Source of the DNA: Microbacterium mangrovi
GTDB lineage: Bacteria; Actinomycetota; Actinomycetes; Actinomycetales; Microbacteriaceae
DNA: 64,000 bases
Assembly (NCBI RefSeq): GCF_000802305.1
Contig: NZ_JTDK01000002.1
Location: 186,001 to 250,000 of the forward strand
Reading direction: 5' to 3'
Of the stretch, positions 1 to 64,000 are shown piece after piece. The notes beneath the pieces were generated by a model. It searched no databases. It was not told where the DNA came from and worked only from the letters and a program-made list of their open reading frames with translations. Position numbers and translations under genes: made by a program. Position 1 is the first letter of the stretch. Each line of letters begins with the position of its first letter.

Positions 1-917
1 CCGGTGCCGAGCCAGCCCGCATACACCGTGCCGCCCTGCACGATCGGCTGCGTCGGCGTGCCGAGGTCGGTCGTCCCGCCGCCGGTGACGCGCACCGGCT
101 TCGACCCGTCGGCGGGCAGTCGCACGAGGCCGGTGTCGTCGGCGATCCACGCCGACCCGCTCGTCGCGGAGGGGATGCCCGCGGCGACCGTCCCGACGAG
201 CTTCAGGGCGCGCGCCCCGGACGCCGACCACACCCGCCCGGCATCCCGGTCGGCCAGGAACCACGTCCCGCCGGCCGCCGTCATCGCCAGGTCGTCGCTG
301 CCGGGCGGGAGGCCCGCGGCGGCATCCTGCCCCAGGGCGCGCCCCTGCGGGATGCTGAAGCGCAGCACCGCGCCGTCCGCACGGGAGGCGGCGAACACGG
401 TGCCGGCATCGTCCACGGTGATCGCCTCGGCGCTGAACCCCCGCGCGCCGGGAGTGCCGTCGCCGGGCTGCACGGACACCGGGGTGGCGCCGAGCCGGCC
501 CGCGTACACGGCACCGGCATCGGTGCGGTACGCGACGAAGCCGCCCGCGACGGCCGCGTCGACCGTGCCCGCGGGAGTGGATGCCGCGTGCCGCAGCGCC
601 TCGTTGTCGAGGTCGGCCGGCTGGGCCTGGTCGATCCGGGCCAGCTTGCCGAAGCTGTCGGCGAACAGGTAGGCGCCCGATCCCACCTGGGCGACGGAGG
701 TCGGGTTCTCGATGGTGCGCACCGTGTCGAGCTCACCGACGGCCGTGTTCACCCGGGCGTAGTGCCGCCCGGTGCCGGTCTGCAGCGCCCAGAGCGCCGA
801 CGCCGCCGGCGGTGTCTGCTTGGCATCCAGCCCCGGCCAGACGACGCTGACCGCGACGACGGATGCCACCGCCGCGGCGGCTGCGAGGACGGCGAGCAGG
901 ACCTTGCGACGCCCCAT
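1..917 (-). CDS. Membrane-anchored extracytoplasmic protein, C-terminus beyond window (partial)
   Basis: The frame begins with ATG at 917 and runs off the left edge, giving about 305 residues. The N-terminus (MGRRKVLLAVLAAAAAVASV) is a basic patch followed by a hydrophobic segment, so a signal anchor or signal peptide. The rest has repeated short stretches such as GSGAYLFADSFGKLARI, AGTVFAASRADGAVLRF and GGTWFLADRDAGRVWSASG, which look like blades of a beta-propeller sensor facing outside. It starts two bases after the kinase stop codon and is surely co-transcribed with it. In related actinobacteria a kinase of this type sits beside a fibronectin-type envelope protein with MoxR and DUF58 genes. 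That parallel is inference, because the distal part is not visible. Confidence 0.75.
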   Translation of the reverse strand, partial: MGRRKVLLAVLAAAAAVASVVAVSVVWPGLDAKQTPPAASALWALQTGTGRHYARVNTAVGELDTVRTIENPTSVAQVGSGAYLFADSFGKLARIDQAQPADLDNEALRHAASTPAGTVDAAVAGGFVAYRTDAGAVYAGRLGATPVSVQPGDGTPGARGFSAEAITVDDAGTVFAASRADGAVLRFSIPQGRALGQDAAAGLPPGSDDLAMTAAGGTWFLADRDAGRVWSASGARALKLVGTVAAGIPSATSGSAWIADDTGLVRLPADGSKPVRVTGGGTTDLGTPTQPIVQGGTVYAGWLGT

Positions 918-918
918 G

Positions 919-1986
919 TCAGCTGCGGCTCCAGGGCCACCGGCGGCGACGGGCGCGACCGCCGGTGATCGTGGCGTCCTCATCGCGCGCGAGCGAGGTC
1001 AGGTCGGTCGTCGTGCGCAGCCGCCGCGACCCCGGGGCATCCACCGCGGAACGCACCGGGCCGCGCGCCTGGGCGTCGGCGAAGTCCACCGGCGGCGACG
1101 GCGGCGCCCACTCGGAGGCGGCGAGTTCGATCGGGGTGCGCGGCAGGCCGAGCCGGACCTGCAGTTCGCCGAGCGCCTCGGCCAGGGCGAGAGCGGAGGG
1201 GTAGCGGGCCGCGGGGTCGCGCTGCATCGCGGTCGCGAGCACCCGCTCGAGCTCCTCCGGGACATCCGCGCGGTTCATCGGCGGATACTGCGCGCGCAGG
1301 ATGCGCCGGCGCAGCTGGTCGCGGTCGTTCTGGCCCGGCTCCCGCCGTTCGAACGGGCTGCGCCCGGCCAGCAGCGAATAGAGCGTGGCAGCCAGCGCCC
1401 ACACTTCGCTCGCGACCGTACCGGTGGTGTGCTCGGCGACCACCTCGGGAGCCGACCAGGGCACGCTCATGGCGAAGACGCCGCTGCCCTGCCCGGGCGC
1501 GAGGGACGACGCGATGCCGAAGTCGGCCAGCACGGGCGACCCGAAGGACGTGATGAGGATGTTGGACGGTTTCACGTCCCGGTGCACGAGGCCGGCGCGG
1601 TGCGCGGCTTCGAGCGCGGACGCCATCTTCACGCCGATCGCGAGGACCTCCGCGACGGGGATCCGCTCGAGGCGGAAGCGCTGGGCGAGGGAGCCCGGGC
1701 AGTACTCCATGGCGATGTACGGGCGCCCCTCGGCCGAGATCCCCGCCTCGTAGACGGTGACGATCGACGGATGGGCCGACAGGTGCGCGAGCACGTCGGC
1801 CTCGGCGTTGAACATGCGCAGCAGGTCGGCCTCGCCGGCGACGCTCGGCAGCACCTTGACGGCAACCTGACGGCGCGGCATGTCCTGGTCGTAGAGGAAC
1901 ACGTCCGCGAAGCCGCCCGACCCGAGCGGCCGCACGAACGTGAATCCGGCGAGGACGGGCGCAGCGGCCGGCAGTCGCTTCGGCAT
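919..1986 (-). CDS. Hanks-type serine/threonine protein kinase (cytosolic)
   Basis: This 355-residue protein has a complete eukaryotic-like kinase domain over about residues 14-275. The glycine loop is LGSGGFADV (21-29), the ATP lysine is in AVKVLP (K44), the catalytic loop is HRDVKPSN near residue 135 and the metal motif is DFG in ADFGIAS. The tail is proline/alanine-rich, then has a threonine-rich stretch (RLRTTTDLTSL) that could be autophosphorylated, and ends in a basic RARRRRWPWSRS. There is no transmembrane segment or PASTA repeat, so it differs from PknB. The next gene follows with a one-base gap. It probably signals between the envelope and the cytosol, but its substrates cannot be read from the sequence. 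Confidence 0.93.
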   Translation of the reverse strand: MPKRLPAAAPVLAGFTFVRPLGSGGFADVFLYDQDMPRRQVAVKVLPSVAGEADLLRMFNAEADVLAHLSAHPSIVTVYEAGISAEGRPYIAMEYCPGSLAQRFRLERIPVAEVLAIGVKMASALEAAHRAGLVHRDVKPSNILITSFGSPVLADFGIASSLAPGQGSGVFAMSVPWSAPEVVAEHTTGTVASEVWALAATLYSLLAGRSPFERREPGQNDRDQLRRRILRAQYPPMNRADVPEELERVLATAMQRDPAARYPSALALAEALGELQVRLGLPRTPIELAASEWAPPSPPVDFADAQARGPVRSAVDAPGSRRLRTTTDLTSLARDEDATITGGRARRRRWPWSRS

Positions 1987-2130
1987 CGCTCCCCCGGCAT
2001 CGATCGTGATTCGGCGAGCCCCGGCGCGTTACCCGATCAGACTCGGACGTCCATGCTAACAGTGGTGCAACTCGCAACCGTGATCGCATGCGGCCTACCG
2101 GGGCGTGTCCGGCGGGTGTACTGTCCGGCC

Positions 2131-2940
2131 ATGAGCGCCATCCGACCTGTTCGTCGGCGCCGACTCCTGGCCTTCGCCGCTGCCGCCGTCGCCCTCCTCG
2201 CCCTCCCCCTCGGAGCCGCCCCCGCCCTCGCCGCCCAGCCGGCACCGGTGGCGAAGTACGTCGCCGTGGGCGACTCGTATGCGGCCGGCCAAGGCGCCCC
2301 GGGCGCCACCGGCGTCTGCCACGTCAGTCCGCTCGGGTATCCGTCGCTCATCGGCGCCGTCCCGCGGTACAACCTGCTGCGCGACCCCGCGTGCTCCGGC
2401 GACACGATCGCCCAGGTCGCGGGCACGCAGCTCAGCCAGGTGAACCGGGGCACCACCCTCGTCACGATCACCGCCGGTGCGAACGACCTCGGGATCGCCG
2501 ACGTATACACGCAGTGCGTGCCGGACGCCGGCACCCCCGGATGCCTCGCCGCGATCGCGAAAGCGCAGCTGGCGCTCACCATGGTCGAGGGCCGCATGAG
2601 CGCCCTCATCGCGGCCGTGCACTCCGCCGCCCCGCGCGCCACGATCGTCGTGACCGGCTATCCGATCCCGTTCAGCGCCGACCTCGCGCAGCAGTTCCCG
2701 ATCGCCGCGCAGGTGAACCAGGCGGTGTGGACCCTCGACGCCGCGCTGGCCGGGGCGGTCCAGCAGCAGGCCGCCGCGAACGTCGCGGTGCGGTTCGCCC
2801 CGGTGTCGTTCGCCGGTCACGAGATCGGCACCGCCGCCCCGTGGCTGGGCGGCGACCCGACGGACGGAAGCACCTTCCTGCATCCGAACGCCACCGGCTA
2901 CGCCGTGTACGCGCAGACGATCCTCGCCGTCCTGGGTTAA
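2131..2940 (+). CDS. Secreted SGNH/GDSL-family hydrolase
   Basis: The product is 269 residues. It has a Tat-like or Sec signal peptide (RPVRRRRLLAFAAAAVALLA, then an ALA-AQP cleavage region). Block I of the SGNH fold is VAVGDSYAAGQG with the nucleophilic Ser. Block III is ITAGANDLG with the Asn, and the C-terminal TFLHPNATGY carries the catalytic His of a DxxH-like element. Cysteines in GVCH, PACSG, TQCVP and GCLAA suggest disulfides, as in secreted actinobacterial esterases and lipases. Start ATG 2131 places the signal peptide correctly; longer open frame upstream is antisense to the kinase. Its stop codon overlaps the stop of the convergent dehydrogenase. The substrate is unknown. Confidence 0.9.
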   Translation: MSAIRPVRRRRLLAFAAAAVALLALPLGAAPALAAQPAPVAKYVAVGDSYAAGQGAPGATGVCHVSPLGYPSLIGAVPRYNLLRDPACSGDTIAQVAGTQLSQVNRGTTLVTITAGANDLGIADVYTQCVPDAGTPGCLAAIAKAQLALTMVEGRMSALIAAVHSAAPRATIVVTGYPIPFSADLAQQFPIAAQVNQAVWTLDAALAGAVQQQAAANVAVRFAPVSFAGHEIGTAAPWLGGDPTDGSTFLHPNATGYAVYAQTILAVLG

Positions 2941-3602
2941 TACCGCGCGGAGAACCCGCCGTCGGTGTGGAGGAGCTGGCCGCTGATCCAGCGGCCTTCA
3001 TCCGACAGCAGGAACGCGGTGATCCCGGCAATGTCTTTCGGCGTTCCGGCTCTCCCGAGCGGGTGGTGGGCGGTCAACGTTTCCCGCGTCTCATCGTCCA
3101 TCCATCCCGTATCTATCGGCCCCGGATTGACGACGTTGGCCGATATCCGTTTCGGCCCGAGTTCACGGGCCGCGGAGATGACGATCCGGTCGAGCGCTCC
3201 CTTGGAGGCGCCGTACGGGAGATTTCCGGTCGTGTGATCGCTTGTGAAGGCGACGATCGCTCCGCCAGACGCATCCGCTTGGCGCGCGAAGGCGGCGATG
3301 AGCAGAAGCGTCGCTCGGGCATTGACCGCGACGTGCTCATCGAAGCTTTCGGCCGTGGTGTCGAGAATGCCGGATTCGACGTCGTGGGCGTGACTCAGCA
3401 CGAGGGCTGAGAGCGGCCCGCGGTCGAGCGCGACCTGCTCGATGAGGGTGGTCGGCGCGGAGGCGTCGGAAAGATCGCACGGGTAGTCCCCTGTGTCGAG
3501 GTCGCTGGTGACGACATCCCAGCCGTCTGCGGACAGTCGGGGCACGACGCCCGCGGCGATGCTGTTGGCGCGCGAAGCTCCGGTCACAAGTGCGAGGGGC
3601 AT
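2937..3602 (-). CDS. Short-chain dehydrogenase/reductase (SDR)
   Basis: The 221-residue protein has an N-terminal nucleotide motif VTGASRANSIAAG, a slightly unusual glycine spacing. An NAR segment follows the central helix, and the catalytic pair lies in YGASKGAL. The motif NPGPIDTGW and the C-terminal LLSDEGRWISGQLLHTDGG are typical of classical SDRs that make a Rossmann-fold NAD(P)H oxidoreductase. The serine before the catalytic Tyr lies in FTSDHTTGNLPY, closer to the Tyr than usual. The gene stands alone and converges on the SGNH hydrolase gene, sharing the TTAA at the two stops. The substrate is unknown. Confidence 0.9.
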   Translation of the reverse strand: MPLALVTGASRANSIAAGVVPRLSADGWDVVTSDLDTGDYPCDLSDASAPTTLIEQVALDRGPLSALVLSHAHDVESGILDTTAESFDEHVAVNARATLLLIAAFARQADASGGAIVAFTSDHTTGNLPYGASKGALDRIVISAARELGPKRISANVVNPGPIDTGWMDDETRETLTAHHPLGRAGTPKDIAGITAFLLSDEGRWISGQLLHTDGGFSARY

Positions 3603-3656
3603 GGGTCCACGTTAGTGGCGCGCGTTCGGATCGCGACGAACCGCCTAGCTGCGGCG

Positions 3657-3737
3657 CTACTTCGCTCGGTTCACCAGAGTGGTGATGCCCCAGACGATCA
3701 GCGCGGCCACCACCACGATGATGACGGCGTTGATCAC
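3657..3737 (-). CDS. Possible 26-residue hydrophobic membrane peptide
   Basis: A GTG-started frame encodes MINAVIIVVVAALIVWGITT followed by LVNRAK and a stop. It looks like a single membrane helix with a basic cytoplasmic end. The in-frame codons just upstream (LTHL) are preceded directly by a TAG, so the peptide could be a remnant whose original start was lost. I see no convincing ribosome-binding site before the GTG. It lies 20 bases downstream of the 3758-4420 gene on the same strand. The helix composition is convincing, but expression is not shown. Confidence 0.25.
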   Translation of the reverse strand: MINAVIIVVVAALIVWGITTLVNRAK

Positions 3738-3757
3738 GAGGTGGGTGAGCTAGGCGG

Positions 3758-4420
3758 TCAGTCCAGCGTGTCGTCGCCGGCCCGCGGATCGAACGGAGCA
3801 TCCAGCGACTGGGTGAGCTCGGCCAGCAGCGCCTCGATCTGCGGTTCGACGAACTCGGCGACCGCCTCCTGGATGCGCAGGCGATGGTGGAGCAGGATGC
3901 CGCACACCTCCCGGCCGATCATGTTCGCGTAGTCGTCGGCGAGTCCGACCTCCTGCCGCAGGGCGGCCTTCGCCTCCGCGGACAGCGGCGGCAGCGCCGG
4001 GACATCCGCATCCGCCTCGGCCGCGAGGCCCGCGATCGTGAACAGGAACGGCGCGCCCGGTTCCGGGTCGGGGTCCAGCGGCATCCCCTCGAACTCCGGG
4101 TCGAGACCCTCGCTCGGCCGGTACGACCGGGCCCGGTTGCGGGTGGCCTGCTGGTCGAGCTCGGCCTGCAGCATCGGCAAGTTCCGGGCCGTGTAGTCGC
4201 TGACGGCGTGGTCGACGATCGTCTTCACCCGGGTGGAGAGCCCGTGCTGCACGCCGTGCGGTACGTCGGCGCCGAGCCCGGCCGCCGACAGCACCGGAGA
4301 CCCGAAGCAGAGCCGGCACGGGGCCGAACGACCCCGGTGCGTGGCCGGCTGCCAGCGGGGCAGCCACCGCAGCCAGGCATCGACTGCCTGGCTGACCTGG
4401 GTTTCCAGGGACCGCTCCAC
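3758..4420 (-). CDS. Conserved hypothetical protein
   Basis: I do not recognise a family in this 220-residue protein. There is no signal peptide or membrane segment. One CxxC pair (CRLCF, near residue 37) could bind metal. The middle is acidic and proline-rich (GLDPEFEGMPLDPDPEP), and the C-terminal half is helical (EAVAEFVEPQIEALLAELTQS). It follows the membrane-protein gene by 18 bases on the same strand, so the two are probably one operon. Codon bias at third positions fits a real gene. Confidence 0.75.
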   Translation of the reverse strand: MERSLETQVSQAVDAWLRWLPRWQPATHRGRSAPCRLCFGSPVLSAAGLGADVPHGVQHGLSTRVKTIVDHAVSDYTARNLPMLQAELDQQATRNRARSYRPSEGLDPEFEGMPLDPDPEPGAPFLFTIAGLAAEADADVPALPPLSAEAKAALRQEVGLADDYANMIGREVCGILLHHRLRIQEAVAEFVEPQIEALLAELTQSLDAPFDPRAGDDTLD

Positions 4421-4438
4421 GGCTCAACCGTACCGCCG

Positions 4439-4942
4439 TCACTCGTCTTCGTCATGCTCCCACGGCCAGCGCGGCCGGCGGGTGCGCGTGCGCACGAGGG
4501 CGATCCCGCACCAGGCGGCCACCACCGCGGCACCGCCGATCACCGCACCGAACCACGTGGTCGAGATGTGCGCGACGACGGATGCCCCGGACGCGATGTC
4601 CTGGGTCTCCACCATCACGCCGATACCGACCCCGATCAGGTACGCGAGGAAGCATCCCGCGCCGATCCACAGCGCCGCCCAGAACGACGGGCGCCCGCGA
4701 CGGATGTGCAGCCACAGCATGCCCGCGAACGCGCCGCACGCCAGTACGACCCCCAGGATGCCGGGCAGCTGCCCGGACCCGCGGGCCGCGATGACGTCCT
4801 GGTCGGTTCCGAGGCTGACCAGGCCGAGTCCCGCGATCACCAGAGCGACGTAGCCGATCAGCGCGAAGGCGAGCGCCATCCGCGGAGGCACCGGGCCGCC
4901 GTGCGGCGGGGGTGCCGGCGGGTTCTCCGGATGAGTGGGCAC
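4439..4942 (-). CDS. Hypothetical four-helix integral membrane protein
   Basis: This 167-residue protein has a short proline-rich cytosolic leader (PENPPAPPPHGGPVPP). Four hydrophobic segments follow, at about residues 22-47, 60-80, 90-112 and 125-150. It ends in a basic-then-acidic tail (RTRTRRPRWPWEHDEDE). The topology predicts both ends inside. No family signature is recognisable. It lies directly upstream of the 3758-4420 gene and likely shares its transcript. Confidence 0.75.
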   Translation of the reverse strand: MPTHPENPPAPPPHGGPVPPRMALAFALIGYVALVIAGLGLVSLGTDQDVIAARGSGQLPGILGVVLACGAFAGMLWLHIRRGRPSFWAALWIGAGCFLAYLIGVGIGVMVETQDIASGASVVAHISTTWFGAVIGGAAVVAAWCGIALVRTRTRRPRWPWEHDEDE

Positions 4943-5003
4943 GTCGGCAGGTTACCTCCGCCGGAACCGGCCCGGGGCCGGTCCGGCGGGGGAACGGCGG
5001 CGG

Positions 5004-6260
5004 TCAGGCGCGCTCGGCGGCGGCCTGCGGACCCGCTTCGAGTGAGCGCTCGTACTCCTCCTGCGCGGCGAGGTTCAGCGCGGTCACCTTGCGGCCCCGG
5101 CGGGCCACCCAGGCGCCGAACCAGATCGTCAGTTCGCGCCCGATGATGAACGCGGCGATCGACAGCGGAGCGAACAGCTGGGCGGCGATGAGCTTCTCGC
5201 TGGCCGCGTAGGTGAGGTTCCAGGCCTGCGCGTGCGCGAGCTGACCGGCGATGTGCCCGACGTAGGCCGCGAGACCCACGAGGATGCCGAACACCACCCA
5301 GTAGCCCCAGCGCGCCCGGTTGATGAAGACGCCCAGCAGCCAGAACCCGAGGAAGAACACCACCGTCGGCGTCCACAGGTCGGCGGTGGAGAGGTGATCG
5401 AGCACCCGGCTGCCGAGAGCCGAGATCGCGAACGTGCCCTTCACGAGGTCGATGAGCGCCCAGGCGGCGAGGTACAGGACCGCGAACGCCACGGCGGCGA
5501 CCAGGCCGATGAGCCCGGCGGCGCCCCGGTTGCCGCGCGGAGTCGGTGCCTCGGGTGCCGAGACGTACACGGGACGCGGGCCGGCGATCGCGGTGAGCCC
5601 GGTCGGCTCCTCGGGCTCGGCGGCGGGGGCGGGTGCGGCGGCGGGGGCGGATGCTGCGGCGGCGGCCGCGGCGGGCGGGATCACCGTGGTGTCGGCCTCG
5701 TGCGCGGGTGCGGCAGGCGCGGGGGCGTCGGAGGCGGGAGCGACCGGCTCGGCGGTGTGCGACGCAGATTCGACGGGCTCGGCGGTGTGTGCGGGCTCGG
5801 CGGTGTGCGCGGGCTCGGCGGCTGCGGCGGCCGCAACGGGCGATTCTTCGGGAGCGGACTCGCCTGCCGGGGACTCGGCGGCTGCGGCGGCGGGCTCAGC
5901 GGACGCGGCGGGCGAGTCCGGCTCAGCGGCGGGCTCCGCAGTGTGCGCGGGCTCGGCGGCGGCCGGCCACAGGTGCGCCCCGCCGTCGGACGTGGACGGC
6001 GTGCCGTCCGCCGGAGCCGATTCGGGTGCTGCGGTCCCCGTCTGCTCGGCGGGGGCGGCATCCTCCGACGCCGGCTCGTTCGCGGCCGGCTCGTGCGCGG
6101 CCGGCTCCTGCGCGCCGGGCTGCTGGGGTGCGGCGTTCTGGGGCGAGCGCGACTCGGTGGCGGCGCGGCCCGCGGCCTCCGCCTCGGCGAGACCGGCGTT
6201 GGCGCGCTCGACGACGTCATCGATGTCGTGCTTGGACCCGGGTGCCTGCGGATCGGTCAT
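5004..6260 (-). CDS. Membrane protein with long disordered Ala/Pro/Glu repeat domain
   Basis: The product is 418 residues. The first ~220 are low-complexity Ala-Pro-Glu-Ser sequence containing at least five copies of HTAEP within AEPAHTAEP-like repeats. The C-terminal half has four membrane helices beginning near RGAAGLIGLVAAVAFAVLYL and ending with FIIGRELTIWFG. I chose ATG 6260 over an upstream ATG because GAGGAGA sits a suitable distance before it. The repeated cytosolic arm could be a flexible linker or protein-binding arm, but no function is recognisable. Repeat number probably varies between strains through slippage. Confidence 0.75.
   Translation of the reverse strand: MTDPQAPGSKHDIDDVVERANAGLAEAEAAGRAATESRSPQNAAPQQPGAQEPAAHEPAANEPASEDAAPAEQTGTAAPESAPADGTPSTSDGGAHLWPAAAEPAHTAEPAAEPDSPAASAEPAAAAAESPAGESAPEESPVAAAAAAEPAHTAEPAHTAEPVESASHTAEPVAPASDAPAPAAPAHEADTTVIPPAAAAAAASAPAAAPAPAAEPEEPTGLTAIAGPRPVYVSAPEAPTPRGNRGAAGLIGLVAAVAFAVLYLAAWALIDLVKGTFAISALGSRVLDHLSTADLWTPTVVFFLGFWLLGVFINRARWGYWVVFGILVGLAAYVGHIAGQLAHAQAWNLTYAASEKLIAAQLFAPLSIAAFIIGRELTIWFGAWVARRGRKVTALNLAAQEEYERSLEAGPQAAAERA
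5746..5820 (-). repeat. Imperfect coding repeats (HTAEP units)
   Basis: The 14-mer GGCTCGGCGGTGTG occurs at 5746, 5776 and 5794, with a partial copy at 5812 and a further related copy near 5945. On the coding strand these encode His-Thr-Ala-Glu-Pro units. They explain the local base skew inside the 5004-6260 gene. Confidence 0.8.
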
Positions 6261-6360
6261 GGCAGATCTCCTCACGCGGGCGCGTCTCCCGCACCGTCAC
6301 GCTAACGTGCGCGGCGGGCGGTGCCGCGAAGCCTCGCCGTGCCGCGCCACATCCGGTCGC

Positions 6361-7008
6361 TCAGCGGACCGGCGCGGGCCACAGCCGCTGCACGAGCGCC
6401 GCGGTGTAGGCGGCGGGATGCCACCCCGTCTCGGTGGTCGAGAGCCACGTCTGCCCGTGCACCACCGCCGTGTCCGTCACCTGTCCGGAACGACGCGTGC
6501 AGGTCAGCAGCGATGCATCCGGGCGGGTGACGCGGCATCCGAATCCGCGCTGGGTGAGGGCAGCGGCGATCGCCGTCCGGGTCGCGTCGGCCGTGCCGGA
6601 CGCGGTGAGGTCCACGAGGCTCGAGCGCACCGTTCCGCCGGTCGCCGACCGCCAGCCGCACGTCATCCGCACCGACGGATGCCACGGGGCCATCGCCTGC
6701 ATCAGCTCCACCGCCGGCGCAGACATGTCCTGACTCAGCACCGTGTGCGGGTCGAGGGCGAGCTCCAGCCAGAGCCGGGACGGATACAGCGACACGCAGT
6801 CGTCGGTGAGAGCCGTGCCGATGGACTCGATCGGCACGGGCGTGGGCAGCGGTTCGGCCGGAGTGCGGGCTCCCTGCTCCAGGACCCCGAGCGTGAAGCC
6901 CACGGCCCAGGGAACCGCCGGCGCCGCGACGTACACCATGCCCGCCACCGCGGCCACGCAGAGGATGCCGACGGGCCATGCCAGCCACCACCTGCGTCCG
7001 CCGATCAT
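6361..7008 (-). CDS. Hypothetical membrane-anchored extracytoplasmic protein
   Basis: The 215-residue protein starts with a short positive segment and a membrane helix (WWLAWPVGILCVAAVAGMVY). A soluble domain with four cysteines (DDCVS, MTCGW, FGCRV, LLTCT) follows, which could form two disulfides outside the cell. I chose ATG 7008 because GGGGAGG lies just before it, whereas an upstream in-frame ATG has no such site. No domain is recognised. It stands alone between the repeat-rich membrane protein and the rpoC terminator. Confidence 0.75.
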   Translation of the reverse strand: MIGGRRWWLAWPVGILCVAAVAGMVYVAAPAVPWAVGFTLGVLEQGARTPAEPLPTPVPIESIGTALTDDCVSLYPSRLWLELALDPHTVLSQDMSAPAVELMQAMAPWHPSVRMTCGWRSATGGTVRSSLVDLTASGTADATRTAIAAALTQRGFGCRVTRPDASLLTCTRRSGQVTDTAVVHGQTWLSTTETGWHPAAYTAALVQRLWPAPVR

Positions 7009-7115
7009 CCCAGCCTCCCCGCTTGCCACGCTAGGTGGCGGCATCCCGATCCGCCCCCCGGCACGCCGCACGCGTGATCCGCCTCGATTCCAGTCTGCGA
7101 CCGGAAAACGACGAA

Positions 7116-7143
7116 GGGCCCGGATGCCGAAGCATCCGGGCCC
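7116..7143 (-). terminator. Intrinsic terminator of rpoBC
   Basis: A perfect 12-bp stem (GGGCCCGGATGC with GCATCCGGGCCC) closes a CGAA tetraloop. On the minus strand it is followed by TTCGTCGTTTTC, a moderately U-rich tract. It lies about 35 bases after the rpoC stop. Confidence 0.9.
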
Positions 7144-7179
7144 TGGGTCAGCCCTTCGACGAGCTCAGGGCACGGGGGT

Positions 7180-11049
<3,870 letters not shown>

Positions 11050-11090
11050 TAGTTCTCCTGTGTCGGAATCTTGCGTTTGCCTGGCCTGGT

Positions 11091-14582
<3,492 letters not shown>

Positions 14583-14847
14583 GGGGATAACCTCCATGGG
14601 CCCGGGGGCCTCGAGTTCCTTGTCGTGGGTGGACTGCTCGTTCCTCCCCCGGCACCGCGTCTCACACCCCGCCGAGGCGAGGGAGCGCAGGCACAGCCGA
14701 CCACCATATGAGGGCAGGGGGAATCCAAGAGCGCAACCACCCACGATACGCCCTTCGACGCGCCGTGTCCAGTCCCGTTGCTTGACATTCCCTGAGACCG
14801 GGTGGACAATGCCCCGCACCGCGTCTTCCGGCATCCGGAAACGGGAC
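14583..14847 (-). promoter_or_regulatory. rpoB upstream leader region
   Basis: No gene fits these 265 bases. On the minus strand the best sigma70-like pair I can find is TCTTGG (14725-14730) with TATGGT (14703-14708) and a 16-base spacer, which is weak. A GC-rich inverted sequence (GGCCCCCGGGCCC) lies just before the ribosome-binding site. The region probably holds the rpoBC promoter and a 5' leader, but the start site cannot be fixed from sequence alone. Confidence 0.4.
14782..14810 (+). promoter_or_regulatory. Sigma70-like promoter pointing away from rpoB
   Basis: TTGACA (14782-14787) and GACAAT (14805-14810) are separated by exactly 17 bases on the plus strand. No plus-strand gene follows. 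Transcription would start near 14817 and meet the hairpin at 14848-14881. Confidence 0.4.
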
Positions 14848-14881
14848 GAGCCCGCGCTCGTCGGGGGACGAGAGCGGGCTC
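14848..14881 (-). terminator. Hairpin terminator after the small secreted protein
   Basis: A 15-bp stem with one mismatch (GAGCCCGCGCTCGTC with GACGAGAGCGGGCTC) closes a GGGG loop. On the minus strand the stem is followed by GTCCCGTTTCCGG, which is only weakly U-rich. It lies about 20 bases after the stop of the 14901-15239 gene and could act in both directions. Confidence 0.7.
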
Positions 14882-14900
14882 GAGTGCCGCGATCGGCCCG

Positions 14901-15239
14901 TTACGGCGCCGGCGCCCCCGCCTTGGTGGGGTTGCAGGCGACGCCCGGCGACGGGACGGCGCCCTTCAGCCCGGCCCGGACGAACGAGCCGTAGCTCTGC
15001 ACGCCGTGGTAGCCGTTCTTCTGGCTGCCCCGCATCGCGATCGCGTCGTCGTTGAAGCCCGGCGGGTTGTTCTCGAGGGAATCGACCCGGTCGAGTCCGG
15101 AGTACGCGCATTCGGACGCCGCGTGCGACGTTCCCTGCGGATACCCTCCGCTTCCGGTGTATTCGCCGGCGTTCGCGACGCCCGCTCCGGCGAGGACGAG
15201 CCCCACCGCGAGGGCGCAGCCCGCTGCCAATCTCTTCAT
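14901..15239 (-). CDS. Small secreted protein
   Basis: This 112-residue protein has a clear Sec signal peptide (MKRLAAGCALAVGLVLAGAG) with cleavage predicted after VANA. The mature part is about 88 residues. It contains two cysteines (SECAY, GVACN), probably one disulfide, and is rich in Gly, Ser and Asn. No family is recognised. It is monocistronic and ends before a hairpin terminator. Confidence 0.75.
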   Translation of the reverse strand: MKRLAAGCALAVGLVLAGAGVANAGEYTGSGGYPQGTSHAASECAYSGLDRVDSLENNPPGFNDDAIAMRGSQKNGYHGVQSYGSFVRAGLKGAVPSPGVACNPTKAGAPAP

Positions 15240-15373
15240 GTCCCCAGCCTTCCGAGAAACGCGGGAGCACGGGTACGCTCCCGACGGCGCTCACCGTACG
15301 CCTTTCGGCGCCGCTTCGGTAGGCCTGTGCACGCACGCAGCGCTGGACGAACCGCGGGGGCCGGAGGGCGCGG

Positions 15374-16012
15374 TCAGCGCTGGCCGGGCTTCAGCAAGGA
15401 CGTCGGCAGCAGCGTGCGCGGGCGCCGGAACCACCAGACCACCAGCAGGGACACCGCCCCGCCGAGCGTCCCGGCGATGATGTCCCCCATCGTGTCGAGG
15501 TTGTTCAGCTGCGCGTGCGTGCCGATCGTGTGGTCGCTGATGAACTCGCAGATCTCCCACGCCGCCGCGAACGACATCGCCACGAGCTGGATGAACACGA
15601 CCGACATCCACGGCCGCATGGGCGGCCAGCCGCGGTCCTCGGACTCGCGCAGCACCCACATCGCCAGCCACGCCAGCATGATGCCGGAGCCGAAGTGCAC
15701 CACCTTGTCCCACCCCGGGATGATCCCGTAGACCGAGAGGGAGCTCCCGGCGAAGGGGCCCGCCGTGATGAACACGAAGTAGTTCAGCTGCAGCATCCTC
15801 GGCAGCGGAGTGCGCACCAGGGCGCCGAGCACCCCGGTCGCCCACAGGGTCGGGACCAGGAGCAGCGCCAGGGCGGGCTTGATGTGCGGGGCGCCGACGG
15901 CGACGAGCACGAACGGCAGCACGATGAAGACGACCTGGAACGGCAGCGCCAGCAGGACGTTGTCGCGAACGATGCGCCGCCAGGGCACGAGGGCGGTCGC
16001 AGGGCGGGTCAT
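15374..16012 (-). CDS. DUF2238/YjdF-like integral membrane protein
   Basis: The 212-residue protein has about six membrane helices. The conserved-looking elements are WDKVVHFGSGIML, AAWEICEFISD and NNLDTMGDIIAGTLGG, which resemble the YjdF/DUF2238 family of unknown function. I chose ATG 16012, four bases beyond the stop of the response-regulator gene; the longer frame would overlap that gene. It ends the operon histidine kinase, response regulator, membrane protein, so it may be the system's target or an accessory sensor. Confidence 0.8.
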   Translation of the reverse strand: MTRPATALVPWRRIVRDNVLLALPFQVVFIVLPFVLVAVGAPHIKPALALLLVPTLWATGVLGALVRTPLPRMLQLNYFVFITAGPFAGSSLSVYGIIPGWDKVVHFGSGIMLAWLAMWVLRESEDRGWPPMRPWMSVVFIQLVAMSFAAAWEICEFISDHTIGTHAQLNNLDTMGDIIAGTLGGAVSLLVVWWFRRPRTLLPTSLLKPGQR

Positions 16013-16016
16013 GATC

Positions 16017-16691
16017 TCATTCTCCAACCCCGTGGGCGAGTGCGATGGCCGCCGCGCGATCATGCACCCCGAGTTTGCTGAAGATCGCATTGATGTGGGT
16101 CTTGACCGTCGCGACGCTGACGAACTGCCGCTCGGCGATGGCGGCGTTGCCGAGGCCGTCCGCCATGGCTGCCAGGACCTCCGCCTCACGTCGGGTGAGT
16201 GCGGGGAACCGGGACAGGATGCCGTCGGCGGCATCCTCCGCGGGAGCCGGCGTCGGGGCGGTCAGGGCTCCGATCACCGCGTCCCCGACGTCCGCGCCGA
16301 AGGTGCGGTGACCCCGGGCGACGGCGCGCACCGCGGCGGCGAGCTCCACGCGTCCGGCATCCTTGGTGAGATACCCGCGCGCGCCGGCGCGGAGCGCCTT
16401 CACGATGGACTCGTCGTCGGAGTACGTCGTCAGCACGAGCACCGCAGCGTCGGGGACGTCGGCGCGCAGCTGCGCGGTCGCCGCGACGCCGTCGAGCACC
16501 GGCATCCGCAGGTCCATGAGCACGACGTCGGGCCGGTGCTCGACTGCGAGCGCGACGGCTTCGCGCCCGTCCGGGGCGGTGCCGACCACCTCGATGTCGG
16601 GGAGGAGCCCCAGGATGGTCGCCAGGCCGTCGCGGATGATCGCCTGGTCGTCGGCGATCAGCACGCGGATCGGGTTCTCGTCGTCGGTCAT
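16017..16691 (-). CDS. NarL/FixJ-family response regulator
   Basis: The 224-residue protein has a receiver domain with acidic pocket ADDQ, phospho-acceptor Asp in VLMDLRMP (about residue 55) and the Lys in YLTKDAG. A LuxR-type helix-turn-helix at the C-terminus (LTRREAEVLAAMADGLGNAA through VSVATVKTHINAIFSKLGV) binds DNA. The gene overlaps the kinase stop by four bases (ATGA), so the two are translationally coupled. Targets are unknown; the adjacent membrane protein is the obvious candidate. Confidence 0.96.
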   Translation of the reverse strand: MTDDENPIRVLIADDQAIIRDGLATILGLLPDIEVVGTAPDGREAVALAVEHRPDVVLMDLRMPVLDGVAATAQLRADVPDAAVLVLTTYSDDESIVKALRAGARGYLTKDAGRVELAAAVRAVARGHRTFGADVGDAVIGALTAPTPAPAEDAADGILSRFPALTRREAEVLAAMADGLGNAAIAERQFVSVATVKTHINAIFSKLGVHDRAAAIALAHGVGE

Positions 16692-17824
16692 CGCAGTCGA
16701 GCCTCCGCCTCGAGGACGAACCGGTCCGCGTCGCGCTGCACGCGCACCGCGCCGCCGTGCGGGAGCGCGGCGAAGCGCTCCCGCATCCCGATGAGACCGT
16801 ACCCGCCGCCCGGGCTCGGCTGCGATCCGGCGACGGGGTTCGCGACGGTGAGCGCCACCCGGTCGTCGTGCCAGCCCACGCCGACCGAGACGGCCTCCCC
16901 CGGGGCGTGCCGCCGCGCGTTGCTGAGCGCCTCCTGCAGCGCGCGCTGCAGGGTCGTCCCGACGACGGCGGGCACCGTCCGCGGGTCACCGGACTCGGTG
17001 AGCTCGGCCCGTCCGCCGAGCGCGCGGTGCGCCTCGAGCAGGTCGGTCAGCATGGTGCGCAGCGCGGCGGGCGACAGGTCCGGCGCGTCGTCGGCCTGCG
17101 GTGCGCGCAGGGCGGCGACCGCGCGCCGCGCCTCGGCGAGTCCGGCGCCGGCCAGCGCCCGGGCGTCGGCCACGCGCGACCGGGACGCGGCGGCATCCCC
17201 GGCATCCATCAGAGCCTCGGCCGCGTCGAGCTGGATGACCAGGCCCCCGAGCGTGTGCGCGAGCACGTCGTGCAGGTCCCGGGCGAGCGCGATGCGGGAT
17301 GCCTCCTCCCGCATCTGCAGGTCGCGCTCGGCGAGGAGAGCCGCCTGCCGCTGCGCGAGAAGTCCCTGGCGCCGGCTGTACCCGCCGAGCATCGCGAGGA
17401 GCATCCCGCCGCACATCGCCAGGAGCGACAGAATGGTCGTCCCGGAGCCGACCGCGGCGAGGGCGAGCAGGCCCAGGCCGCCCACCGCGACGGACAGGCC
17501 CGCCCACAGCGGGACGTCCGGGTCGGCGAGGACGATCACGATGCACACGGCCGCCGGCACGATCCCGAGGCCGTCGGTGCCGGGGGCGCTGAGACTCCCC
17601 GCGGCGACGCCCACCACCGCCGCGAGGACCGCGGCACGGCGGAAGGCGGGATGCCGCACCGCCAGCAGGGCGAACACCGTGCGGGCGATCCAGGCGATGA
17701 GGGCCGTGACGGCGAGCGCCGTGGCCACGGGCGTGCGCGTCTGGTCCTGCAGCAGCCACCAGCCGAGCAGCACCGCGCCGGCCGTCGAGAGGACGACGGC
17801 CAGCGGCGACGGGCGCACGATCAC
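16688..17824 (-). CDS. NarL-type sensor histidine kinase
   Basis: The 378-residue protein has about six N-terminal membrane helices (residues ~10-150) with no large extracellular domain. A HisKA_3 dimerisation motif ALARDLHDVLAHTLGGLV carries the phospho-His. An ATPase domain follows with LQEALSNARRHAPG (N box) and GGGYGLIGMRERFAAL (G box). The GTG start at 17824 could alternatively be the GTG two codons later. It phosphorylates the overlapping response regulator. The compact sensor suggests a membrane or envelope stimulus. Confidence 0.95.
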   Translation of the reverse strand: MIVRPSPLAVVLSTAGAVLLGWWLLQDQTRTPVATALAVTALIAWIARTVFALLAVRHPAFRRAAVLAAVVGVAAGSLSAPGTDGLGIVPAAVCIVIVLADPDVPLWAGLSVAVGGLGLLALAAVGSGTTILSLLAMCGGMLLAMLGGYSRRQGLLAQRQAALLAERDLQMREEASRIALARDLHDVLAHTLGGLVIQLDAAEALMDAGDAAASRSRVADARALAGAGLAEARRAVAALRAPQADDAPDLSPAALRTMLTDLLEAHRALGGRAELTESGDPRTVPAVVGTTLQRALQEALSNARRHAPGEAVSVGVGWHDDRVALTVANPVAGSQPSPGGGYGLIGMRERFAALPHGGAVRVQRDADRFVLEAEARLR

Positions 17825-17852
17825 GGGACCATCATGCCGCGGCGGTGCCGGC

Positions 17853-18365
17853 TCACACCGCCGGCACGGGAGCGAGTCGGCCGAGCCGCGTGCCGAAGAC
17901 GGCGACCCGCGCGGCCCGGTTCGCGGCGAGCATCAGCAGGATGACGCCGGTGGTGGTGGCCGCGTGGGCGCCCAGGCGCACCGCGACGACGTCGAGCCCC
18001 ACCCGCACCGCGATCACCAGCAGCCACAGCACGAGCCCGAGCCAGCCGGTGCGCGATTCGTACAGCGCCACGGCGCCCTTCGAGCCGACGGGGCGCGGCT
18101 CGGGCAGGCGCCGGAAGTGGGCGATCGCGCCCATCCACGCACCGACGCCGAGCGAGACGACGAGTTCCAGGATGAGGAAGGCCAGGTCGACGCCCGTGAG
18201 GATCGCGCTCGTCTGCACGATCATCGCCGCACCGACCACGCCCAGCACCAGCGGCATCCGCCACATCTGGGCGATGCTCACCGGGCGCCACGTGGTCTGG
18301 CGGTAGCCGATCCAGCCGAGGAGGAGGATGCCGAGAAGGACGTCGCCGACGAGTTGGAGGTTCAT
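17853..18365 (-). CDS. CcdC/DUF1453-like membrane protein
   Basis: The 170-residue protein has about five membrane helices and a central cytosolic loop (RRLPEPRPVGSKGAVALYES). The N-terminal arrangement RQTTWRPVSIAQMWRMPLVL, with charged residues after the first helix, resembles the CcdC/DUF1453 group of unknown function. It lies 28 bases upstream of the histidine kinase gene on the same strand and may be the first gene of that operon. Assignment to the family is by resemblance only. Confidence 0.7.
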   Translation of the reverse strand: MNLQLVGDVLLGILLLGWIGYRQTTWRPVSIAQMWRMPLVLGVVGAAMIVQTSAILTGVDLAFLILELVVSLGVGAWMGAIAHFRRLPEPRPVGSKGAVALYESRTGWLGLVLWLLVIAVRVGLDVVAVRLGAHAATTTGVILLMLAANRAARVAVFGTRLGRLAPVPAV

Positions 18366-18409
18366 GGCATCCAGCGTCCCGCGCGGGGCGGGTGGAGCCG
18401 TGCCCGGGC

Positions 18410-18440
18410 GGGTGGAGATCCGGGTGGAGATCCGGGTGGA
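18410..18440. repeat. 12-bp tandem repeat
   Basis: GGGTGGAGATCC is repeated at 18410 and 18422, with a partial third copy at 18434. A related GGGTGGAGCC lies at about 18390. The repeat sits in the 193-base divergent region between the membrane protein (18365) and the ATPase gene (18559). A TAAAGT -10-like box lies at 18505-18510. Confidence 0.7.
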
Positions 18441-18558
18441 CCGTCAGGATGCCCGGAATGCGCACCCGCGGGATTTGCCTCCTGCGTGGGCGGGCGCGAC
18501 CCAATAAAGTGTCCTGGAGGCAGAACGCGGGGGTTGCTCTGCCGAGGAATCGAGCAAG

Positions 18559-19932
18559 GTGGATTTCGAGTCAGCCGAAGCGGCTGCCGCTGTGGACAGC
18601 CCATGGCCCTTGGTGGGGCGGGAGGCGGCGCGCGAGCGCGCGCTGTCGGCGTTGCGCGGCCCGGCACGGAGCGTCTGGATCCGCGGGGAGTACGGCGTCG
18701 GCACCAGCCGGCTCGCCGCCGAGGTGGCCGCCGAACTCGAGTCGGACGGGTGGCTGTCGGTCGGCGTGACCGGCAACGCCGCCCTTTCCGCCGTGCCTCT
18801 CGCGACGCTTGCGCCGGTCCTGGTGCGGGACATGAGCGGCCCGATCGCCTCGGCCCCCGACACCGTCGCCCTGTTCAGTGCGGCCAGCGCGGCGCTGTCG
18901 ACGATCGCGCGCGGGCGCCGCATCCTGCTCGTGCTCGAGGACGCCGGTCATGCCGACCCGGTCTCGGTCTCGCTCATCGCCCGGCTCGTCGACGCCGGCC
19001 AGCTGCGCCTGGTCACCACGGCCGCGCACGACGAGGCCGAGCCGAACACGCTGCACGACATCGCGGCCGCCCCGGACACGGTGCGGATCGAGCTGGCCGG
19101 CCTCGACATCGACCAGACCGCGGAACTGCTCGGGCTCGTCCTGGGCGCGCCGATCGGGCACGGCACAGCCCTGCGGCTGCACCGGGCGTCGTCGGGCAAC
19201 CCGCTCTTCCTGCGCGAACTCGTCATCGGCGCGCGGGATGCCGGCGCCCTGGTGCGCGCGGCCGACCACTGGCAGCTCACGGGCGAACCGGTGGACTCCC
19301 CGGCGTTGCCCGAGCTGATCCGCGCGCGACTGCGCTCGCTGACGCCGGGCGAACGCGATGCCGTCGAGCGCCTGGCCCTCTGCCAGCCCCTGTCGCTGGA
19401 CGAGTTCGCCCGTCCGGGCGCGCCGGAGGCCCTCGCCGACCTCGAGCAGCACGGGATCGTGCAGGTGCACGAAGCCGGCGCCCGCCTGCACGCGCTGCTC
19501 ACCCACCCGCTGTACGCCGCCGCCGTGCGCGAGTCGACCCCGCGGCGCCGGCGCCGGGTGCTGCTCGGCGAGCAGGCGGACCTCGTCGCGCGCCGCAACC
19601 CGTCTCCCGCCGATCGGCTGCGGGTGTCGCAGTGGCGGCTGGATGCCGGCCAGCCCGCGGATCCCGGGCTGCTGCTGCGGTCGGCTCGCCTCGCCCAGCA
19701 GGCGGACGACCACCGCGGCGCGGAGCGACTGGTCGCCGCCGCGATCGCAGCGGGCGGAGACGACGCGGCCGCGAACGTGCTGCACGCCCAGACGCTGTGG
19801 GCGATCGGCCAGGGTGCAGACGCGCTGCAGGCCCTCGACCGGGCGGACGAGCACGTCGCGGACGGACCGGGCGACCGCGCCCTGCACGCCGAGGCCGCGA
19901 CACTGCGAGCGCGGATCAACGGCGCGGGCTGA
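18559..19932 (+). CDS. LuxR/LAL-type ATPase-like protein, degenerate and lacking DNA-binding domain
   Basis: The 457-residue protein resembles the N-terminal ATPase and helical region of large MalT/LAL-type regulators. It opens with LVGREAARERALSALRG. The Walker A equivalent reads GEYGVGTSRL, where the essential Lys is Thr. The Walker B equivalent is ILLVLEDAGHAD, and a sensor region (ASSGNPLFLRELV) follows. The C-terminus has TPR-like helices (LRSARLAQQADDHRGAERLV) and stops before any LuxR HTH, at about half the usual length. It may be a pseudo-ATPase adaptor or a decaying gene. Start GTG 18559 is the best fit but has a weak ribosome-binding site. Confidence 0.8.
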   Translation: MDFESAEAAAAVDSPWPLVGREAARERALSALRGPARSVWIRGEYGVGTSRLAAEVAAELESDGWLSVGVTGNAALSAVPLATLAPVLVRDMSGPIASAPDTVALFSAASAALSTIARGRRILLVLEDAGHADPVSVSLIARLVDAGQLRLVTTAAHDEAEPNTLHDIAAAPDTVRIELAGLDIDQTAELLGLVLGAPIGHGTALRLHRASSGNPLFLRELVIGARDAGALVRAADHWQLTGEPVDSPALPELIRARLRSLTPGERDAVERLALCQPLSLDEFARPGAPEALADLEQHGIVQVHEAGARLHALLTHPLYAAAVRESTPRRRRRVLLGEQADLVARRNPSPADRLRVSQWRLDAGQPADPGLLLRSARLAQQADDHRGAERLVAAAIAAGGDDAAANVLHAQTLWAIGQGADALQALDRADEHVADGPGDRALHAEAATLRARINGAG

Positions 19933-19942
19933 CCGGGCAGGG

Positions 19943-19960
19943 GCTGACCGCGCGGTCAGC
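19943..19960. terminator. Possible hairpin between convergent genes
   Basis: The perfect palindrome GCTGACCGCGCGGTCAGC can form a 7-bp stem with a GCGC loop. It spans the pxpBC stop codon at the convergent junction. There is no U tract, so function as a terminator is uncertain. Confidence 0.35.
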
Positions 19961-21497
19961 GGGCGTGCCGGAAGCGGATGCCGGTGCCGGGCCGCGCCTG
20001 CCCGATCGCGTCCAGGGCGGCATCCGGGATCACCGCGATCACCGGATAGCCGCCGGTGACCGGGCCGTCGGCGAGCAGGATCGTGGGCCGACCCCACGGC
20101 GGCACCTGCAGAGCGCCGGGCACCATCCCCTCGCTGGGCAGTTCGTCGGCGCGGGTGCGCTCCAGCTCGGGGCCCTCCAGCCGCACCCCGACCCGGTCTG
20201 CCTGCGCGCTCACCACCCAGCGGCTCTCGAAAAGCACCGGAAGCGCGGATGCCGCGAAACGGTCGGCGCGCGGACCGGGGGCGAGGGCCACCTCGAGCTC
20301 GTCCGGCGGGGCATCCCACGGCGCGAGGTCGTTCGGCGGCACGGGGTGTGCGGGCTCGCCCAGGGGCAGCGCGTCGCCTGGCCGGAGGGATGCCGGACCG
20401 AGCCCGGACATGGTGTCGGTGCTGCGCGACCCGACCTGGGCGGGCACGGCGAGTCCGCCGCGGACGCTGAGATACGCGCGGGCCCCGGCCGCGTACCAGT
20501 CCAGGTGCAGCTCGGTCCCCGCCGGCCACAGGGTCGCGGCATCCTGATCCACCGGCCGCCCGTCCAGCAGGATCGGCCCGCGCGCACCGGTCACCGCGAA
20601 CCAGGTGTCGCGCGTCGCAACCGCGCGGAACCCGCCGAGCACCGCCTCGATCCCGGCGGCGGTCTCGTCGTTGCCGACGAGCCGGTTGCCGCGCCGCAGG
20701 GCGGCCCGGTCGAGCGCCCCCGAGCGGGCGACGCCCAGGGCGCCCAGTCCCGGTCGTCCGAGATCCTGGATGCTCGCGAACACTCCCGGAGCGACGACGC
20801 GGATGCCGGGCACCCCGAAGCCGCCGATTTCGGAGACAGCGGCGGGGGCAGCGGGGGCAGCGGAGGCGCGGACGGGGCGGAAGCGCACGGGGGCGCCGGG
20901 GGCGAGCAGGGCGGGTGAGGATGCCTCGGGAACGAAGAGCGGCGCGTCCGTGCGGCCGATCAGCCGCCAGCCGCCGGGCGTCTCGCGCGGGTACGCGCCG
21001 GAGAACCCGCCGGCGAGTCCCACGGAGCCGGCGGGCACGCGCGTGCGGGGAGCATCCAGGCGGGGCACGTCGTACGGCCAGTCCTCGCTCACCAGGTATC
21101 CGAAGCCGGGGGCGAAGCCGGTGAACGCGACCCGCCACGCGGCGGCGGTGTGCGCGGCGACGAGCGCATCCGCGGAGATCCCGAGGATCGCGGCCGTCGA
21201 TTCGAGATCGTCGCCGTCGTAGACCGTGTCGAGCACGACCGGCTCCGCCTCGGGCGGCGCATCCGCCGCCGGGTCGGATGCCGCGTGCCCGATCCAGGTG
21301 CGCACCGCGGTGGCGGCATCCGGCGCCGCGAAGCGCACCAGCACCGTGCGCGCGGCCGGAACCAGTTCGGTGACGACGTCGGGGCGGGATGCCGCCAGCG
21401 CCGCGTGGAGGGCGAGCACCGCGGCCTGTCCGTCCGTCTCGACGAGCAGCGCGCGCTCGCCGAATGGGCGGATCACCACGGGCAGGTCACCGGTCAT
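19956..21497 (-). CDS. pxpBC: 5-oxoprolinase subunits B and C, fused (PxpBC)
   Basis: This 513-residue protein fuses two subunits that are separate in many bacteria. Residues ~1-200 are the KipI/PxpB part (VIRPFGERALLVE; FTGFAPGFGYL; PRTRVPAGSVGLAGG). Residues ~225-513 are the KipA/PxpC biotin-carboxylase-like part (GVFASIQDLGRPGLGALGVA; LRRGNRLVGNDETAAGIE; EGMVPGALQVPPWGRPTILL). With PxpA it hydrolyses 5-oxoproline to glutamate using ATP. The gene starts four bases after the pxpA stop. The first Met (MTGDLP) follows directly from that arrangement. Confidence 0.93.
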   Translation of the reverse strand: MTGDLPVVIRPFGERALLVETDGQAAVLALHAALAASRPDVVTELVPAARTVLVRFAAPDAATAVRTWIGHAASDPAADAPPEAEPVVLDTVYDGDDLESTAAILGISADALVAAHTAAAWRVAFTGFAPGFGYLVSEDWPYDVPRLDAPRTRVPAGSVGLAGGFSGAYPRETPGGWRLIGRTDAPLFVPEASSPALLAPGAPVRFRPVRASAAPAAPAAVSEIGGFGVPGIRVVAPGVFASIQDLGRPGLGALGVARSGALDRAALRRGNRLVGNDETAAGIEAVLGGFRAVATRDTWFAVTGARGPILLDGRPVDQDAATLWPAGTELHLDWYAAGARAYLSVRGGLAVPAQVGSRSTDTMSGLGPASLRPGDALPLGEPAHPVPPNDLAPWDAPPDELEVALAPGPRADRFAASALPVLFESRWVVSAQADRVGVRLEGPELERTRADELPSEGMVPGALQVPPWGRPTILLADGPVTGGYPVIAVIPDAALDAIGQARPGTGIRFRHAR

Positions 21498-21500
21498 GGG

Positions 21501-22268
21501 TCACCAGGGCGCGCGGACCGCGATGCCGGCGGCATCCAGCGCCCGCCGCACCGCGTGCGCCGTCTCGACGGCGCCCGGAGAATCGCCGTGCAGGCACAGG
21601 GATCCGGCATCCACGCGCAGGAGCGTGCCGTCGGCCGCGATCAGCCGGCCGGTTTCGACGAGGTGGACGGCGCGTGCGGCGGCCTCGGCGGGGTGGTGCA
21701 CGAGGTCTCCGGGCATCCCGCGCGGCACGAGGGTTCCGTCGGCGAGATACCCGCGATCGAGGAAGGCCTCCCGCACGAACGGGATGCCGGCATCCCCGGC
21801 CGCCCGCTCGATCTCGGTGCCGAGTCCGAGGATCGGCACCGGACGGGCGAGGTCGGCGGCGAGCGCCGCGACGGCCGACGTCACGGCGCGGGCCGTTTCC
21901 GGGTCGCTGCCGGCGGAGTGGTACAGCGCCCCGTGCGGTTTGACGTACCGGATGTCGGCACCCGCCGACCGCAGGGCGGCGAACTGCTCCTCGAGCTGGC
22001 CCTGCAGAGTTCGCGGGTCGACGTCGACCCGCACGCGCCCGAAGTTCTCCCGGTCGACGTAGGAGGGGTGCGCTCCGATGGCGACGCCGGTGCGGGCCGC
22101 CCGCGCCGCGGCATCCGCCATCGACACGGCGTCCCCGGCGTGACCGCCGCAGGCGATGCTGGCGCTGGAGATCACCGCGAACATCGCCTCGTCATCGGCC
22201 GTCGGCGCCGTGCCCGCCAGGGTGCTGACGGTCTCGCCGAGGTCGGCGTTGAGGTCGATGACGTGCAT
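21501..22268 (-). CDS. pxpA: 5-oxoprolinase subunit A (LamB/YcsF family)
   Basis: The 255-residue protein carries the YcsF hallmarks: IDLNADLGE at the N-terminus, SSASIACGGHAGD, GAHPSYVDRENFGR, VKPHGALYH and VDAGSLCLHGDSPGA. The family is the catalytic TIM-barrel-like subunit of the ATP-dependent 5-oxoprolinase, which clears the spontaneous damage product of glutamine and glutamate. It heads a two-gene operon with pxpBC. Its promoter must lie in the 108-base divergent region that also carries a CRP/GlxR-type palindrome. Confidence 0.95.
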   Translation of the reverse strand: MHVIDLNADLGETVSTLAGTAPTADDEAMFAVISSASIACGGHAGDAVSMADAAARAARTGVAIGAHPSYVDRENFGRVRVDVDPRTLQGQLEEQFAALRSAGADIRYVKPHGALYHSAGSDPETARAVTSAVAALAADLARPVPILGLGTEIERAAGDAGIPFVREAFLDRGYLADGTLVPRGMPGDLVHHPAEAAARAVHLVETGRLIAADGTLLRVDAGSLCLHGDSPGAVETAHAVRRALDAAGIAVRAPW

Positions 22269-22305
22269 GACTCCACGGTAGCCACCGACGGCCGGGCGAG
22301 TTGGC

Positions 22306-22333
22306 TAGGTTCGATCCTGTGAACGGGCTCACA
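22306..22333 (+). promoter_or_regulatory. -10 box with overlapping CRP/GlxR-type operator
   Basis: TAGGTT (22306-22311) is a plausible -10 for the plus-strand protease gene. Seven bases later is TGTGA-N6-TCACA (22318-22333), the exact consensus palindrome of CRP-family regulators such as GlxR in actinobacteria. Its place at the predicted start site suggests repression of 22377; activation of the divergent pxpA is also possible. Confidence 0.55.
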
Positions 22334-22376
22334 GCGTCCGATCACGCGACCGTAAGAGGACAACCGGGGGGTCGAA

Positions 22377-23231
22377 ATGGTCGAGAGCACTTCCGTCGCG
22401 CAGACGACGGGCTGGCGCGGATTCTGGAACCGGGGCGGCTGGTGGAAGGCGCTTCTGGTGGTCGTCGTGTACGGCGGCGTGTATCAACTGCTGCCGTTCG
22501 TGTTCCTGCCGCTCACCCGGGGCCTGATGCGACCCGATCCCTTCTCGACGCCGGGCAGCGTGTTCGCGACGTTCACCCTGGCGGTGCTGATCGGCTCCGT
22601 CGTGCTCGCCCTGTTCGCATGGTCGCTGGGGTGGCTGCCCCGGCCCCTCTTCTCACGGCAGCCCGTGCGCGGCCGCTGGTGGATGTGGATCGCCGTGGTG
22701 CTCGTCGCGATCCCGATCCTGCTGCGCCTGTTCGGTACTGACTACGCGCGCTATTCGGCCGCGGTCATCGTGCTCACGTTCGCCACCGGCCTGCTCGTCG
22801 GGTTCTCGGAGGAGCTCCTGACCCGCGGCCTCGTCGTCACCCTGATGCGCAAGGGCGGGTACAACGAGTGGGTCGTCGCGGCGATCTCGGCCCTGCTGTT
22901 CGCCGCCCTGCACTCCACGAACATCTTCAGCGGACAGGGCGTCCTCACCGTCGGATTCACGATCGTCTACACCTTCGCGTTCGGCGTCCTGATGTACCTC
23001 GTGATGCGCGTCACGGGCAACCTCGTGTGGGCGATGCTGCTGCACGGGCTCACCGACCCCACCACGTTCCTCGCCACCGGCGGCGTCGACAAGGTGGGTG
23101 CCGTCGCGCCCAGCACGCTCGTGGCCCTCGCCGCCCCGGCGACGCAGCTGCTCATCGTCGGCGGCTTCGTGCTGCTGATCTTCATCCGCGGCCGCGCGTA
23201 CCGGGAGACCACCGCGACCACGCCGCGGTAG
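22377..23231 (+). CDS. CPBP-family intramembrane metalloprotease (Abi domain)
   Basis: The 284-residue protein has about eight membrane helices. The CPBP/Rce1-like motifs are GFSEELLTRGLVV (paired Glu and Arg), ALLFAALHSTNI (His) and MLLHGLTDPT (second His). They form the intramembrane metal site in this family. ATG 22377 is preceded by GGGGGG at a suitable distance. The natural substrate is unknown; relatives process prenylated or leader peptides, or give bacteriocin immunity. It is nine bases upstream of the spermidine-synthase-like gene. Confidence 0.92.
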   Translation: MVESTSVAQTTGWRGFWNRGGWWKALLVVVVYGGVYQLLPFVFLPLTRGLMRPDPFSTPGSVFATFTLAVLIGSVVLALFAWSLGWLPRPLFSRQPVRGRWWMWIAVVLVAIPILLRLFGTDYARYSAAVIVLTFATGLLVGFSEELLTRGLVVTLMRKGGYNEWVVAAISALLFAALHSTNIFSGQGVLTVGFTIVYTFAFGVLMYLVMRVTGNLVWAMLLHGLTDPTTFLATGGVDKVGAVAPSTLVALAAPATQLLIVGGFVLLIFIRGRAYRETTATTPR

Positions 23232-23240
23232 CGTGGCGGG

Positions 23241-24101
23241 GTGGGCAGACGTGACGAACCGGAATCCCCGTCGGTCCGGCTGTCGGGCGGACAGCTCGCC
23301 CGGGTCGTGCCCGCGAAGTACACGTCGGGGTTCGAGCTCGAGGTCGACGGCACGCCGCAGTCGCACGTCGACCCGGACGACCCCACCCACCTGAGCTTCG
23401 AATACGTCGCGCGGATGGGGGCGGTGATCGACCGGCTGCGGATGCCGGGCCAGCCGCTCACCGCCGTGCACCTGGGCGCCGGAGCGATGACGATCCCGCG
23501 CTACGTCGAGGCGACCCGCCCCGGATCCCGCCAGCAGGTCGTGGAGATCGAGCCCGACCTGATCGCCCTCGTGCGCGAGCGGCTGCCGCTGCCGCGCGGC
23601 GCCGCCATCCGGGTGCGCATCGGCGACGCGCGTGCCGTGCTCGGCAAGCTCCCGCCGGCCATGACCGGCAACGTGGACCTGCTGGTCAGCGACGTCTACT
23701 CGGGGGCGCAGACCCCCGCGCACCTCACCAGCGTGGAGTTCTACCGCGAGGCGGCGCGGATGCTCGCGCCCGACGGCGTGCTGCTCGTGAACGTCGCCGA
23801 CGGCGCGGGACTCGCGTTCGCGCGGCGCCAGGTCGCCACGATCCGCGCCGTGCTGCCCGAGGTGATCGTGCTCGCCGAGGTGCAGGTGCTGAAGGGACGG
23901 CGATTCGGCAACCTCGTGGTCGCGGCATCCCCCGCTCCCCTGCCGACCGCCTGGCTGCCGCGCCTCATGGCCGCCGGCCCGCATCCCGCGAAGCTCGCCC
24001 AGGGGCACGAGATCGACGAGTTCGTGCGCGGGGCGGTCCCGGTGACGGACGGCGACGCCGTGGCCTCCCCGAAACCGAGGGACTCCCTGTTCGAGAAGTG
24101 A
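23241..24101 (+). CDS. Spermidine synthase-like SAM-dependent protein
   Basis: The 286-residue protein has a class I methyltransferase fold. The SAM motif is VHLGAGAMTIPRYV, the acidic ribose-binding residue is in VVEIEPDLI, and the acidic motif after strand four is LLVSDVYSG. These match the spermidine-synthase family, but the canonical GGGDG is replaced by HLGAGAM, as in many actinobacterial 'fused MFS/spermidine synthase-like' proteins without polyamine activity. The GTG start at 23241 follows the protease stop closely. Its true reaction is uncertain. Confidence 0.85.
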   Translation: MGRRDEPESPSVRLSGGQLARVVPAKYTSGFELEVDGTPQSHVDPDDPTHLSFEYVARMGAVIDRLRMPGQPLTAVHLGAGAMTIPRYVEATRPGSRQQVVEIEPDLIALVRERLPLPRGAAIRVRIGDARAVLGKLPPAMTGNVDLLVSDVYSGAQTPAHLTSVEFYREAARMLAPDGVLLVNVADGAGLAFARRQVATIRAVLPEVIVLAEVQVLKGRRFGNLVVAASPAPLPTAWLPRLMAAGPHPAKLAQGHEIDEFVRGAVPVTDGDAVASPKPRDSLFEK

Positions 24102-24149
24102 CCCGGACACCCGTCGCAAGGGCCGGGGCATCGAGCGGACCTCCGCCTC

Positions 24150-24155
24150 GATAAT
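24150..24155 (+). promoter_or_regulatory. -10 box for the P-type ATPase gene
   Basis: GATAAT lies 9 bases before ATG 24165, so the transcript may begin at or next to the start codon. No clear -35 or ribosome-binding site is visible, which fits a leaderless mRNA. Confidence 0.4.
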
Positions 24156-24164
24156 GTGAGCCCC

Positions 24165-26609
24165 ATGGCGTCCCCGCTCGCGGCATCCGACCCGGCCACC
24201 GGCCTGTCGTCCGCCGACGTGGCGCAGCGCGTCATCGCCGAGCAGACCAACACGAGGGGCGCCGACTCCAGCCGCAGCGCATGGACGATCGTCCGCGCGA
24301 ACGTGCTCACCCTGTTCAACGGGATCGTCCTGGGATGCTTCCTGCTGCTGCTCGCGCTCGGCCACTGGCAGGACGCCCTCTTCGGCCTCAGTGCGCTGGC
24401 GAACACTTTCATCGGCTGCTGGCAGGAGTTCCGTGCCAAGGCCTCGCTCGACCGGCTCGCGATCGTCAACGCCCCACGCGCCCGCGTGCGGCGGGACGGC
24501 GAGAGCCGGCAGATCCCGCCGAGCAACGTGGTGCTCGACGACCTCCTCGAACTTCAGCCCGGCGACCAGGTGCCCGCCGACGCCGCGATCGTCGCCGGCC
24601 GCGGACTGCAGGTGGACGAATCGATGCTCACCGGCGAGGCGGACGCCGTCGACAAGGGCCCCGGCGACGCGGTGCTTTCCGGGTCGCTCGTCGTCGCCGG
24701 GTCCGGCCTCGCGCGGATCACGCGCGTCGGCGCGGATGCCTACGCGAACCGGTTCGCCGCCGAGGCGAAGCGGTTCTCGCTCGTCTCCAGCGAGCTGCGC
24801 ACGTCGGTTGACCGCGTGCTGGCGTGGGTGGGCTGGGGCATCGTCCCGATCGGTCTGCTCGTGCTCAACGCGCAGATGCTCGTCGCAGGCGGGTGGGCCG
24901 CCGCGATCGCGTCGGGGGCGTGGACGGATGCCGCCGTCAACACGATCGCCGCGGTCACCGCCATCATCCCGCTCGGCCTCGTGCTCATGACCTCGATCAC
25001 GTTCGCGGTGGGTGCGGCCAAATTGTCGACCGAACAGGTGCTCGTCAACGAACTGCCGGCGGTGGAGGGCCTCGCCCGCGTGGACGTCATCTGCCTCGAC
25101 AAGACCGGAACCCTCACGGCCGGCGACGTCGCGTTCGACGCCGTGCACCCGCTCGCGGACCCGGCCCCGGGATGGCAGCGCGCCCTGGCCTGGTTCGGCG
25201 CCGAGCCGGGGGCCACCGCGACCGCCCGGGCGCTGGCATCCGTCTTCCCCGAGATCGATGCGCCCGCGGCAAGCGTCACGGTGCCGTTCTCGTCGGCGCG
25301 CAAGTGGAGCGCCGCGACCTTCACGACGGGGCTGCCGGGCAGCTGGGTGCTCGGAGCACCGGAGATGATCTTCGGCGACCGCGCCGCCGACCCGGCCGAC
25401 CCGCTCGGGGCGATCGTCCCGGTGCAGGCTGCGAGCGGTCGCCGCACGCTGGTGCTCGCCCACTCCCCCGTGGCGCTCACCGCCGCGGACGCGGAGGACG
25501 AGCGTCTCCCCGTCGCGCTCGCCCCGCTCGTCGTGCTCACGTTCCGCGAGCAGATGCGGCCGGATGCCGCCCGCACGGTGTCGTTCTTCACCGAGCACGG
25601 GGTCGGCATCCGGATCATCTCGGGTGACAGCCCCCGCACGGTCGCGGCCATCGCCCGCGAGATCGGACTCGACGCCGGCGAGGGCTTCGACGCGCGGTAC
25701 CTGCCCGACGACGAGGCGGCGCTGGCCGACGTGCTCGAGCAGCACACCGTGTTCGGCCGCGTGACACCGGAGCAGAAGAAGCGGATGGTGCTGGCCCTGC
25801 AGAGCCGCGGCCACACGGTCGCGATGACCGGCGACGGGGTCAACGACGCACTCGCGATCAAGAGCGCCGACATCGGCATCGCCATGAACACGGCGGCACC
25901 CGCCACCAAAGCGGTCGCCCGCCTCGTCCTGCTCGACGGCCGGTTCTCGCACCTCCCGGACGTGGTGCTCGAAGGACGCCAGGTGATCGCGAACGTCGAG
26001 CTCGTCTCGATGCTGTTCCTCACGAAGACCGTCTACGCCGCCGCGCTGTCGATCGTGTTCGGCCTTCTCGTGCTGGAGTTCCCGTTCCTCCCGCGGCAGC
26101 TCGCGATCACCGACGGGCTGACGATCGGCATCCCCGCGTTCTTCCTCGCGCTGCTGCCCAATGCGCCCCGGTACGTGCCCGGGTTCCTCAGACGGTCGCT
26201 GACCTTCGCGATCCCCGCCGGGTTCGTCATCACCGCGGGACTCACGTTCTACACGATTCAGGCCGGAGCACTCGGCATCTCGGTGGCGCAGCTGCGCACC
26301 GGCGCGACGTTGATCCTCGCGATCGTGGGAATCTGGGTGCTCACCGTGCTGTCGCGGCCGATCACCCGCTTCAAGACGATCGTCATCGGGGCCATGTTCC
26401 TCTGCCTCGTCGCGATCTTCTCGGTGCCCGTGCTCGTCGAGTTCTTCCAGTTCGTCGACCCGGGAAAGGATGCCGCGGCGCTGGTGGCGCTCGTATGCGC
26501 GGGGACGATCGCCCTCATCGAGGTGGTGCGATTCGTCCACCGCCGGTACGTGCGGGCCATGGCGTTCGGCATCCCGCGCGACGGGCGACGTGCCGGCTCC
26601 GGGCGCTGA
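24165..26609 (+). CDS. ctpE: CtpE-like cation-transporting P-type ATPase
   Basis: The 814-residue protein has the phosphorylation motif DKTGTLT, the actuator motif TGEAD, the hinge TGDGVNDALAIKSADIG and about ten membrane helices. The N-terminus (TGLSSADVAQRVIAEQTN, then IVRANVLTLFNGIVLGCFLL) closely resembles mycobacterial CtpE, a calcium-uptake P-type ATPase. There is no N-terminal metal-binding domain, which argues against copper or zinc export. ATG 24165 is chosen over GTG 24156 because of the -10 box immediately upstream. The symbol is by resemblance, and the ion specificity is inferred. Confidence 0.88.
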   Translation: MASPLAASDPATGLSSADVAQRVIAEQTNTRGADSSRSAWTIVRANVLTLFNGIVLGCFLLLLALGHWQDALFGLSALANTFIGCWQEFRAKASLDRLAIVNAPRARVRRDGESRQIPPSNVVLDDLLELQPGDQVPADAAIVAGRGLQVDESMLTGEADAVDKGPGDAVLSGSLVVAGSGLARITRVGADAYANRFAAEAKRFSLVSSELRTSVDRVLAWVGWGIVPIGLLVLNAQMLVAGGWAAAIASGAWTDAAVNTIAAVTAIIPLGLVLMTSITFAVGAAKLSTEQVLVNELPAVEGLARVDVICLDKTGTLTAGDVAFDAVHPLADPAPGWQRALAWFGAEPGATATARALASVFPEIDAPAASVTVPFSSARKWSAATFTTGLPGSWVLGAPEMIFGDRAADPADPLGAIVPVQAASGRRTLVLAHSPVALTAADAEDERLPVALAPLVVLTFREQMRPDAARTVSFFTEHGVGIRIISGDSPRTVAAIAREIGLDAGEGFDARYLPDDEAALADVLEQHTVFGRVTPEQKKRMVLALQSRGHTVAMTGDGVNDALAIKSADIGIAMNTAAPATKAVARLVLLDGRFSHLPDVVLEGRQVIANVELVSMLFLTKTVYAAALSIVFGLLVLEFPFLPRQLAITDGLTIGIPAFFLALLPNAPRYVPGFLRRSLTFAIPAGFVITAGLTFYTIQAGALGISVAQLRTGATLILAIVGIWVLTVLSRPITRFKTIVIGAMFLCLVAIFSVPVLVEFFQFVDPGKDAAALVALVCAGTIALIEVVRFVHRRYVRAMAFGIPRDGRRAGSGR

Positions 26610-26624
26610 GACGCCGATCCGACG

Positions 26625-27047
26625 TCAGGCGGATGCCGGCACCGACCGCCGGAACCAGCGTCGGCTGCGCGGTGTCCACAGGGCGATCAGCACCGCGGTC
26701 GCGACGACGATGCCGGTCCACTGGGTGCCGCTGAGGCGCCCCGCGGTGAAGAGGGTCACCGCGTAGGCGCCGATCTGCAGCACCGCGAACAGCGACACCA
26801 GCCGCTGCGAGAGCCGGCTGCCGCGCGACATGCCGGAAGCCACCGACAACCCGAGCAGCCCGAACAGGACGATCCCGATGCCGGTGAACGTGATCGCCGT
26901 TCGCCTGCCCGGGTCGGCGGTGTCGTAGCGGCTGAGCACCGCCAGTACGCCGAACACGACCGCGAGCATCGCTCCGACGTAGACGAGCACCACGGCGGCG
27001 GTCACCAGCGGCGGCCGCGGCGGCATCGTCTCCGGGAGGTCGCTCAC
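26625..27047 (-). CDS. Hypothetical four-helix membrane protein
   Basis: The 140-residue protein has four membrane helices beginning with PLVTAAVVLVYVGAMLAVVF and ending with TGIVVATAVLIALWTP, then a basic tail. The GTG start at 27047 overlaps the stop of the upstream 41-residue gene (GTGA), so the two are translationally coupled. No family is recognised. It converges with the P-type ATPase gene, leaving only 15 bases between the stops. Confidence 0.75.
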   Translation of the reverse strand: MSDLPETMPPRPPLVTAAVVLVYVGAMLAVVFGVLAVLSRYDTADPGRRTAITFTGIGIVLFGLLGLSVASGMSRGSRLSQRLVSLFAVLQIGAYAVTLFTAGRLSGTQWTGIVVATAVLIALWTPRSRRWFRRSVPASA

Positions 27048-27169
27048 CGCCCGAAGTACGCGTTCGCCTTGGGACTGAACAGCAGCACCATGCCGATGAT
27101 CTGCAGCACCCCCGAGATCCAGGCGATCACCGCGACGAGCGTCACCCCGAATGGTCTCTTGCCGGCCAT
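27044..27169 (-). CDS. 41-residue membrane micro-protein
   Basis: The sequence MAGKRPFGVTLVAVIAWISG continues to a single long membrane helix and ends KANAYFGR. The N-terminal KRPFGVTLVAVIAWISGVLQ resembles the first helix of longer actinobacterial membrane proteins, so it may be a shortened relative. GGAGGTG sits 7 bases before ATG 27169. It is coupled to the next gene by a GTGA overlap, which supports real translation. It faces the DrrAB-type transporter across the direct-repeat region. Confidence 0.7.
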   Translation of the reverse strand: MAGKRPFGVTLVAVIAWISGVLQIIGMVLLFSPKANAYFGR

Positions 27170-27221
27170 GCCCCACCTCCAGGACCATGATGGCGGACGC
27201 CGGCCGTCCGCGGTGAGACAG

Positions 27222-27281
27222 GCGTGACAGCGCGACGACAGAGCGTGACAGCGCGACGAGACCGGCGTGACAGCGGCGACG
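27222..27281. repeat. Three phased direct repeats, probable operator array
   Basis: GCGTGACAGCGCGACGA occurs at 27222 and 27243, with a slightly altered copy (one inserted G) at 27265. The spacings of 21 and 22 bases equal two helical turns, placing all copies on one DNA face. The array lies between the micro-protein gene and the transporter gene, ending 15 bases before ATG 27297. Confidence 0.75.
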
Positions 27282-27296
27282 CAGAGGCTTGCCTGC

Positions 27297-28304
27297 ATGA
27301 TCACGAACAACACCGACTGGGCCGTCGAGGCCGATGCACTGGTGAAGGTGTTCGGGCAGAACCGCGCCGTCGACGGAGTCGACCTGCGGGTTGCGACCGG
27401 CACCGTCTACGGTGTGCTCGGCCCGAACGGCGCTGGCAAGACCACCACCATCAACATGCTCGCCACGCTCCTGCGCCCGGACGGCGGCACCGGCCGCATC
27501 TTCGGCCACGACGTGGTGCGCGAACCCCAGGTCGTGCGACAGCTGATCGGCGTGACCGGGCAGTTCGCCTCGGTCGACGAGACGCTGTCTGCGACCGAGA
27601 ACCTCGTCATCTTCAGCCGTCTGCTCGGTCTCGGACGCCAGGCGGCGCGCGCCAAGTCGGCGGAGCTGCTGGAGCGGTTCGGCCTGACCGAGGCCGCCCG
27701 CCGCCCGCTCAAGAACTTCTCCGGCGGCATGCGCCGGCGCCTCGACCTGGCGGCATCCCTCATCGCGCAGCCGCCCCTCATCTTCCTCGACGAGCCGACC
27801 ACGGGCCTGGACCCGCGCACCCGCGGCCAGATGTGGGACACGATCCGCGAACTCGTGGCATCCGGCTCCACCGTCGTCCTCACCACGCAGTACCTCGACG
27901 AGGCCGACCAGCTCGCCGATCGCATCGCGGTCATCGACCGCGGGCGCGTCGTCGCCGAGGGCACGTCCGACGAGCTCAAGGCATCGGTCGGCACGTCCAG
28001 CCTGCAGCTGCGCGTCGCGGACGCCGCGGACACGCAGGATGCCGTCGTCGCCGTCGAGCGCGTGCTGGGCGTGCGGGCCACGCTGTCGCCGGAGGCGTCT
28101 CGGATCACCGCGCCCATGGCGGATGCCGACCGGGTCACCGACCTGCTCATGACGCTGCGCGAGGCCGGGATCCGCCTGTCCGAGATGAGCGTGCAGAAGC
28201 CCACCCTCGACGAGGTGTTCCTCACCATCACCGGCCATGACGCCGCCGACCAGTCCGACGCCCCCGAGACCGCCCCCGACCAGAAGGAAGAGGTGTCCGC
28301 ATGA
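27297..28304 (+). CDS. DrrA-type ABC transporter ATP-binding protein
   Basis: The 335-residue protein has Walker A GPNGAGKTTT, signature NFSGGMRRRLDLA and Walker B LIFLDEPTTGLD. It also has a C-terminal extension (TDLLMTLREAGIRLSEMSVQ, then PTLDEVFLTITGH) typical of the DrrA drug-resistance family. ATG 27297 has AGAGG ten bases upstream; an earlier GTG lies inside the third repeat and is less likely. It overlaps the permease gene by four bases. It powers export of an unknown, probably hydrophobic compound. Confidence 0.95.
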   Translation: MITNNTDWAVEADALVKVFGQNRAVDGVDLRVATGTVYGVLGPNGAGKTTTINMLATLLRPDGGTGRIFGHDVVREPQVVRQLIGVTGQFASVDETLSATENLVIFSRLLGLGRQAARAKSAELLERFGLTEAARRPLKNFSGGMRRRLDLAASLIAQPPLIFLDEPTTGLDPRTRGQMWDTIRELVASGSTVVLTTQYLDEADQLADRIAVIDRGRVVAEGTSDELKASVGTSSLQLRVADAADTQDAVVAVERVLGVRATLSPEASRITAPMADADRVTDLLMTLREAGIRLSEMSVQKPTLDEVFLTITGHDAADQSDAPETAPDQKEEVSA

Positions 28305-29131
28305 CCTCCCTCGCTCCCGCGCCGACCCGGATCGTCCCGGCCGCGCAACGCGACCTCCGAAACCGCACCAGCATCGGCGAGACCGTGCGAAACACGTTCA
28401 CGATGGCCTACCGCGGGCTCGTCAAGATCCGGCGCACGCCCGAGCAGCTGATCGACGTCACGGTGCAGCCGATCGTCTTCACGCTGATGTTCGCGTACAT
28501 CTTCGGCGGCGCCATCGCCGGGAACGTGCAGGACTACCTGCCGACCCTGATCCCCGGCATCCTCGTGCAGACCGTGATCACCACCTCCGTGGTCACCGGC
28601 GTTCAGCTGCGCGAAGACATGGACAAGGGCGTGTTCGACCGCTTCCGGTCGCTGCCGATCGCCCGCATCGCGCCACTGTCGGGCGCCCTGCTGGCCGACA
28701 CCGTGCGCTACGCGATCGCGACGACCATGACCTTCGTCGTCGGCTTCCTGATGGGCTACCACCCGGCCGGCGGCTTCGGCAACGTGCTGCTCGCGGCGCT
28801 CCTCGTGATCGTCTCGTCCTGGGCCATCAGCTGGATCTTCGCGTTCTTCGGCGTCATCGCCCGCACGGCATCCAGCGTGCAGGGCATCTCGATGCTCGTG
28901 CTGTTCCCGCTCACGTTCCTCTCGAACGCGTTCGTGAACCCCGACACGATGCCGTCCGGGCTGGCCTGGTTCGTGAACATCAACCCCATCTCGCACCTGG
29001 TCACCGCCGTGCGCGACCTGGTGAACAACGGGACCGTCGGCACCGACCTGTGGATCTCGCTGCTCGGTGCGGCCGTCATCGTGGCGGTCTTCGCCCCGCT
29101 CACGGTCCGCGCCTACATGCGCAAGGTGTGA
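28301..29131 (+). CDS. DrrB-type ABC-2 permease
   Basis: The 276-residue protein has six membrane helices and the ABC-2 signature region VQPIVFTLMFAYIFGGAI, with MSSF-like loops and FPLTFLSNAFVNPDTMPSGL near the C-terminus. These match the daunorubicin-type permease family. Translation is coupled to the ATPase by an ATGA overlap. A bidirectional hairpin follows 20 bases after the stop. With the ATPase it forms a complete exporter. Confidence 0.95.
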   Translation: MTSLAPAPTRIVPAAQRDLRNRTSIGETVRNTFTMAYRGLVKIRRTPEQLIDVTVQPIVFTLMFAYIFGGAIAGNVQDYLPTLIPGILVQTVITTSVVTGVQLREDMDKGVFDRFRSLPIARIAPLSGALLADTVRYAIATTMTFVVGFLMGYHPAGGFGNVLLAALLVIVSSWAISWIFAFFGVIARTASSVQGISMLVLFPLTFLSNAFVNPDTMPSGLAWFVNINPISHLVTAVRDLVNNGTVGTDLWISLLGAAVIVAVFAPLTVRAYMRKV

Positions 29132-29150
29132 CCCCGCCGGGCACAAAGAA

Positions 29151-29187
29151 GAGGCGGCATCCGGATGGGGGATCCGGATGCCGCCTC
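29151..29187. terminator. Bidirectional terminator
   Basis: A perfect 15-bp stem (GAGGCGGCATCCGGA with TCCGGATGCCGCCTC) has a 7-base loop. On the minus strand it is followed by TTCTTTGTGC, a good U-rich tail for the PAP2 gene. On the plus strand it follows the permease gene without a U tract. Confidence 0.85.
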
Positions 29188-29234
29188 TCCGAGCGGTCGG
29201 GGCTGAATCGGGTGCTGCCCGCGACCGTGGCCCC

Positions 29235-30035
29235 CTAGGCCGCTCGGGCCGATCGGGGACGGATTCCGGGGATCCGGGGCATCAGCCAGTCCACCCACAC
29301 GACGCGGGCGCCCGGCAGCACGGTCACCGACCAGAACACGGACGCGATCGTGTCGGTCGGATAGTGCACGCCGTCGATCGCGACCGACGTCGCGACCCCG
29401 ACCACCAGGAGGGTGCCGACGACGACGCCCACCGGCATCCACCGCGTGCCGCGCAGCACGAAAAGCAGGGCGATCACGAACGCCGTGACGAACACGGTGT
29501 GCCCGCTCGGGAACGACGCGTCGATCTGCGCGGGGACGAACGGGTGCGACAGCAGCCCCGCCTCCGGACGCGGCCGGTGCACGAGGAGCTTGACGATGTC
29601 GGACGGGATCCAGGTGAGCGCGACGGTCCCGGCGAACGCGGCGGCGACCGGCAGCTGACGCGTGGACGCCCAGATCACGCCCGTGGCGAGGATGGTGATC
29701 GCGATCGACGCGGTCGGTTCCAGGCCCTGATAGACGAGGGTCGTCACGAGGCCGAGCGTGCCGGTGTGCAGCGAGTTCAGCCCCTGCGCGAGGGCGAGGT
29801 CGATCGCGTGGGCGCGCAGCGCGAACCCGACCGCGGTGACCAGCAGGGCTCCGAGCACCGCGATGACCACCACGAACCCGGGATGCCGGGACGGACGCAG
29901 GATGCCGTTCACCGGCCGCGCCGCGCGGGCGCCGGACCGGGTGGCGACCGGGGCCCGCTCAGGGGACGCGGGCTGCTGGAAGGAGCTGCGTCGCGCGGCG
30001 TCGGCGGCCTCTTCCTGCACGGGGGGATTGCTCAT
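29235..30035 (-). CDS. PAP2-superfamily phosphatase
   Basis: The 266-residue integral membrane protein has about six helices. The three-part acid phosphatase motif is complete: KLLVHRPRPE, SFPSGHT and GVHYPTDTIAS. These residues form the active site on the outer face of the membrane in lipid and undecaprenyl pyrophosphate phosphatases. The N-terminus is a ~50-residue hydrophilic arm. It overlaps the upstream DedA gene by four bases. A role in lipid-carrier recycling or phosphatidate turnover is inferred. Confidence 0.92.
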   Translation of the reverse strand: MSNPPVQEEAADAARRSSFQQPASPERAPVATRSGARAARPVNGILRPSRHPGFVVVIAVLGALLVTAVGFALRAHAIDLALAQGLNSLHTGTLGLVTTLVYQGLEPTASIAITILATGVIWASTRQLPVAAAFAGTVALTWIPSDIVKLLVHRPRPEAGLLSHPFVPAQIDASFPSGHTVFVTAFVIALLFVLRGTRWMPVGVVVGTLLVVGVATSVAIDGVHYPTDTIASVFWSVTVLPGARVVWVDWLMPRIPGIRPRSARAA

Positions 30036-30634
30036 CGACGGGACTCCTGGACTTCACGGTGACGTTTGAGGGCGGTGATGCCGACCGGCAGCACGGTGAC
30101 GACGACGATGCCGACCATGATCCAGTCGATGTTCGCCGCGACCCACGGGATCTGTCCGAGGAGCGCTCCGGCGATGCCGAGGACGCCCGCCCACAGCACG
30201 GCGCTGATCCCGTTCCAGAGGGTGAAGCGGCCGTGCGGCATGTGCGAGATGCCCGCCGCCGGCGGCACGAAGGTGCGCACGATCGGAACGAACCGGGCCA
30301 GGACGATCGCGAAGCGGCCCCAGCGCTCGAAGAAGACCTCGGTCTCCTCCAGGTAGCGCAGCTTGAACACCCGGGCATCCTCGCGGAACAGGCGACGCCC
30401 GTACCGGCGGCCGATCCAGAACCCGAGCTCGGCGCCGGCGAATGCGGCGACCGCGGCGACGACGACGATGACCCACCACGGCAGATGCAGCATCGGCGCC
30501 AGCAGCGCAGCGGCGAAGACGAGGCTGTCGCCGGGCAGGAACGGGAACAGGAGTCCGTTCTCCACGACGACGATTGCGGCGATGAGCACCAGCGCGACCG
30601 GGCCGAGAACGGCGAGAGACGTGATGATGTTCAT
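30032..30634 (-). CDS. DedA-family membrane protein
   Basis: The 200-residue protein shows the DedA (VTT/SNARE-associated) pattern: ENGLLFPFLPGDSLVF near the N-terminus, FWIGRRYGRR, and the conserved RFVPIVRTFVPPAAGISHM. Helices flank two re-entrant loops. DedA proteins include flippases for undecaprenyl phosphate and phosphatidylethanolamine. Coupling by an ATGA overlap to a PAP2 phosphatase fits a shared job in lipid-carrier recycling, where one dephosphorylates and the other flips. That pairing is inference from context. Confidence 0.93.
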   Translation of the reverse strand: MNIITSLAVLGPVALVLIAAIVVVENGLLFPFLPGDSLVFAAALLAPMLHLPWWVIVVVAAVAAFAGAELGFWIGRRYGRRLFREDARVFKLRYLEETEVFFERWGRFAIVLARFVPIVRTFVPPAAGISHMPHGRFTLWNGISAVLWAGVLGIAGALLGQIPWVAANIDWIMVGIVVVTVLPVGITALKRHREVQESRR

Positions 30635-30682
30635 CCGGCAATCCTGCGACGCCGCGTCTAAGAACTCTCCGAGATGGCCGGC

Positions 30683-33600
30683 TCAGGGCGAATCCGCAGG
30701 CTCCTCGCGCTCGGTCAGCACCGCGACCGCGCGCTCGACGCGCTCGTCGGCGGACAGGCCGGATGCCTTCTGCTGCGCGGCCGCGACGGCATCCCTCCCC
30801 GCCCGGAGGAGCGCGTGACGCACGTGGACGTCGTGGTGGAGGCTCGGCAGATCCTGTCGTCCGCCGAGCACCTGGGCCAGGGCGAGGGCCTCGACGCCGC
30901 GCCGGCGCAGCGCGGCATCCGACGACTCCAGCGCCCAAGCCGACCAGCCGCACAGCACCGTTCCGAGCACCGGCCGGTCGACGTACGCGGGTCGCACCCG
31001 CCGCGTGGCGAGCGCCCGGGTGCGCAGGCGCGTCGCCCACCGGGCCGTTCGCTCGGGCGGCAGCGAGCGGTCGAAGACGGCGGCCGACACGAAGCCCGCC
31101 ATCGCCATGAGGTACCACGGCGACCCGCGCTGCGCGCCGGTGCCGAACCACGACATCGCGCGTTCGTAGTGCGCGACGGATGTCGCGGTGTCGCCCTCGA
31201 CGCGGTCGGCCTCGGCCAGGCCGAACCAGCCGATCGAGGCCATCTCGAGGCCGTCGTCGGTGAGCTCGCGCATCCCCGCCAGTTCCGCGAAGAGCGCCCG
31301 TGCCTCGTCGACGCGTCCGACTCCGAGCAGGTTGCCGGCGCGCATCCAGGTCTCTTGGCGGGCGATGTCGTCCGCACCGAACACCGCGGCGCCGGCGCCG
31401 GCCCGTTCCAGCCACTGCAAGGCCTCCCGCGGGTGCGCGGACTGGCTGGCCAGCTGCGCGGCCGAGGTCGCCAGCATGGTTCCGAGCCAGACCATGTCGT
31501 GCTTTTGGGCGAGTTCCCACCCGCGCCGGGCGGCGGCCGCGCCGGCGATCGGATCGCCCTCGTTCTCGGCGTACTGGCTGAGGATCGCCTCCCCCACGAC
31601 CGCGCGTCGCGGATCGGGGTCGGTGCGCAGGGCCTCCAGCGCGGCCGGGATCCGCTCGAGCCGGCCCAGGACGGGCAGCAGATCGGCGATCGCGGTCAGC
31701 AGCGGCGGAAGATCGGGATGCCGGCGGCGCAGCACCCGCACCCGCGCGACGAGGCGCGCCGTGCGCCGGTCTCCGGTGAACGCGCCGACGACCGCGGCCA
31801 TGATCAGCACCGACACCAGCGGCGTCACCGGCACGCGGCGCTCGTCGACGCGCACCGCCGCCTCGACCGACTGCTCCCCCAGCGCCTGCAGCTCCGCGAG
31901 GCTGCCGCGGGCCACCCAGGTCTGGCAGAGCACCGCGAACAGCACGGTCGCGGTGGGGTCGTCGCCGTCCGCCAGCGCCCGGCGCAGCACCACGACGAGG
32001 TTGTCCTGCTCGGCGCGGATCTGCCGGAAGACCTCGGGCGCGAAGGCATCGTCGACGCGGGATGCCGCGAACCCCACGGCCCACGCCACGACCGCCGCCC
32101 ACGCCTCGGCGAGGGCGCCGGGTCCGGATGCCGACAGGCGTGCGAGCCCGAACTCGCGCACGGTCTCCAGCATCCGGAAGCGCACGTCGCCGGTCTGCGG
32201 GTCGTCGGCGACGATCAGCAGCGACTGCGAGACGAGGCGGTCCAGCACGTCGTCGGCGAAGGGCTCGCGCAGCACCCCCGCGGCGGTCGCCGCGGAGAAT
32301 CCGGCCGGGAGCGGGGAGAGAGCGGCGAGTGCCCGGCGCGCCTCCGGGTCGAGGAGGTCCCAGCTCCACTCGATGACCGCCTCGAGGGTGCGATGCCGCA
32401 CCGGCGCCGATCGGTCGCCGCCGGTGAGGAGCGCGAACCGGTTCTCCAGGCGCGCCTCGATCTGCTCCGGGGTCATCGTGCGCACGCGGGCCGCGGCGAG
32501 CTCGATCGCGAGCGGGATGCCGTCGAGCCGGTCGCACAAGCGCCGCACCACGTCGAGGGACAGCCGGGCATCCGGCCGCGCGGCGCGCGCCCGCTCGACG
32601 AACAGGCGCACGGCATCGCCCACCGGCGCATCGGCGCCGTCGAGCGGGATGCCGGCGGCATCCGGCGGGGTGTCGTCGTCGCGCGGCTCAGCCGCCAGCG
32701 GCGCGAGCGGGTACACGGCCTCACCCGCGATCGCGAGGGGCGTCCGGCTGGTGGCGAGCACACGGAGCCCGGGCACCGAGGCCAGCACGTCGGCCGTCCA
32801 CGACGCCACGCCGTCGATGACCTGCTCGCAGTTGTCGAGCACGAGCAGCGTCGCCCGGTCGGCGAGCTGGGCGACCGTGCGCGCGCGCAGGTCGGGCCGC
32901 GGCGCCGTATCGCTGAGGCGGGCTCCGCGGGAGGTCTCGGTCACGCCGAGCGCGTCGGCGATCGCGATCGGGACGTCGTCGTCGTTGCGGACGCCGGCCA
33001 GCGGCACGACGATGACCGCCGACGCGGACGACCCGGCGGCGACGGCCTGCGCGAGCCGCGTCTTGCCGAGGCCGCCCACGCCCAGCACGGTGACCAGGCG
33101 CGAGCGCGCCAGCAGCGCGTCGACCGCCGCGAGGTCGGCGGCGCGGCCGATGAGCTCGTTGGGGGCGGCGCGCAGCCCGATCCGCACGCGGGCGGGGCGC
33201 GCGGTCACCTCGCCGCGCAGCAGCCGGGCGTTGAGGTCGGCCGCCTCGGGCCCCGGCGATGCGCCCAGGTCGTCGCGCAGGCGCGCGCGGAGCGCGGCGA
33301 ACACGGCCAGCGCCTCGGTGGTCTGCCCGTCGGCGGCGAGCGCCGTCATCCACGCGGCGTGCAGCCGTTCGTCGTACGGATGCGCGGCGGCGAGGGATGC
33401 CAGGTCGACGGCGGCCTCGGCGGCACGCCCCACGGCGGTGAGCGTCTCGGCGCGAATCACCTCGAGGGTGCGGCGCAGGGCGGTCGCCTCGTCGACGAGG
33501 GCGGCGGCGACGGGCACGTCGTCGAGATCGGCGCCGGCGTCGCCGTGCCACAGCGCCAGCGCCTCGTCGACGAGGGCGAGCCTGGCCGGATCGGCGCCGG

Positions 33601-33943
33601 GAAGACGGAGGGCGGCATCCCGCAGCTCTCCGGCGCGGGCCAGGTCGGACGACGCCGTGAACGCGTAGCCGGCGGCATCGCTGCGGATGAGCTCAGGGCC
33701 GGCGGCGGCGCGCACGCGCGACACGAGGGTCTGCAGGGCGCCGCGCGGGTTCTGCGGGCGGTCGTCGCCCCAGACGTCGTCGGCGAGCGCGTCCACGCTG
33801 CGCGGCGACGGCGCCGCGAGCGTCAGGGCGGCCACCAGGGCGCGCGACGTCGCCCCCGGCAGGCTGACCTCGGCGCCGTCGACGTGCAGCACGACCGGCC
33901 CGAGCAGGCGGACGGTGGGCGCAGACGGCGCGGGGGATGCCAC
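30683..33943 (-). CDS. AfsR/SARP-like transcriptional regulator with NB-ARC ATPase
   Basis: The 1086-residue protein begins with an OmpR-type winged helix (VRLLGPVVLHVDGAEVSL, PQNPRGALQTLVSRVRAAAG) and a BTAD domain to about residue 245 (AAHPYDERLHAAWMTALAAD). The ATPase has Walker A LGVGGLGKTRLA near residue 295 and Walker B ATLLVLDNCEQVID; LATSRTPLAI and GIPLAIELAAARVRTM follow. The remaining 500 residues are helical, TPR-like. This layout matches AfsR-type activators of secondary metabolism and envelope genes. GTG 33943 is the start. Targets are unknown; DedA-PAP2 lies 48 bases downstream on the same strand. Confidence 0.9.
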   Translation of the reverse strand: MASPAPSAPTVRLLGPVVLHVDGAEVSLPGATSRALVAALTLAAPSPRSVDALADDVWGDDRPQNPRGALQTLVSRVRAAAGPELIRSDAAGYAFTASSDLARAGELRDAALRLPGADPARLALVDEALALWHGDAGADLDDVPVAAALVDEATALRRTLEVIRAETLTAVGRAAEAAVDLASLAAAHPYDERLHAAWMTALAADGQTTEALAVFAALRARLRDDLGASPGPEAADLNARLLRGEVTARPARVRIGLRAAPNELIGRAADLAAVDALLARSRLVTVLGVGGLGKTRLAQAVAAGSSASAVIVVPLAGVRNDDDVPIAIADALGVTETSRGARLSDTAPRPDLRARTVAQLADRATLLVLDNCEQVIDGVASWTADVLASVPGLRVLATSRTPLAIAGEAVYPLAPLAAEPRDDDTPPDAAGIPLDGADAPVGDAVRLFVERARAARPDARLSLDVVRRLCDRLDGIPLAIELAAARVRTMTPEQIEARLENRFALLTGGDRSAPVRHRTLEAVIEWSWDLLDPEARRALAALSPLPAGFSAATAAGVLREPFADDVLDRLVSQSLLIVADDPQTGDVRFRMLETVREFGLARLSASGPGALAEAWAAVVAWAVGFAASRVDDAFAPEVFRQIRAEQDNLVVVLRRALADGDDPTATVLFAVLCQTWVARGSLAELQALGEQSVEAAVRVDERRVPVTPLVSVLIMAAVVGAFTGDRRTARLVARVRVLRRRHPDLPPLLTAIADLLPVLGRLERIPAALEALRTDPDPRRAVVGEAILSQYAENEGDPIAGAAAARRGWELAQKHDMVWLGTMLATSAAQLASQSAHPREALQWLERAGAGAAVFGADDIARQETWMRAGNLLGVGRVDEARALFAELAGMRELTDDGLEMASIGWFGLAEADRVEGDTATSVAHYERAMSWFGTGAQRGSPWYLMAMAGFVSAAVFDRSLPPERTARWATRLRTRALATRRVRPAYVDRPVLGTVLCGWSAWALESSDAALRRRGVEALALAQVLGGRQDLPSLHHDVHVRHALLRAGRDAVAAAQQKASGLSADERVERAVAVLTEREEPADSP

Positions 33944-33981
33944 GAGCCGAGCCTATCCGGGGCGTCCGACTCCGACGCGGG

Positions 33982-34791
33982 TCAGGATGCCGGCTGTCCG
34001 ACTCCGGAATCGTCGGCGATGACGCGCACGCGGTCGCCGTCGAGTTCGAATCGCAGCCCGGTGCCGGCGGGAAAGGCATCCTGCAGGTCCCGCGGCGACC
34101 CGGCATCCACCCCCACCTGCGCGATCGCCGGCAGCGCCCCCGCCGTGCAGCCGGACGAGACCGGACCTTCGATCGACGCCGGGTCCCCGCCGTCCGGCGG
34201 CGTCTGATAGACGGTGAGACAGTCGTCGCCGGCGCCGCCGAGCCCGCCGACGGTGCGCACGACGGTGAGTCCGTGGAAGGTCGCGCTGTCGGGAACGCCC
34301 TGGGTGGTTCCGAACAGTGCCTGTCCCGGTGTTCCCGGTGAGAGAGCGAGTCTTTCGACCTCGTACTGTGAGGACGTCAGGGAGTGGATGCCGGCCGCGA
34401 CGCCCGCGGTGGCCACGACGGCCGCCACGACGGACGCCGGCCAGAGCACGCGGACCAGGCGCCGCCGCGAACCGGATGCGAGCGGCGCGGCATCCACCGC
34501 GGCGTCGTCGGCCGGCACGGATGCGCCCTCTGCGGCGGGGTCCGGCAGCGGTGGGGCCGGCCGGGGCGGGACGGGTCGGGGCGGCACCGGCGCGAACGGG
34601 TCGCGGGCGGGCGGCGCCGTGCGCCCGGGGGGGGCGACCGGTTCGGACGCCGCATCCGGAGCCGGGCGACGGGCGGCATCCTCGAGCTCGCGCAGGCGCG
34701 CCAGCGCGGCCGGATCGGAGCGGATGTCGGCGTCGGGACCGTAGGCGCGCGCCTGCAGGCCGGCCAGCTCCGTGCGCGTCACGTCGTCCAT
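33982..34791 (-). CDS. Membrane-anchored protein, paralogue A
   Basis: The 269-residue protein starts with a cytosolic helix (MDDVTRTELAGLQARAYGPD through ALARLRELEDAAR). A proline-rich linker follows, then one membrane helix (LWPASVVAAVVATAGVAAGI). The external domain has two cysteines (DDCLTVY, SSGCTAG) and ends GDRVRVIADDSGVGQPAS. It is a clear paralogue of the next gene upstream. No known domain is recognised. Genes with this layout may act as envelope sensors, but that is guesswork. Confidence 0.8.
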   Translation of the reverse strand: MDDVTRTELAGLQARAYGPDADIRSDPAALARLRELEDAARRPAPDAASEPVAPPGRTAPPARDPFAPVPPRPVPPRPAPPLPDPAAEGASVPADDAAVDAAPLASGSRRRLVRVLWPASVVAAVVATAGVAAGIHSLTSSQYEVERLALSPGTPGQALFGTTQGVPDSATFHGLTVVRTVGGLGGAGDDCLTVYQTPPDGGDPASIEGPVSSGCTAGALPAIAQVGVDAGSPRDLQDAFPAGTGLRFELDGDRVRVIADDSGVGQPAS

Positions 34792-34821
34792 CCCGGCATC
34801 GTACCGACGTCGCGACGCGGG

Positions 34822-35646
34822 TCAGGATGCCGAGTGCCGGACACCGGAGTCGTCGGCGATGACCCGCACCTGATCGCCGTCGAGCTGGAACTTCAACCCG
34901 GTGCCCGCCGGAAACGCCGCCCGCAGCTGCGGGGGCGAATTCCGGTCGACGCCGACCTGCACGAGGGCCGGCAGCCCGCCCGCGGCGCACCCGAAGAAGA
35001 TCGGGCCGCCGAGCGTCGACGTGTCCTCGCCGTTCGCCGGGGTCTGGTAGACGACGAGGCACTCCCCGCCGTTGCTGCCGAGCACGCCCGACGACCGCAC
35101 GACGGTGAGGCCGTCGAACAACGCGCTGCGGGCATCCCCCGTGGTGTCCTCGAACAGCACCTGCCCCGGCCTGTCGGCCAGCTGGAGCACCGCGACCTCG
35201 CGCTGCGACGCGGTGAGGCCGCGTGTGAAGAAGCCGGTCATGAGCGCGACGGTGACGGCCGCCGTGAGCATCACAGCGACCACGAGCGAGACGGGCCACA
35301 GCACGCGGACGAGTCGCCGACGCCCATGCGGTGCGGCGGACGGGGCGCTCGGATCGTCCCGATCGGCGGGCGGAGGATCCGCGGTGTCCGGCTCGGGCGC
35401 GGGGCGAGGCGGCACGGGCGGCACCGGGGCGAACGGATCGCGGGGAGCACCGGGTCCACCGGCCGGCCCGGCCGACGGGACGGGCTCGGTGGCCGGGACC
35501 GCCTCGGTCGCCGGGGTGCCGGCGCGGGCGGCCTCCTCGAGATCGCGGAGTCGCGCCAGCGCCGCCGGATCCGCGTCGATGTCGGCATCCGGACCATACG
35601 CGCGCGCCCGCAGGCTCTCCAGCTCGGCACGCGACGCGTCGTCCAT
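34822..35646 (-). CDS. Membrane-anchored protein, paralogue B
   Basis: The 274-residue protein shares the whole architecture of the gene at 33982-34791. It has the N-terminal MDDASRAELESLRARAYGPD, a proline-rich linker, and a single membrane helix (WPVSLVVAVMLTAAVTVALM). The external domain has matched cysteines (GECLVVY, FFGCAAG) and the end GDQVRVIADDSGVRHSAS. The two genes are 30 bases apart in the same direction, so they arose by tandem duplication and are probably co-transcribed. No function is known. Confidence 0.8.
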   Translation of the reverse strand: MDDASRAELESLRARAYGPDADIDADPAALARLRDLEEAARAGTPATEAVPATEPVPSAGPAGGPGAPRDPFAPVPPVPPRPAPEPDTADPPPADRDDPSAPSAAPHGRRRLVRVLWPVSLVVAVMLTAAVTVALMTGFFTRGLTASQREVAVLQLADRPGQVLFEDTTGDARSALFDGLTVVRSSGVLGSNGGECLVVYQTPANGEDTSTLGGPIFFGCAAGGLPALVQVGVDRNSPPQLRAAFPAGTGLKFQLDGDQVRVIADDSGVRHSAS

Positions 35647-35777
35647 TTCCGCATGCTACCCGCCGGGGAGGGCAAGAGGTTCCACGGTGCATCCGCTGCA
35701 AAACGGCGTGCCCCGGCATCCCTCACAGACGGGTCGGTCACACTGGGTACACAGCACGCCGGACAGAGGGAGGACTC

Positions 35778-36305
35778 GTGAGCACGATCCGCGGATACGA
35801 CCCCGAAACGCTGCGGGAGATCGTCGATCAGCGTGAATGCCGCGAGCGCCTCGAGGCGCTCGGCGAGCAGCGCAGCCTCCCCGCGCTGCTGGAGCGGGTG
35901 TGGCTGCTCAAGGTGCTCGGCGACCTCGACGCGTCGCTCTCGTACGCCGAACTGGCGGTCCGCCAGTCGCGGATGGCCGGCACCCGCAAGGATCTCCTCC
36001 GGTCGCGCGTGCTGCACGCGACGGTGCTGCAAGCGCGCGGCTCCCATACCGCCGCGATCGCCGAGCTCGACACGTGCGCCGACGAGGCGGAGGGCCAGAA
36101 CTGGCCCAACGTGGCCGCGTTCGCGCTGCAGCATCGCGGCAAGGTCTACTACGACCTCGGGCAGTTCGAGGAGGCCCGGGCCGATTTCAAGCGCGCACTG
36201 TTCCTGCGCCAGCAGGCGGGCGCACCCGAAGAGGCCCTGCAGACGACGCTCCAGGCAGTGGACGCGGCCGAGCGCCGCCGCGCGGACGTCGCGGTGTCGG
36301 CCTGA
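35778..36305 (+). CDS. TPR-repeat protein
   Basis: The 175-residue protein is mostly amphipathic helices in TPR-like pairs (LLERVWLLKVLGDLDASLSY, then AALQHRGKVYYDLGQFEEAR near residue 120). TPRs mediate protein-protein contact. GTG 35778 is preceded by GGGAGGA at a good distance. There is no signal peptide. The 131-base divergent region to the paralogue pair holds its promoter. Partner unknown. Confidence 0.85.
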   Translation: MSTIRGYDPETLREIVDQRECRERLEALGEQRSLPALLERVWLLKVLGDLDASLSYAELAVRQSRMAGTRKDLLRSRVLHATVLQARGSHTAAIAELDTCADEAEGQNWPNVAAFALQHRGKVYYDLGQFEEARADFKRALFLRQQAGAPEEALQTTLQAVDAAERRRADVAVSA

Positions 36306-36312
36306 CACCCCG

Positions 36313-36335
36313 ATGTCGTAGGTTCGTTCTAAAGT
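36313..36335 (+). promoter_or_regulatory. PafBC/RecA-NDp-type promoter of the SprT-like gene
   Basis: ATGTCGTAG (36313-36321), then 8 bases, then TAAAGT (36330-36335) closely match the mycobacterial DNA-damage promoter TTGTCRGTG-N8-TANNNT. Six bases separate the -10 from ATG 36342, so transcription should begin at the start codon. Confidence 0.65.
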
Positions 36336-36341
36336 CACCCC

Positions 36342-36830
36342 ATGTCTGACTTGCAGGATGTGCGCACCTGGGCCGACGCGCTGATCACGGCCCACCTCGA
36401 CGACTCATGGTCGTTCGGCTTCGACAACGCCAAGCGTCGTGCCGGCGCCTGCAACTACACGCAGCGGCGCATCACGGTCTCCAAGTACCTCGCGGCGCGA
36501 TACGACGACGAGACCAACCGGCAGACCCTGCTGCACGAGATCGCGCACGCGCTGGCGGGGTCGGATGCCCGTCACGGCCCGCGCTGGAGACGCATCGCGT
36601 CGGGCCTCGGCTACCGCGGCGGCGTCACCCACCAGGGCGAGACGGCGGTCGAGCTCGCGCCCTGGGTGGGCGTGTGTCCGGCGGGGCACACGGTGTACCG
36701 GCACCGGCGCCCCACTCGGGTGCTCTCGTGCGCCAAGTGCGCGGCCCGGTTCGATCCGCGGCACGCGTTCCTGTGGACGAGACGCGAGATCAGCGCGGCG
36801 GTGCGGCGCGAGGCGATGACCCCGCGCTGA
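36342..36830 (+). CDS. SprT-like zinc metalloprotein
   Basis: The 162-residue protein has the metallopeptidase motif LLHEIAHALAG (HExxH) near residue 65 and the downstream HGPRWRRIASGLG of the SprT family. A C-terminal zinc ribbon is formed by VCPAGH and LSCAKC. Relatives include SPRTN, which cleaves DNA-protein crosslinks. The PafBC-type promoter upstream fits a DNA-damage role here. The gene appears leaderless, as there is no ribosome-binding site between the -10 and ATG. The repair function is inferred. Confidence 0.9.
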   Translation: MSDLQDVRTWADALITAHLDDSWSFGFDNAKRRAGACNYTQRRITVSKYLAARYDDETNRQTLLHEIAHALAGSDARHGPRWRRIASGLGYRGGVTHQGETAVELAPWVGVCPAGHTVYRHRRPTRVLSCAKCAARFDPRHAFLWTRREISAAVRREAMTPR

Positions 36831-36845
36831 GCCGTGCGGCGCCGG

Positions 36846-37442
36846 TCAGAGGCGCTCGACGCGCGCGTCGCGCACGACGGGCACCACCTCGGTGCTGTCG
36901 AGCTGCGCCTGCGCGAGCACGACGGCGCGTTGTCCGGCATCCAGCAGCGACTGGCCGGTCCCGCCCGCCGTGACCATGTGTCGCACCGCGCCGCGCAGCG
37001 CGCGGAATCCCTCGCAGGCGACGGCGGCCTCCGGTGAGCTGTGATCGAGTCCGCGCGCCGCGAGGGCGTCGACGACGGCGCCCGCCGCGAGCTGGTTCTC
37101 CACGGCGACGCGCCCGCCCGGGGTGGATGCCACGACGGCGATCCCGGTGCGTTCCCCCCGGCGCTCCTGCTCGGCGAGCACCGCGTCGGCCACCGCGGAT
37201 GCGTTGCGAAGGCCCGCGACGAGGACGAGCGAACCGTGTGCCGCGGCGATCGTGGCGCGCACGTCGTCCGGGAGTTCGGCGACCTTCAGCACGTCACCGG
37301 CCGCCGCGGCATCGATGCTGCGCAGGGATGCGTCCAGCAGGTCGACGACCACGACGACGTCGGCGCGGGCGAGGCGGCGAAGGCCCTCGGCACCCTGCTC
37401 GAGACGCACCTGGTAGCGGGACTGATCCAACGGCGACGGCAT
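36846..37442 (-). CDS. ComB-like (2-phosphosulfolactate phosphatase family) protein
   Basis: The 198-residue protein resembles the actinobacterial ComB-like group, starting PLDQSRYQVRLEQGAEGLRR and continuing ADVVVVVDLLDASLRSI. It also has VLVAGLRNASAVADAVLAEQ, GGRVAVENQLAAGAVVDAL and ACEGFRALRGAVRHM. In ComB the first strand is usually followed by DVLR; here it is DLLD, so a conserved Arg is Asp. Coenzyme M synthesis is not expected in this organism, so the true substrate is unknown. GGAGGG lies almost directly before ATG 37442, an unusually short spacing. Confidence 0.7.
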   Translation of the reverse strand: MPSPLDQSRYQVRLEQGAEGLRRLARADVVVVVDLLDASLRSIDAAAAGDVLKVAELPDDVRATIAAAHGSLVLVAGLRNASAVADAVLAEQERRGERTGIAVVASTPGGRVAVENQLAAGAVVDALAARGLDHSSPEAAVACEGFRALRGAVRHMVTAGGTGQSLLDAGQRAVVLAQAQLDSTEVVPVVRDARVERL

Positions 37443-37493
37443 CCCTCCAGCCTACGAGCGTCGGATCGTCGGCGTGTCGCCGGGTGGGGGCGG

Positions 37494-37516
37494 ATGTCGG
37501 AGGTTCGTGCGAAGGT
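37494..37516 (+). promoter_or_regulatory. PafBC/RecA-NDp-type promoter of the truncated DUF222 gene
   Basis: ATGTCGGAG (37494-37502), 8 bases, then GAAGGT (37511-37516). Six bases lie between the -10 and ATG 37523, exactly as at the other two copies. The upstream element matches well and the -10 keeps A2 and T6 only. Confidence 0.55.
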
Positions 37517-37522
37517 TCCGGC

Positions 37523-37777
37523 ATGGACACCTTCTCCTCGATCGAGCAGCATCTGGCAGCGCTGCACTCGCTGCTGGGCGACACATCCGCGGCGACGGCG
37601 CAGGCCGTGATGTCCCGGATGAGCGATGACGACCTCGCCGTCGTCATGACCGAGGCCGCCGGCGTGATCCGGGCCATGGAGCCGCTGCGCCGTGCGTCGG
37701 CGACCATCGTCACCGAGCGTTCCCTCGGGCGATCGGGCGGGGCAGAGCCGGCGACCCCGCGCGTGGTCAGCATCTAG
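37523..37777 (+). CDS. Short DUF222 N-terminal-like protein
   Basis: The 84-residue protein matches the first ~70 residues of the full DUF222-HNH protein at 39360: EQHLAALHSLLGDTSAATAQ against DHQLDVLTAMLGEVSVTEAG, then MSRMSDDDLAVVMTEAAGVI against VTRLQDDEVVAVIASTSAAI. It ends in a short unrelated tail (SGGAEPATPRVVSI) with no HNH domain. It keeps its own PafBC-type promoter, so it may be an expressed regulator or a remnant. It could be annotated as a pseudogene, but the frame is intact. Confidence 0.65.
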   Translation: MDTFSSIEQHLAALHSLLGDTSAATAQAVMSRMSDDDLAVVMTEAAGVIRAMEPLRRASATIVTERSLGRSGGAEPATPRVVSI

Positions 37778-37853
37778 CCGCGTCCAGCCCCGCAGGCACG
37801 CGGCCTGTGGATAACTTTCAAGGTCGTCGCGCGGATCTGATTACCGTGGCGGG

Positions 37854-38420
37854 ATGAAGTCGCGTGTCACCGGTGGGCTGATCGGAGGGGTGCTGGCCGC
37901 GGGGCTGGCGGTCGGACTGGCAGGGTGCGGGAGCGCCGCGCCGACGCCGAGCCCGACGCCCACCCCGCCGTTCGCGAGTGCCGACGCGGCGTACAGGGCG
38001 GCGGAGGCGACCTACCGCGGGTATGTGGATGCCGGCAATCAGGTGGACCTCGACGACCCGAAGACGTTCGAACCGGTCTACGCGTGGCTGCTGGGCGACG
38101 CCCTGGATACGGATGAGGAGGAGCTCACCGCGATGTCGGCGAAGCGGTGGAAGCTCTCCGGCAAATACCGCATCGATCTTCTGCAGCCCCTTCCGTCCGA
38201 TACCAGCGATCCACTGTGGGGCGACGTCTTCCTGGTCGGATGCTTCAACGTGAGTGACATCGAACTGAGCGATTCGGAAGGGATGTCCGTGGTCTCGCCG
38301 TCACGCCGCGACCACCTGCCGGTGAAGATCTCGTTTTCGAGAGACGCTTCCACCCCCACAGGAATGAAGATCATCAAGATCGAAGACCGCAAGGGTGAGC
38401 CGGCATGCGCTCCGTCTTGA
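37854..38420 (+). CDS. Lipoprotein of unknown function
   Basis: The 188-residue protein has a signal peptide and lipobox (VGLAGCGS, Cys about residue 25), a PTPSPTPTPP linker, and a soluble domain with a late cysteine pair (VGCFN, PACAPS). It is predicted to be tethered to the outer face of the membrane. No domain is recognised. The last 16 bases overlap the next gene, so both are co-translated. Base composition is somewhat less GC-rich than in neighbouring genes. Confidence 0.8.
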   Translation: MKSRVTGGLIGGVLAAGLAVGLAGCGSAAPTPSPTPTPPFASADAAYRAAEATYRGYVDAGNQVDLDDPKTFEPVYAWLLGDALDTDEEELTAMSAKRWKLSGKYRIDLLQPLPSDTSDPLWGDVFLVGCFNVSDIELSDSEGMSVVSPSRRDHLPVKISFSRDASTPTGMKIIKIEDRKGEPACAPS

Positions 38421-39301
38421 GGACGGTCCTCGCGATGGCCATCGTCGTCAGCGGGCTTCGCCCGATGGGGGACCTGGGGCTCGGAAGCGCAAGCGAGGGG
38501 ACCGCCCACGCGAGCGTCACCGACGGGAGCCAGGTGTCCGTCGTGGGGACTCGCCCTGGCAATGACGTCGGGTCCGGGACTCCGGGAAGCGGTTCCCGGT
38601 CAGGCGGACAAAGTCAGAACAGCAACACAGCTCACGACGCGGGCTCCATGATTCCCGACGCCATCGACTGGGCAGCCGCGAGCACCGACGAACTCGGTGG
38701 CGTGGCACCCGCACCCTGCACCGAGGCGGGTACTCCCGTCCCCTGCGCGGCGCCATCGCCGATCAAACAGTCCACACCCAGCACGACCGGCCCCCGCATC
38801 CCGACCCTCAGCGACATCGCCTCCTTCCGTCCAACCACCCCGTCGTTGACGATGGAGCCGAAGAAGTTCGGGATCGTGGGGCGGCCGACGAACTTCATCG
38901 TCACCGCGACCCGCCAATCACTGACGGGCACTCTCTTCGGCGAGCCCGTCACCGTCCGGTTCACGCCGGCCCTCTACCGGTTCGATTACGGCGACGGCAT
39001 CACGAAGACCACTCGCGCCGCGGGGTCCTCCTGGAAAGCCGGGCGCGGAGAGCTCATGTTCACCCCCACCGCCACTTCCCACACGTATCGCCGCAAGGCC
39101 CTCGTCACCGCACGAGTCACCGTCGCCTTCACCGCGCAGGTGTTGTTCGCCGGCTCCGCCGGCTGGTACGACGTCGAGGGGTACGTGGTCGCGAACGCCC
39201 CGGGGAAGCGCTTCCAGCTGTACGTCGCCCACACCGTCCTCGTCGAGCACACCTGCGACGAAGACCCCGACGGACCCGGATGCCCCGGAACGGTCCACTG
39301 A
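38405..39301 (+). CDS. Secreted protein with PKD-like segment
   Basis: The 298-residue protein has an N-terminal hydrophobic signal (SVLRTVLAMAIVVSGL). A Gly/Ser-rich low-complexity stretch follows, then a beta-rich region with RFDYGDGITKTT and TSHTYRRKALVTARVTVAFT. The YGDG...H-Y-x pattern is the core of PKD/immunoglobulin-like domains. Four cysteines (APCTEAGTPVPCA; HTCDEDPDGPGCPG) could form disulfides. It overlaps the lipoprotein gene by 16 bases, suggesting a two-protein surface complex. Function unknown. Confidence 0.8.
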   Translation: MRSVLRTVLAMAIVVSGLRPMGDLGLGSASEGTAHASVTDGSQVSVVGTRPGNDVGSGTPGSGSRSGGQSQNSNTAHDAGSMIPDAIDWAAASTDELGGVAPAPCTEAGTPVPCAAPSPIKQSTPSTTGPRIPTLSDIASFRPTTPSLTMEPKKFGIVGRPTNFIVTATRQSLTGTLFGEPVTVRFTPALYRFDYGDGITKTTRAAGSSWKAGRGELMFTPTATSHTYRRKALVTARVTVAFTAQVLFAGSAGWYDVEGYVVANAPGKRFQLYVAHTVLVEHTCDEDPDGPGCPGTVH

Positions 39302-39330
39302 TTCCGGCTCGTGACCGCACATATCTCCCA

Positions 39331-39353
39331 ATGTCGGAGGTCCGTGCGACACT
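39331..39353 (+). promoter_or_regulatory. PafBC/RecA-NDp-type promoter of the DUF222-HNH gene
   Basis: ATGTCGGAG (39331-39339), 8 bases, then GACACT (39348-39353), with six bases to ATG 39360. The arrangement is identical to the copies at 36313 and 37494. Confidence 0.6.
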
Positions 39354-39359
39354 TCAGGC

Positions 39360-40856
39360 ATGGCCAGTTTCGTAGCTAAAGTCGATCACCAACTCGACGT
39401 GCTGACCGCGATGCTCGGAGAAGTGTCCGTCACAGAGGCCGGCACCGCCGTGACTCGACTGCAGGATGACGAGGTGGTCGCGGTGATCGCGTCCACATCA
39501 GCGGCGATCCGAGAGCTCGAGGCACTGCGGGTGGTGGCGACGGGCGTGGTCGCCGAGCGATCCACGCGGGATGCCGGGCACGGCGGGCTGGCGCAGAAAC
39601 GCGGACACCGCTCGGCGGTCGGTCTGATCCAAGATCTGACCGGCGTCTCCCGTACACAGGCCGGCAAGGCCGCGCGCCTCGGTCAGGCGCTCGTCGACAC
39701 CGTGCAGACAGCTCCGCCGGGCGATCCGGACGACGGCTCCCAGCCCGACCCGACGACGCCCCTGCGCGCCTGGCACGCGTGTCTCGGTGAGGCGTTCACC
39801 GCGGGCCGGATCACGCTGGACCAGCAGACGGCGATCCGCCGCGGGCTCGGCGAACCGCCGTCCGATGGCGATTCCGCGAGCGAGCAGCCCGACGCGGAGA
39901 CGACCGCTGCGTGGACCACCGCGGCGGAGCAGCTGATCGATGAGGCGTCGCGGCGCACGGTGGAAGACCTCGGGTCTGCGGCCCGGTGCATCCGCGACCA
40001 GCTCGATCCCGAAGGCGCCCGGCGCCGGTTCGAGGAGCAGTACGAGGCCCGGTCGTTCCGGATGTGGCGGGATGCCGACGGCGTCACGTGCGCGAAGATC
40101 CGGTTCGAGCCCGGCGGGGCCGCGTGGGTGACGTCCGTGCTGGATGCCGCGCTGCGGCCGCGTCGCGGCGGGCCCCGGTTCGTGGACCCCGACGAGAAGG
40201 CCGCGGCCGACGCCCTGGTCGCCGACCCGCGTACGAATGACCAGCTCGCGTACGACCTGCTCCTGGACGTGCTGCACACCGGGTCGCTCGCCGACGCCGC
40301 GTCGGTGTTCGGTGCGCGGCAGGCCGGCGTGCGGGTCGTCGTCACCGACACCAGCCGCACCGGGTCCGGCGTCGCGGTCATCGAAGACACCAACACCACG
40401 GTGCCGGCCGCGTTCGCCGCACAGCACGTCTGCGACACCGGCACCACCACCATCACCATCGACCCGAACGGCAACCCACTCAACCTCGGCCGGGACACCC
40501 GCCTGTTCACCGCGAAACAACGCCTCGCGCTCGCGCAACGCGACGGCGGATGCGGCTGGACCGGCTGCGACAGACCGCCCTCCTCCTGCGAAGCGCACCA
40601 CATCGACCTGCACTCCGAAGGCGGCAGAACCGATGTGGACCGCGGCATCCTGCTGTGCAGGTTCCACCACATGAACCTGCACCACCACGGCTGGTGGATC
40701 ACCCGCGACGGAACCGGACCCTTCGTCCTCCACTCCCCCGACCCCGACGTCGAGCACATCGTGCTGCACCAGCGCCTCGAACGCCGATATGCGTTCGGCG
40801 ACCTCCAACCACCACCCACCCGATTCCGAACCGCCACACCCGAGGCCGCAGCATGA
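39360..40856 (+). CDS. DUF222 domain-containing HNH endonuclease (13E12-like)
   Basis: The 498-residue protein has a DUF222 domain (about residues 10-330). An HNH nuclease domain follows at the C-terminus: GCGWTGCDRPPSSCEAHHI, then ILLCRFHHMNLHHHGW with the metal and catalytic histidines. This is the actinobacterial 13E12-repeat family, present in many copies per genome and often DNA-damage inducible. The PafBC-type promoter directly at its start supports that here. Whether the protein acts in repair, mobility or defence is not known. Confidence 0.93.
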   Translation: MASFVAKVDHQLDVLTAMLGEVSVTEAGTAVTRLQDDEVVAVIASTSAAIRELEALRVVATGVVAERSTRDAGHGGLAQKRGHRSAVGLIQDLTGVSRTQAGKAARLGQALVDTVQTAPPGDPDDGSQPDPTTPLRAWHACLGEAFTAGRITLDQQTAIRRGLGEPPSDGDSASEQPDAETTAAWTTAAEQLIDEASRRTVEDLGSAARCIRDQLDPEGARRRFEEQYEARSFRMWRDADGVTCAKIRFEPGGAAWVTSVLDAALRPRRGGPRFVDPDEKAAADALVADPRTNDQLAYDLLLDVLHTGSLADAASVFGARQAGVRVVVTDTSRTGSGVAVIEDTNTTVPAAFAAQHVCDTGTTTITIDPNGNPLNLGRDTRLFTAKQRLALAQRDGGCGWTGCDRPPSSCEAHHIDLHSEGGRTDVDRGILLCRFHHMNLHHHGWWITRDGTGPFVLHSPDPDVEHIVLHQRLERRYAFGDLQPPPTRFRTATPEAAA

Positions 40857-40885
40857 GCCGCGCGTCAACACTTCGCACAGGACAC

Positions 40886-40918
40886 CGCCCCGACCGAACC
40901 CGGGGTCCGATCGGGGCG
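40886..40918. terminator. Weak hairpin between convergent genes
   Basis: CGCCCCGA (40886-40893) pairs with TCGGGGCG (40911-40918) around a GC-rich loop. It lies between the DUF222-HNH stop and the convergent flavin reductase stop. There is no U tract. Confidence 0.4.
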
Positions 40919-40945
40919 CTCGGCGCAAGCGGAGACTCGAACGGG

Positions 40946-41539
40946 TCAGGGGCGCGGGATCACCGTGAGCACCCGCGCGATGTACTCGAGGAACTTCTCC
41001 ATCACCATCGAGAGAAACTGCGCGGTCGCCTCCACCGTCACGTTGCCGTCATCGTCGACAAGGCCCGGCGAGTACGACACGTACGCCTCCGGCGACGTCA
41101 TCTGACGGGCGTTCAGAAAGCTCAGCGTCGCGCGCAACGACTGCTGCCCGACCGCCGTGCCGATCTGCCCCGGCGACGCCCCCACGACGCCGGTGGGTTT
41201 GTCGGCCCAGACGTTCTGGCCCCACGGCCTGCTGCCCCAGTCGATCGCGTTCTTCAGCGCACCGGGGAGCGACCGGTTGTACTCCGGAGTGACGAACAGG
41301 ATCGCGTCGGCGCTGCGCACCTGAGCCTTGAACTCGAGAGCCTCCGGCGGGTAGTCGGCGTCGAAATCCCGGTTGTACAGGGGAAGACGGCTGTAGTCGA
41401 TCTCGAAGAATTCCAGCTCCTTCGGCGCCAGCTTCTGCAACGCCCCGGCAAGGCGCCGGTTGATGGACTCCTTGGAGAGACTGCCGATGATCACACCGAC
41501 GCGGTAGGGCGGCTCATGCTGAAGAATCTCGATCTGCAT
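40946..41539 (-). CDS. NADPH-dependent FMN reductase (chromate/quinone reductase type)
   Basis: The 197-residue flavodoxin-fold protein shows GVIIGSLSKESINRRLAGAL for phosphate binding, FFEIDYSRLPLYNRDFD, and TPEYNRSLPGALKNAIDWGS for FMN binding. This pattern matches the ArsH/ChrR/YieF group of quinone reductases. ATG 41539 gives the normal N-terminus. It is a single gene, 51 bases after the ABC permease stop on the same strand. The physiological acceptor is not defined. Confidence 0.93.
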   Translation of the reverse strand: MQIEILQHEPPYRVGVIIGSLSKESINRRLAGALQKLAPKELEFFEIDYSRLPLYNRDFDADYPPEALEFKAQVRSADAILFVTPEYNRSLPGALKNAIDWGSRPWGQNVWADKPTGVVGASPGQIGTAVGQQSLRATLSFLNARQMTSPEAYVSYSPGLVDDDGNVTVEATAQFLSMVMEKFLEYIARVLTVIPRP

Positions 41540-41590
41540 GGCAACAGCATGCCCCTGCCGGGCCCGAACCGGCAGGGGCACGCCGACCCG

Positions 41591-43002
41591 TCACACGGCG
41601 AGCGCCTCGACCGGCGACACCCGAGTCGCCAGTCGTGTCGGCACCGCCGCCGCGACCAGGGTCAGGACGCCGGTGGCCCCCACGATCACCAGCATCGGGA
41701 CGAGCGGAACCGCCGGCGCGACGAGACCCGCCCCGACCGAACCGCCCGCGTGCGCGGACACCGAGCCCAGCAGCGACTGCGCCGCGACCCAGCCGTAGAG
41801 CGTCCCGAGCACGAGACCCGAGAGCGCCGCCGCGATGGTGATGTGCGCCGCCTCCAGCAGCACCATCTGACGAATCTGCCCGGACGACAGCCCGAGAGCC
41901 CGCAGCAGGCCCAGCTCGCGACGACGCTGGACGATGCCGATGGTGAGCAGATTCACGAGCCCGACGGCCGCGATGACCGCCGACACCCCCACGAGCCCCA
42001 TCATGATCGCCGAGAACGTGTCCAGCACGTTCGCGAGTTCCGGCGGCAGCTTCCCCCCGGCCGACGCCGTCAGGATCACCTTGATCGATGCGGTCGCGAC
42101 GGCGAACATCGTCACGAGGGTGACTCCCATCACCACGCCGATCGTCATCCGGCTCGCCCGCTCGGGGTATCGCAGCGCATTCTGCGCGGCCATCCTCGCC
42201 GGCGCGGAGCCGCCGAAGAGGCGCCCGACCAGGCCGAGCACCGGCGGCATCACGAGCGTGGACCCCAGTGCGAGCCCGGTGAACGACAGGATGCCGCCGA
42301 AGAACGCGACCACGACGCCGAGCGGCGAGAGCAGGCCCAGCGCGACGCCGGCTGCGAGCAGCAGACCGCCCACGGCCAGCAGGACGACGGAGGCGACGTG
42401 GCGTCCCCGACGCAGCGCCACCTCCTCACGAGAGGCCGAGACCGACCCGCCGAGGGCCTCCAGGGGCGTCACGTTCAGCACCGGACGCGATCCGGCCCAC
42501 GCCGCGCCCCAGGTTGTGAGGGCGACCGCCACTGCGGGCAGCAGCATGAGCGGCTGCACCAGGGGGAAGGCGACGTCGGCCAGATGCAGCGCGCTGTGCG
42601 CGAACTGCGTCCCGGCCGCACCGACCGCCGTGCCGGCGACCAGGCCGATCACCGCTCCGATCACGCCGACCACCAGCCCCTGGGTGGCCACCTCCCGGCG
42701 CTGAGAGCGAGCGGTGGCGCCGATCAGACGCATGAGCGCGATGCGCCGAGTCCGGCCCGCGACGATCGTCGCGAAGGTGTTGGCCGTCACGATCGCCCCG
42801 ACATAGACCGCGACCCCCGCGATCACCAGCCCGATGAAACTCAGCACGAACGCGAGAGTCCGGCTCTCCCCGATGAACGGATCCGCGCTGAGCAACGCGC
42901 CGATGAAGGTGATCGCGATGATGAGCAGCGCCCCGAAAGCCGACGAGATCGCCGCGACGAGGATGCTCGCCCCCATGCCCCGCTCGCGCAGGAACGCCCA
43001 GT

Positions 43003-43006
<4 letters not shown>
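41591..43006 (-). CDS. FtsX-like ABC transporter permease
   Basis: The 471-residue protein contains two FtsX-type cores. The first holds NTFATIVAGRTRRIALMRLI, and the second RRRELGLLRALGLSSGQIRQ, each inside a set of membrane helices. It ends with TRLATRVSPVEALAV, which is typical of the family. GTG 43006 overlaps the ATPase stop (GTGA). Such permeases with a LolD-like ATPase export lipoproteins, peptides or antimicrobials. The nearby NarL-type two-component pair is typical of drug-sensing modules. Confidence 0.93.
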
Positions 43007-43773
<767 letters not shown>

Positions 43774-43888
43774 ATCACCGACGTTAGGGATCACCCCGAA
43801 CCCGGCGCGTCGGCCCCGAGCCGGATCCGCATACATCGCAAGGATGACATCGGGCATGCGTCTCGGGGTGGATCATCCCCGCCGGGAC

Positions 43889-45247
43889 TCACACCTCGTG
43901 GGCGGCGAGCATCCGGCGTCGCGGGTCGTACTCGTCGCGCACGGCCGCGAGCCGGGCGACCACATCGGCATCGAACAGGTCGGATGCGGGCTTCGTGCGG
44001 TCCGAGAAGTTCGCGAACACGGTGGCAGCCGCCCACGGACGCACGGCATCCACGACCGCCGCGGTCGAGCGCTGACCGGCCGCGAACGCCTCCGGCGTCG
44101 GCGCCATCGCGACCGTGTACACCGCGAACCGCCCGCCGAGGCCGGGCAGCGCGCCGTCGTGGCCGCCGGCGAGGGCCCCGCCCAGCTGACGAAGCTCCAC
44201 GATCATCGGGGCAGACTCGGCATCCGGTCCCGCGGCCCCCAGCAGGGCGTCGAGCCCGGCATCGTCCAGGTCGTCGAGCAGCGTGTGGTCGCTGACCGCG
44301 GGCGACGGCTGAGGCGGGTCCATGTGCACCTCGAGGAGACCCGCCGCGGGAATTCTGGCGAACGTGTCGAGCTCCGGCGCCAGGGCGCGCAGCGGTGCGA
44401 GCAGATCGGCGGCCTCCTCGTCGTCCGTGAGGATCGCACCGTCGACCACGATGAGGCGCCGGCCGCTGATGAACGGCGGCAGCTCCGGGATCGGCGGAAA
44501 CCGCATCATGCGCAGACTCGTCGTGGCCGCGTCCGGCGCGGTCGCCGACCAGTCGTTCCACGCCCGCAGCACCTCCGGGGCGCGATCCAGATCCCACAGC
44601 AGCATGCCGGCGACGAGATCCGTGATCGGCAGCAGGTCCAGCTCGAGCGCGACGACGACCCCGAAGTTGCCGCCGCCTCCGCGCAGAGCCCAGAAGAGCT
44701 CCGGATGCTCGTCCGCGGTCGCGCGCACGAGGCGTCCCGACGCCGTCACCACCTCGAACGCTCGCGCTCCACCGGTCGCAAGGCCGTGCCGGCGGCCGTA
44801 GAACGACACACCGCCGCCGAGCACATACCCCGCGACGGCGACGTCTCCCGCGCTCCCGTGCACGGCGGTGAGCCCGTGCGGTGCGACCGCCTCGACGACC
44901 TCGCGCCACACCGTTCCGCCCACCACGCGCGCCGTGCGCGCCGCGACGTCGACGGTGACCCCGGTCAACTCGCTCAGACGGACCAGCAGCGTGTCGTCGC
45001 CGACCGCGGGGGCGATCGTGGATGCCGCGTGCCCGGTGCTCTGCGGCGCGATCCGCAGCCCGAGACGATCGGCCGCGGTGACCGCCGCGACGACGTCGTC
45101 CACCGAACGCGGCACGGCGACCGCCGCCGGCCGCAACGGGAACGCGAGGTTCCACGGCGTGCACGCCGCCTCGTACCCGGCGTCGCCGGGAAGCAGGATG
45201 CAGCCGACCTCGCGCAACGGCGACGGGTCGATCGTGAGTGCGGACAT
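43889..45247 (-). CDS. FAD-linked oxidase, berberine-bridge (BBE) type
   Basis: The 452-residue protein has a PCMH FAD-binding domain. The region APQSTGHAAST contains the His that commonly binds FAD covalently; GSAGDVAVAGYVLGGGVSFY and LRGGGGNFGVV follow. The C-terminus DLFDADVVARLAAVRDEYDP matches the BBE domain. GGAGG lies six bases before ATG 45247. These enzymes oxidise sugars, alkaloids or phenolics using oxygen. It lies between the two-component pair and the ABC exporter on the same strand. The 175-base gap upstream (45248-45423) contains a GCCCCGGTCGGGGC palindrome and probably its promoter. Confidence 0.9.
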   Translation of the reverse strand: MSALTIDPSPLREVGCILLPGDAGYEAACTPWNLAFPLRPAAVAVPRSVDDVVAAVTAADRLGLRIAPQSTGHAASTIAPAVGDDTLLVRLSELTGVTVDVAARTARVVGGTVWREVVEAVAPHGLTAVHGSAGDVAVAGYVLGGGVSFYGRRHGLATGGARAFEVVTASGRLVRATADEHPELFWALRGGGGNFGVVVALELDLLPITDLVAGMLLWDLDRAPEVLRAWNDWSATAPDAATTSLRMMRFPPIPELPPFISGRRLIVVDGAILTDDEEAADLLAPLRALAPELDTFARIPAAGLLEVHMDPPQPSPAVSDHTLLDDLDDAGLDALLGAAGPDAESAPMIVELRQLGGALAGGHDGALPGLGGRFAVYTVAMAPTPEAFAAGQRSTAAVVDAVRPWAAATVFANFSDRTKPASDLFDADVVARLAAVRDEYDPRRRMLAAHEV

Positions 45248-45423
45248 GAAGAACCTCCGAATCAGAACACGGGCGCCCCGACCGGGGCACGCAGAATTCA
45301 AGGAGCCCGGCAGCCGGCGCGTGATACCCCGAAGCCGTTCGGCCGCCGCAGATCGTCGCTCCGCAACGCAGTCTGTGGCACCCGCACCGGGCGCGCAAGG
45401 GGGCCGCGCGTGCCGGCGGGAGG

Positions 45424-46110
45424 TCAGGCCAAGCCGTGCTCGAACGCGAACACCACCAGCTGCACGCGGTCGCGAAGTGCGAGCTTGGTGAGGATCCGGC
45501 TGATGTGGGTCTTCACGGTCGCCTCCGACAGGTACTCCCGCGCCGCGATCTCGGCGTTCGACAGCCCGCGGGCGGCGAGCGCGAAGATCTCGCGCTCGCG
45601 CTCGGTGAGGTCCTGGAAGGATGCCGGCACGGGCTGCGTCTGCGCCGTCGACTGCGCGAAGAGCTCACGGGTCGCGGACGCCGCGATGACCGCAGAACCC
45701 GCGTGCACGGTGCGGATCGCAGCCAGCAGGAACTCGGGGTCGGCATCCTTCAGCAGAAAGCCCGACGCTCCCTGCCGGATCGCACGCGCGGCCGCTTCGT
45801 CGAGGTCGAACGTGGTGAGCATCACGATGCGCGGCCCCGGATCGCCCGGCGCGTCCTGCAGCAGCTCGGCCGTCGCGGCGAGACCGTCGAGCACCGGCAT
45901 CCGGATGTCCATCAGCACGACATCCGGCCTGGCCCGGCGCACCACGTCGAGCCCGTCCCGGCCGTTGCCGGCCTCGCCCACCACCTCCAGGTCGGGCTGC
46001 GAATCGATGACCATGCGGATGCCCGCACGGAACAGCGCCTGGTCGTCGACGAGCACCACGCGGATCCGCGACGCCTCGTGCTCCTGCGACCCTGCTCGCG
46101 CGTCTGTCAC
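45424..46110 (-). CDS. NarL/FixJ-family response regulator
   Basis: The 228-residue protein has the receiver pocket VVLVDDQALFRAGI, phospho-acceptor Asp in VVLMDIRMPVLDG and the Lys in GFLLKDAD. The LuxR-type HTH is LTEREREIFALAARGLSNAE with YLSEATVKTHISRILTKL. GTG 46110 is chosen because GAGG precedes it, overlapping the kinase stop. It is the partner of the upstream histidine kinase. The FAD oxidase and ABC exporter genes directly downstream are plausible targets. Confidence 0.95.
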   Translation of the reverse strand: MTDARAGSQEHEASRIRVVLVDDQALFRAGIRMVIDSQPDLEVVGEAGNGRDGLDVVRRARPDVVLMDIRMPVLDGLAATAELLQDAPGDPGPRIVMLTTFDLDEAAARAIRQGASGFLLKDADPEFLLAAIRTVHAGSAVIAASATRELFAQSTAQTQPVPASFQDLTEREREIFALAARGLSNAEIAAREYLSEATVKTHISRILTKLALRDRVQLVVFAFEHGLA

Positions 46111-46120
46111 CGTCCCCACC

Positions 46121-47296
46121 TCACTGAACGACCCCCGAGAGCGGGATGCGGGCCCGCACGACGAACTCGGTGCCCTCGGCACCGGCATCCAGCGTGCCAC
46201 CAACCAGCTGCGCGCGCTCGCGCATGCCGATCAGGCCGTGCCCGCCCGGCTGCGGCGCCGCATCGGCCGCGAGCCGATTGCGCACCGTGACCGCCACGGC
46301 ATCCGGCATCCAGGCCAGCGTCACGTCGGCGGCGCCGTGATCGCCGTGCCGGATCGCGTTCGTGAAGGCCTCCTGGAGAATCCGGTACACCGCCAACTGC
46401 ACCGCCGCGCCCGGCTCCGAGCGCGGAGCCGGATCCACCGTCACCCGCAGCTCGAGGCCCGCCGCCCGCACCTGGGCAAACAGTCCCTCGAGGTCGGCGA
46501 GCGACGGCTGCGGCCCGTCGCTCTGAGAATGCCGCAGCTGTCCGAGCAGCAGCCGGACATCGGCCAGGGCCGCCCGGGCCGTGGACGAGATCGTCCCCAG
46601 CGCGGCCGTGGCGGCATCCGGGTCGGAGGCCGCCGCGTAGCGCGCGCCGTCCGCCTGGGCGATCACCACGGCGAGCGAGTGCGCGACGACGTCGTGCATG
46701 TCGCGGGCGATGCGCACCCGCTCCTGTTCGGTGGCCGCCTCCGCCTCGGCCTGCACCTGCGCGAGCCGGGATGCCCGGGAGCGCAGCACGGCGCGCACCA
46801 TGGCTCCCGTCGTCCAGGCCAGGAGCAACGCGAACGAGGCGGCCATCCACGCGAATCCCGCGGTGACGAGCGCCCCCATCGATCCGAGATGGATCATCTC
46901 GATCAGGTTGCGCAGCTGCAGGTAGGCGGTCGCGACCAGCGCTCCCACGAGCGCCGAGGCGAACCCGAGCCAGAACACCACCCGCGTCCCGTACGCGGCC
47001 GTCGCGTACAGGACGCCGAAGATCGCGAGATCGTAGGCCTCCACCTGGAAGCCCGCCAGCATCTGCAGAACGGCGACCGTCCACGCGGCCATCAGCGCCA
47101 CACCGGGCGAGAACCGGCGGATCACCAGCGCTCCGGAGATCAGGGCCGTCAGGGTCAACCCGACCAGCGCCTGGCCGGGCTGCCCGTTCACCACGCCCTG
47201 CACCACCGGCCAGCCCGCGAGCACGAAGAAGAGGACGCCGACGCACACGTCGAACGTCCACTGGCGGGTGGTCAGGGGGCGGAACACGCTCTCCAC
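46121..47296 (-). CDS. NarL-type sensor histidine kinase
   Basis: The ~391-residue protein has about six membrane helices, then a HisKA_3 motif RVRIARDMHDVVAHSLAVVI with the phospho-His. The ATPase domain shows LQEAFTNAIRHGDH and GGHGLIGMRERAQLV. The start is uncertain: GTG 47296 gives MESVFRPLTTRQW, GTG 47287 has a nearer GGAG, and ATG 47323 adds unlikely residues. It has a 10-base gap to its response regulator. A sensor with short loops suggests a membrane-active signal. Confidence 0.92.
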   Translation of the reverse strand: MESVFRPLTTRQWTFDVCVGVLFFVLAGWPVVQGVVNGQPGQALVGLTLTALISGALVIRRFSPGVALMAAWTVAVLQMLAGFQVEAYDLAIFGVLYATAAYGTRVVFWLGFASALVGALVATAYLQLRNLIEMIHLGSMGALVTAGFAWMAASFALLLAWTTGAMVRAVLRSRASRLAQVQAEAEAATEQERVRIARDMHDVVAHSLAVVIAQADGARYAAASDPDAATAALGTISSTARAALADVRLLLGQLRHSQSDGPQPSLADLEGLFAQVRAAGLELRVTVDPAPRSEPGAAVQLAVYRILQEAFTNAIRHGDHGAADVTLAWMPDAVAVTVRNRLAADAAPQPGGHGLIGMRERAQLVGGTLDAGAEGTEFVVRARIPLSGVVQ

Positions 47297-47359
47297 GCTA
47301 CGGGAGCACCCGTCGGGCGGCATCCGTCGCGCGATGTATCCCGCGCGGGACCCCGCAGG

Positions 47360-47845
47360 CTACCGTGCGGGGACGATGGGACGATGCTCGTAGAACGTCT
47401 GCAGCACGACCGTCGTGCGGGTCGAGACGGATGCCGCCAGCCGGATGTCGCGGATCAGCCGCTCCAGCTCGCGCGGCGATGCGACGCGCACGAAGAGCAT
47501 GTAGCTCGCCTGGCCCGCGATCGAATAGCAGCCCTCGATCTCGGCGAGGTGCTCGAGCAGTTCGGGGGCGTCGTCGGGCTGGTCCAGGCGCAGGGGCGTG
47601 ATCTCGATGAACGCGGACAGCGGCTTGCCGACCGCTTCGGCGTCGAGGATGGGTCGGTACCCGGCGATGACGCCGCGGGTCTCGAGCCGGCGAAGCCGCG
47701 CCTGCACCGCCGACACCGACAGCCCGACCGTGTCGGACAACTGGGCCAGGGTCGCGCGGGCATCCTGCGAGATCGCCGCGACGATCGCGAGGTCGGTGGC
47801 GTCGAGATTCGCCGCGGGAGCCGGGGTCGCCAGAACATCGGTCAT
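47360..47845 (-). CDS. Lrp/AsnC-family transcriptional regulator
   Basis: The 161-residue protein has an N-terminal HTH (ATLAQLSDTVGLSVSAVQAR, LRRLETRGVIAGYRP). A C-terminal RAM/AsnC effector domain follows (AFIEITPLRL, EIEGCYSIAGQASYMLFVRV). The -10 TAATCT lies seven bases before ATG 47845, so the mRNA is probably leaderless. It is divergent from the DUF6421-SDR genes, which it likely controls in response to an amino acid. Confidence 0.95.
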   Translation of the reverse strand: MTDVLATPAPAANLDATDLAIVAAISQDARATLAQLSDTVGLSVSAVQARLRRLETRGVIAGYRPILDAEAVGKPLSAFIEITPLRLDQPDDAPELLEHLAEIEGCYSIAGQASYMLFVRVASPRELERLIRDIRLAASVSTRTTVVLQTFYEHRPIVPAR

Positions 47846-47852
47846 ACCTGTA

Positions 47853-47858
47853 AGATTA
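47853..47858 (-). promoter_or_regulatory. -10 box of the Lrp-family gene
   Basis: TAATCT on the minus strand, seven bases before the ATG at 47845. The short distance predicts transcription starting at the start codon. Confidence 0.5.
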
Positions 47859-47878
47859 TCCGCATCACAGTCGATATG

Positions 47879-47893
47879 CCGGAATATTTCCGG
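47879..47893. promoter_or_regulatory. Palindrome between Lrp and DUF6421 genes, candidate operator
   Basis: CCGGAATATTTCCGG is a perfect 15-base palindrome (6-bp arms, TAT centre). It lies 27 bases before ATG 47921 and 33 bases from the Lrp start, well placed for control of both promoters. Confidence 0.5.
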
Positions 47894-47920
47894 CTGAACT
47901 CCAGGATCGGAGGTTTCCCC

Positions 47921-49360
47921 ATGTCACTCACCTACGCCCATGAAGCAAAGGCCATCGTCGGAGAACCCGAGGTCCTCGAAGACGGCACGACCGCCGCCAC
48001 CGCCGAGAAGTCGGCGGCGTGGATCGCGCTGAAGCAAGCCGCCACCGCCCTGCAGCCGCTGCAGATCAAGGACGGCTCCATCCCCGAGGCATCCGACCAC
48101 GCCGCGGCCCGCGAACACGTCGACACGATCGTCGCGTCGATCCGCACGCTGGCGCCGCTGTTCCCGCACGACGCCGAGTACCTCCGGGCGCTCCCCGCCG
48201 ACTTCGCCGCGTGGGTCGACGGCGGGTTCGGCGTGCCGGACTTCCTCGACTCGCTCGTCGCCTTCCAGCCTCAGCTTCACCGCGTCGACGGCATCCGTCA
48301 CCTCGTCGTCTTCCCGATGTACACGCAGAACGGCTCGTCCGAGCGCCACGTCGAGGCCCTCATCGTCGAGACCATCTGGCCGGAGTTCATCGACCAGCTC
48401 GAGACGCAGTACACCAACAAGCTGTTCGTGAGCCTGCGCCTGGTCGACTTCACCCCCGGCTACGACACCAACTGCGCGGTGCTGTTCCCGGAAACGGTCG
48501 CGATGCGCGAGATCCCGGCGTTCACGTGGGGCGCGATCTTCCAGGACCGCGAGGCCGCCCGCTACCGCCGAGTCGTGCGTGCGGCATCCGACATCACCAA
48601 GCTCGACCTGCCGGCCGACGCCGCCGCGATGCTCGACGACCAGCAGCTCACCGAGCGCACGTTCGTGATGTGGGACATCATCCACGACCGCACCCACATG
48701 CGCGGCGACCTGCCCTTCGACCCGTTCATGATCAAGCAGCGGATGCCGTTCTTCCTGTACTCGCTCGAAGAGCTGCGCTGCGACCTGACCGCGTTCCGCG
48801 AGTGCGTGTCGATCCAGCGTTCGCTGCAGGCCCGGGTGGATGCCGGTGAGCAGCTGACCGAGACCGAGCAGCAGACGCTGCTCCACGCCGGGCTCGTGCA
48901 GTACGCGGTGATCTTCGACCGCATCTTCCGCTTCGCGATCACCGGCTCGCGCGTGCGCAACTACGACGGCCTGGGCGGACAGCTGCTGTTCGCGTGGCTG
49001 CATCAGCGCAACGTGCTGCACTGGACCGACACGGCGCTCGCGTTCGACTGGGACGACGTGCCGGCCGCGGTCGTCGCGCTCGGCGACGCGATCGACCACC
49101 TCTACTGGCAGTCGATCGACCGGCCGAAGACGGCGCACTGGCTCGCCGCCTACGACCTGGTGCGCTCGGTCGTCACCCCCAACCCGGCGTCCACCTGGAA
49201 CCGCGGCCTGCCCGACGAGATCCTCGCCGGCGCCCCCAAGGGGTACACCGACCAGGTGATGGACGACGAGTTCCCGCTGTCGATGTTCTACGAGGCCCTG
49301 TCCAAGAAGATGGGCGACGTCATCGAGTCGACGTCGGGCATCACCGGACGAGATGCCTGA
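47921..49360 (+). CDS. DUF6421 family protein
   Basis: The 479-residue protein belongs, by recognition, to the actinobacterial DUF6421 family of unknown function. It is soluble, with no signal peptide. The strongest motif is DIIHDRTHMRGDLPFD followed by YSLEELRCDLTAFRE near residues 253-290. That H-x3-H plus EExRxDL arrangement resembles metal-dependent hydrolase sites. GGAGG lies eight bases before ATG 47921. The SDR gene overlaps its end by eight bases, and the Lrp regulator is divergent. A PLP enzyme follows, suggesting amino-acid-related metabolism. Confidence 0.85.
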   Translation: MSLTYAHEAKAIVGEPEVLEDGTTAATAEKSAAWIALKQAATALQPLQIKDGSIPEASDHAAAREHVDTIVASIRTLAPLFPHDAEYLRALPADFAAWVDGGFGVPDFLDSLVAFQPQLHRVDGIRHLVVFPMYTQNGSSERHVEALIVETIWPEFIDQLETQYTNKLFVSLRLVDFTPGYDTNCAVLFPETVAMREIPAFTWGAIFQDREAARYRRVVRAASDITKLDLPADAAAMLDDQQLTERTFVMWDIIHDRTHMRGDLPFDPFMIKQRMPFFLYSLEELRCDLTAFRECVSIQRSLQARVDAGEQLTETEQQTLLHAGLVQYAVIFDRIFRFAITGSRVRNYDGLGGQLLFAWLHQRNVLHWTDTALAFDWDDVPAAVVALGDAIDHLYWQSIDRPKTAHWLAAYDLVRSVVTPNPASTWNRGLPDEILAGAPKGYTDQVMDDEFPLSMFYEALSKKMGDVIESTSGITGRDA

Positions 49361-50054
49361 CGAGAGCTCGCAGTCGCCCCGCGAGCGCAGCGAGACGAAT
49401 CGCTCCGGTCGCACCGTGCTCCTCGCCGGTGCGACCAGCGACGCCGGCCGCGCCGTCGCGGGTGCCCTGATCGCGGCCGGTGCGCGCGTCGTCGCCACCG
49501 GCCGCGACGCCGCCCGCCTCGAGCCGCTCGCCGAACTCGGCGCCGAGCCCGAGGTGTGCGACGTGACCGACGAGCAGCAGGTCGCCGACCTCGCCGCCCG
49601 GCTGCGGGAGCGCGGCATCCGGTTCGACGGCGTCCTCCCGCTCGTGGGCGGCTGGCGCGGCGGCGGGGGCCTGGCCGGACAGACCGACGAGGACTACCGC
49701 GCACTGGAGGCATCCCTGACGGCCCTGCGCCACGTGAGCCGCGCCTTCGACGCCGACCTGCGCGCGTCGGATGCCGGCCGCCTCGCCATCGTCTCGTCGG
49801 TGAGCGTGGCCCGGCCCCTCGCCGGCGGCGCCAACTACGCCGCAGTCAAGGCGGGCGCCGAGGCGTGGACCCGGGCGGTCGCACAGGGCTTCGCGAAGGC
49901 CGCGCGGGATGCCGGCACCCCGCTGCGCGCCGCCGCGGTGATCTTCCGCGTGAAGGCGCTGGCCGACCACGAGGCCGCCCTGGCCTCCGCCGTGGCAGGC
50001 CTGTTCGCGCAGGATGCCGCGGAGCTGAACGACACGGTTCTCACCCTCCCCTGA
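49353..50054 (+). CDS. SDR family protein
   Basis: The 233-residue protein has the nucleotide motif LLAGATSDAGRAVAGALIAA, an NAG-like region (VLPLVGGWRGGGGL), and the catalytic YAAVKAGAE with VSSVSVARP before it. These suggest a Rossmann-fold reductase. The start overlaps the DUF6421 stop by eight bases, so the two proteins are co-translated and probably act in one pathway. The stop codon is inside a 13-bp inverted repeat. Confidence 0.88.
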   Translation: MPDESSQSPRERSETNRSGRTVLLAGATSDAGRAVAGALIAAGARVVATGRDAARLEPLAELGAEPEVCDVTDEQQVADLAARLRERGIRFDGVLPLVGGWRGGGGLAGQTDEDYRALEASLTALRHVSRAFDADLRASDAGRLAIVSSVSVARPLAGGANYAAVKAGAEAWTRAVAQGFAKAARDAGTPLRAAAVIFRVKALADHEAALASAVAGLFAQDAAELNDTVLTLP

Positions 50055-50087
50055 CCCGGGTGGGGACGTGGGCACCACCCGGGTCAG
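50051..50087. terminator. 13-bp inverted repeat spanning the SDR stop codon
   Basis: CTGACCCGGGTGG and CCACCCGGGTCAG form a perfect 13-bp stem with an 11-base loop. It has no U tract, so it is either a GC-rich terminator or an operator for the following gene, whose -10 begins 10 bases later. Confidence 0.6.
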
Positions 50088-50097
50088 CCACCCGAAC

Positions 50098-50103
50098 TAG
50101 ATT
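50098..50103 (+). promoter_or_regulatory. -10 box of the threonine aldolase gene
   Basis: TAGATT lies eight bases before GTG 50112, predicting a leaderless or nearly leaderless transcript. There is no ribosome-binding site in the short gap. Confidence 0.5.
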
Positions 50104-50111
50104 GGATCCTC

Positions 50112-51179
50112 GTGACCTCCCTCCACGACACCGCTGTGCGCGGCTTCGCATCCGACAACTACTCCGGCGTGCACCCCGAGGTGCTCGCCGCGATCGCGGC
50201 GGCCAACGGCGGCCACCAGGTCGCGTACGGGGAGGATGCCTACACCGAGCGCCTGCAGCAGGTGTTCGCGGCGCACTTCGGCGATCCCGTCGAGGCGTTC
50301 CCGGTGTTCAACGGGACCGGCGCGAACGTCACCGCGATCCAGTCCCTGCTGCCCCGCTGGGGTGCGGTGGTCGCGGCCAAGACCGCGCACATCAACACCG
50401 ACGAGGGCGGCGCACCGGAGCGGGTCGCGGGCATCAAGATCCTGCAGGTCGAGACCCCCGACGGAAAGCTCACCCCCGAGCTCATCGACCGCGAGGCGTG
50501 GGGCTGGGGCGACGAGCACCGCGCCCAGCCGCTGGCCGTCTCGATCACCCAGTCCACCGAGCTCGGCACCCTGTACACGCCGGCCGAACTGCGCGCGATC
50601 GCCGACCACGCCCATTCGCTCGGCATGCGGGTGCACCTCGACGGCGCCCGGCTCTCCAACGCCGCTGCCGCCCTCGACGTGCCGCTGCGCGCCTTCACGC
50701 GGGATGCCGGCATCGACATCCTCTCGGTCGGCGGCACGAAGAACGGCGCCCTCGGCGCCGAGGCGATCGTGGTGCTGGACCCCGCGGCATCCCACGGCCT
50801 GAAGTTCCTGCGCAAGCTCAACATGCAGCTGGCCTCGAAGATGCGGTTCGTGTCCGCTCAGCTGATCGCGCTGTACGAGGGCGACCTGTGGCTGCGCAAC
50901 GCGTCGCACGCGAACGCGATGGCGCACCGCCTGCGCACCGGCATCGAGGCGGGACTCGCCGACGGCACCGTCCGCGGCGTCGGCTTCTCGCAGAAGACCG
51001 AGGTCAACGGCATCTTCGCAACCCTGCCCGACGGCGTCGCCGACCGCCTCCGCTCCAGCTTCCGGTTCTACGACTGGGATGCCGCCCGCAACGAGGTGCG
51101 CTGGATGTGCTCGTTCGACACGTCCGAGGACGACATCGACGCGTTCCTGGCCGCGATCGCCCGCGAGACCACCCGCTGA
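50112..51179 (+). CDS. Low-specificity L-threonine aldolase family, PLP-dependent
   Basis: The 355-residue protein is a fold-type I PLP enzyme. FASDNYSGVHPEV at the start, VHLDGARLSNAA with the PLP-contacting Asp, and SVGGTKNGALGAEA with the Schiff-base Lys match threonine aldolases. VFNGTGANVTAIQ binds the phosphate. It would split threonine or another beta-hydroxy amino acid to glycine and an aldehyde. It lies just downstream of DUF6421-SDR and ends before a strong hairpin. Confidence 0.93.
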   Translation: MTSLHDTAVRGFASDNYSGVHPEVLAAIAAANGGHQVAYGEDAYTERLQQVFAAHFGDPVEAFPVFNGTGANVTAIQSLLPRWGAVVAAKTAHINTDEGGAPERVAGIKILQVETPDGKLTPELIDREAWGWGDEHRAQPLAVSITQSTELGTLYTPAELRAIADHAHSLGMRVHLDGARLSNAAAALDVPLRAFTRDAGIDILSVGGTKNGALGAEAIVVLDPAASHGLKFLRKLNMQLASKMRFVSAQLIALYEGDLWLRNASHANAMAHRLRTGIEAGLADGTVRGVGFSQKTEVNGIFATLPDGVADRLRSSFRFYDWDAARNEVRWMCSFDTSEDDIDAFLAAIARETTR

Positions 51180-51195
51180 CCACAAGCTCCCCCAT

Positions 51196-51243
51196 CGAAA
51201 CAGGGCCGCGCCGACGAGACCGAGTCGCCGCGGCCCTGTTTCG
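51196..51243 (+). terminator. Terminator after the threonine aldolase gene
   Basis: CGAAACAGGGCCGCG and CGCGGCCCTGTTTCG form a perfect 15-bp stem with an 18-base loop. It starts 17 bases after the stop. The plus-strand tail is TCGCCG, not U-rich. Confidence 0.75.
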
Positions 51244-51313
51244 TCGCCGAAGCCATGTTTCGCCGGCCACCGAGACGAGCAGGATCCGAGAAGCATCCGG
51301 ATCCGCGCGTTCC

Positions 51314-51340
51314 TAGAGTCGGAACAACACCGACGAAAGG
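51314..51340 (+). promoter_or_regulatory. -10 box and ribosome-binding site of the DUF1801-like gene
   Basis: TAGAGT (51314-51319) is a plausible -10, and AAAGGA (51335-51340) lies nine bases before ATG 51350. Confidence 0.5.
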
Positions 51341-51349
51341 AACGGCGAA

Positions 51350-51778
51350 ATGGCTGAGAGCGGACTGTCCCTGCAGGAGCGCGAAGCGGTCAAGCAGCGC
51401 GCAAAGGAACTGCGGGCCCAGGAGAAGGCGGGCAAGGACCGCGAGGCGGGAACCCTCGCCGTGCGCGAGGCGATCGAAAAGCTGGAAGGTTCCGACCGCG
51501 AGACCGGCGAGGGCCTCTATCGGGTGGTGACGACCGTCGCCCCGCAGCTGATGCCCAAGACGTACTACGGGATGCCGGCCTTCGCGAACGACGCCGGCAA
51601 GGTCGTCGTGTTCCTGCGGCCGGCCGTGAAGTTCGGCGAGCGGTACGCGACGATCGGCTTCGAGGACCGCGCCGCGCTGGATGACGGCGAGCTGTGGCCG
51701 GTCGCCTACGCGGTGCCGCAGTGGACGTCGGCCGTCGAGGCGCGGTTCACCGACATCATCCGCACCGCTGCATCCTGA
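51350..51778 (+). CDS. DUF1801/YdhG-like protein
   Basis: The 142-residue protein has a charged N-terminal helix (REAVKQRAKELRAQEKAGKD). A DUF1801-like core follows: VVTTVAPQLMPKTYYGMPAF, VVVFLRPAVKFGERYATIGF. The YGMPAF and fluorescent-like aromatic strand are the family's signature. The family includes iron-chaperone-like frataxin folds and unknowns. It is a single gene; the function is unknown here. Confidence 0.85.
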   Translation: MAESGLSLQEREAVKQRAKELRAQEKAGKDREAGTLAVREAIEKLEGSDRETGEGLYRVVTTVAPQLMPKTYYGMPAFANDAGKVVVFLRPAVKFGERYATIGFEDRAALDDGELWPVAYAVPQWTSAVEARFTDIIRTAAS

Positions 51779-51793
51779 CGCGGATTCCGTCGG

Positions 51794-53038
51794 CTACGGG
51801 TCCAGGCGCTCCGGCCGGAACCCGTAGCCGACGAGCCGTGCCACGAGCGGCTTCACCCGCGGCAGCACCGCCCGCAGGAACAACCGCTGACGGCGCGTCG
51901 GCGGGTTCGCGATGAGGTCGGACAGCGCCCCCGACGCGATGCGCGCGTGCACGGCCCGCTGCACGGCCTGCATCGCGCCGGTCGGCCGATCGCGTCGCCG
52001 TTGAACCGCCGCGCACGCGACATCCACCGCCCCGGCATCCACCACTCCGGCACCAACCGGGCCGGGCTCGGTCCGCCGCAGCGCGGGCGCCAGCAGCCGG
52101 GCGGCGGCCACGGCATCCTGCACCGCATAGTTGATCCCGACACCGAACACCGGCGACATCGCGTGGGCGGCATCCCCGATGCACAGGAGTCCCGGCGTCC
52201 ACCACCGCGGCAGCCGATCGATCTGCACCGACAGCAGCTTGACGTCGTCGAGGCTCGCGATGTCGCCCACCACGTCAGCACACCGCGGCACCGCCCGCGC
52301 GATGCGCTGACGGAACGCCTCGATCCCGCCCGCCCGCACCGCGTCGAACGACCCCTTGGGGATGAGCAGCCCGCACTGCAGATAGCCTGGCCGCGGAATG
52401 GTCACGACGAGTCCCTCGGCGCCGATCCAGCCGAGCGTGTCGGGCATCGGGGCCGCAGGCCGCGGCATCCGGAACCAGGCGACGTCCGTCGGCACGCCGC
52501 GGGCCCGTGGGACGAGCCCGGCGGCTTCGCGCACCGTCGAGGCGCGGCCGTCGCACGCGACGACCAGGTCGGCCTCGACCACGGCGCCGTCGGTCAGCCG
52601 CACCCCGGTCACCCGGCCGTCACGGCGCACGACATCGGCCACTTCGGCCCCCATCTCGAGGCGGAACGCGGGCAGGGTGGATGCCTCGGCCGCCAGCAGC
52701 TCCAGCAGATCCCACTGCGGCATGAGCGTCACCAGGCGGTTCGGCGCGGGCAGCGTCGAGAAGTCGATGGCGTGGATCCGGATGCCGTTCACGACGACGT
52801 CCAGCCGCTGCAGCGGCACGTGGTCGATCGCCTCGAAGCGGGCCCGGAGTCCGAGCGCGTCGATGAGGTTCAGCGTCGACGGGTGCACGGTGTCGCCGCG
52901 GAAGTCGCGGAAGAAGTCCTCGTGCTTCTCGAGGACGGTGACCTCGATCCCGCTGCGGGCCAGCAGCAGTCCGAGCATGAGCCCGGCGGGCCCGCCGCCT
53001 GCGATGCAGACGGTGGTGCGCCGCACGGAGCCGGACAC
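51794..53038 (-). CDS. FAD-dependent monooxygenase (PHBH fold)
   Basis: The 414-residue protein has the FAD motif IAGGGPAGLMLGLLLARSGI, the DG motif VVACDGRAS, and the second FAD motif CIGDAAHAMSPVFGVGINYA. It matches aromatic or polyketide hydroxylases using NAD(P)H and oxygen. The GTG start at 53038 follows directly on the Nudix-like stop (TAG then GTG), so the two genes are translationally linked. The substrate is unknown. Confidence 0.93.
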   Translation of the reverse strand: MSGSVRRTTVCIAGGGPAGLMLGLLLARSGIEVTVLEKHEDFFRDFRGDTVHPSTLNLIDALGLRARFEAIDHVPLQRLDVVVNGIRIHAIDFSTLPAPNRLVTLMPQWDLLELLAAEASTLPAFRLEMGAEVADVVRRDGRVTGVRLTDGAVVEADLVVACDGRASTVREAAGLVPRARGVPTDVAWFRMPRPAAPMPDTLGWIGAEGLVVTIPRPGYLQCGLLIPKGSFDAVRAGGIEAFRQRIARAVPRCADVVGDIASLDDVKLLSVQIDRLPRWWTPGLLCIGDAAHAMSPVFGVGINYAVQDAVAAARLLAPALRRTEPGPVGAGVVDAGAVDVACAAVQRRRDRPTGAMQAVQRAVHARIASGALSDLIANPPTRRQRLFLRAVLPRVKPLVARLVGYGFRPERLDP

Positions 53039-53626
53039 CTACCGCAGCGCCCCCACGCTGGCCAGGGCCATGCGCACGAGGGTGCCGCGGCCGCCCTCCA
53101 TCTCGGCGGCGACCGTGTCGGATGCCGCCTCCTGCGGAGTCATCCAGGTGACCTCGAGGGCGTCCTGGCGCGGTTCGCAGGTGCCGGTGACCGGCACCAC
53201 GAACGCCATCGACACCGCGTGCTGGCGGTCGTCGTGGAAGGCGCCGAGCCCCGGCATCGGGAAGTACTCGGCGACGGTGAACGGGTTCGGCTGCGGCGGC
53301 AGCAGCGGGAACGCCATCGGCCCGAGGTCGTTCTCCAGGTGCCGGAACAGCGCGTCGCGCAGCGGCTCCCCGTAGCGCACCCGGCCGGACACGATGGTGC
53401 GCGTGATCTCGCCGAGGACGGTGGCGCGCAGCAGCATCCCCACCTCGGTGACGACCCCCATGCCGTCCACCCGCACCGGCACGGCTTCGACGTACAGCAT
53501 CGGCAGACGCCGCCGGGCCTCGGCGAGCTCGATGTCGCTCAGCCATCCCGGGTTCGACATGTTTCCCGGCGGCGGGCCGAAGGGCTCGTCGCCGGCGGGC
53601 TCGGGATCGGGGGTGCGGACCGGCAT
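53039..53626 (-). CDS. Nudix-like (DUF4916) protein with degenerate Nudix box
   Basis: The 195-residue protein resembles the actinobacterial DUF4916/Nudix group, with RRLPMLYVEAVPVRVDGMGV and VGMLLRATVLGEI. Its box reads GEPLRDALFRHLENDLG, where the usual REUxEE is RHLEND, so the metal-binding glutamates are changed. It may lack hydrolase activity or use an altered site. ATG 53626 has GGGGGG just before it; ATG 53635 is an alternative. It is joined to the monooxygenase gene without a gap. Confidence 0.78.
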   Translation of the reverse strand: MPVRTPDPEPAGDEPFGPPPGNMSNPGWLSDIELAEARRRLPMLYVEAVPVRVDGMGVVTEVGMLLRATVLGEITRTIVSGRVRYGEPLRDALFRHLENDLGPMAFPLLPPQPNPFTVAEYFPMPGLGAFHDDRQHAVSMAFVVPVTGTCEPRQDALEVTWMTPQEAASDTVAAEMEGGRGTLVRMALASVGALR

Positions 53627-53685
53627 GCCCCCCATTCTGCCCCCGCGGCCGGTTTGCGCCCAGGACCCGCGGCGTTCGAAGTCGA

Positions 53686-53702
53686 TTTGCGCTGAGCGCA
53701 AA
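53686..53702. promoter_or_regulatory. Palindrome upstream of the IclR gene, candidate operator
   Basis: TTTGCGC-TGA-GCGCAAA is a perfect palindrome. A further half-site TTTGCGC lies at 53653-53659, and an imperfect inverted pair GTTCCGC-N5-GCGAAAC lies around 53708-53726. TACTCT (53733-53738) is a likely -10, seven bases before ATG 53746. Confidence 0.55.
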
Positions 53703-53745
53703 CTTCCTGTTCCGCATGCCGCGAAACGGGCATACTCTGCCGCAC

Positions 53746-54510
53746 ATGACCCCCTCCGCCGTCGCAACGAAGCGCATCGCCGAGCCGCCCACCGGAAGCT
53801 TCGACCGCGTCACCCACGTGCTGCTGGCGATGGCCCACATGGATGCCCCGCGCGTCACCGAGATCAGCGCGTTCACGGGCCTGCCGGCGAGCGCCGTCTA
53901 CCGCTGCATCGCCTCGCTGGTGGATGCCGGACTCGTCGAAGAGGGTCCCAGTCACGGCCGGTACCACGCCGGCGCGGTGTCGATCTCGCTCGCCGAACGG
54001 TATCGCCGCAGCGTCCTCAGCACCGGGCACACCTCGCGCACGCTCGCCGAGCTGGCCTCCCACACCCAGGAGTTCGCCGCGCTGCTGATGCGCTCCGGCG
54101 ACACCGTGGTGTGCGTGGACACCGCCGACGGGTCGCGGGTGCTGCGCTGCTCGTTCACCGTCGGCGAGGTGGTGCCGATGATCGCCGGGGCCAGCGCCAA
54201 GGCGGTGCTCGCGCACCTGCCCGCGGAGGAGGTCGCCGAGATCCTGGATCGCAACGGCGTGACCCCGGCCGAGGCCGAGCGGCTCGGCGCCAGCCTCGCC
54301 GGCATCCGCGAACGCGGATTCGCGGTGAGCGCGGACGAGGTCGACGAAGGCGTGTGGGGCGTGTCCGCTCCCGTGTTCAGCCACGGCGTCGTCGTCGGAT
54401 CGGTGAGCACGATGGCTCCCGTGCTGCGGGCCGGCCAGCTCACCACGCGCGCGGTGCGCGCCACCGTCATGGCCGCGCAGGCCCTCACCCGGCTCGAACT
54501 GAGCCTGTGA
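53746..54510 (+). CDS. IclR-family transcriptional regulator
   Basis: The 254-residue protein has an N-terminal winged helix (VTEISAFTGLPASAVYRCIA, SLVDAGLVEEGP). The IclR effector domain follows, with AAL and CVDT strands and the ligand-region IRERGFAVSADEVDEGVWGV. ATG 53746 is seven bases after a -10-like TACTCT, so the mRNA may be leaderless. The longer frame from 53716 is less likely. It is 22 bases upstream of the lyase gene and probably controls it. Confidence 0.95.
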   Translation: MTPSAVATKRIAEPPTGSFDRVTHVLLAMAHMDAPRVTEISAFTGLPASAVYRCIASLVDAGLVEEGPSHGRYHAGAVSISLAERYRRSVLSTGHTSRTLAELASHTQEFAALLMRSGDTVVCVDTADGSRVLRCSFTVGEVVPMIAGASAKAVLAHLPAEEVAEILDRNGVTPAEAERLGASLAGIRERGFAVSADEVDEGVWGVSAPVFSHGVVVGSVSTMAPVLRAGQLTTRAVRATVMAAQALTRLELSL

Positions 54511-54532
54511 CCGGATCCCCGAAGGTTTCGAC

Positions 54533-55948
54533 ATGACCGCTCTCGATGGAACGAACCTCACGATCGACGAGGCGCTGCGCCTGGGCGCGCAGGAGCATCC
54601 GGCGATCGAGGTCGACGCCCGCGCCCGCGACCGGGTGGCGGCGTCCCACGCGCTGGCCACCGAGCTCGCCGGGCGACGCGCCGTCTACGGACGCACCACC
54701 GGCGTCGGCGCCAACCGCGACACGAGCGTCGCGCAGGACGTCGCCACCGACCTGCGGCTGCTGCACAGCCACGCCACCGGCTCCGGAGAGCTCCTGGACG
54801 ACCGCACCGTACGCACGGCGCTGATCATCCGGCTGAATCAGCTGCTGCGCGGCGGCTCCGGCATCCACCCCGACGTGATCGCCGCGCTGCACGCGGCGAT
54901 CGCCGAGAATCGGATGCCGCGGGTGCACGCGACCGGCGCGATCGGCACCGGAGACCTCAGCGCCCTGGCCGAGATCGCGCTGGCGCTGCTCGGCGACGAA
55001 TCGCACGGGTCGCCGGCGTGGGACATCCATCCTGGCGATGCGCTGCCGTTCCTGTCGTCCAACGCGATGACCCTCGCGATGGCGTGCATCCAGATCGAGC
55101 GCCTGCGCCGGTGGCAGCGCTCGCAGGCGTCGGTCGCGGCCCTGTCGTTCCTCGCTGTGCGCGCCTCCCGCGAGTGCCTGCAGCCGGAGGTGCAGGCCGC
55201 GCGTGGTCAGGCCGGTCAGGAGGATGCCGCCGGAGCCGTGCGGGCCCTCCTCGCCGACGTCCCGGTGACGCCGCTCCGCGTGCAGGACTCCTACGGGTTC
55301 CGCGCGTACCCGCAGGTCGCCGGAGCCCTCGCGGCGGCCGGCGACGCCCTGGAGCGCGTCGTCGGCGCCGAGTTGGTCGCCGCCGCAGAGAACCCCCTCA
55401 TCGACGCCGCGTCCGGGGATGCCTTCCACAACGGCAACTTCCACGGGCTGCCGGTCGCGCTGGCGACCGACCACGCCGGGCTCGCGCTCGCCTCGACCGG
55501 GCAGCTCTCGGTGGCGCGGCTGACCGAGCTCTCCAACCCCGAGATGACCGGTCTCGGCTCGTTCCTCGGCACCGGCGCCCCCGGCGCGAGCGGCGTCATG
55601 CTGCTCGAGTACAACCAGGCCGCCGCGCAGGCCGAGCTGCGCCACAGCGCCCAGCCCGCCTCCCTCGGATCCGTCGTGATCTCGCGCGGCGTGGAGAACC
55701 ACTCGAGCTTCTCCACCCAGGCCGTCGGCAACCTGCGCCGGGGTCTGGATGCCGCCTTCGACGTGCTCGCCTGCGAACTGCTCGCGGCGCTGCGCGCCGT
55801 CGAGCTGCACGGCGACCGTCTCGACCCGCAGCGACCCCTCGGCGCGTTCGTCGCCGCCCTGGTCCCCCTCCTCGGCCACGACCACGCCGACCGTTCCCTG
55901 TCCGAGGACCTCGCCGCCGCGCGCGGATACCTCGACTCCCCCGCCTGA
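54533..55948 (+). CDS. Aromatic amino acid lyase (histidine ammonia-lyase superfamily)
   Basis: The 471-residue protein belongs to the HAL/PAL family. The catalytic Tyr is in VYGRTTGVGANRD, and QDSYGFRAYPQV, ENPLIDA and FHNGNFHG match the active-site segments. The triad that normally cyclises to the MIO cofactor is Ala-Ser-Gly in GASGDL; here the sequence is AIGTGDLSAL, giving Gly-Thr-Gly. The protein is shorter than HutH (about 510). It probably deaminates an unusual amino acid, or has lost classical MIO chemistry. It is followed by an MFS gene and regulated by IclR. Confidence 0.9.
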   Translation: MTALDGTNLTIDEALRLGAQEHPAIEVDARARDRVAASHALATELAGRRAVYGRTTGVGANRDTSVAQDVATDLRLLHSHATGSGELLDDRTVRTALIIRLNQLLRGGSGIHPDVIAALHAAIAENRMPRVHATGAIGTGDLSALAEIALALLGDESHGSPAWDIHPGDALPFLSSNAMTLAMACIQIERLRRWQRSQASVAALSFLAVRASRECLQPEVQAARGQAGQEDAAGAVRALLADVPVTPLRVQDSYGFRAYPQVAGALAAAGDALERVVGAELVAAAENPLIDAASGDAFHNGNFHGLPVALATDHAGLALASTGQLSVARLTELSNPEMTGLGSFLGTGAPGASGVMLLEYNQAAAQAELRHSAQPASLGSVVISRGVENHSSFSTQAVGNLRRGLDAAFDVLACELLAALRAVELHGDRLDPQRPLGAFVAALVPLLGHDHADRSLSEDLAAARGYLDSPA

Positions 55949-56031
55949 CCCCCGGCCAGGCATCCGTCCCTCCCTCCCACCCGACCCACCGGCTTCCCGG
56001 CCCGAACCTTCCGACGACGCAAAGGATCGAC

Positions 56032-57360
56032 ATGAACATCGCCACCACCGACGAGGCCCAGGAGCCCGTCCCCGAAGGAATGGTCGCCCTCGACCAGATC
56101 CCCTTCGGGCGCTTCCACTTCAAGGTCACCGTGATGACCTTTGGGGCGAACTTCTCCGACGGCTACGCGCTCGGCATCATCGGCAGCGCCCTGCCGATGA
56201 TCACCACGCAGTGGGGCCTGAACGGCTTCTGGCAGGGGATGCTGGCGAGCTCCGCCCTCATCGGCCTGTTCTTCGGCTCGCTGATCCTCGGCCGGGTGAG
56301 CGACCGCATCGGCCGGCAGCGCGTCTACGTGCTCAACTTCGTGCTGATCGCGGCGGCATCCCTCGCCCAGTTCTGGGCGCCCAACGTCGAGATCCTGTTC
56401 GTGCTGCGCCTGCTCATCGGCTTCGGGCTCGGCGCCGACTACGCGGTCGGCCCGACGCTGCTGAGCGAGTTCGCGCCGCGCAAGTCCCGCGGCCTCATGC
56501 TGGCGTCGCTGACCGTGCTGTGGACGGTCGGCTACGTGATCGCCAACATCATCGGCGCATACGTGAACGTCGGACCGGACACCTGGCGGTGGCTGCTGGC
56601 ATCCGGCTTCATCCCGGCCCTGTTCGTGCTGATCGTGCGCATCGGATCGCCCGAGTCGCCGGGCTGGCTCATCAGCAAGGGGCGCGGCGAGGAGGCCAAG
56701 CACATCGCCGCGAAGTACCTGAACACCGGCAACGTCTACATCCCCGCCGCCCACCTGGAGGAGAAGAGCAGCTACGCCGAGCTGTTCAGCCCCGAGCTGC
56801 GCAAGAGCACGTGGTTCGGCATCCTCTTCTACAGCTTCCAAGTGCTGCCGTACTTCGCGATCTACACGTTCGTGTACACGATCCTCGAGGCGATGAAGGT
56901 GCACGACGCGAACCTGCAGAACCTGGTGATCAACCTGTTCCTGCTCGCCGGTGGCATCGCCGGTCTGTGGGCGATCCAGAAGTTCCCGCGCCGCGGCTTC
57001 ACGTTCTGGACGTTCGTGATCATGGCGGTGATGCTGGTGCTGCTCGGCATCCTCTCCGGCGCATCGGCGTGGCTGATGCTGATCCCGTTCGTCATCTACT
57101 CGTTCGTGATGTCGGGCGCCTCGAACATCACCCAGGTGTACCCGCCGGAGCTGTTCCCGACCCACCTGCGCGGCAGCGGCGTCGGCCTCCTGAACGCCAC
57201 CAGCCGCATCGCCTCGGCGATCGGCACGTTCTTCCTGCCGATCAGCCTGGAGAAGTGGGGCGTGTCGGTATCGATGTACTGGCTCGCCGGCGTCCTCGCC
57301 CTCGGCGCCCTGGTGACGTGGGCCTGGGCCCCTGCCACAGAGTCCAAGAAGCTGGTCTGA
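56032..57360 (+). CDS. MFS transporter (sugar/aromatic-acid porter type)
   Basis: The 442-residue protein has twelve membrane helices. The signature GRVSDRIGRQRVYVLNFVLI lies between helices 2 and 3, and a PESPGWLISKGR motif follows helix 6. Helix 4 contains RLLIGFGLGADYAVGPTLLS. These match the sugar-porter/aromatic-acid symporter branch. AAAGGA precedes ATG 56032. It lies 83 bases after the lyase gene, so it probably moves the lyase substrate or product. Confidence 0.95.
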   Translation: MNIATTDEAQEPVPEGMVALDQIPFGRFHFKVTVMTFGANFSDGYALGIIGSALPMITTQWGLNGFWQGMLASSALIGLFFGSLILGRVSDRIGRQRVYVLNFVLIAAASLAQFWAPNVEILFVLRLLIGFGLGADYAVGPTLLSEFAPRKSRGLMLASLTVLWTVGYVIANIIGAYVNVGPDTWRWLLASGFIPALFVLIVRIGSPESPGWLISKGRGEEAKHIAAKYLNTGNVYIPAAHLEEKSSYAELFSPELRKSTWFGILFYSFQVLPYFAIYTFVYTILEAMKVHDANLQNLVINLFLLAGGIAGLWAIQKFPRRGFTFWTFVIMAVMLVLLGILSGASAWLMLIPFVIYSFVMSGASNITQVYPPELFPTHLRGSGVGLLNATSRIASAIGTFFLPISLEKWGVSVSMYWLAGVLALGALVTWAWAPATESKKLV

Positions 57361-57371
57361 GCCGGGTCCCC

Positions 57372-57410
57372 GCGTCCCCCGTGCCGCCGGTCAGGCGGCG
57401 CGGGGGACGC
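57372..57410. terminator. Strong hairpin between convergent MFS and ABC genes
   Basis: GCGTCCCCCGTGCCGCC pairs with GGCGGCGCGGGGGACGC, 17 bp with one T-G wobble, around the loop GGTCA. The loop contains the stop codon of the minus-strand ATPase gene. It has no U tract on either side. Confidence 0.6.
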
Positions 57411-59070
57411 TGTCCAGCAGCAGCCGGGTGTACTCGTGCCGGGGGTCCAGGAGCAGCTGCTCCGTGGGTCCCTGCTCCACGATCTCGCCGCGGCGCATCA
57501 CGACGGTCTCGTCGCACACTCGCCGCACGACCCCGAGGTCGTGGCTGATGAACATCACGGTGAGACCGCGCTCGCGGCGCACGGATGCCACCATGTCGAG
57601 CACCTGGGCCTGCACCGAGACGTCCAGCGCGCTGGTGGCCTCGTCCATCACGAGCACGTCCGGCTCGATCGCGATGGCCCGGGCGATCGCGACCCGCTGC
57701 CGCTGACCGCCCGACAGCGTCTTCGGACGCGCCTGCGCATGCGTCTCGCCGAGCCCGACGGCCTCCAGCAGGTCCCGCACGCGCTTCTTGGCGTCGGCGG
57801 TGCTCAGCGACGTGTGCAGGTGCAGGACGTCCTCGATCGCGCGGCCGGCCGGGATGCGGGGATCCAGCGACAGGTACGGATCCTGGAACACCATCTGCAC
57901 CGACTTCGCCCGCGCCAGCCGTTCGTCGCGGCCGCGCGGGGCGCGCGTGCGCTCGGCGCCGGCGATGCGGATGCCGCCGGCATCCGCCTCCTCGAGACCG
58001 ACCACCATGCGCGCGAGCGTCGACTTGCCCGAACCGGACTCGCCGACCACCCCGAGCGATCCGCCGCGCGGGATCTGCAGCGAGGCGTCCCGCACCGCCT
58101 GCACCGGCGGCTTGCCGCGGCGCAGGTAGGTCTTGGAGACGCCGGAGACTTCGAGGGCGAGCGCGGTGGGGGCGGTCGACCCGGGGTCCTGCCCTTCGCT
58201 CCCCACGCCTCCTCCGGCCGTCGCTGACGCGACGCCCGGAGCCTCGCGGCGCGGGGCCCCAAGCTCAGGGCGCAGCGATGCCGGCGCCGGCGGGACGTCC
58301 ACCGTGGGGGTCGCGGCGACGAGACGCTGCGTGTACGGCTGGGCCGGCGCGAAGAACACCTGCCGCGCGTCGCCCTGCTCGACGATGTTCCCGCCCTGCA
58401 TCACGTACACGCGGTCGCAGATGGAGGCCGCGAGGTTCAGGTCGTGGGTGATGAACAGCATCCCCATTCCCCGCTCGGCGCGCTGCGTGGCCAGCACCTG
58501 GATGATCTCCGCCTGGGTCGTGACATCCAGCGCGGTCGTCGGCTCGTCGCAGATGAGCAGCTTCGGCGACGAGGTGAGCGCCCCCGCGATCATGACGCGC
58601 TGCAGCATCCCGCCGGAGAACTCGTGCGGGAACTGCTTCAGGTGCGCCTCCGGGTCGGGCAGCTGCACGGCGCGCAGCAGCTCGATCGCGCGGGCACGGG
58701 CCTCGGCCGGCGACTTGCGCTCCACGAGCTGCAGCGTCTCGGTCATGTGGTCGCCGATGGTGCGCATCGGGTTGATGCCGGCCCGGGGATCCTGGAAGAT
58801 CATCGCCGCGGTGTTGCGGCGGACGTCGAGGATGCGGGCCTCGCTCGCCCCGACGACCTCCTTGCCGTCGACCGTCACCGATCCGCCGAAGGTCGCGGAC
58901 TCGGGCCACAGGGCCAGGGCCATCCGCGCGGTCAGCGACTTGCCCGACCCGGATTCCCCGACCAGTCCCACCGTCTCGCCGGCATCCACGTGCAGCGTGA
59001 TGCCGTGCAGCAGCTCGGTGCCGTTCGGCAGGGTCAGCGTGAGATCACGCACATTCAGGAGCGGGTTCAT
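57391..59070 (-). CDS. Oligopeptide-type ABC transporter, two fused ATP-binding domains
   Basis: The 559-residue protein joins a DppD-like and a DppF-like ATPase. Domain 1 has GESGSGKSLTAR, FSGGMLQRVMIA and LLICDEPTTALD. Domain 2 (from about residue 305) has GESGSGKSTLARM, LSGGQRQRVAIARAI and LVMDEATSALD. Both sites look complete. A Gly/Ala-rich linker separates them. The gene overlaps the second permease gene by four bases. It energises import through the two permeases below. Confidence 0.96.
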   Translation of the reverse strand: MNPLLNVRDLTLTLPNGTELLHGITLHVDAGETVGLVGESGSGKSLTARMALALWPESATFGGSVTVDGKEVVGASEARILDVRRNTAAMIFQDPRAGINPMRTIGDHMTETLQLVERKSPAEARARAIELLRAVQLPDPEAHLKQFPHEFSGGMLQRVMIAGALTSSPKLLICDEPTTALDVTTQAEIIQVLATQRAERGMGMLFITHDLNLAASICDRVYVMQGGNIVEQGDARQVFFAPAQPYTQRLVAATPTVDVPPAPASLRPELGAPRREAPGVASATAGGGVGSEGQDPGSTAPTALALEVSGVSKTYLRRGKPPVQAVRDASLQIPRGGSLGVVGESGSGKSTLARMVVGLEEADAGGIRIAGAERTRAPRGRDERLARAKSVQMVFQDPYLSLDPRIPAGRAIEDVLHLHTSLSTADAKKRVRDLLEAVGLGETHAQARPKTLSGGQRQRVAIARAIAIEPDVLVMDEATSALDVSVQAQVLDMVASVRRERGLTVMFISHDLGVVRRVCDETVVMRRGEIVEQGPTEQLLLDPRHEYTRLLLDSVPRAA

Positions 59071-59930
59071 GCCGGCACCTCTCCGCCGATCCGGTCGGAC
59101 ATCTCTTCACCGATGACGTTCACCGACACGACGGCGAGCACCACCGCGACGGCGGGGACGATCGCCGGCAGGAACGCGCCCGACACGATGCCCGCCTGGG
59201 CCTCGTTGATCATGGCGCCCCAGTCGGGGGTGGGCGGCTGGACGCCGAGCCCGAGGAACGACAGGCCGGCGAGTTCGGCGAGCACGTATCCGAAGTTGAG
59301 GGTGGACTGCGCACCCACCACGGGGGTGATGTTGGGCATCACGCGGCGCAGCGCGATCCACGGACCGCCGAACCCCTGCACCCGGTACGCCGAGACGTAG
59401 GGGCGGGTGCGCTCCGCCTGCACCAGCGCTCGGGTGAGCCGGGCGACGTAGGGGGTGTACGCGATGCACATCGCGATCACCGGCGCCACCAGCCCCTTGC
59501 CGAACAGGGCGACGGCGATGATGGCGATCAGCAGCGACGGGAACGCGAACAGCACGTCGAAGGCGCGGCCGAGCACGCTGTCGAGCCAGCCGCCCTTCCA
59601 GCCGGCGGCCAGGCCCAGCAGCATGCCGAGGACCGTCGAGCCGATGACGACCAGCAGCGGGCCGAGGAGGGCGGTGCGACCGCCCCACATGGTGCGGCTC
59701 AGCGTGTCGCGGCCGAGGTTGTCGGTGCCGAGCCAGTGCTGCGGCGACGGGCCGGCGTTGATGGCCGCGTAGTCGATCTGGTCGGGCGGATACGGCGCCA
59801 GCCAGGGTGCGAAGACGGCCGCGATGACGAGCACCGCGAGGACCGCCACGGCGATCCAGAACGTGGTGCTGGCCACGGGCATGCGGGGTGCGCGCAGAAC
59901 GCGCAGCGCGGTGGTGGGTGAGGTCGTCAT
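59067..59930 (-). CDS. Oligopeptide-type ABC permease, DppC-like
   Basis: The 287-residue protein has six membrane helices, the N-terminal DppC-type segment HWLGTDNLGRDTLSRTMWGG, and the EAA motif in YRVQGFGGPWIALRRVMPNI. ATG 59930 overlaps the stop of the first permease (ATGA). The longer frame upstream is antisense noise. It forms the heterodimeric channel with the DppB-like partner. Confidence 0.95.
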   Translation of the reverse strand: MTTSPTTALRVLRAPRMPVASTTFWIAVAVLAVLVIAAVFAPWLAPYPPDQIDYAAINAGPSPQHWLGTDNLGRDTLSRTMWGGRTALLGPLLVVIGSTVLGMLLGLAAGWKGGWLDSVLGRAFDVLFAFPSLLIAIIAVALFGKGLVAPVIAMCIAYTPYVARLTRALVQAERTRPYVSAYRVQGFGGPWIALRRVMPNITPVVGAQSTLNFGYVLAELAGLSFLGLGVQPPTPDWGAMINEAQAGIVSGAFLPAIVPAVAVVLAVVSVNVIGEEMSDRIGGEVPA

Positions 59931-60943
59931 CGGGCTGACGCTCCTGCCGCGGATCGGGGGTCGATGAGGGGTTCGAGGATGTCGATGATCGCGTTGACCA
60001 CGAGGAACGCGGTCACCACGAGCAGCACGATCGCCTGCACGACGGGGAAGTCGAGTCGGTCCACGGACTGCACGAGCAGGTTTCCGATGCCGGAGATGCC
60101 GAACGCGGTCTCCACGATCGACGTCGCCACCAGCAGACCCGCGATGAGCGGGCCGCCGACGGTGACGATGGGACGCAGCGCGTTGCGGAACACGTGCCGG
60201 CGCACCACCGCGCCGCGGCTGAGTCCGCGGGAGCGCGCCACCTCGACGTGCTCCCGGCCGTACTGCTCCACCATCGCCGACCGGGTCACCTTGCCGACGA
60301 TCACGACGAAGACGATCGTCAGCGCGAGGGCGGGCAGGGTCAGGTGGTAGATCATGTCGAAGAAGCCCTGACCGGTCCCGAAGCTCGGGAACCAGCCGAG
60401 TTCGACCGCGAAGATCGCGATGAGCACGATCGAGCCGACGAACGACGGGATCGCCGACAGGATCGTCAGCGCGATGAGCGTGACGCGGTCGGCGGGCTTG
60501 CCGCGCTTGCTCGCGGCGAGGATGCCGGCCAGCAGGCCCAGCACGACGATCAGCACCGCGGCCATCGCCACGAGCATCACGGTGGTCGGCATCCGGCTCG
60601 CGATGACGGTGGACACCGGCTGGCGGTACTGCAGGGACCAGCCGAAGTCGCCGTGCAGCATCCCCGTCACCCAGTTCACGTACTGCTGCCACGGGGGCAG
60701 GTTCAGCCCGTACTGCTCGGTGATCGCCTTGATGGCGTCCGGGTTGGGGCGGCGCCCGCGCAGCAGGAACCGCACCGGGTCGCCGGGCACCAGGAACCGG
60801 CAGAAGAAGACGAGCAGGGTCACGATCCACAGCGTCAGCAGCAGGCTGCCGAGCTTGCCGGCCAGGCGCCGGAGGAAGGCGGACGTGCGCCCTCCTCCGG
60901 CGACCGGCAGCGTCACCGCGGTGACGGTGTCAGCGCTTGCCAA
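59927..60943 (-). CDS. Oligopeptide-type ABC permease, DppB-like
   Basis: The 338-residue protein has six membrane helices. It has the DppB features RFLVPGDPVRFLLRGRRPNP at the start, an EAA loop (HVEVARSRGLSRGAVVRRHV) and the C-terminal QAIVLLVVTAFLVVNAIIDI. The start is uncertain: TTG 60943 overlaps the binding-protein stop by 14 bases, while GTG 60916 lies beyond it. No strong ribosome-binding site is visible for either. It pairs with the DppC-like permease. Confidence 0.93.
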   Translation of the reverse strand: MASADTVTAVTLPVAGGGRTSAFLRRLAGKLGSLLLTLWIVTLLVFFCRFLVPGDPVRFLLRGRRPNPDAIKAITEQYGLNLPPWQQYVNWVTGMLHGDFGWSLQYRQPVSTVIASRMPTTVMLVAMAAVLIVVLGLLAGILAASKRGKPADRVTLIALTILSAIPSFVGSIVLIAIFAVELGWFPSFGTGQGFFDMIYHLTLPALALTIVFVVIVGKVTRSAMVEQYGREHVEVARSRGLSRGAVVRRHVFRNALRPIVTVGGPLIAGLLVATSIVETAFGISGIGNLLVQSVDRLDFPVVQAIVLLVVTAFLVVNAIIDILEPLIDPRSAAGASAR

Positions 60944-62582
60944 TTGTCGCCGCCCACGGGTAGTAGAGGAACGCGACCGACGGCGAGGCGCCGGTGATCT
61001 TCTTGCCCAGGAACATCGTCATGGGGCCGGCGGCCAGCGGCAGCCAGGGCAGTTGCTCGTTGGTGATCTTCTGCGCCTGGGCCGACAGCACCGCGCGGGC
61101 CTCGGGGTCCTGGGTCTTGATGGCCTGGTTCACGATCTTGTCGTACGTCGGGTCGGACCAGTCGGCGTAGTTCGAGAACTGGCCGGTCTGCAGGATCGCG
61201 TACATCTCGAGCGGATCGGGGCTGGAGAGGTACCAGTTCGTGTAGAAGAGGTCGATTCCCTTGCGCGCGGTCGGGTCGCTGAACAGCGCCGAGTACTGCG
61301 CGGGCGTCACGGTGACGATCTTGGCCTTCATGCCGATCGACTGCAGCGCCGCCGCGGTGCCCTGCGACACGATGTTGAAGTCGTTGCCGATGGGGGCGGT
61401 CGCGATGGTCACGGTCTTGCCCTCGGCTCCGGCCTCCTTGACCAGCTGCTTGGCCTTGTCGAGGTTCAGCGGGTAGGTCTTCAGGTCGGCGAAGGCGCGC
61501 TTGGTCGTCTCGGCCGAGGCTCCCGACCACACCGACTCGGTGGTGAGCGCGTTGGAGACCTGTCCGACGCCGCCGGTCGCGGCCTTGGTCATGCCCTGCC
61601 GGTCGAGGGCGGCCATGATCGCCTGGCGCACCTTCAGGTCTCCCAGCGCCCCCTTGAGGTTGGAGATGATGAGGCTGTTGACCGCCGTGTTCAGCCCGAA
61701 GTACAGGTTGCCCGCGCTCGTGTTCTGCAGCTGCGAGATCGCCTCGGTCGGAACCATGAACGAGCCGTCCACCGCGCCCGACTTGAGGGCGTTGACGCGG
61801 GCGGTGGCATCCTGCAGGAAGACGAACTTGAACGTCTTGTTCTTCGCCATCAGGTCTTTGTCCCAGTAGGCGTCGTCGCGCGACAGCTGGATCGACTGGC
61901 CGGAGGTCCAGCTGTCGATCTTGTAGGGCCCGGTGCAGTCGACCAGCCCGGTCGAGTTGCCGTAGTTCTTGCCGGCCTTCTTCAGGTAGGCGGCCGACTC
62001 GACCACGCCGGGGGCGCTGCCCATCATCAGGTTGAACTGCGAGTCCGGCTGGCTCTCGGTGACCGTCACCTGGGAGGGGCCGGTCTGCGTGATCGACGTC
62101 ACGAACTTGTACACGTCCGCCCACGACGACCCGACGGCGGGGTCCATGTGGCGCTTCATGGATGCCACGACATCCGCCGCCGTCATCGGGGTGCCGTCAT
62201 GGAACTTCACGCCCTGGCGGAGGTTGTACACCCAGACGTTGGGCTTCGGGTGCTCGAACGAGGTGGCAAGGCTCGGGGAGAGCGTCCAGTCGGGGTTGAG
62301 GCGCAGCAGCGACTCGCACACGTTCGCGAGCACCTGGTTGTCCGGGTAGTCGAACGCGTACGCGTAGTCGAGCGACAGGGGCTCGGCGTAGACGGCCCAG
62401 GTGACGCTGTCGATGTCGCCGGACGGGGCTGCGGTGTTCGCGGTGATCTTGACCGCGTCGGGCGTCGCCGACGTGTTCGGGCTGCTCGACGACGAGCATC
62501 CGGCCAGGGCGAGGGCGGCGACGAGCGTGCCCGCGACCCCGGCGGCGATGCGCCCGCGGGCCTTTCGGAAGGGGGAGGTCAT
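60930..62582 (-). CDS. ABC substrate-binding lipoprotein, peptide/nickel (SBP_bac_5) family
   Basis: The 550-residue protein has a signal peptide with lipobox ALALAGCS, a Ser-rich linker, and the family core (VYNLRQGVKFHDGTPMTAAD, then CTGPYKIDSWTSGQSI). GGAG lies nine bases before ATG 62582. It binds the ligand outside the membrane and delivers it to the permeases. The ligand is unknown; the amidohydrolase upstream suggests an amide or N-substituted compound. Confidence 0.95.
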   Translation of the reverse strand: MTSPFRKARGRIAAGVAGTLVAALALAGCSSSSSPNTSATPDAVKITANTAAPSGDIDSVTWAVYAEPLSLDYAYAFDYPDNQVLANVCESLLRLNPDWTLSPSLATSFEHPKPNVWVYNLRQGVKFHDGTPMTAADVVASMKRHMDPAVGSSWADVYKFVTSITQTGPSQVTVTESQPDSQFNLMMGSAPGVVESAAYLKKAGKNYGNSTGLVDCTGPYKIDSWTSGQSIQLSRDDAYWDKDLMAKNKTFKFVFLQDATARVNALKSGAVDGSFMVPTEAISQLQNTSAGNLYFGLNTAVNSLIISNLKGALGDLKVRQAIMAALDRQGMTKAATGGVGQVSNALTTESVWSGASAETTKRAFADLKTYPLNLDKAKQLVKEAGAEGKTVTIATAPIGNDFNIVSQGTAAALQSIGMKAKIVTVTPAQYSALFSDPTARKGIDLFYTNWYLSSPDPLEMYAILQTGQFSNYADWSDPTYDKIVNQAIKTQDPEARAVLSAQAQKITNEQLPWLPLAAGPMTMFLGKKITGASPSVAFLYYPWAATIGKR

Positions 62583-62614
62583 CTTCGGCTCCAGTTCGGT
62601 GGTTCGGGTCGGGT

Positions 62615-64000
62615 TCAGCGCTCGGCTGCCGCGCCGACGAGCTCGGGACGGACGTAGACGGGTTCGCCGTCGATCCAGGTGGACTGCACGGTGGCGGTGT
62701 GGATGTCGCCGGGTGCGAGCTCGAACGGATTCGGCGAGATCACGGCGAGGTTCGCGAGGTACCCGGGGCGGATGCGGCCGGTGTCGTGGTCGCGGTGGTT
62801 GATGCGCGCGGTGCCGGACGTGTACGACGCGAACACGGTGGCCAGGTCGAGCTTCTGCCCCTCCCCGCCCAGCGGCTCGCGGTCGGACCCGGGGACCGCC
62901 CGGTTCACGGCGATGTGGATCGCGGCGATCGGGTCGGCCGACGAGACCGGCCAGTCGCTGCCGGAGCACAGGCGCACGCCGGCGCGCACGAAGTCGCCGA
63001 ACGGGTACTGCCGCATCACGGCGCCGTCCTTCATGAACGGCAGGCTGAGCTCGTCGAGCTGATCCTCGTGGGTCGCCCACAGCGACTGCAGGTTCGCGGT
63101 GGCGTCCAGCTCGGCGAAGCGCGCCACGTCGGCGAGGTCGACGATCTGCAGGTGCGCGAGGTGGTGGCGGCCGTCCGTGGGGCCGTTGGCCGCGCGCGCC
63201 GCTTCGAGGGCGTCGAGCGCTTCGCGCACGGCACGGTCGCCGAGGGCGTGGAAGTGCACCTGCTGCCCCGCGGCATCCAGCGCGGTCACGTACTGCTTGA
63301 GCGCCTCGGGGTCGATGAAGCTCAGTCCCGCGTTGTCGGTGACGTGCCCGTGTCCGTCGCGGTAGGGGTCGAGCATCGCGGCGGTCTGGTTCTCGGCGAC
63401 GCCGTCGACCATGATCTTCGTGGTGCCGAGGGTCAGCTTTTCGGCACCGCGGGCGGCGACCTTCTCCCGGCGGGCGACCATGGCGTCCACCTGCTCGATG
63501 CCGCCGGAGCGCTCCCACCACTGCGCCCCGACGACGTGCACCTTCAGGGCGCCCTCGTCGAGGGCGCGCAGGTAGGCGTCCAGCGCGTCGGCCATGCCCG
63601 CGCCGGTGCCGATCATGGCGTCCTGCCAGCCGGTGATGCCGAGCTTGAGCATCTCGTCCTGCGCGCGCAGCAGACCCTGGTAGACGAGGTCAGCGTCGGG
63701 GGCGGGGCGGTGGGCGGCGAACAATTCGCCGGCGCCCTCGTGGAACGTGCCCGTCGGGTTGCCGTCGGCGTCGCGCACGATGACCCCGTCCTCGGGGTCG
63801 GGGGTGGAGGCGTCGATGCCGGCGGCGCGGATCGCCGCGGTGTTCGCCCACAGGCTGTGGTGGTCGCGGCTCATCACCGTGACCGGTCGGTCGGGCACGA
63901 CCGCGTCGATGAGGGATGCCAGCGGGTTGCCGCCCGGATAGTGGTCCATCGACCAGCCGCCGCCCGAGATCCACTCGACCTCGGGGTTGGCCGCGGCGTA
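62615..64000 (-). CDS. YtcJ-like amidohydrolase, N-terminus beyond window (partial)
   Basis: At least 461 residues are visible; the start is off the right edge. The amidohydrolase-superfamily features are VHFHALGDRAVREALDALE, GRHHLAHLQIVDLAD (His ligand) and RLCSGSDWPVSSADPI (catalytic Asp). The C-terminal HDTGRIRPGYLANLAVIS is typical of YtcJ and formamide deformylases. It is 32 bases upstream of the binding-protein gene and heads the ABC operon. It likely hydrolyses the imported compound. Confidence 0.93.
   Translation of the reverse strand, partial: YAAANPEVEWISGGGWSMDHYPGGNPLASLIDAVVPDRPVTVMSRDHHSLWANTAAIRAAGIDASTPDPEDGVIVRDADGNPTGTFHEGAGELFAAHRPAPDADLVYQGLLRAQDEMLKLGITGWQDAMIGTGAGMADALDAYLRALDEGALKVHVVGAQWWERSGGIEQVDAMVARREKVAARGAEKLTLGTTKIMVDGVAENQTAAMLDPYRDGHGHVTDNAGLSFIDPEALKQYVTALDAAGQQVHFHALGDRAVREALDALEAARAANGPTDGRHHLAHLQIVDLADVARFAELDATANLQSLWATHEDQLDELSLPFMKDGAVMRQYPFGDFVRAGVRLCSGSDWPVSSADPIAAIHIAVNRAVPGSDREPLGGEGQKLDLATVFASYTSGTARINHRDHDTGRIRPGYLANLAVISPNPFELAPGDIHTATVQSTWIDGEPVYVRPELVGAAAER

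Follow-up and report, generated by a model that had tools for sequence, protein, structure and literature searches.

The window, a 64,000-nucleotide stretch of a Microbacterium mangrovi contig, carries three genes on the plus strand, each preceded by a candidate promoter of the PafBC type. The first gene (36342..36830) encodes a SprT-like zinc metalloprotease of 162 amino acid residues (PF10263, E = 1.2e-12, above the cut-off), in which the HExxH motif was recognized by eye as HEIAH at residues 65-69; SprT orthologues can be aligned from its residue 1. The second (37523..37777) is a short DUF222-like ORF of 84 residues that corresponds to an N-terminal fragment of a DUF222 paralogue, being 39% identical to residues 1-72 of a further DUF222 protein encoded in the same genome. 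It has no Pfam match of its own, a stand-alone homologue was absent from 99 genomes of the genus, its own included, and no trace of its missing part was found nearby; it is probably a decayed paralogue. Its reading frame is open in the 5' direction as far as 37034, and the ATG at 37523 was therefore assigned by aligning homologues, whose similarity begins at residue 1. The third gene (39360..40856) encodes a DUF222-HNH protein of 498 residues (PF02720, E = 6.5e-16) with a C-terminal HNH signature seen by eye (CGWTGC...CEAHHI...LCRFHHMNLH); its residues 398-439 give a weak NCBIfam match, below the cut-off, to a model of an HNH-type restriction enzyme (E = 0.0045). PADLOC returned no match for the three proteins at E values up to 0.01. 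The SprT-like protein presumably acts in proteolysis of DNA-protein crosslinks, and the DUF222-HNH protein would cleave DNA. A 2-phosphosulpholactate-phosphatase-like gene (36846..37442; PF04029, E = 3.6e-11) lies on the minus strand between promoters 1 and 2, so the first two genes do not belong to one operon.

Direct reading shows TGTCGNNG, eight further bases and a -10 box upstream of all three genes. Promoter 1 (36313..36335, plus strand) consists of the -26 element ATGTCGTAG (36313-36321), the spacer GTTCGTTC and the -10 box TAAAGT (36330-36335), followed by CACCCC and the ATG at 36342. Promoter 2 (37494..37516, plus strand) has the element ATGTCGGAG (37494-37502), the spacer GTTCGTGC and a weak -10 box, GAAGGT (37511-37516), followed by TCCGGC and the ATG at 37523. 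Promoter 3 (39331..39353, plus strand) repeats ATGTCGGAG (39331-39339) and continues with the spacer GTCCGTGC, another weak -10 box, GACACT (39348-39353), TCAGGC and the ATG at 39360. Both the ATGTCGnAG-N8 arrangement and the ending of the -10 box six bases before the ATG, as given in a preliminary description of this DNA, are thus exact at all three sites. The match claimed there to the mycobacterial consensus TTGTCRGTG-N8-TANNNT stands for TGTCG, the last G and the spacing of eight bases at every site, but fails for the full -10 box, which is found at site 1 only: sites 2 and 3 read GAnnnT, lacking the first T, and a pattern search gave a single TANNNT match. In the form tTGTCRgtg-8 nt-TannnT, in which the RecA-NDp consensus appears in an excerpt of PMC5656591, the deviations within the element fall on weak positions, namely the first and the second-last t, both replaced by A, and, at site 1, a g replaced by T. 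The pattern TGTCGNNG-N9-ANNNT-N6-ATG occurs three times on both strands of the window against an expected 0.02, the mean of 500 dinucleotide shuffles, none of which reached three. No match to five of the six bases of AGGAGG was found within 22 bases upstream of any of the three ATG codons, and folding predictions for the 5'-terminal 60 bases of the putative mRNAs are unremarkable (z = 0.81, -0.38 and -0.64).

A scan of the strain's own genome for the motif at this fixed distance bore out the arrangement: the same pattern has 23 matches in 4.4 Mb, and the reversed pattern has none. The in-register pattern precedes dinB, radA, uvrA, ligA and a recQ-family gene, among others. To survey start offsets, we used the broader pattern TGTCGGNG-N9-ANNNT and 99 distinct sites, taken from 100 listed of 170 places in this genome. 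Among these listed sites, an offset of 6 bases is seen for ATG in 14 and for GTG in 7, and an offset of 7 bases for ATG in 6 and for GTG in 4; no other single start offset accounts for more than 5. Overall, a start codon lies at 6 or 7 bases in 31 of the 99 listed sites, compared with 2 of 99 at 15 or 16. For the strict TAnnnT sites among those listed, the corresponding counts are 11 of 16 and 0 of 16.

Altogether, 35 distinct ORFs have the element 6-7 bases before their start, and 33 of them were scanned for families. By raw count, 12 of the 35 are repair or replication genes: besides the SprT-like protein, they encode an Fpg-type glycosylase, DinB, RadA, a RecQ-family protein, MGMT, an AlkZ-like protein, LigA and, the next four being named from fragments of 164 residues, UvrA, DNA polymerase III alpha, exonuclease III and an Lhr-type helicase (the name Lhr was assigned in this analysis). 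The remaining 23 are not obviously related to repair, and a few (e.g. L029 and L054) resemble chance frames. The element lies 9 bases before the start of the PcrA gene and 8 bases before that of a GyrB/ParE-like gene. Upstream of recA it is located 128 bases away, and the gene has a ribosome site, AGGAGG, and is thus leadered; hence not all PafBC-type promoters of this genome are leaderless. The element is absent from 17 of the 19 DUF222 genes with a readable 5' region (27 DUF222 matches, of which eight were excluded because they were pieces at contig edges, a fragment or additional stretches of a gene already counted).

The same in-register arrangement is found in many related genomes. TGTC-N12-TAnnnT lies 6 or 7 bases before the start codon in 58 of 67 sprT orthologues; the nine loci without it are one with CGTC in place of TGTC (L094) and eight others from Salinibacterium, Rathayibacter, Pseudoclavibacter and Agrococcus. 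When 13 DUF222 homologues were picked from other genomes of the genus by protein similarity alone, 12 were found to have TGTC-N12-nAnnnT 5 or 6 bases before the ATG. At larger scale, the in-register pattern is present in 142 of 150 genomes of the family and in 251 of 296 genomes of the class, with 1371 matches in the class (82 for the reversed control). The sprT promoter itself accounts for 16 of the 18 strict sites in the sprT loci (783 kb), so these loci give no measure of register away from sprT.

Many actinobacterial genes are leaderless, generally with the -10 box placed 6-7 bases before the start codon. The three sites might accordingly be constitutive leaderless promoters of the usual sigma-A kind whose similarity to the PafBC element is due to chance, and the weakness of two of the three -10 boxes would fit this explanation. 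We consider it highly improbable. When the -26 element was permuted to GTCTG while the -10 box, spacing and start codon were kept, class matches fell from 1371 to 34, and in the 58 sprT orthologues TGTC stands exactly 12 bases from TAnnnT.

Control by LexA was weighed as well. The LexA operator has the palindromic consensus TCGAAC-N4-GTTCGA, and a 16-base stretch over each of the three elements differs from it by three mismatches. With this number of mismatches, and poor conservation in the sprT and DUF222 relatives, we rejected a LexA operator as the sole control. Under a dual scheme, the -26/-10 stretch would also be a degenerate LexA operator, with LexA repressing and PafBC activating the same site. 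Two or three mismatches are seen in 20 of the 58 sprT orthologues, and genes carrying both boxes exist, as noted in an excerpt of a review (PMC8223512); however, about 4 of the 12 defined LexA positions are imposed by the PafBC element itself, and the LexA-like stretch is not kept in 37 of the 58 sprT orthologues (at least five mismatches) or in 11 of the 12 DUF222 homologues (5-7 mismatches), whereas the LexA box of recA in the same genome has a single mismatch. Dual control is therefore unlikely.

The preliminary description treated the three genes as a trio, and a conserved functional damage-response cluster could be imagined from their one promoter type and their location within 3 kb. This, however, is improbable. 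In tblastn searches with two DUF222 queries (E up to 1e-5, flanks of up to 6 kb, some shorter, so that distant DUF222 genes may escape), just 2 of the 67 sprT loci gave a homologue, and these are Pseudoclavibacter loci; because of this result, we regard the three genes as neighbours that share a regulon, not as a conserved cluster. The lack of a stand-alone homologue of the short gene in the genus, and the intervening sequence, which contains a gene on the opposite strand and two ORFs lacking a Pfam match, also argue against a unit. Their adjacency is most likely coincidental.

The regulator is encoded in the same genome: pafB and pafC are adjacent on contig C2, and their products match the PafBC crystal structure 6SJ9 with E values of 4.7e-40 and 8.1e-29, respectively. 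A PafB-like protein is present in 285 of the 296 class genomes, and such near-universality makes its presence or absence uninformative on the link between PafBC and the element. In one small-genome family, all 27 genomes have a PafB-like match and only 5 have the in-register element.

At the sequence level, the element and its register, which predicts leaderless mRNAs, support assignment to the PafBC/RecA-NDp type, because the arrangement is conserved within the genome, genus, family and class, repair genes share the layout, and PafB and PafC are encoded. The three sites are thus very probably PafBC-dependent promoters of the RecA-NDp type giving leaderless mRNAs. According to an excerpt of PMC11804915, PafBC works by sigma adaptation and through a -26 motif. 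In the mechanism we propose, DNA damage would cause PafBC bound to single-stranded DNA to engage the -26 element (TGTCGnnG), adapting sigma-A RNA polymerase to the -10 box located eight bases 3' of it. Transcription is predicted to start at the seventh base past the -10 box, the A of the ATG, and would yield leaderless mRNAs for the SprT-like protease, the DUF222-HNH protein and the truncated DUF222 paralogue. The three genes would be members of a genome-wide set that shares this layout and includes many repair genes.

A broader reading is that, throughout the class, most PafBC promoters make leaderless mRNAs, with recA as the leadered exception. The promoter would then fix the start codon, so that repair proteins would arise after damage by leaderless (70S-type) initiation. 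In nine relatives, the in-register start codon is that of an eight-codon nano-ORF ending across the SprT start, at 7 bases from the -10 box in seven loci and at 6 bases in two (L105 and L116); the rule would hold even there. We put forward this class-wide reading tentatively, at slightly less than even chances. If it is true, damage-induced translation would proceed via a separate initiation route.

Judged by sequence, our results extend the mycobacterial damage regulon to this strain's genus and name candidate members for it, chiefly the SprT-like protease and one DUF222-HNH subfamily. The rule that combines the element with a fixed distance to the start codon could be used to predict both regulon members and true start codons.

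The DUF222-HNH protein, which we take to be kin of mycobacterial 13E12, resembles the REP13E12/DUF222-HNH family in having a DUF222 domain and a C-terminal HNH signature, and the 13E12 family has been linked to damage induction. The promoters resemble mycobacterial RecA-NDp/PafBC promoters such as recA P1 in their TGTC-type -26 element, spacing of eight bases and -10 box, in the presence of PafB and PafC and in the many repair genes involved. Unlike those promoters, the -10 box here sits 6-7 bases before the start codon at most of the strict sites listed; in M. tuberculosis Rv1955, the start codon is about 50 bases 3' of the mapped 5' end, as stated in an excerpt of PMC2897130. The same excerpt describes M. 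tuberculosis lexA as having a leaderless mRNA (PMC2897130). The predicted transcripts are like such actinobacterial leaderless mRNAs in that the start codon would coincide with the transcription start, and differ from them in that the layout, with 5' ends that are predicted, is tied to one activator-specific element at many genes.

The -26 element ATGTCGnAG, followed after eight bases by a -10 box ending six bases before an ATG, had been proposed in the preliminary description for three genes of the window, and direct reading of the sequence bears out this layout at all of them: the SprT-like gene (ATG at 36342), the short DUF222-like gene (ATG at 37523) and the DUF222-HNH gene (ATG at 39360). 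The proposed match to the reported consensus, tTGTCRgtg-8 nt-TannnT (PMC5656591), holds for the element and its register at the three sites; the TAnnnT box is found only at the first, the boxes of the second and third being GAAGGT and GACACT. The pattern TGTCGNNG-N9-ANNNT-N6-ATG occurs three times in the window versus 0.02 times on average across 500 dinucleotide-shuffled sequences, none of them with as many as three. All three sites are intergenic by ORF reading, with the frame of the short DUF222-like gene staying open 5' as far as 37034, and no Shine-Dalgarno-like sequence was found in the 22 bases upstream of each ATG. Judged by such sequence tests, these are real promoters of the PafBC type, except for the weak -10 boxes at the second and third sites, and they are laid out for predicted leaderless mRNAs.

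The suggested genome-wide scan for the motif at a fixed distance from start codons gave the same picture. The in-register pattern matched 23 times in the 4.4-Mb genome (two of these, L045 and L048, are identical copies at contig ends) versus none for the reversed pattern. Without the start-codon condition, TGTCGGNG-N9-ANNNT was found 170 times versus 18 for its reverse. Among the matches listed (100 of 170, representing 99 distinct sites), ATG lies six bases from the -10 box in 14 and seven in 6, GTG in 7 and 4, respectively, and every other single offset accounts for five sites or fewer for either codon. A total of 31 of these 99 sites have a start codon at offset 6 or 7 versus two at 15 or 16. 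For the 16 strict TAnnnT sites among them, the corresponding numbers are 11 and 0; two more precede PcrA (ATG at 9) and a GyrB/ParE-like gene (GTG at 8), and the last three have no clear start codon close by.

Thirty-five distinct ORFs of this genome carry the element six or seven bases upstream of the start (four frames shorter than 40 codons were left out, and 33 ORFs were scanned for families). Twelve are repair or replication genes: the SprT-like protein, an Fpg-type glycosylase, DinB, RadA, a RecQ-family helicase, MGMT, an AlkZ-like glycosylase and LigA, as well as UvrA, DNA polymerase III alpha, exonuclease III and an Lhr-type helicase, the last four assigned from the N-terminal 164 residues of each. 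Among the remaining 23 are DUF222, GNAT and glyoxalase-like proteins, PspA, AAA ATPases and unknowns, together with a few frames that look fortuitous. A leadered contrast in the same genome is provided by recA (L234), because its PafBC-like element lies 128 bases upstream of the ATG and it has an AGGAGG ribosome site; a LexA-like box is also present.

The arrangement is conserved at sprT. TGTC-N12-TAnnnT followed by a start codon was found in 58 of 67 orthologous loci, with ATG after six bases in 44, ATG after seven in 12 and GTG after six in two. The pattern is absent from nine loci: eight belong to Salinibacterium, Rathayibacter, Pseudoclavibacter and Agrococcus, and the ninth, L094, has CGTC instead of TGTC. 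In nine of the 58 loci with the pattern (L091, L103, L105, L112, L114, L116, L117, L120 and L121), the in-register start codon, six or seven bases from the promoter, opens an out-of-frame eight-codon frame (MT......-stop). The end of this frame overlaps the SprT start, located 19 bases further 3', an arrangement suggesting translational coupling. The Microbacterium-like locus L105 is on a contig labelled Stenotrophomonas maltophilia, probably a contaminant. Dual control by LexA and PafBC is at most a lead, in that a stretch overlapping each of the three window elements has three mismatches to the LexA operator and 20 of the 58 sprT orthologues are two or three mismatches away from it; however, this likeness is partly forced by the PafBC element itself, and 37 of the 58 have no LexA-like stretch.

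The proximity of the three genes is probably coincidental. An opposite-strand 2-phosphosulpholactate-phosphatase-like gene and two ORFs without a Pfam match lie between them, and a DUF222 homologue was detected near sprT in two of 67 loci, L143 and L144, both from Pseudoclavibacter (tblastn with two DUF222 queries; flanks of at most 6 kb; distant DUF222 genes could escape detection). By eye, the stretch between both DUF222 genes (37854-39301) contains a lipoprotein-like and a secreted-protein-like ORF, with no Pfam match.

Protein similarity to the short gene, searched in 99 genomes of the genus including this one, identified DUF222 homologues with TGTC-N12-nAnnnT upstream of the ATG in 12 of 13 other genomes, at a spacing of five bases in six and six bases in six. 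Only two of the 19 DUF222 genes of this genome with a readable 5' region have the element, which therefore marks one DUF222 subfamily. A different recurring sequence, GTTCGATAGTGTGGAGGTATC, precedes members of another subfamily (L007, L009, L010, L016, L017 and L023). The short ORF aligns only to approximately residues 1-73 of full-length DUF222 proteins (26-39% identity within this genome). No stand-alone homologue was found in the 99 genomes and no remnant of the rest of the gene was detectable nearby; we regard the ORF as a probable decayed paralogue whose promoter has been retained.

In-register matches occur in 142 of 150 genomes of the family and in 251 of 296 genomes of the class (presumably Actinomycetes), the latter with 1371 matches versus 82 reversed. 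When TGTCG is permuted to GTCTG with the -10 box, spacing and start unchanged, the class sample yields 34 matches, spread over 33 genomes; the excess therefore depends on the -26 element and goes beyond what leaderless genes as such would give. Evidence for the register comes from the M. mangrovi genome and the orthologue sets. PafB-like proteins are encoded in 285 of the 296 class genomes. In one family of this sample (27 genomes of 1.2-2.2 Mb), all 27 have a PafB-like protein and only five have the in-register element.

In M. mangrovi, PafB and PafC are encoded by adjacent genes on contig C2 and match the PafBC crystal structure 6SJ9 (E values of 4.7e-40 and 8.1e-29), as well as chains of entry 7p5x, the polymerase complex. 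Induction of the three promoters by DNA damage, as previously suggested, is strongly inferred. A literature search, mostly without full texts and with thin coverage of subscription papers, found no statement of a leaderless rule for PafBC promoters, and the novelty of such a rule is not established. PafBC activated by single-stranded DNA is described as adapting the sigma-A polymerase to promoters with the -26 motif (PMC11804915), and lexA is reported to be leaderless and a RecA-NDp operon to be leadered (PMC2897130).
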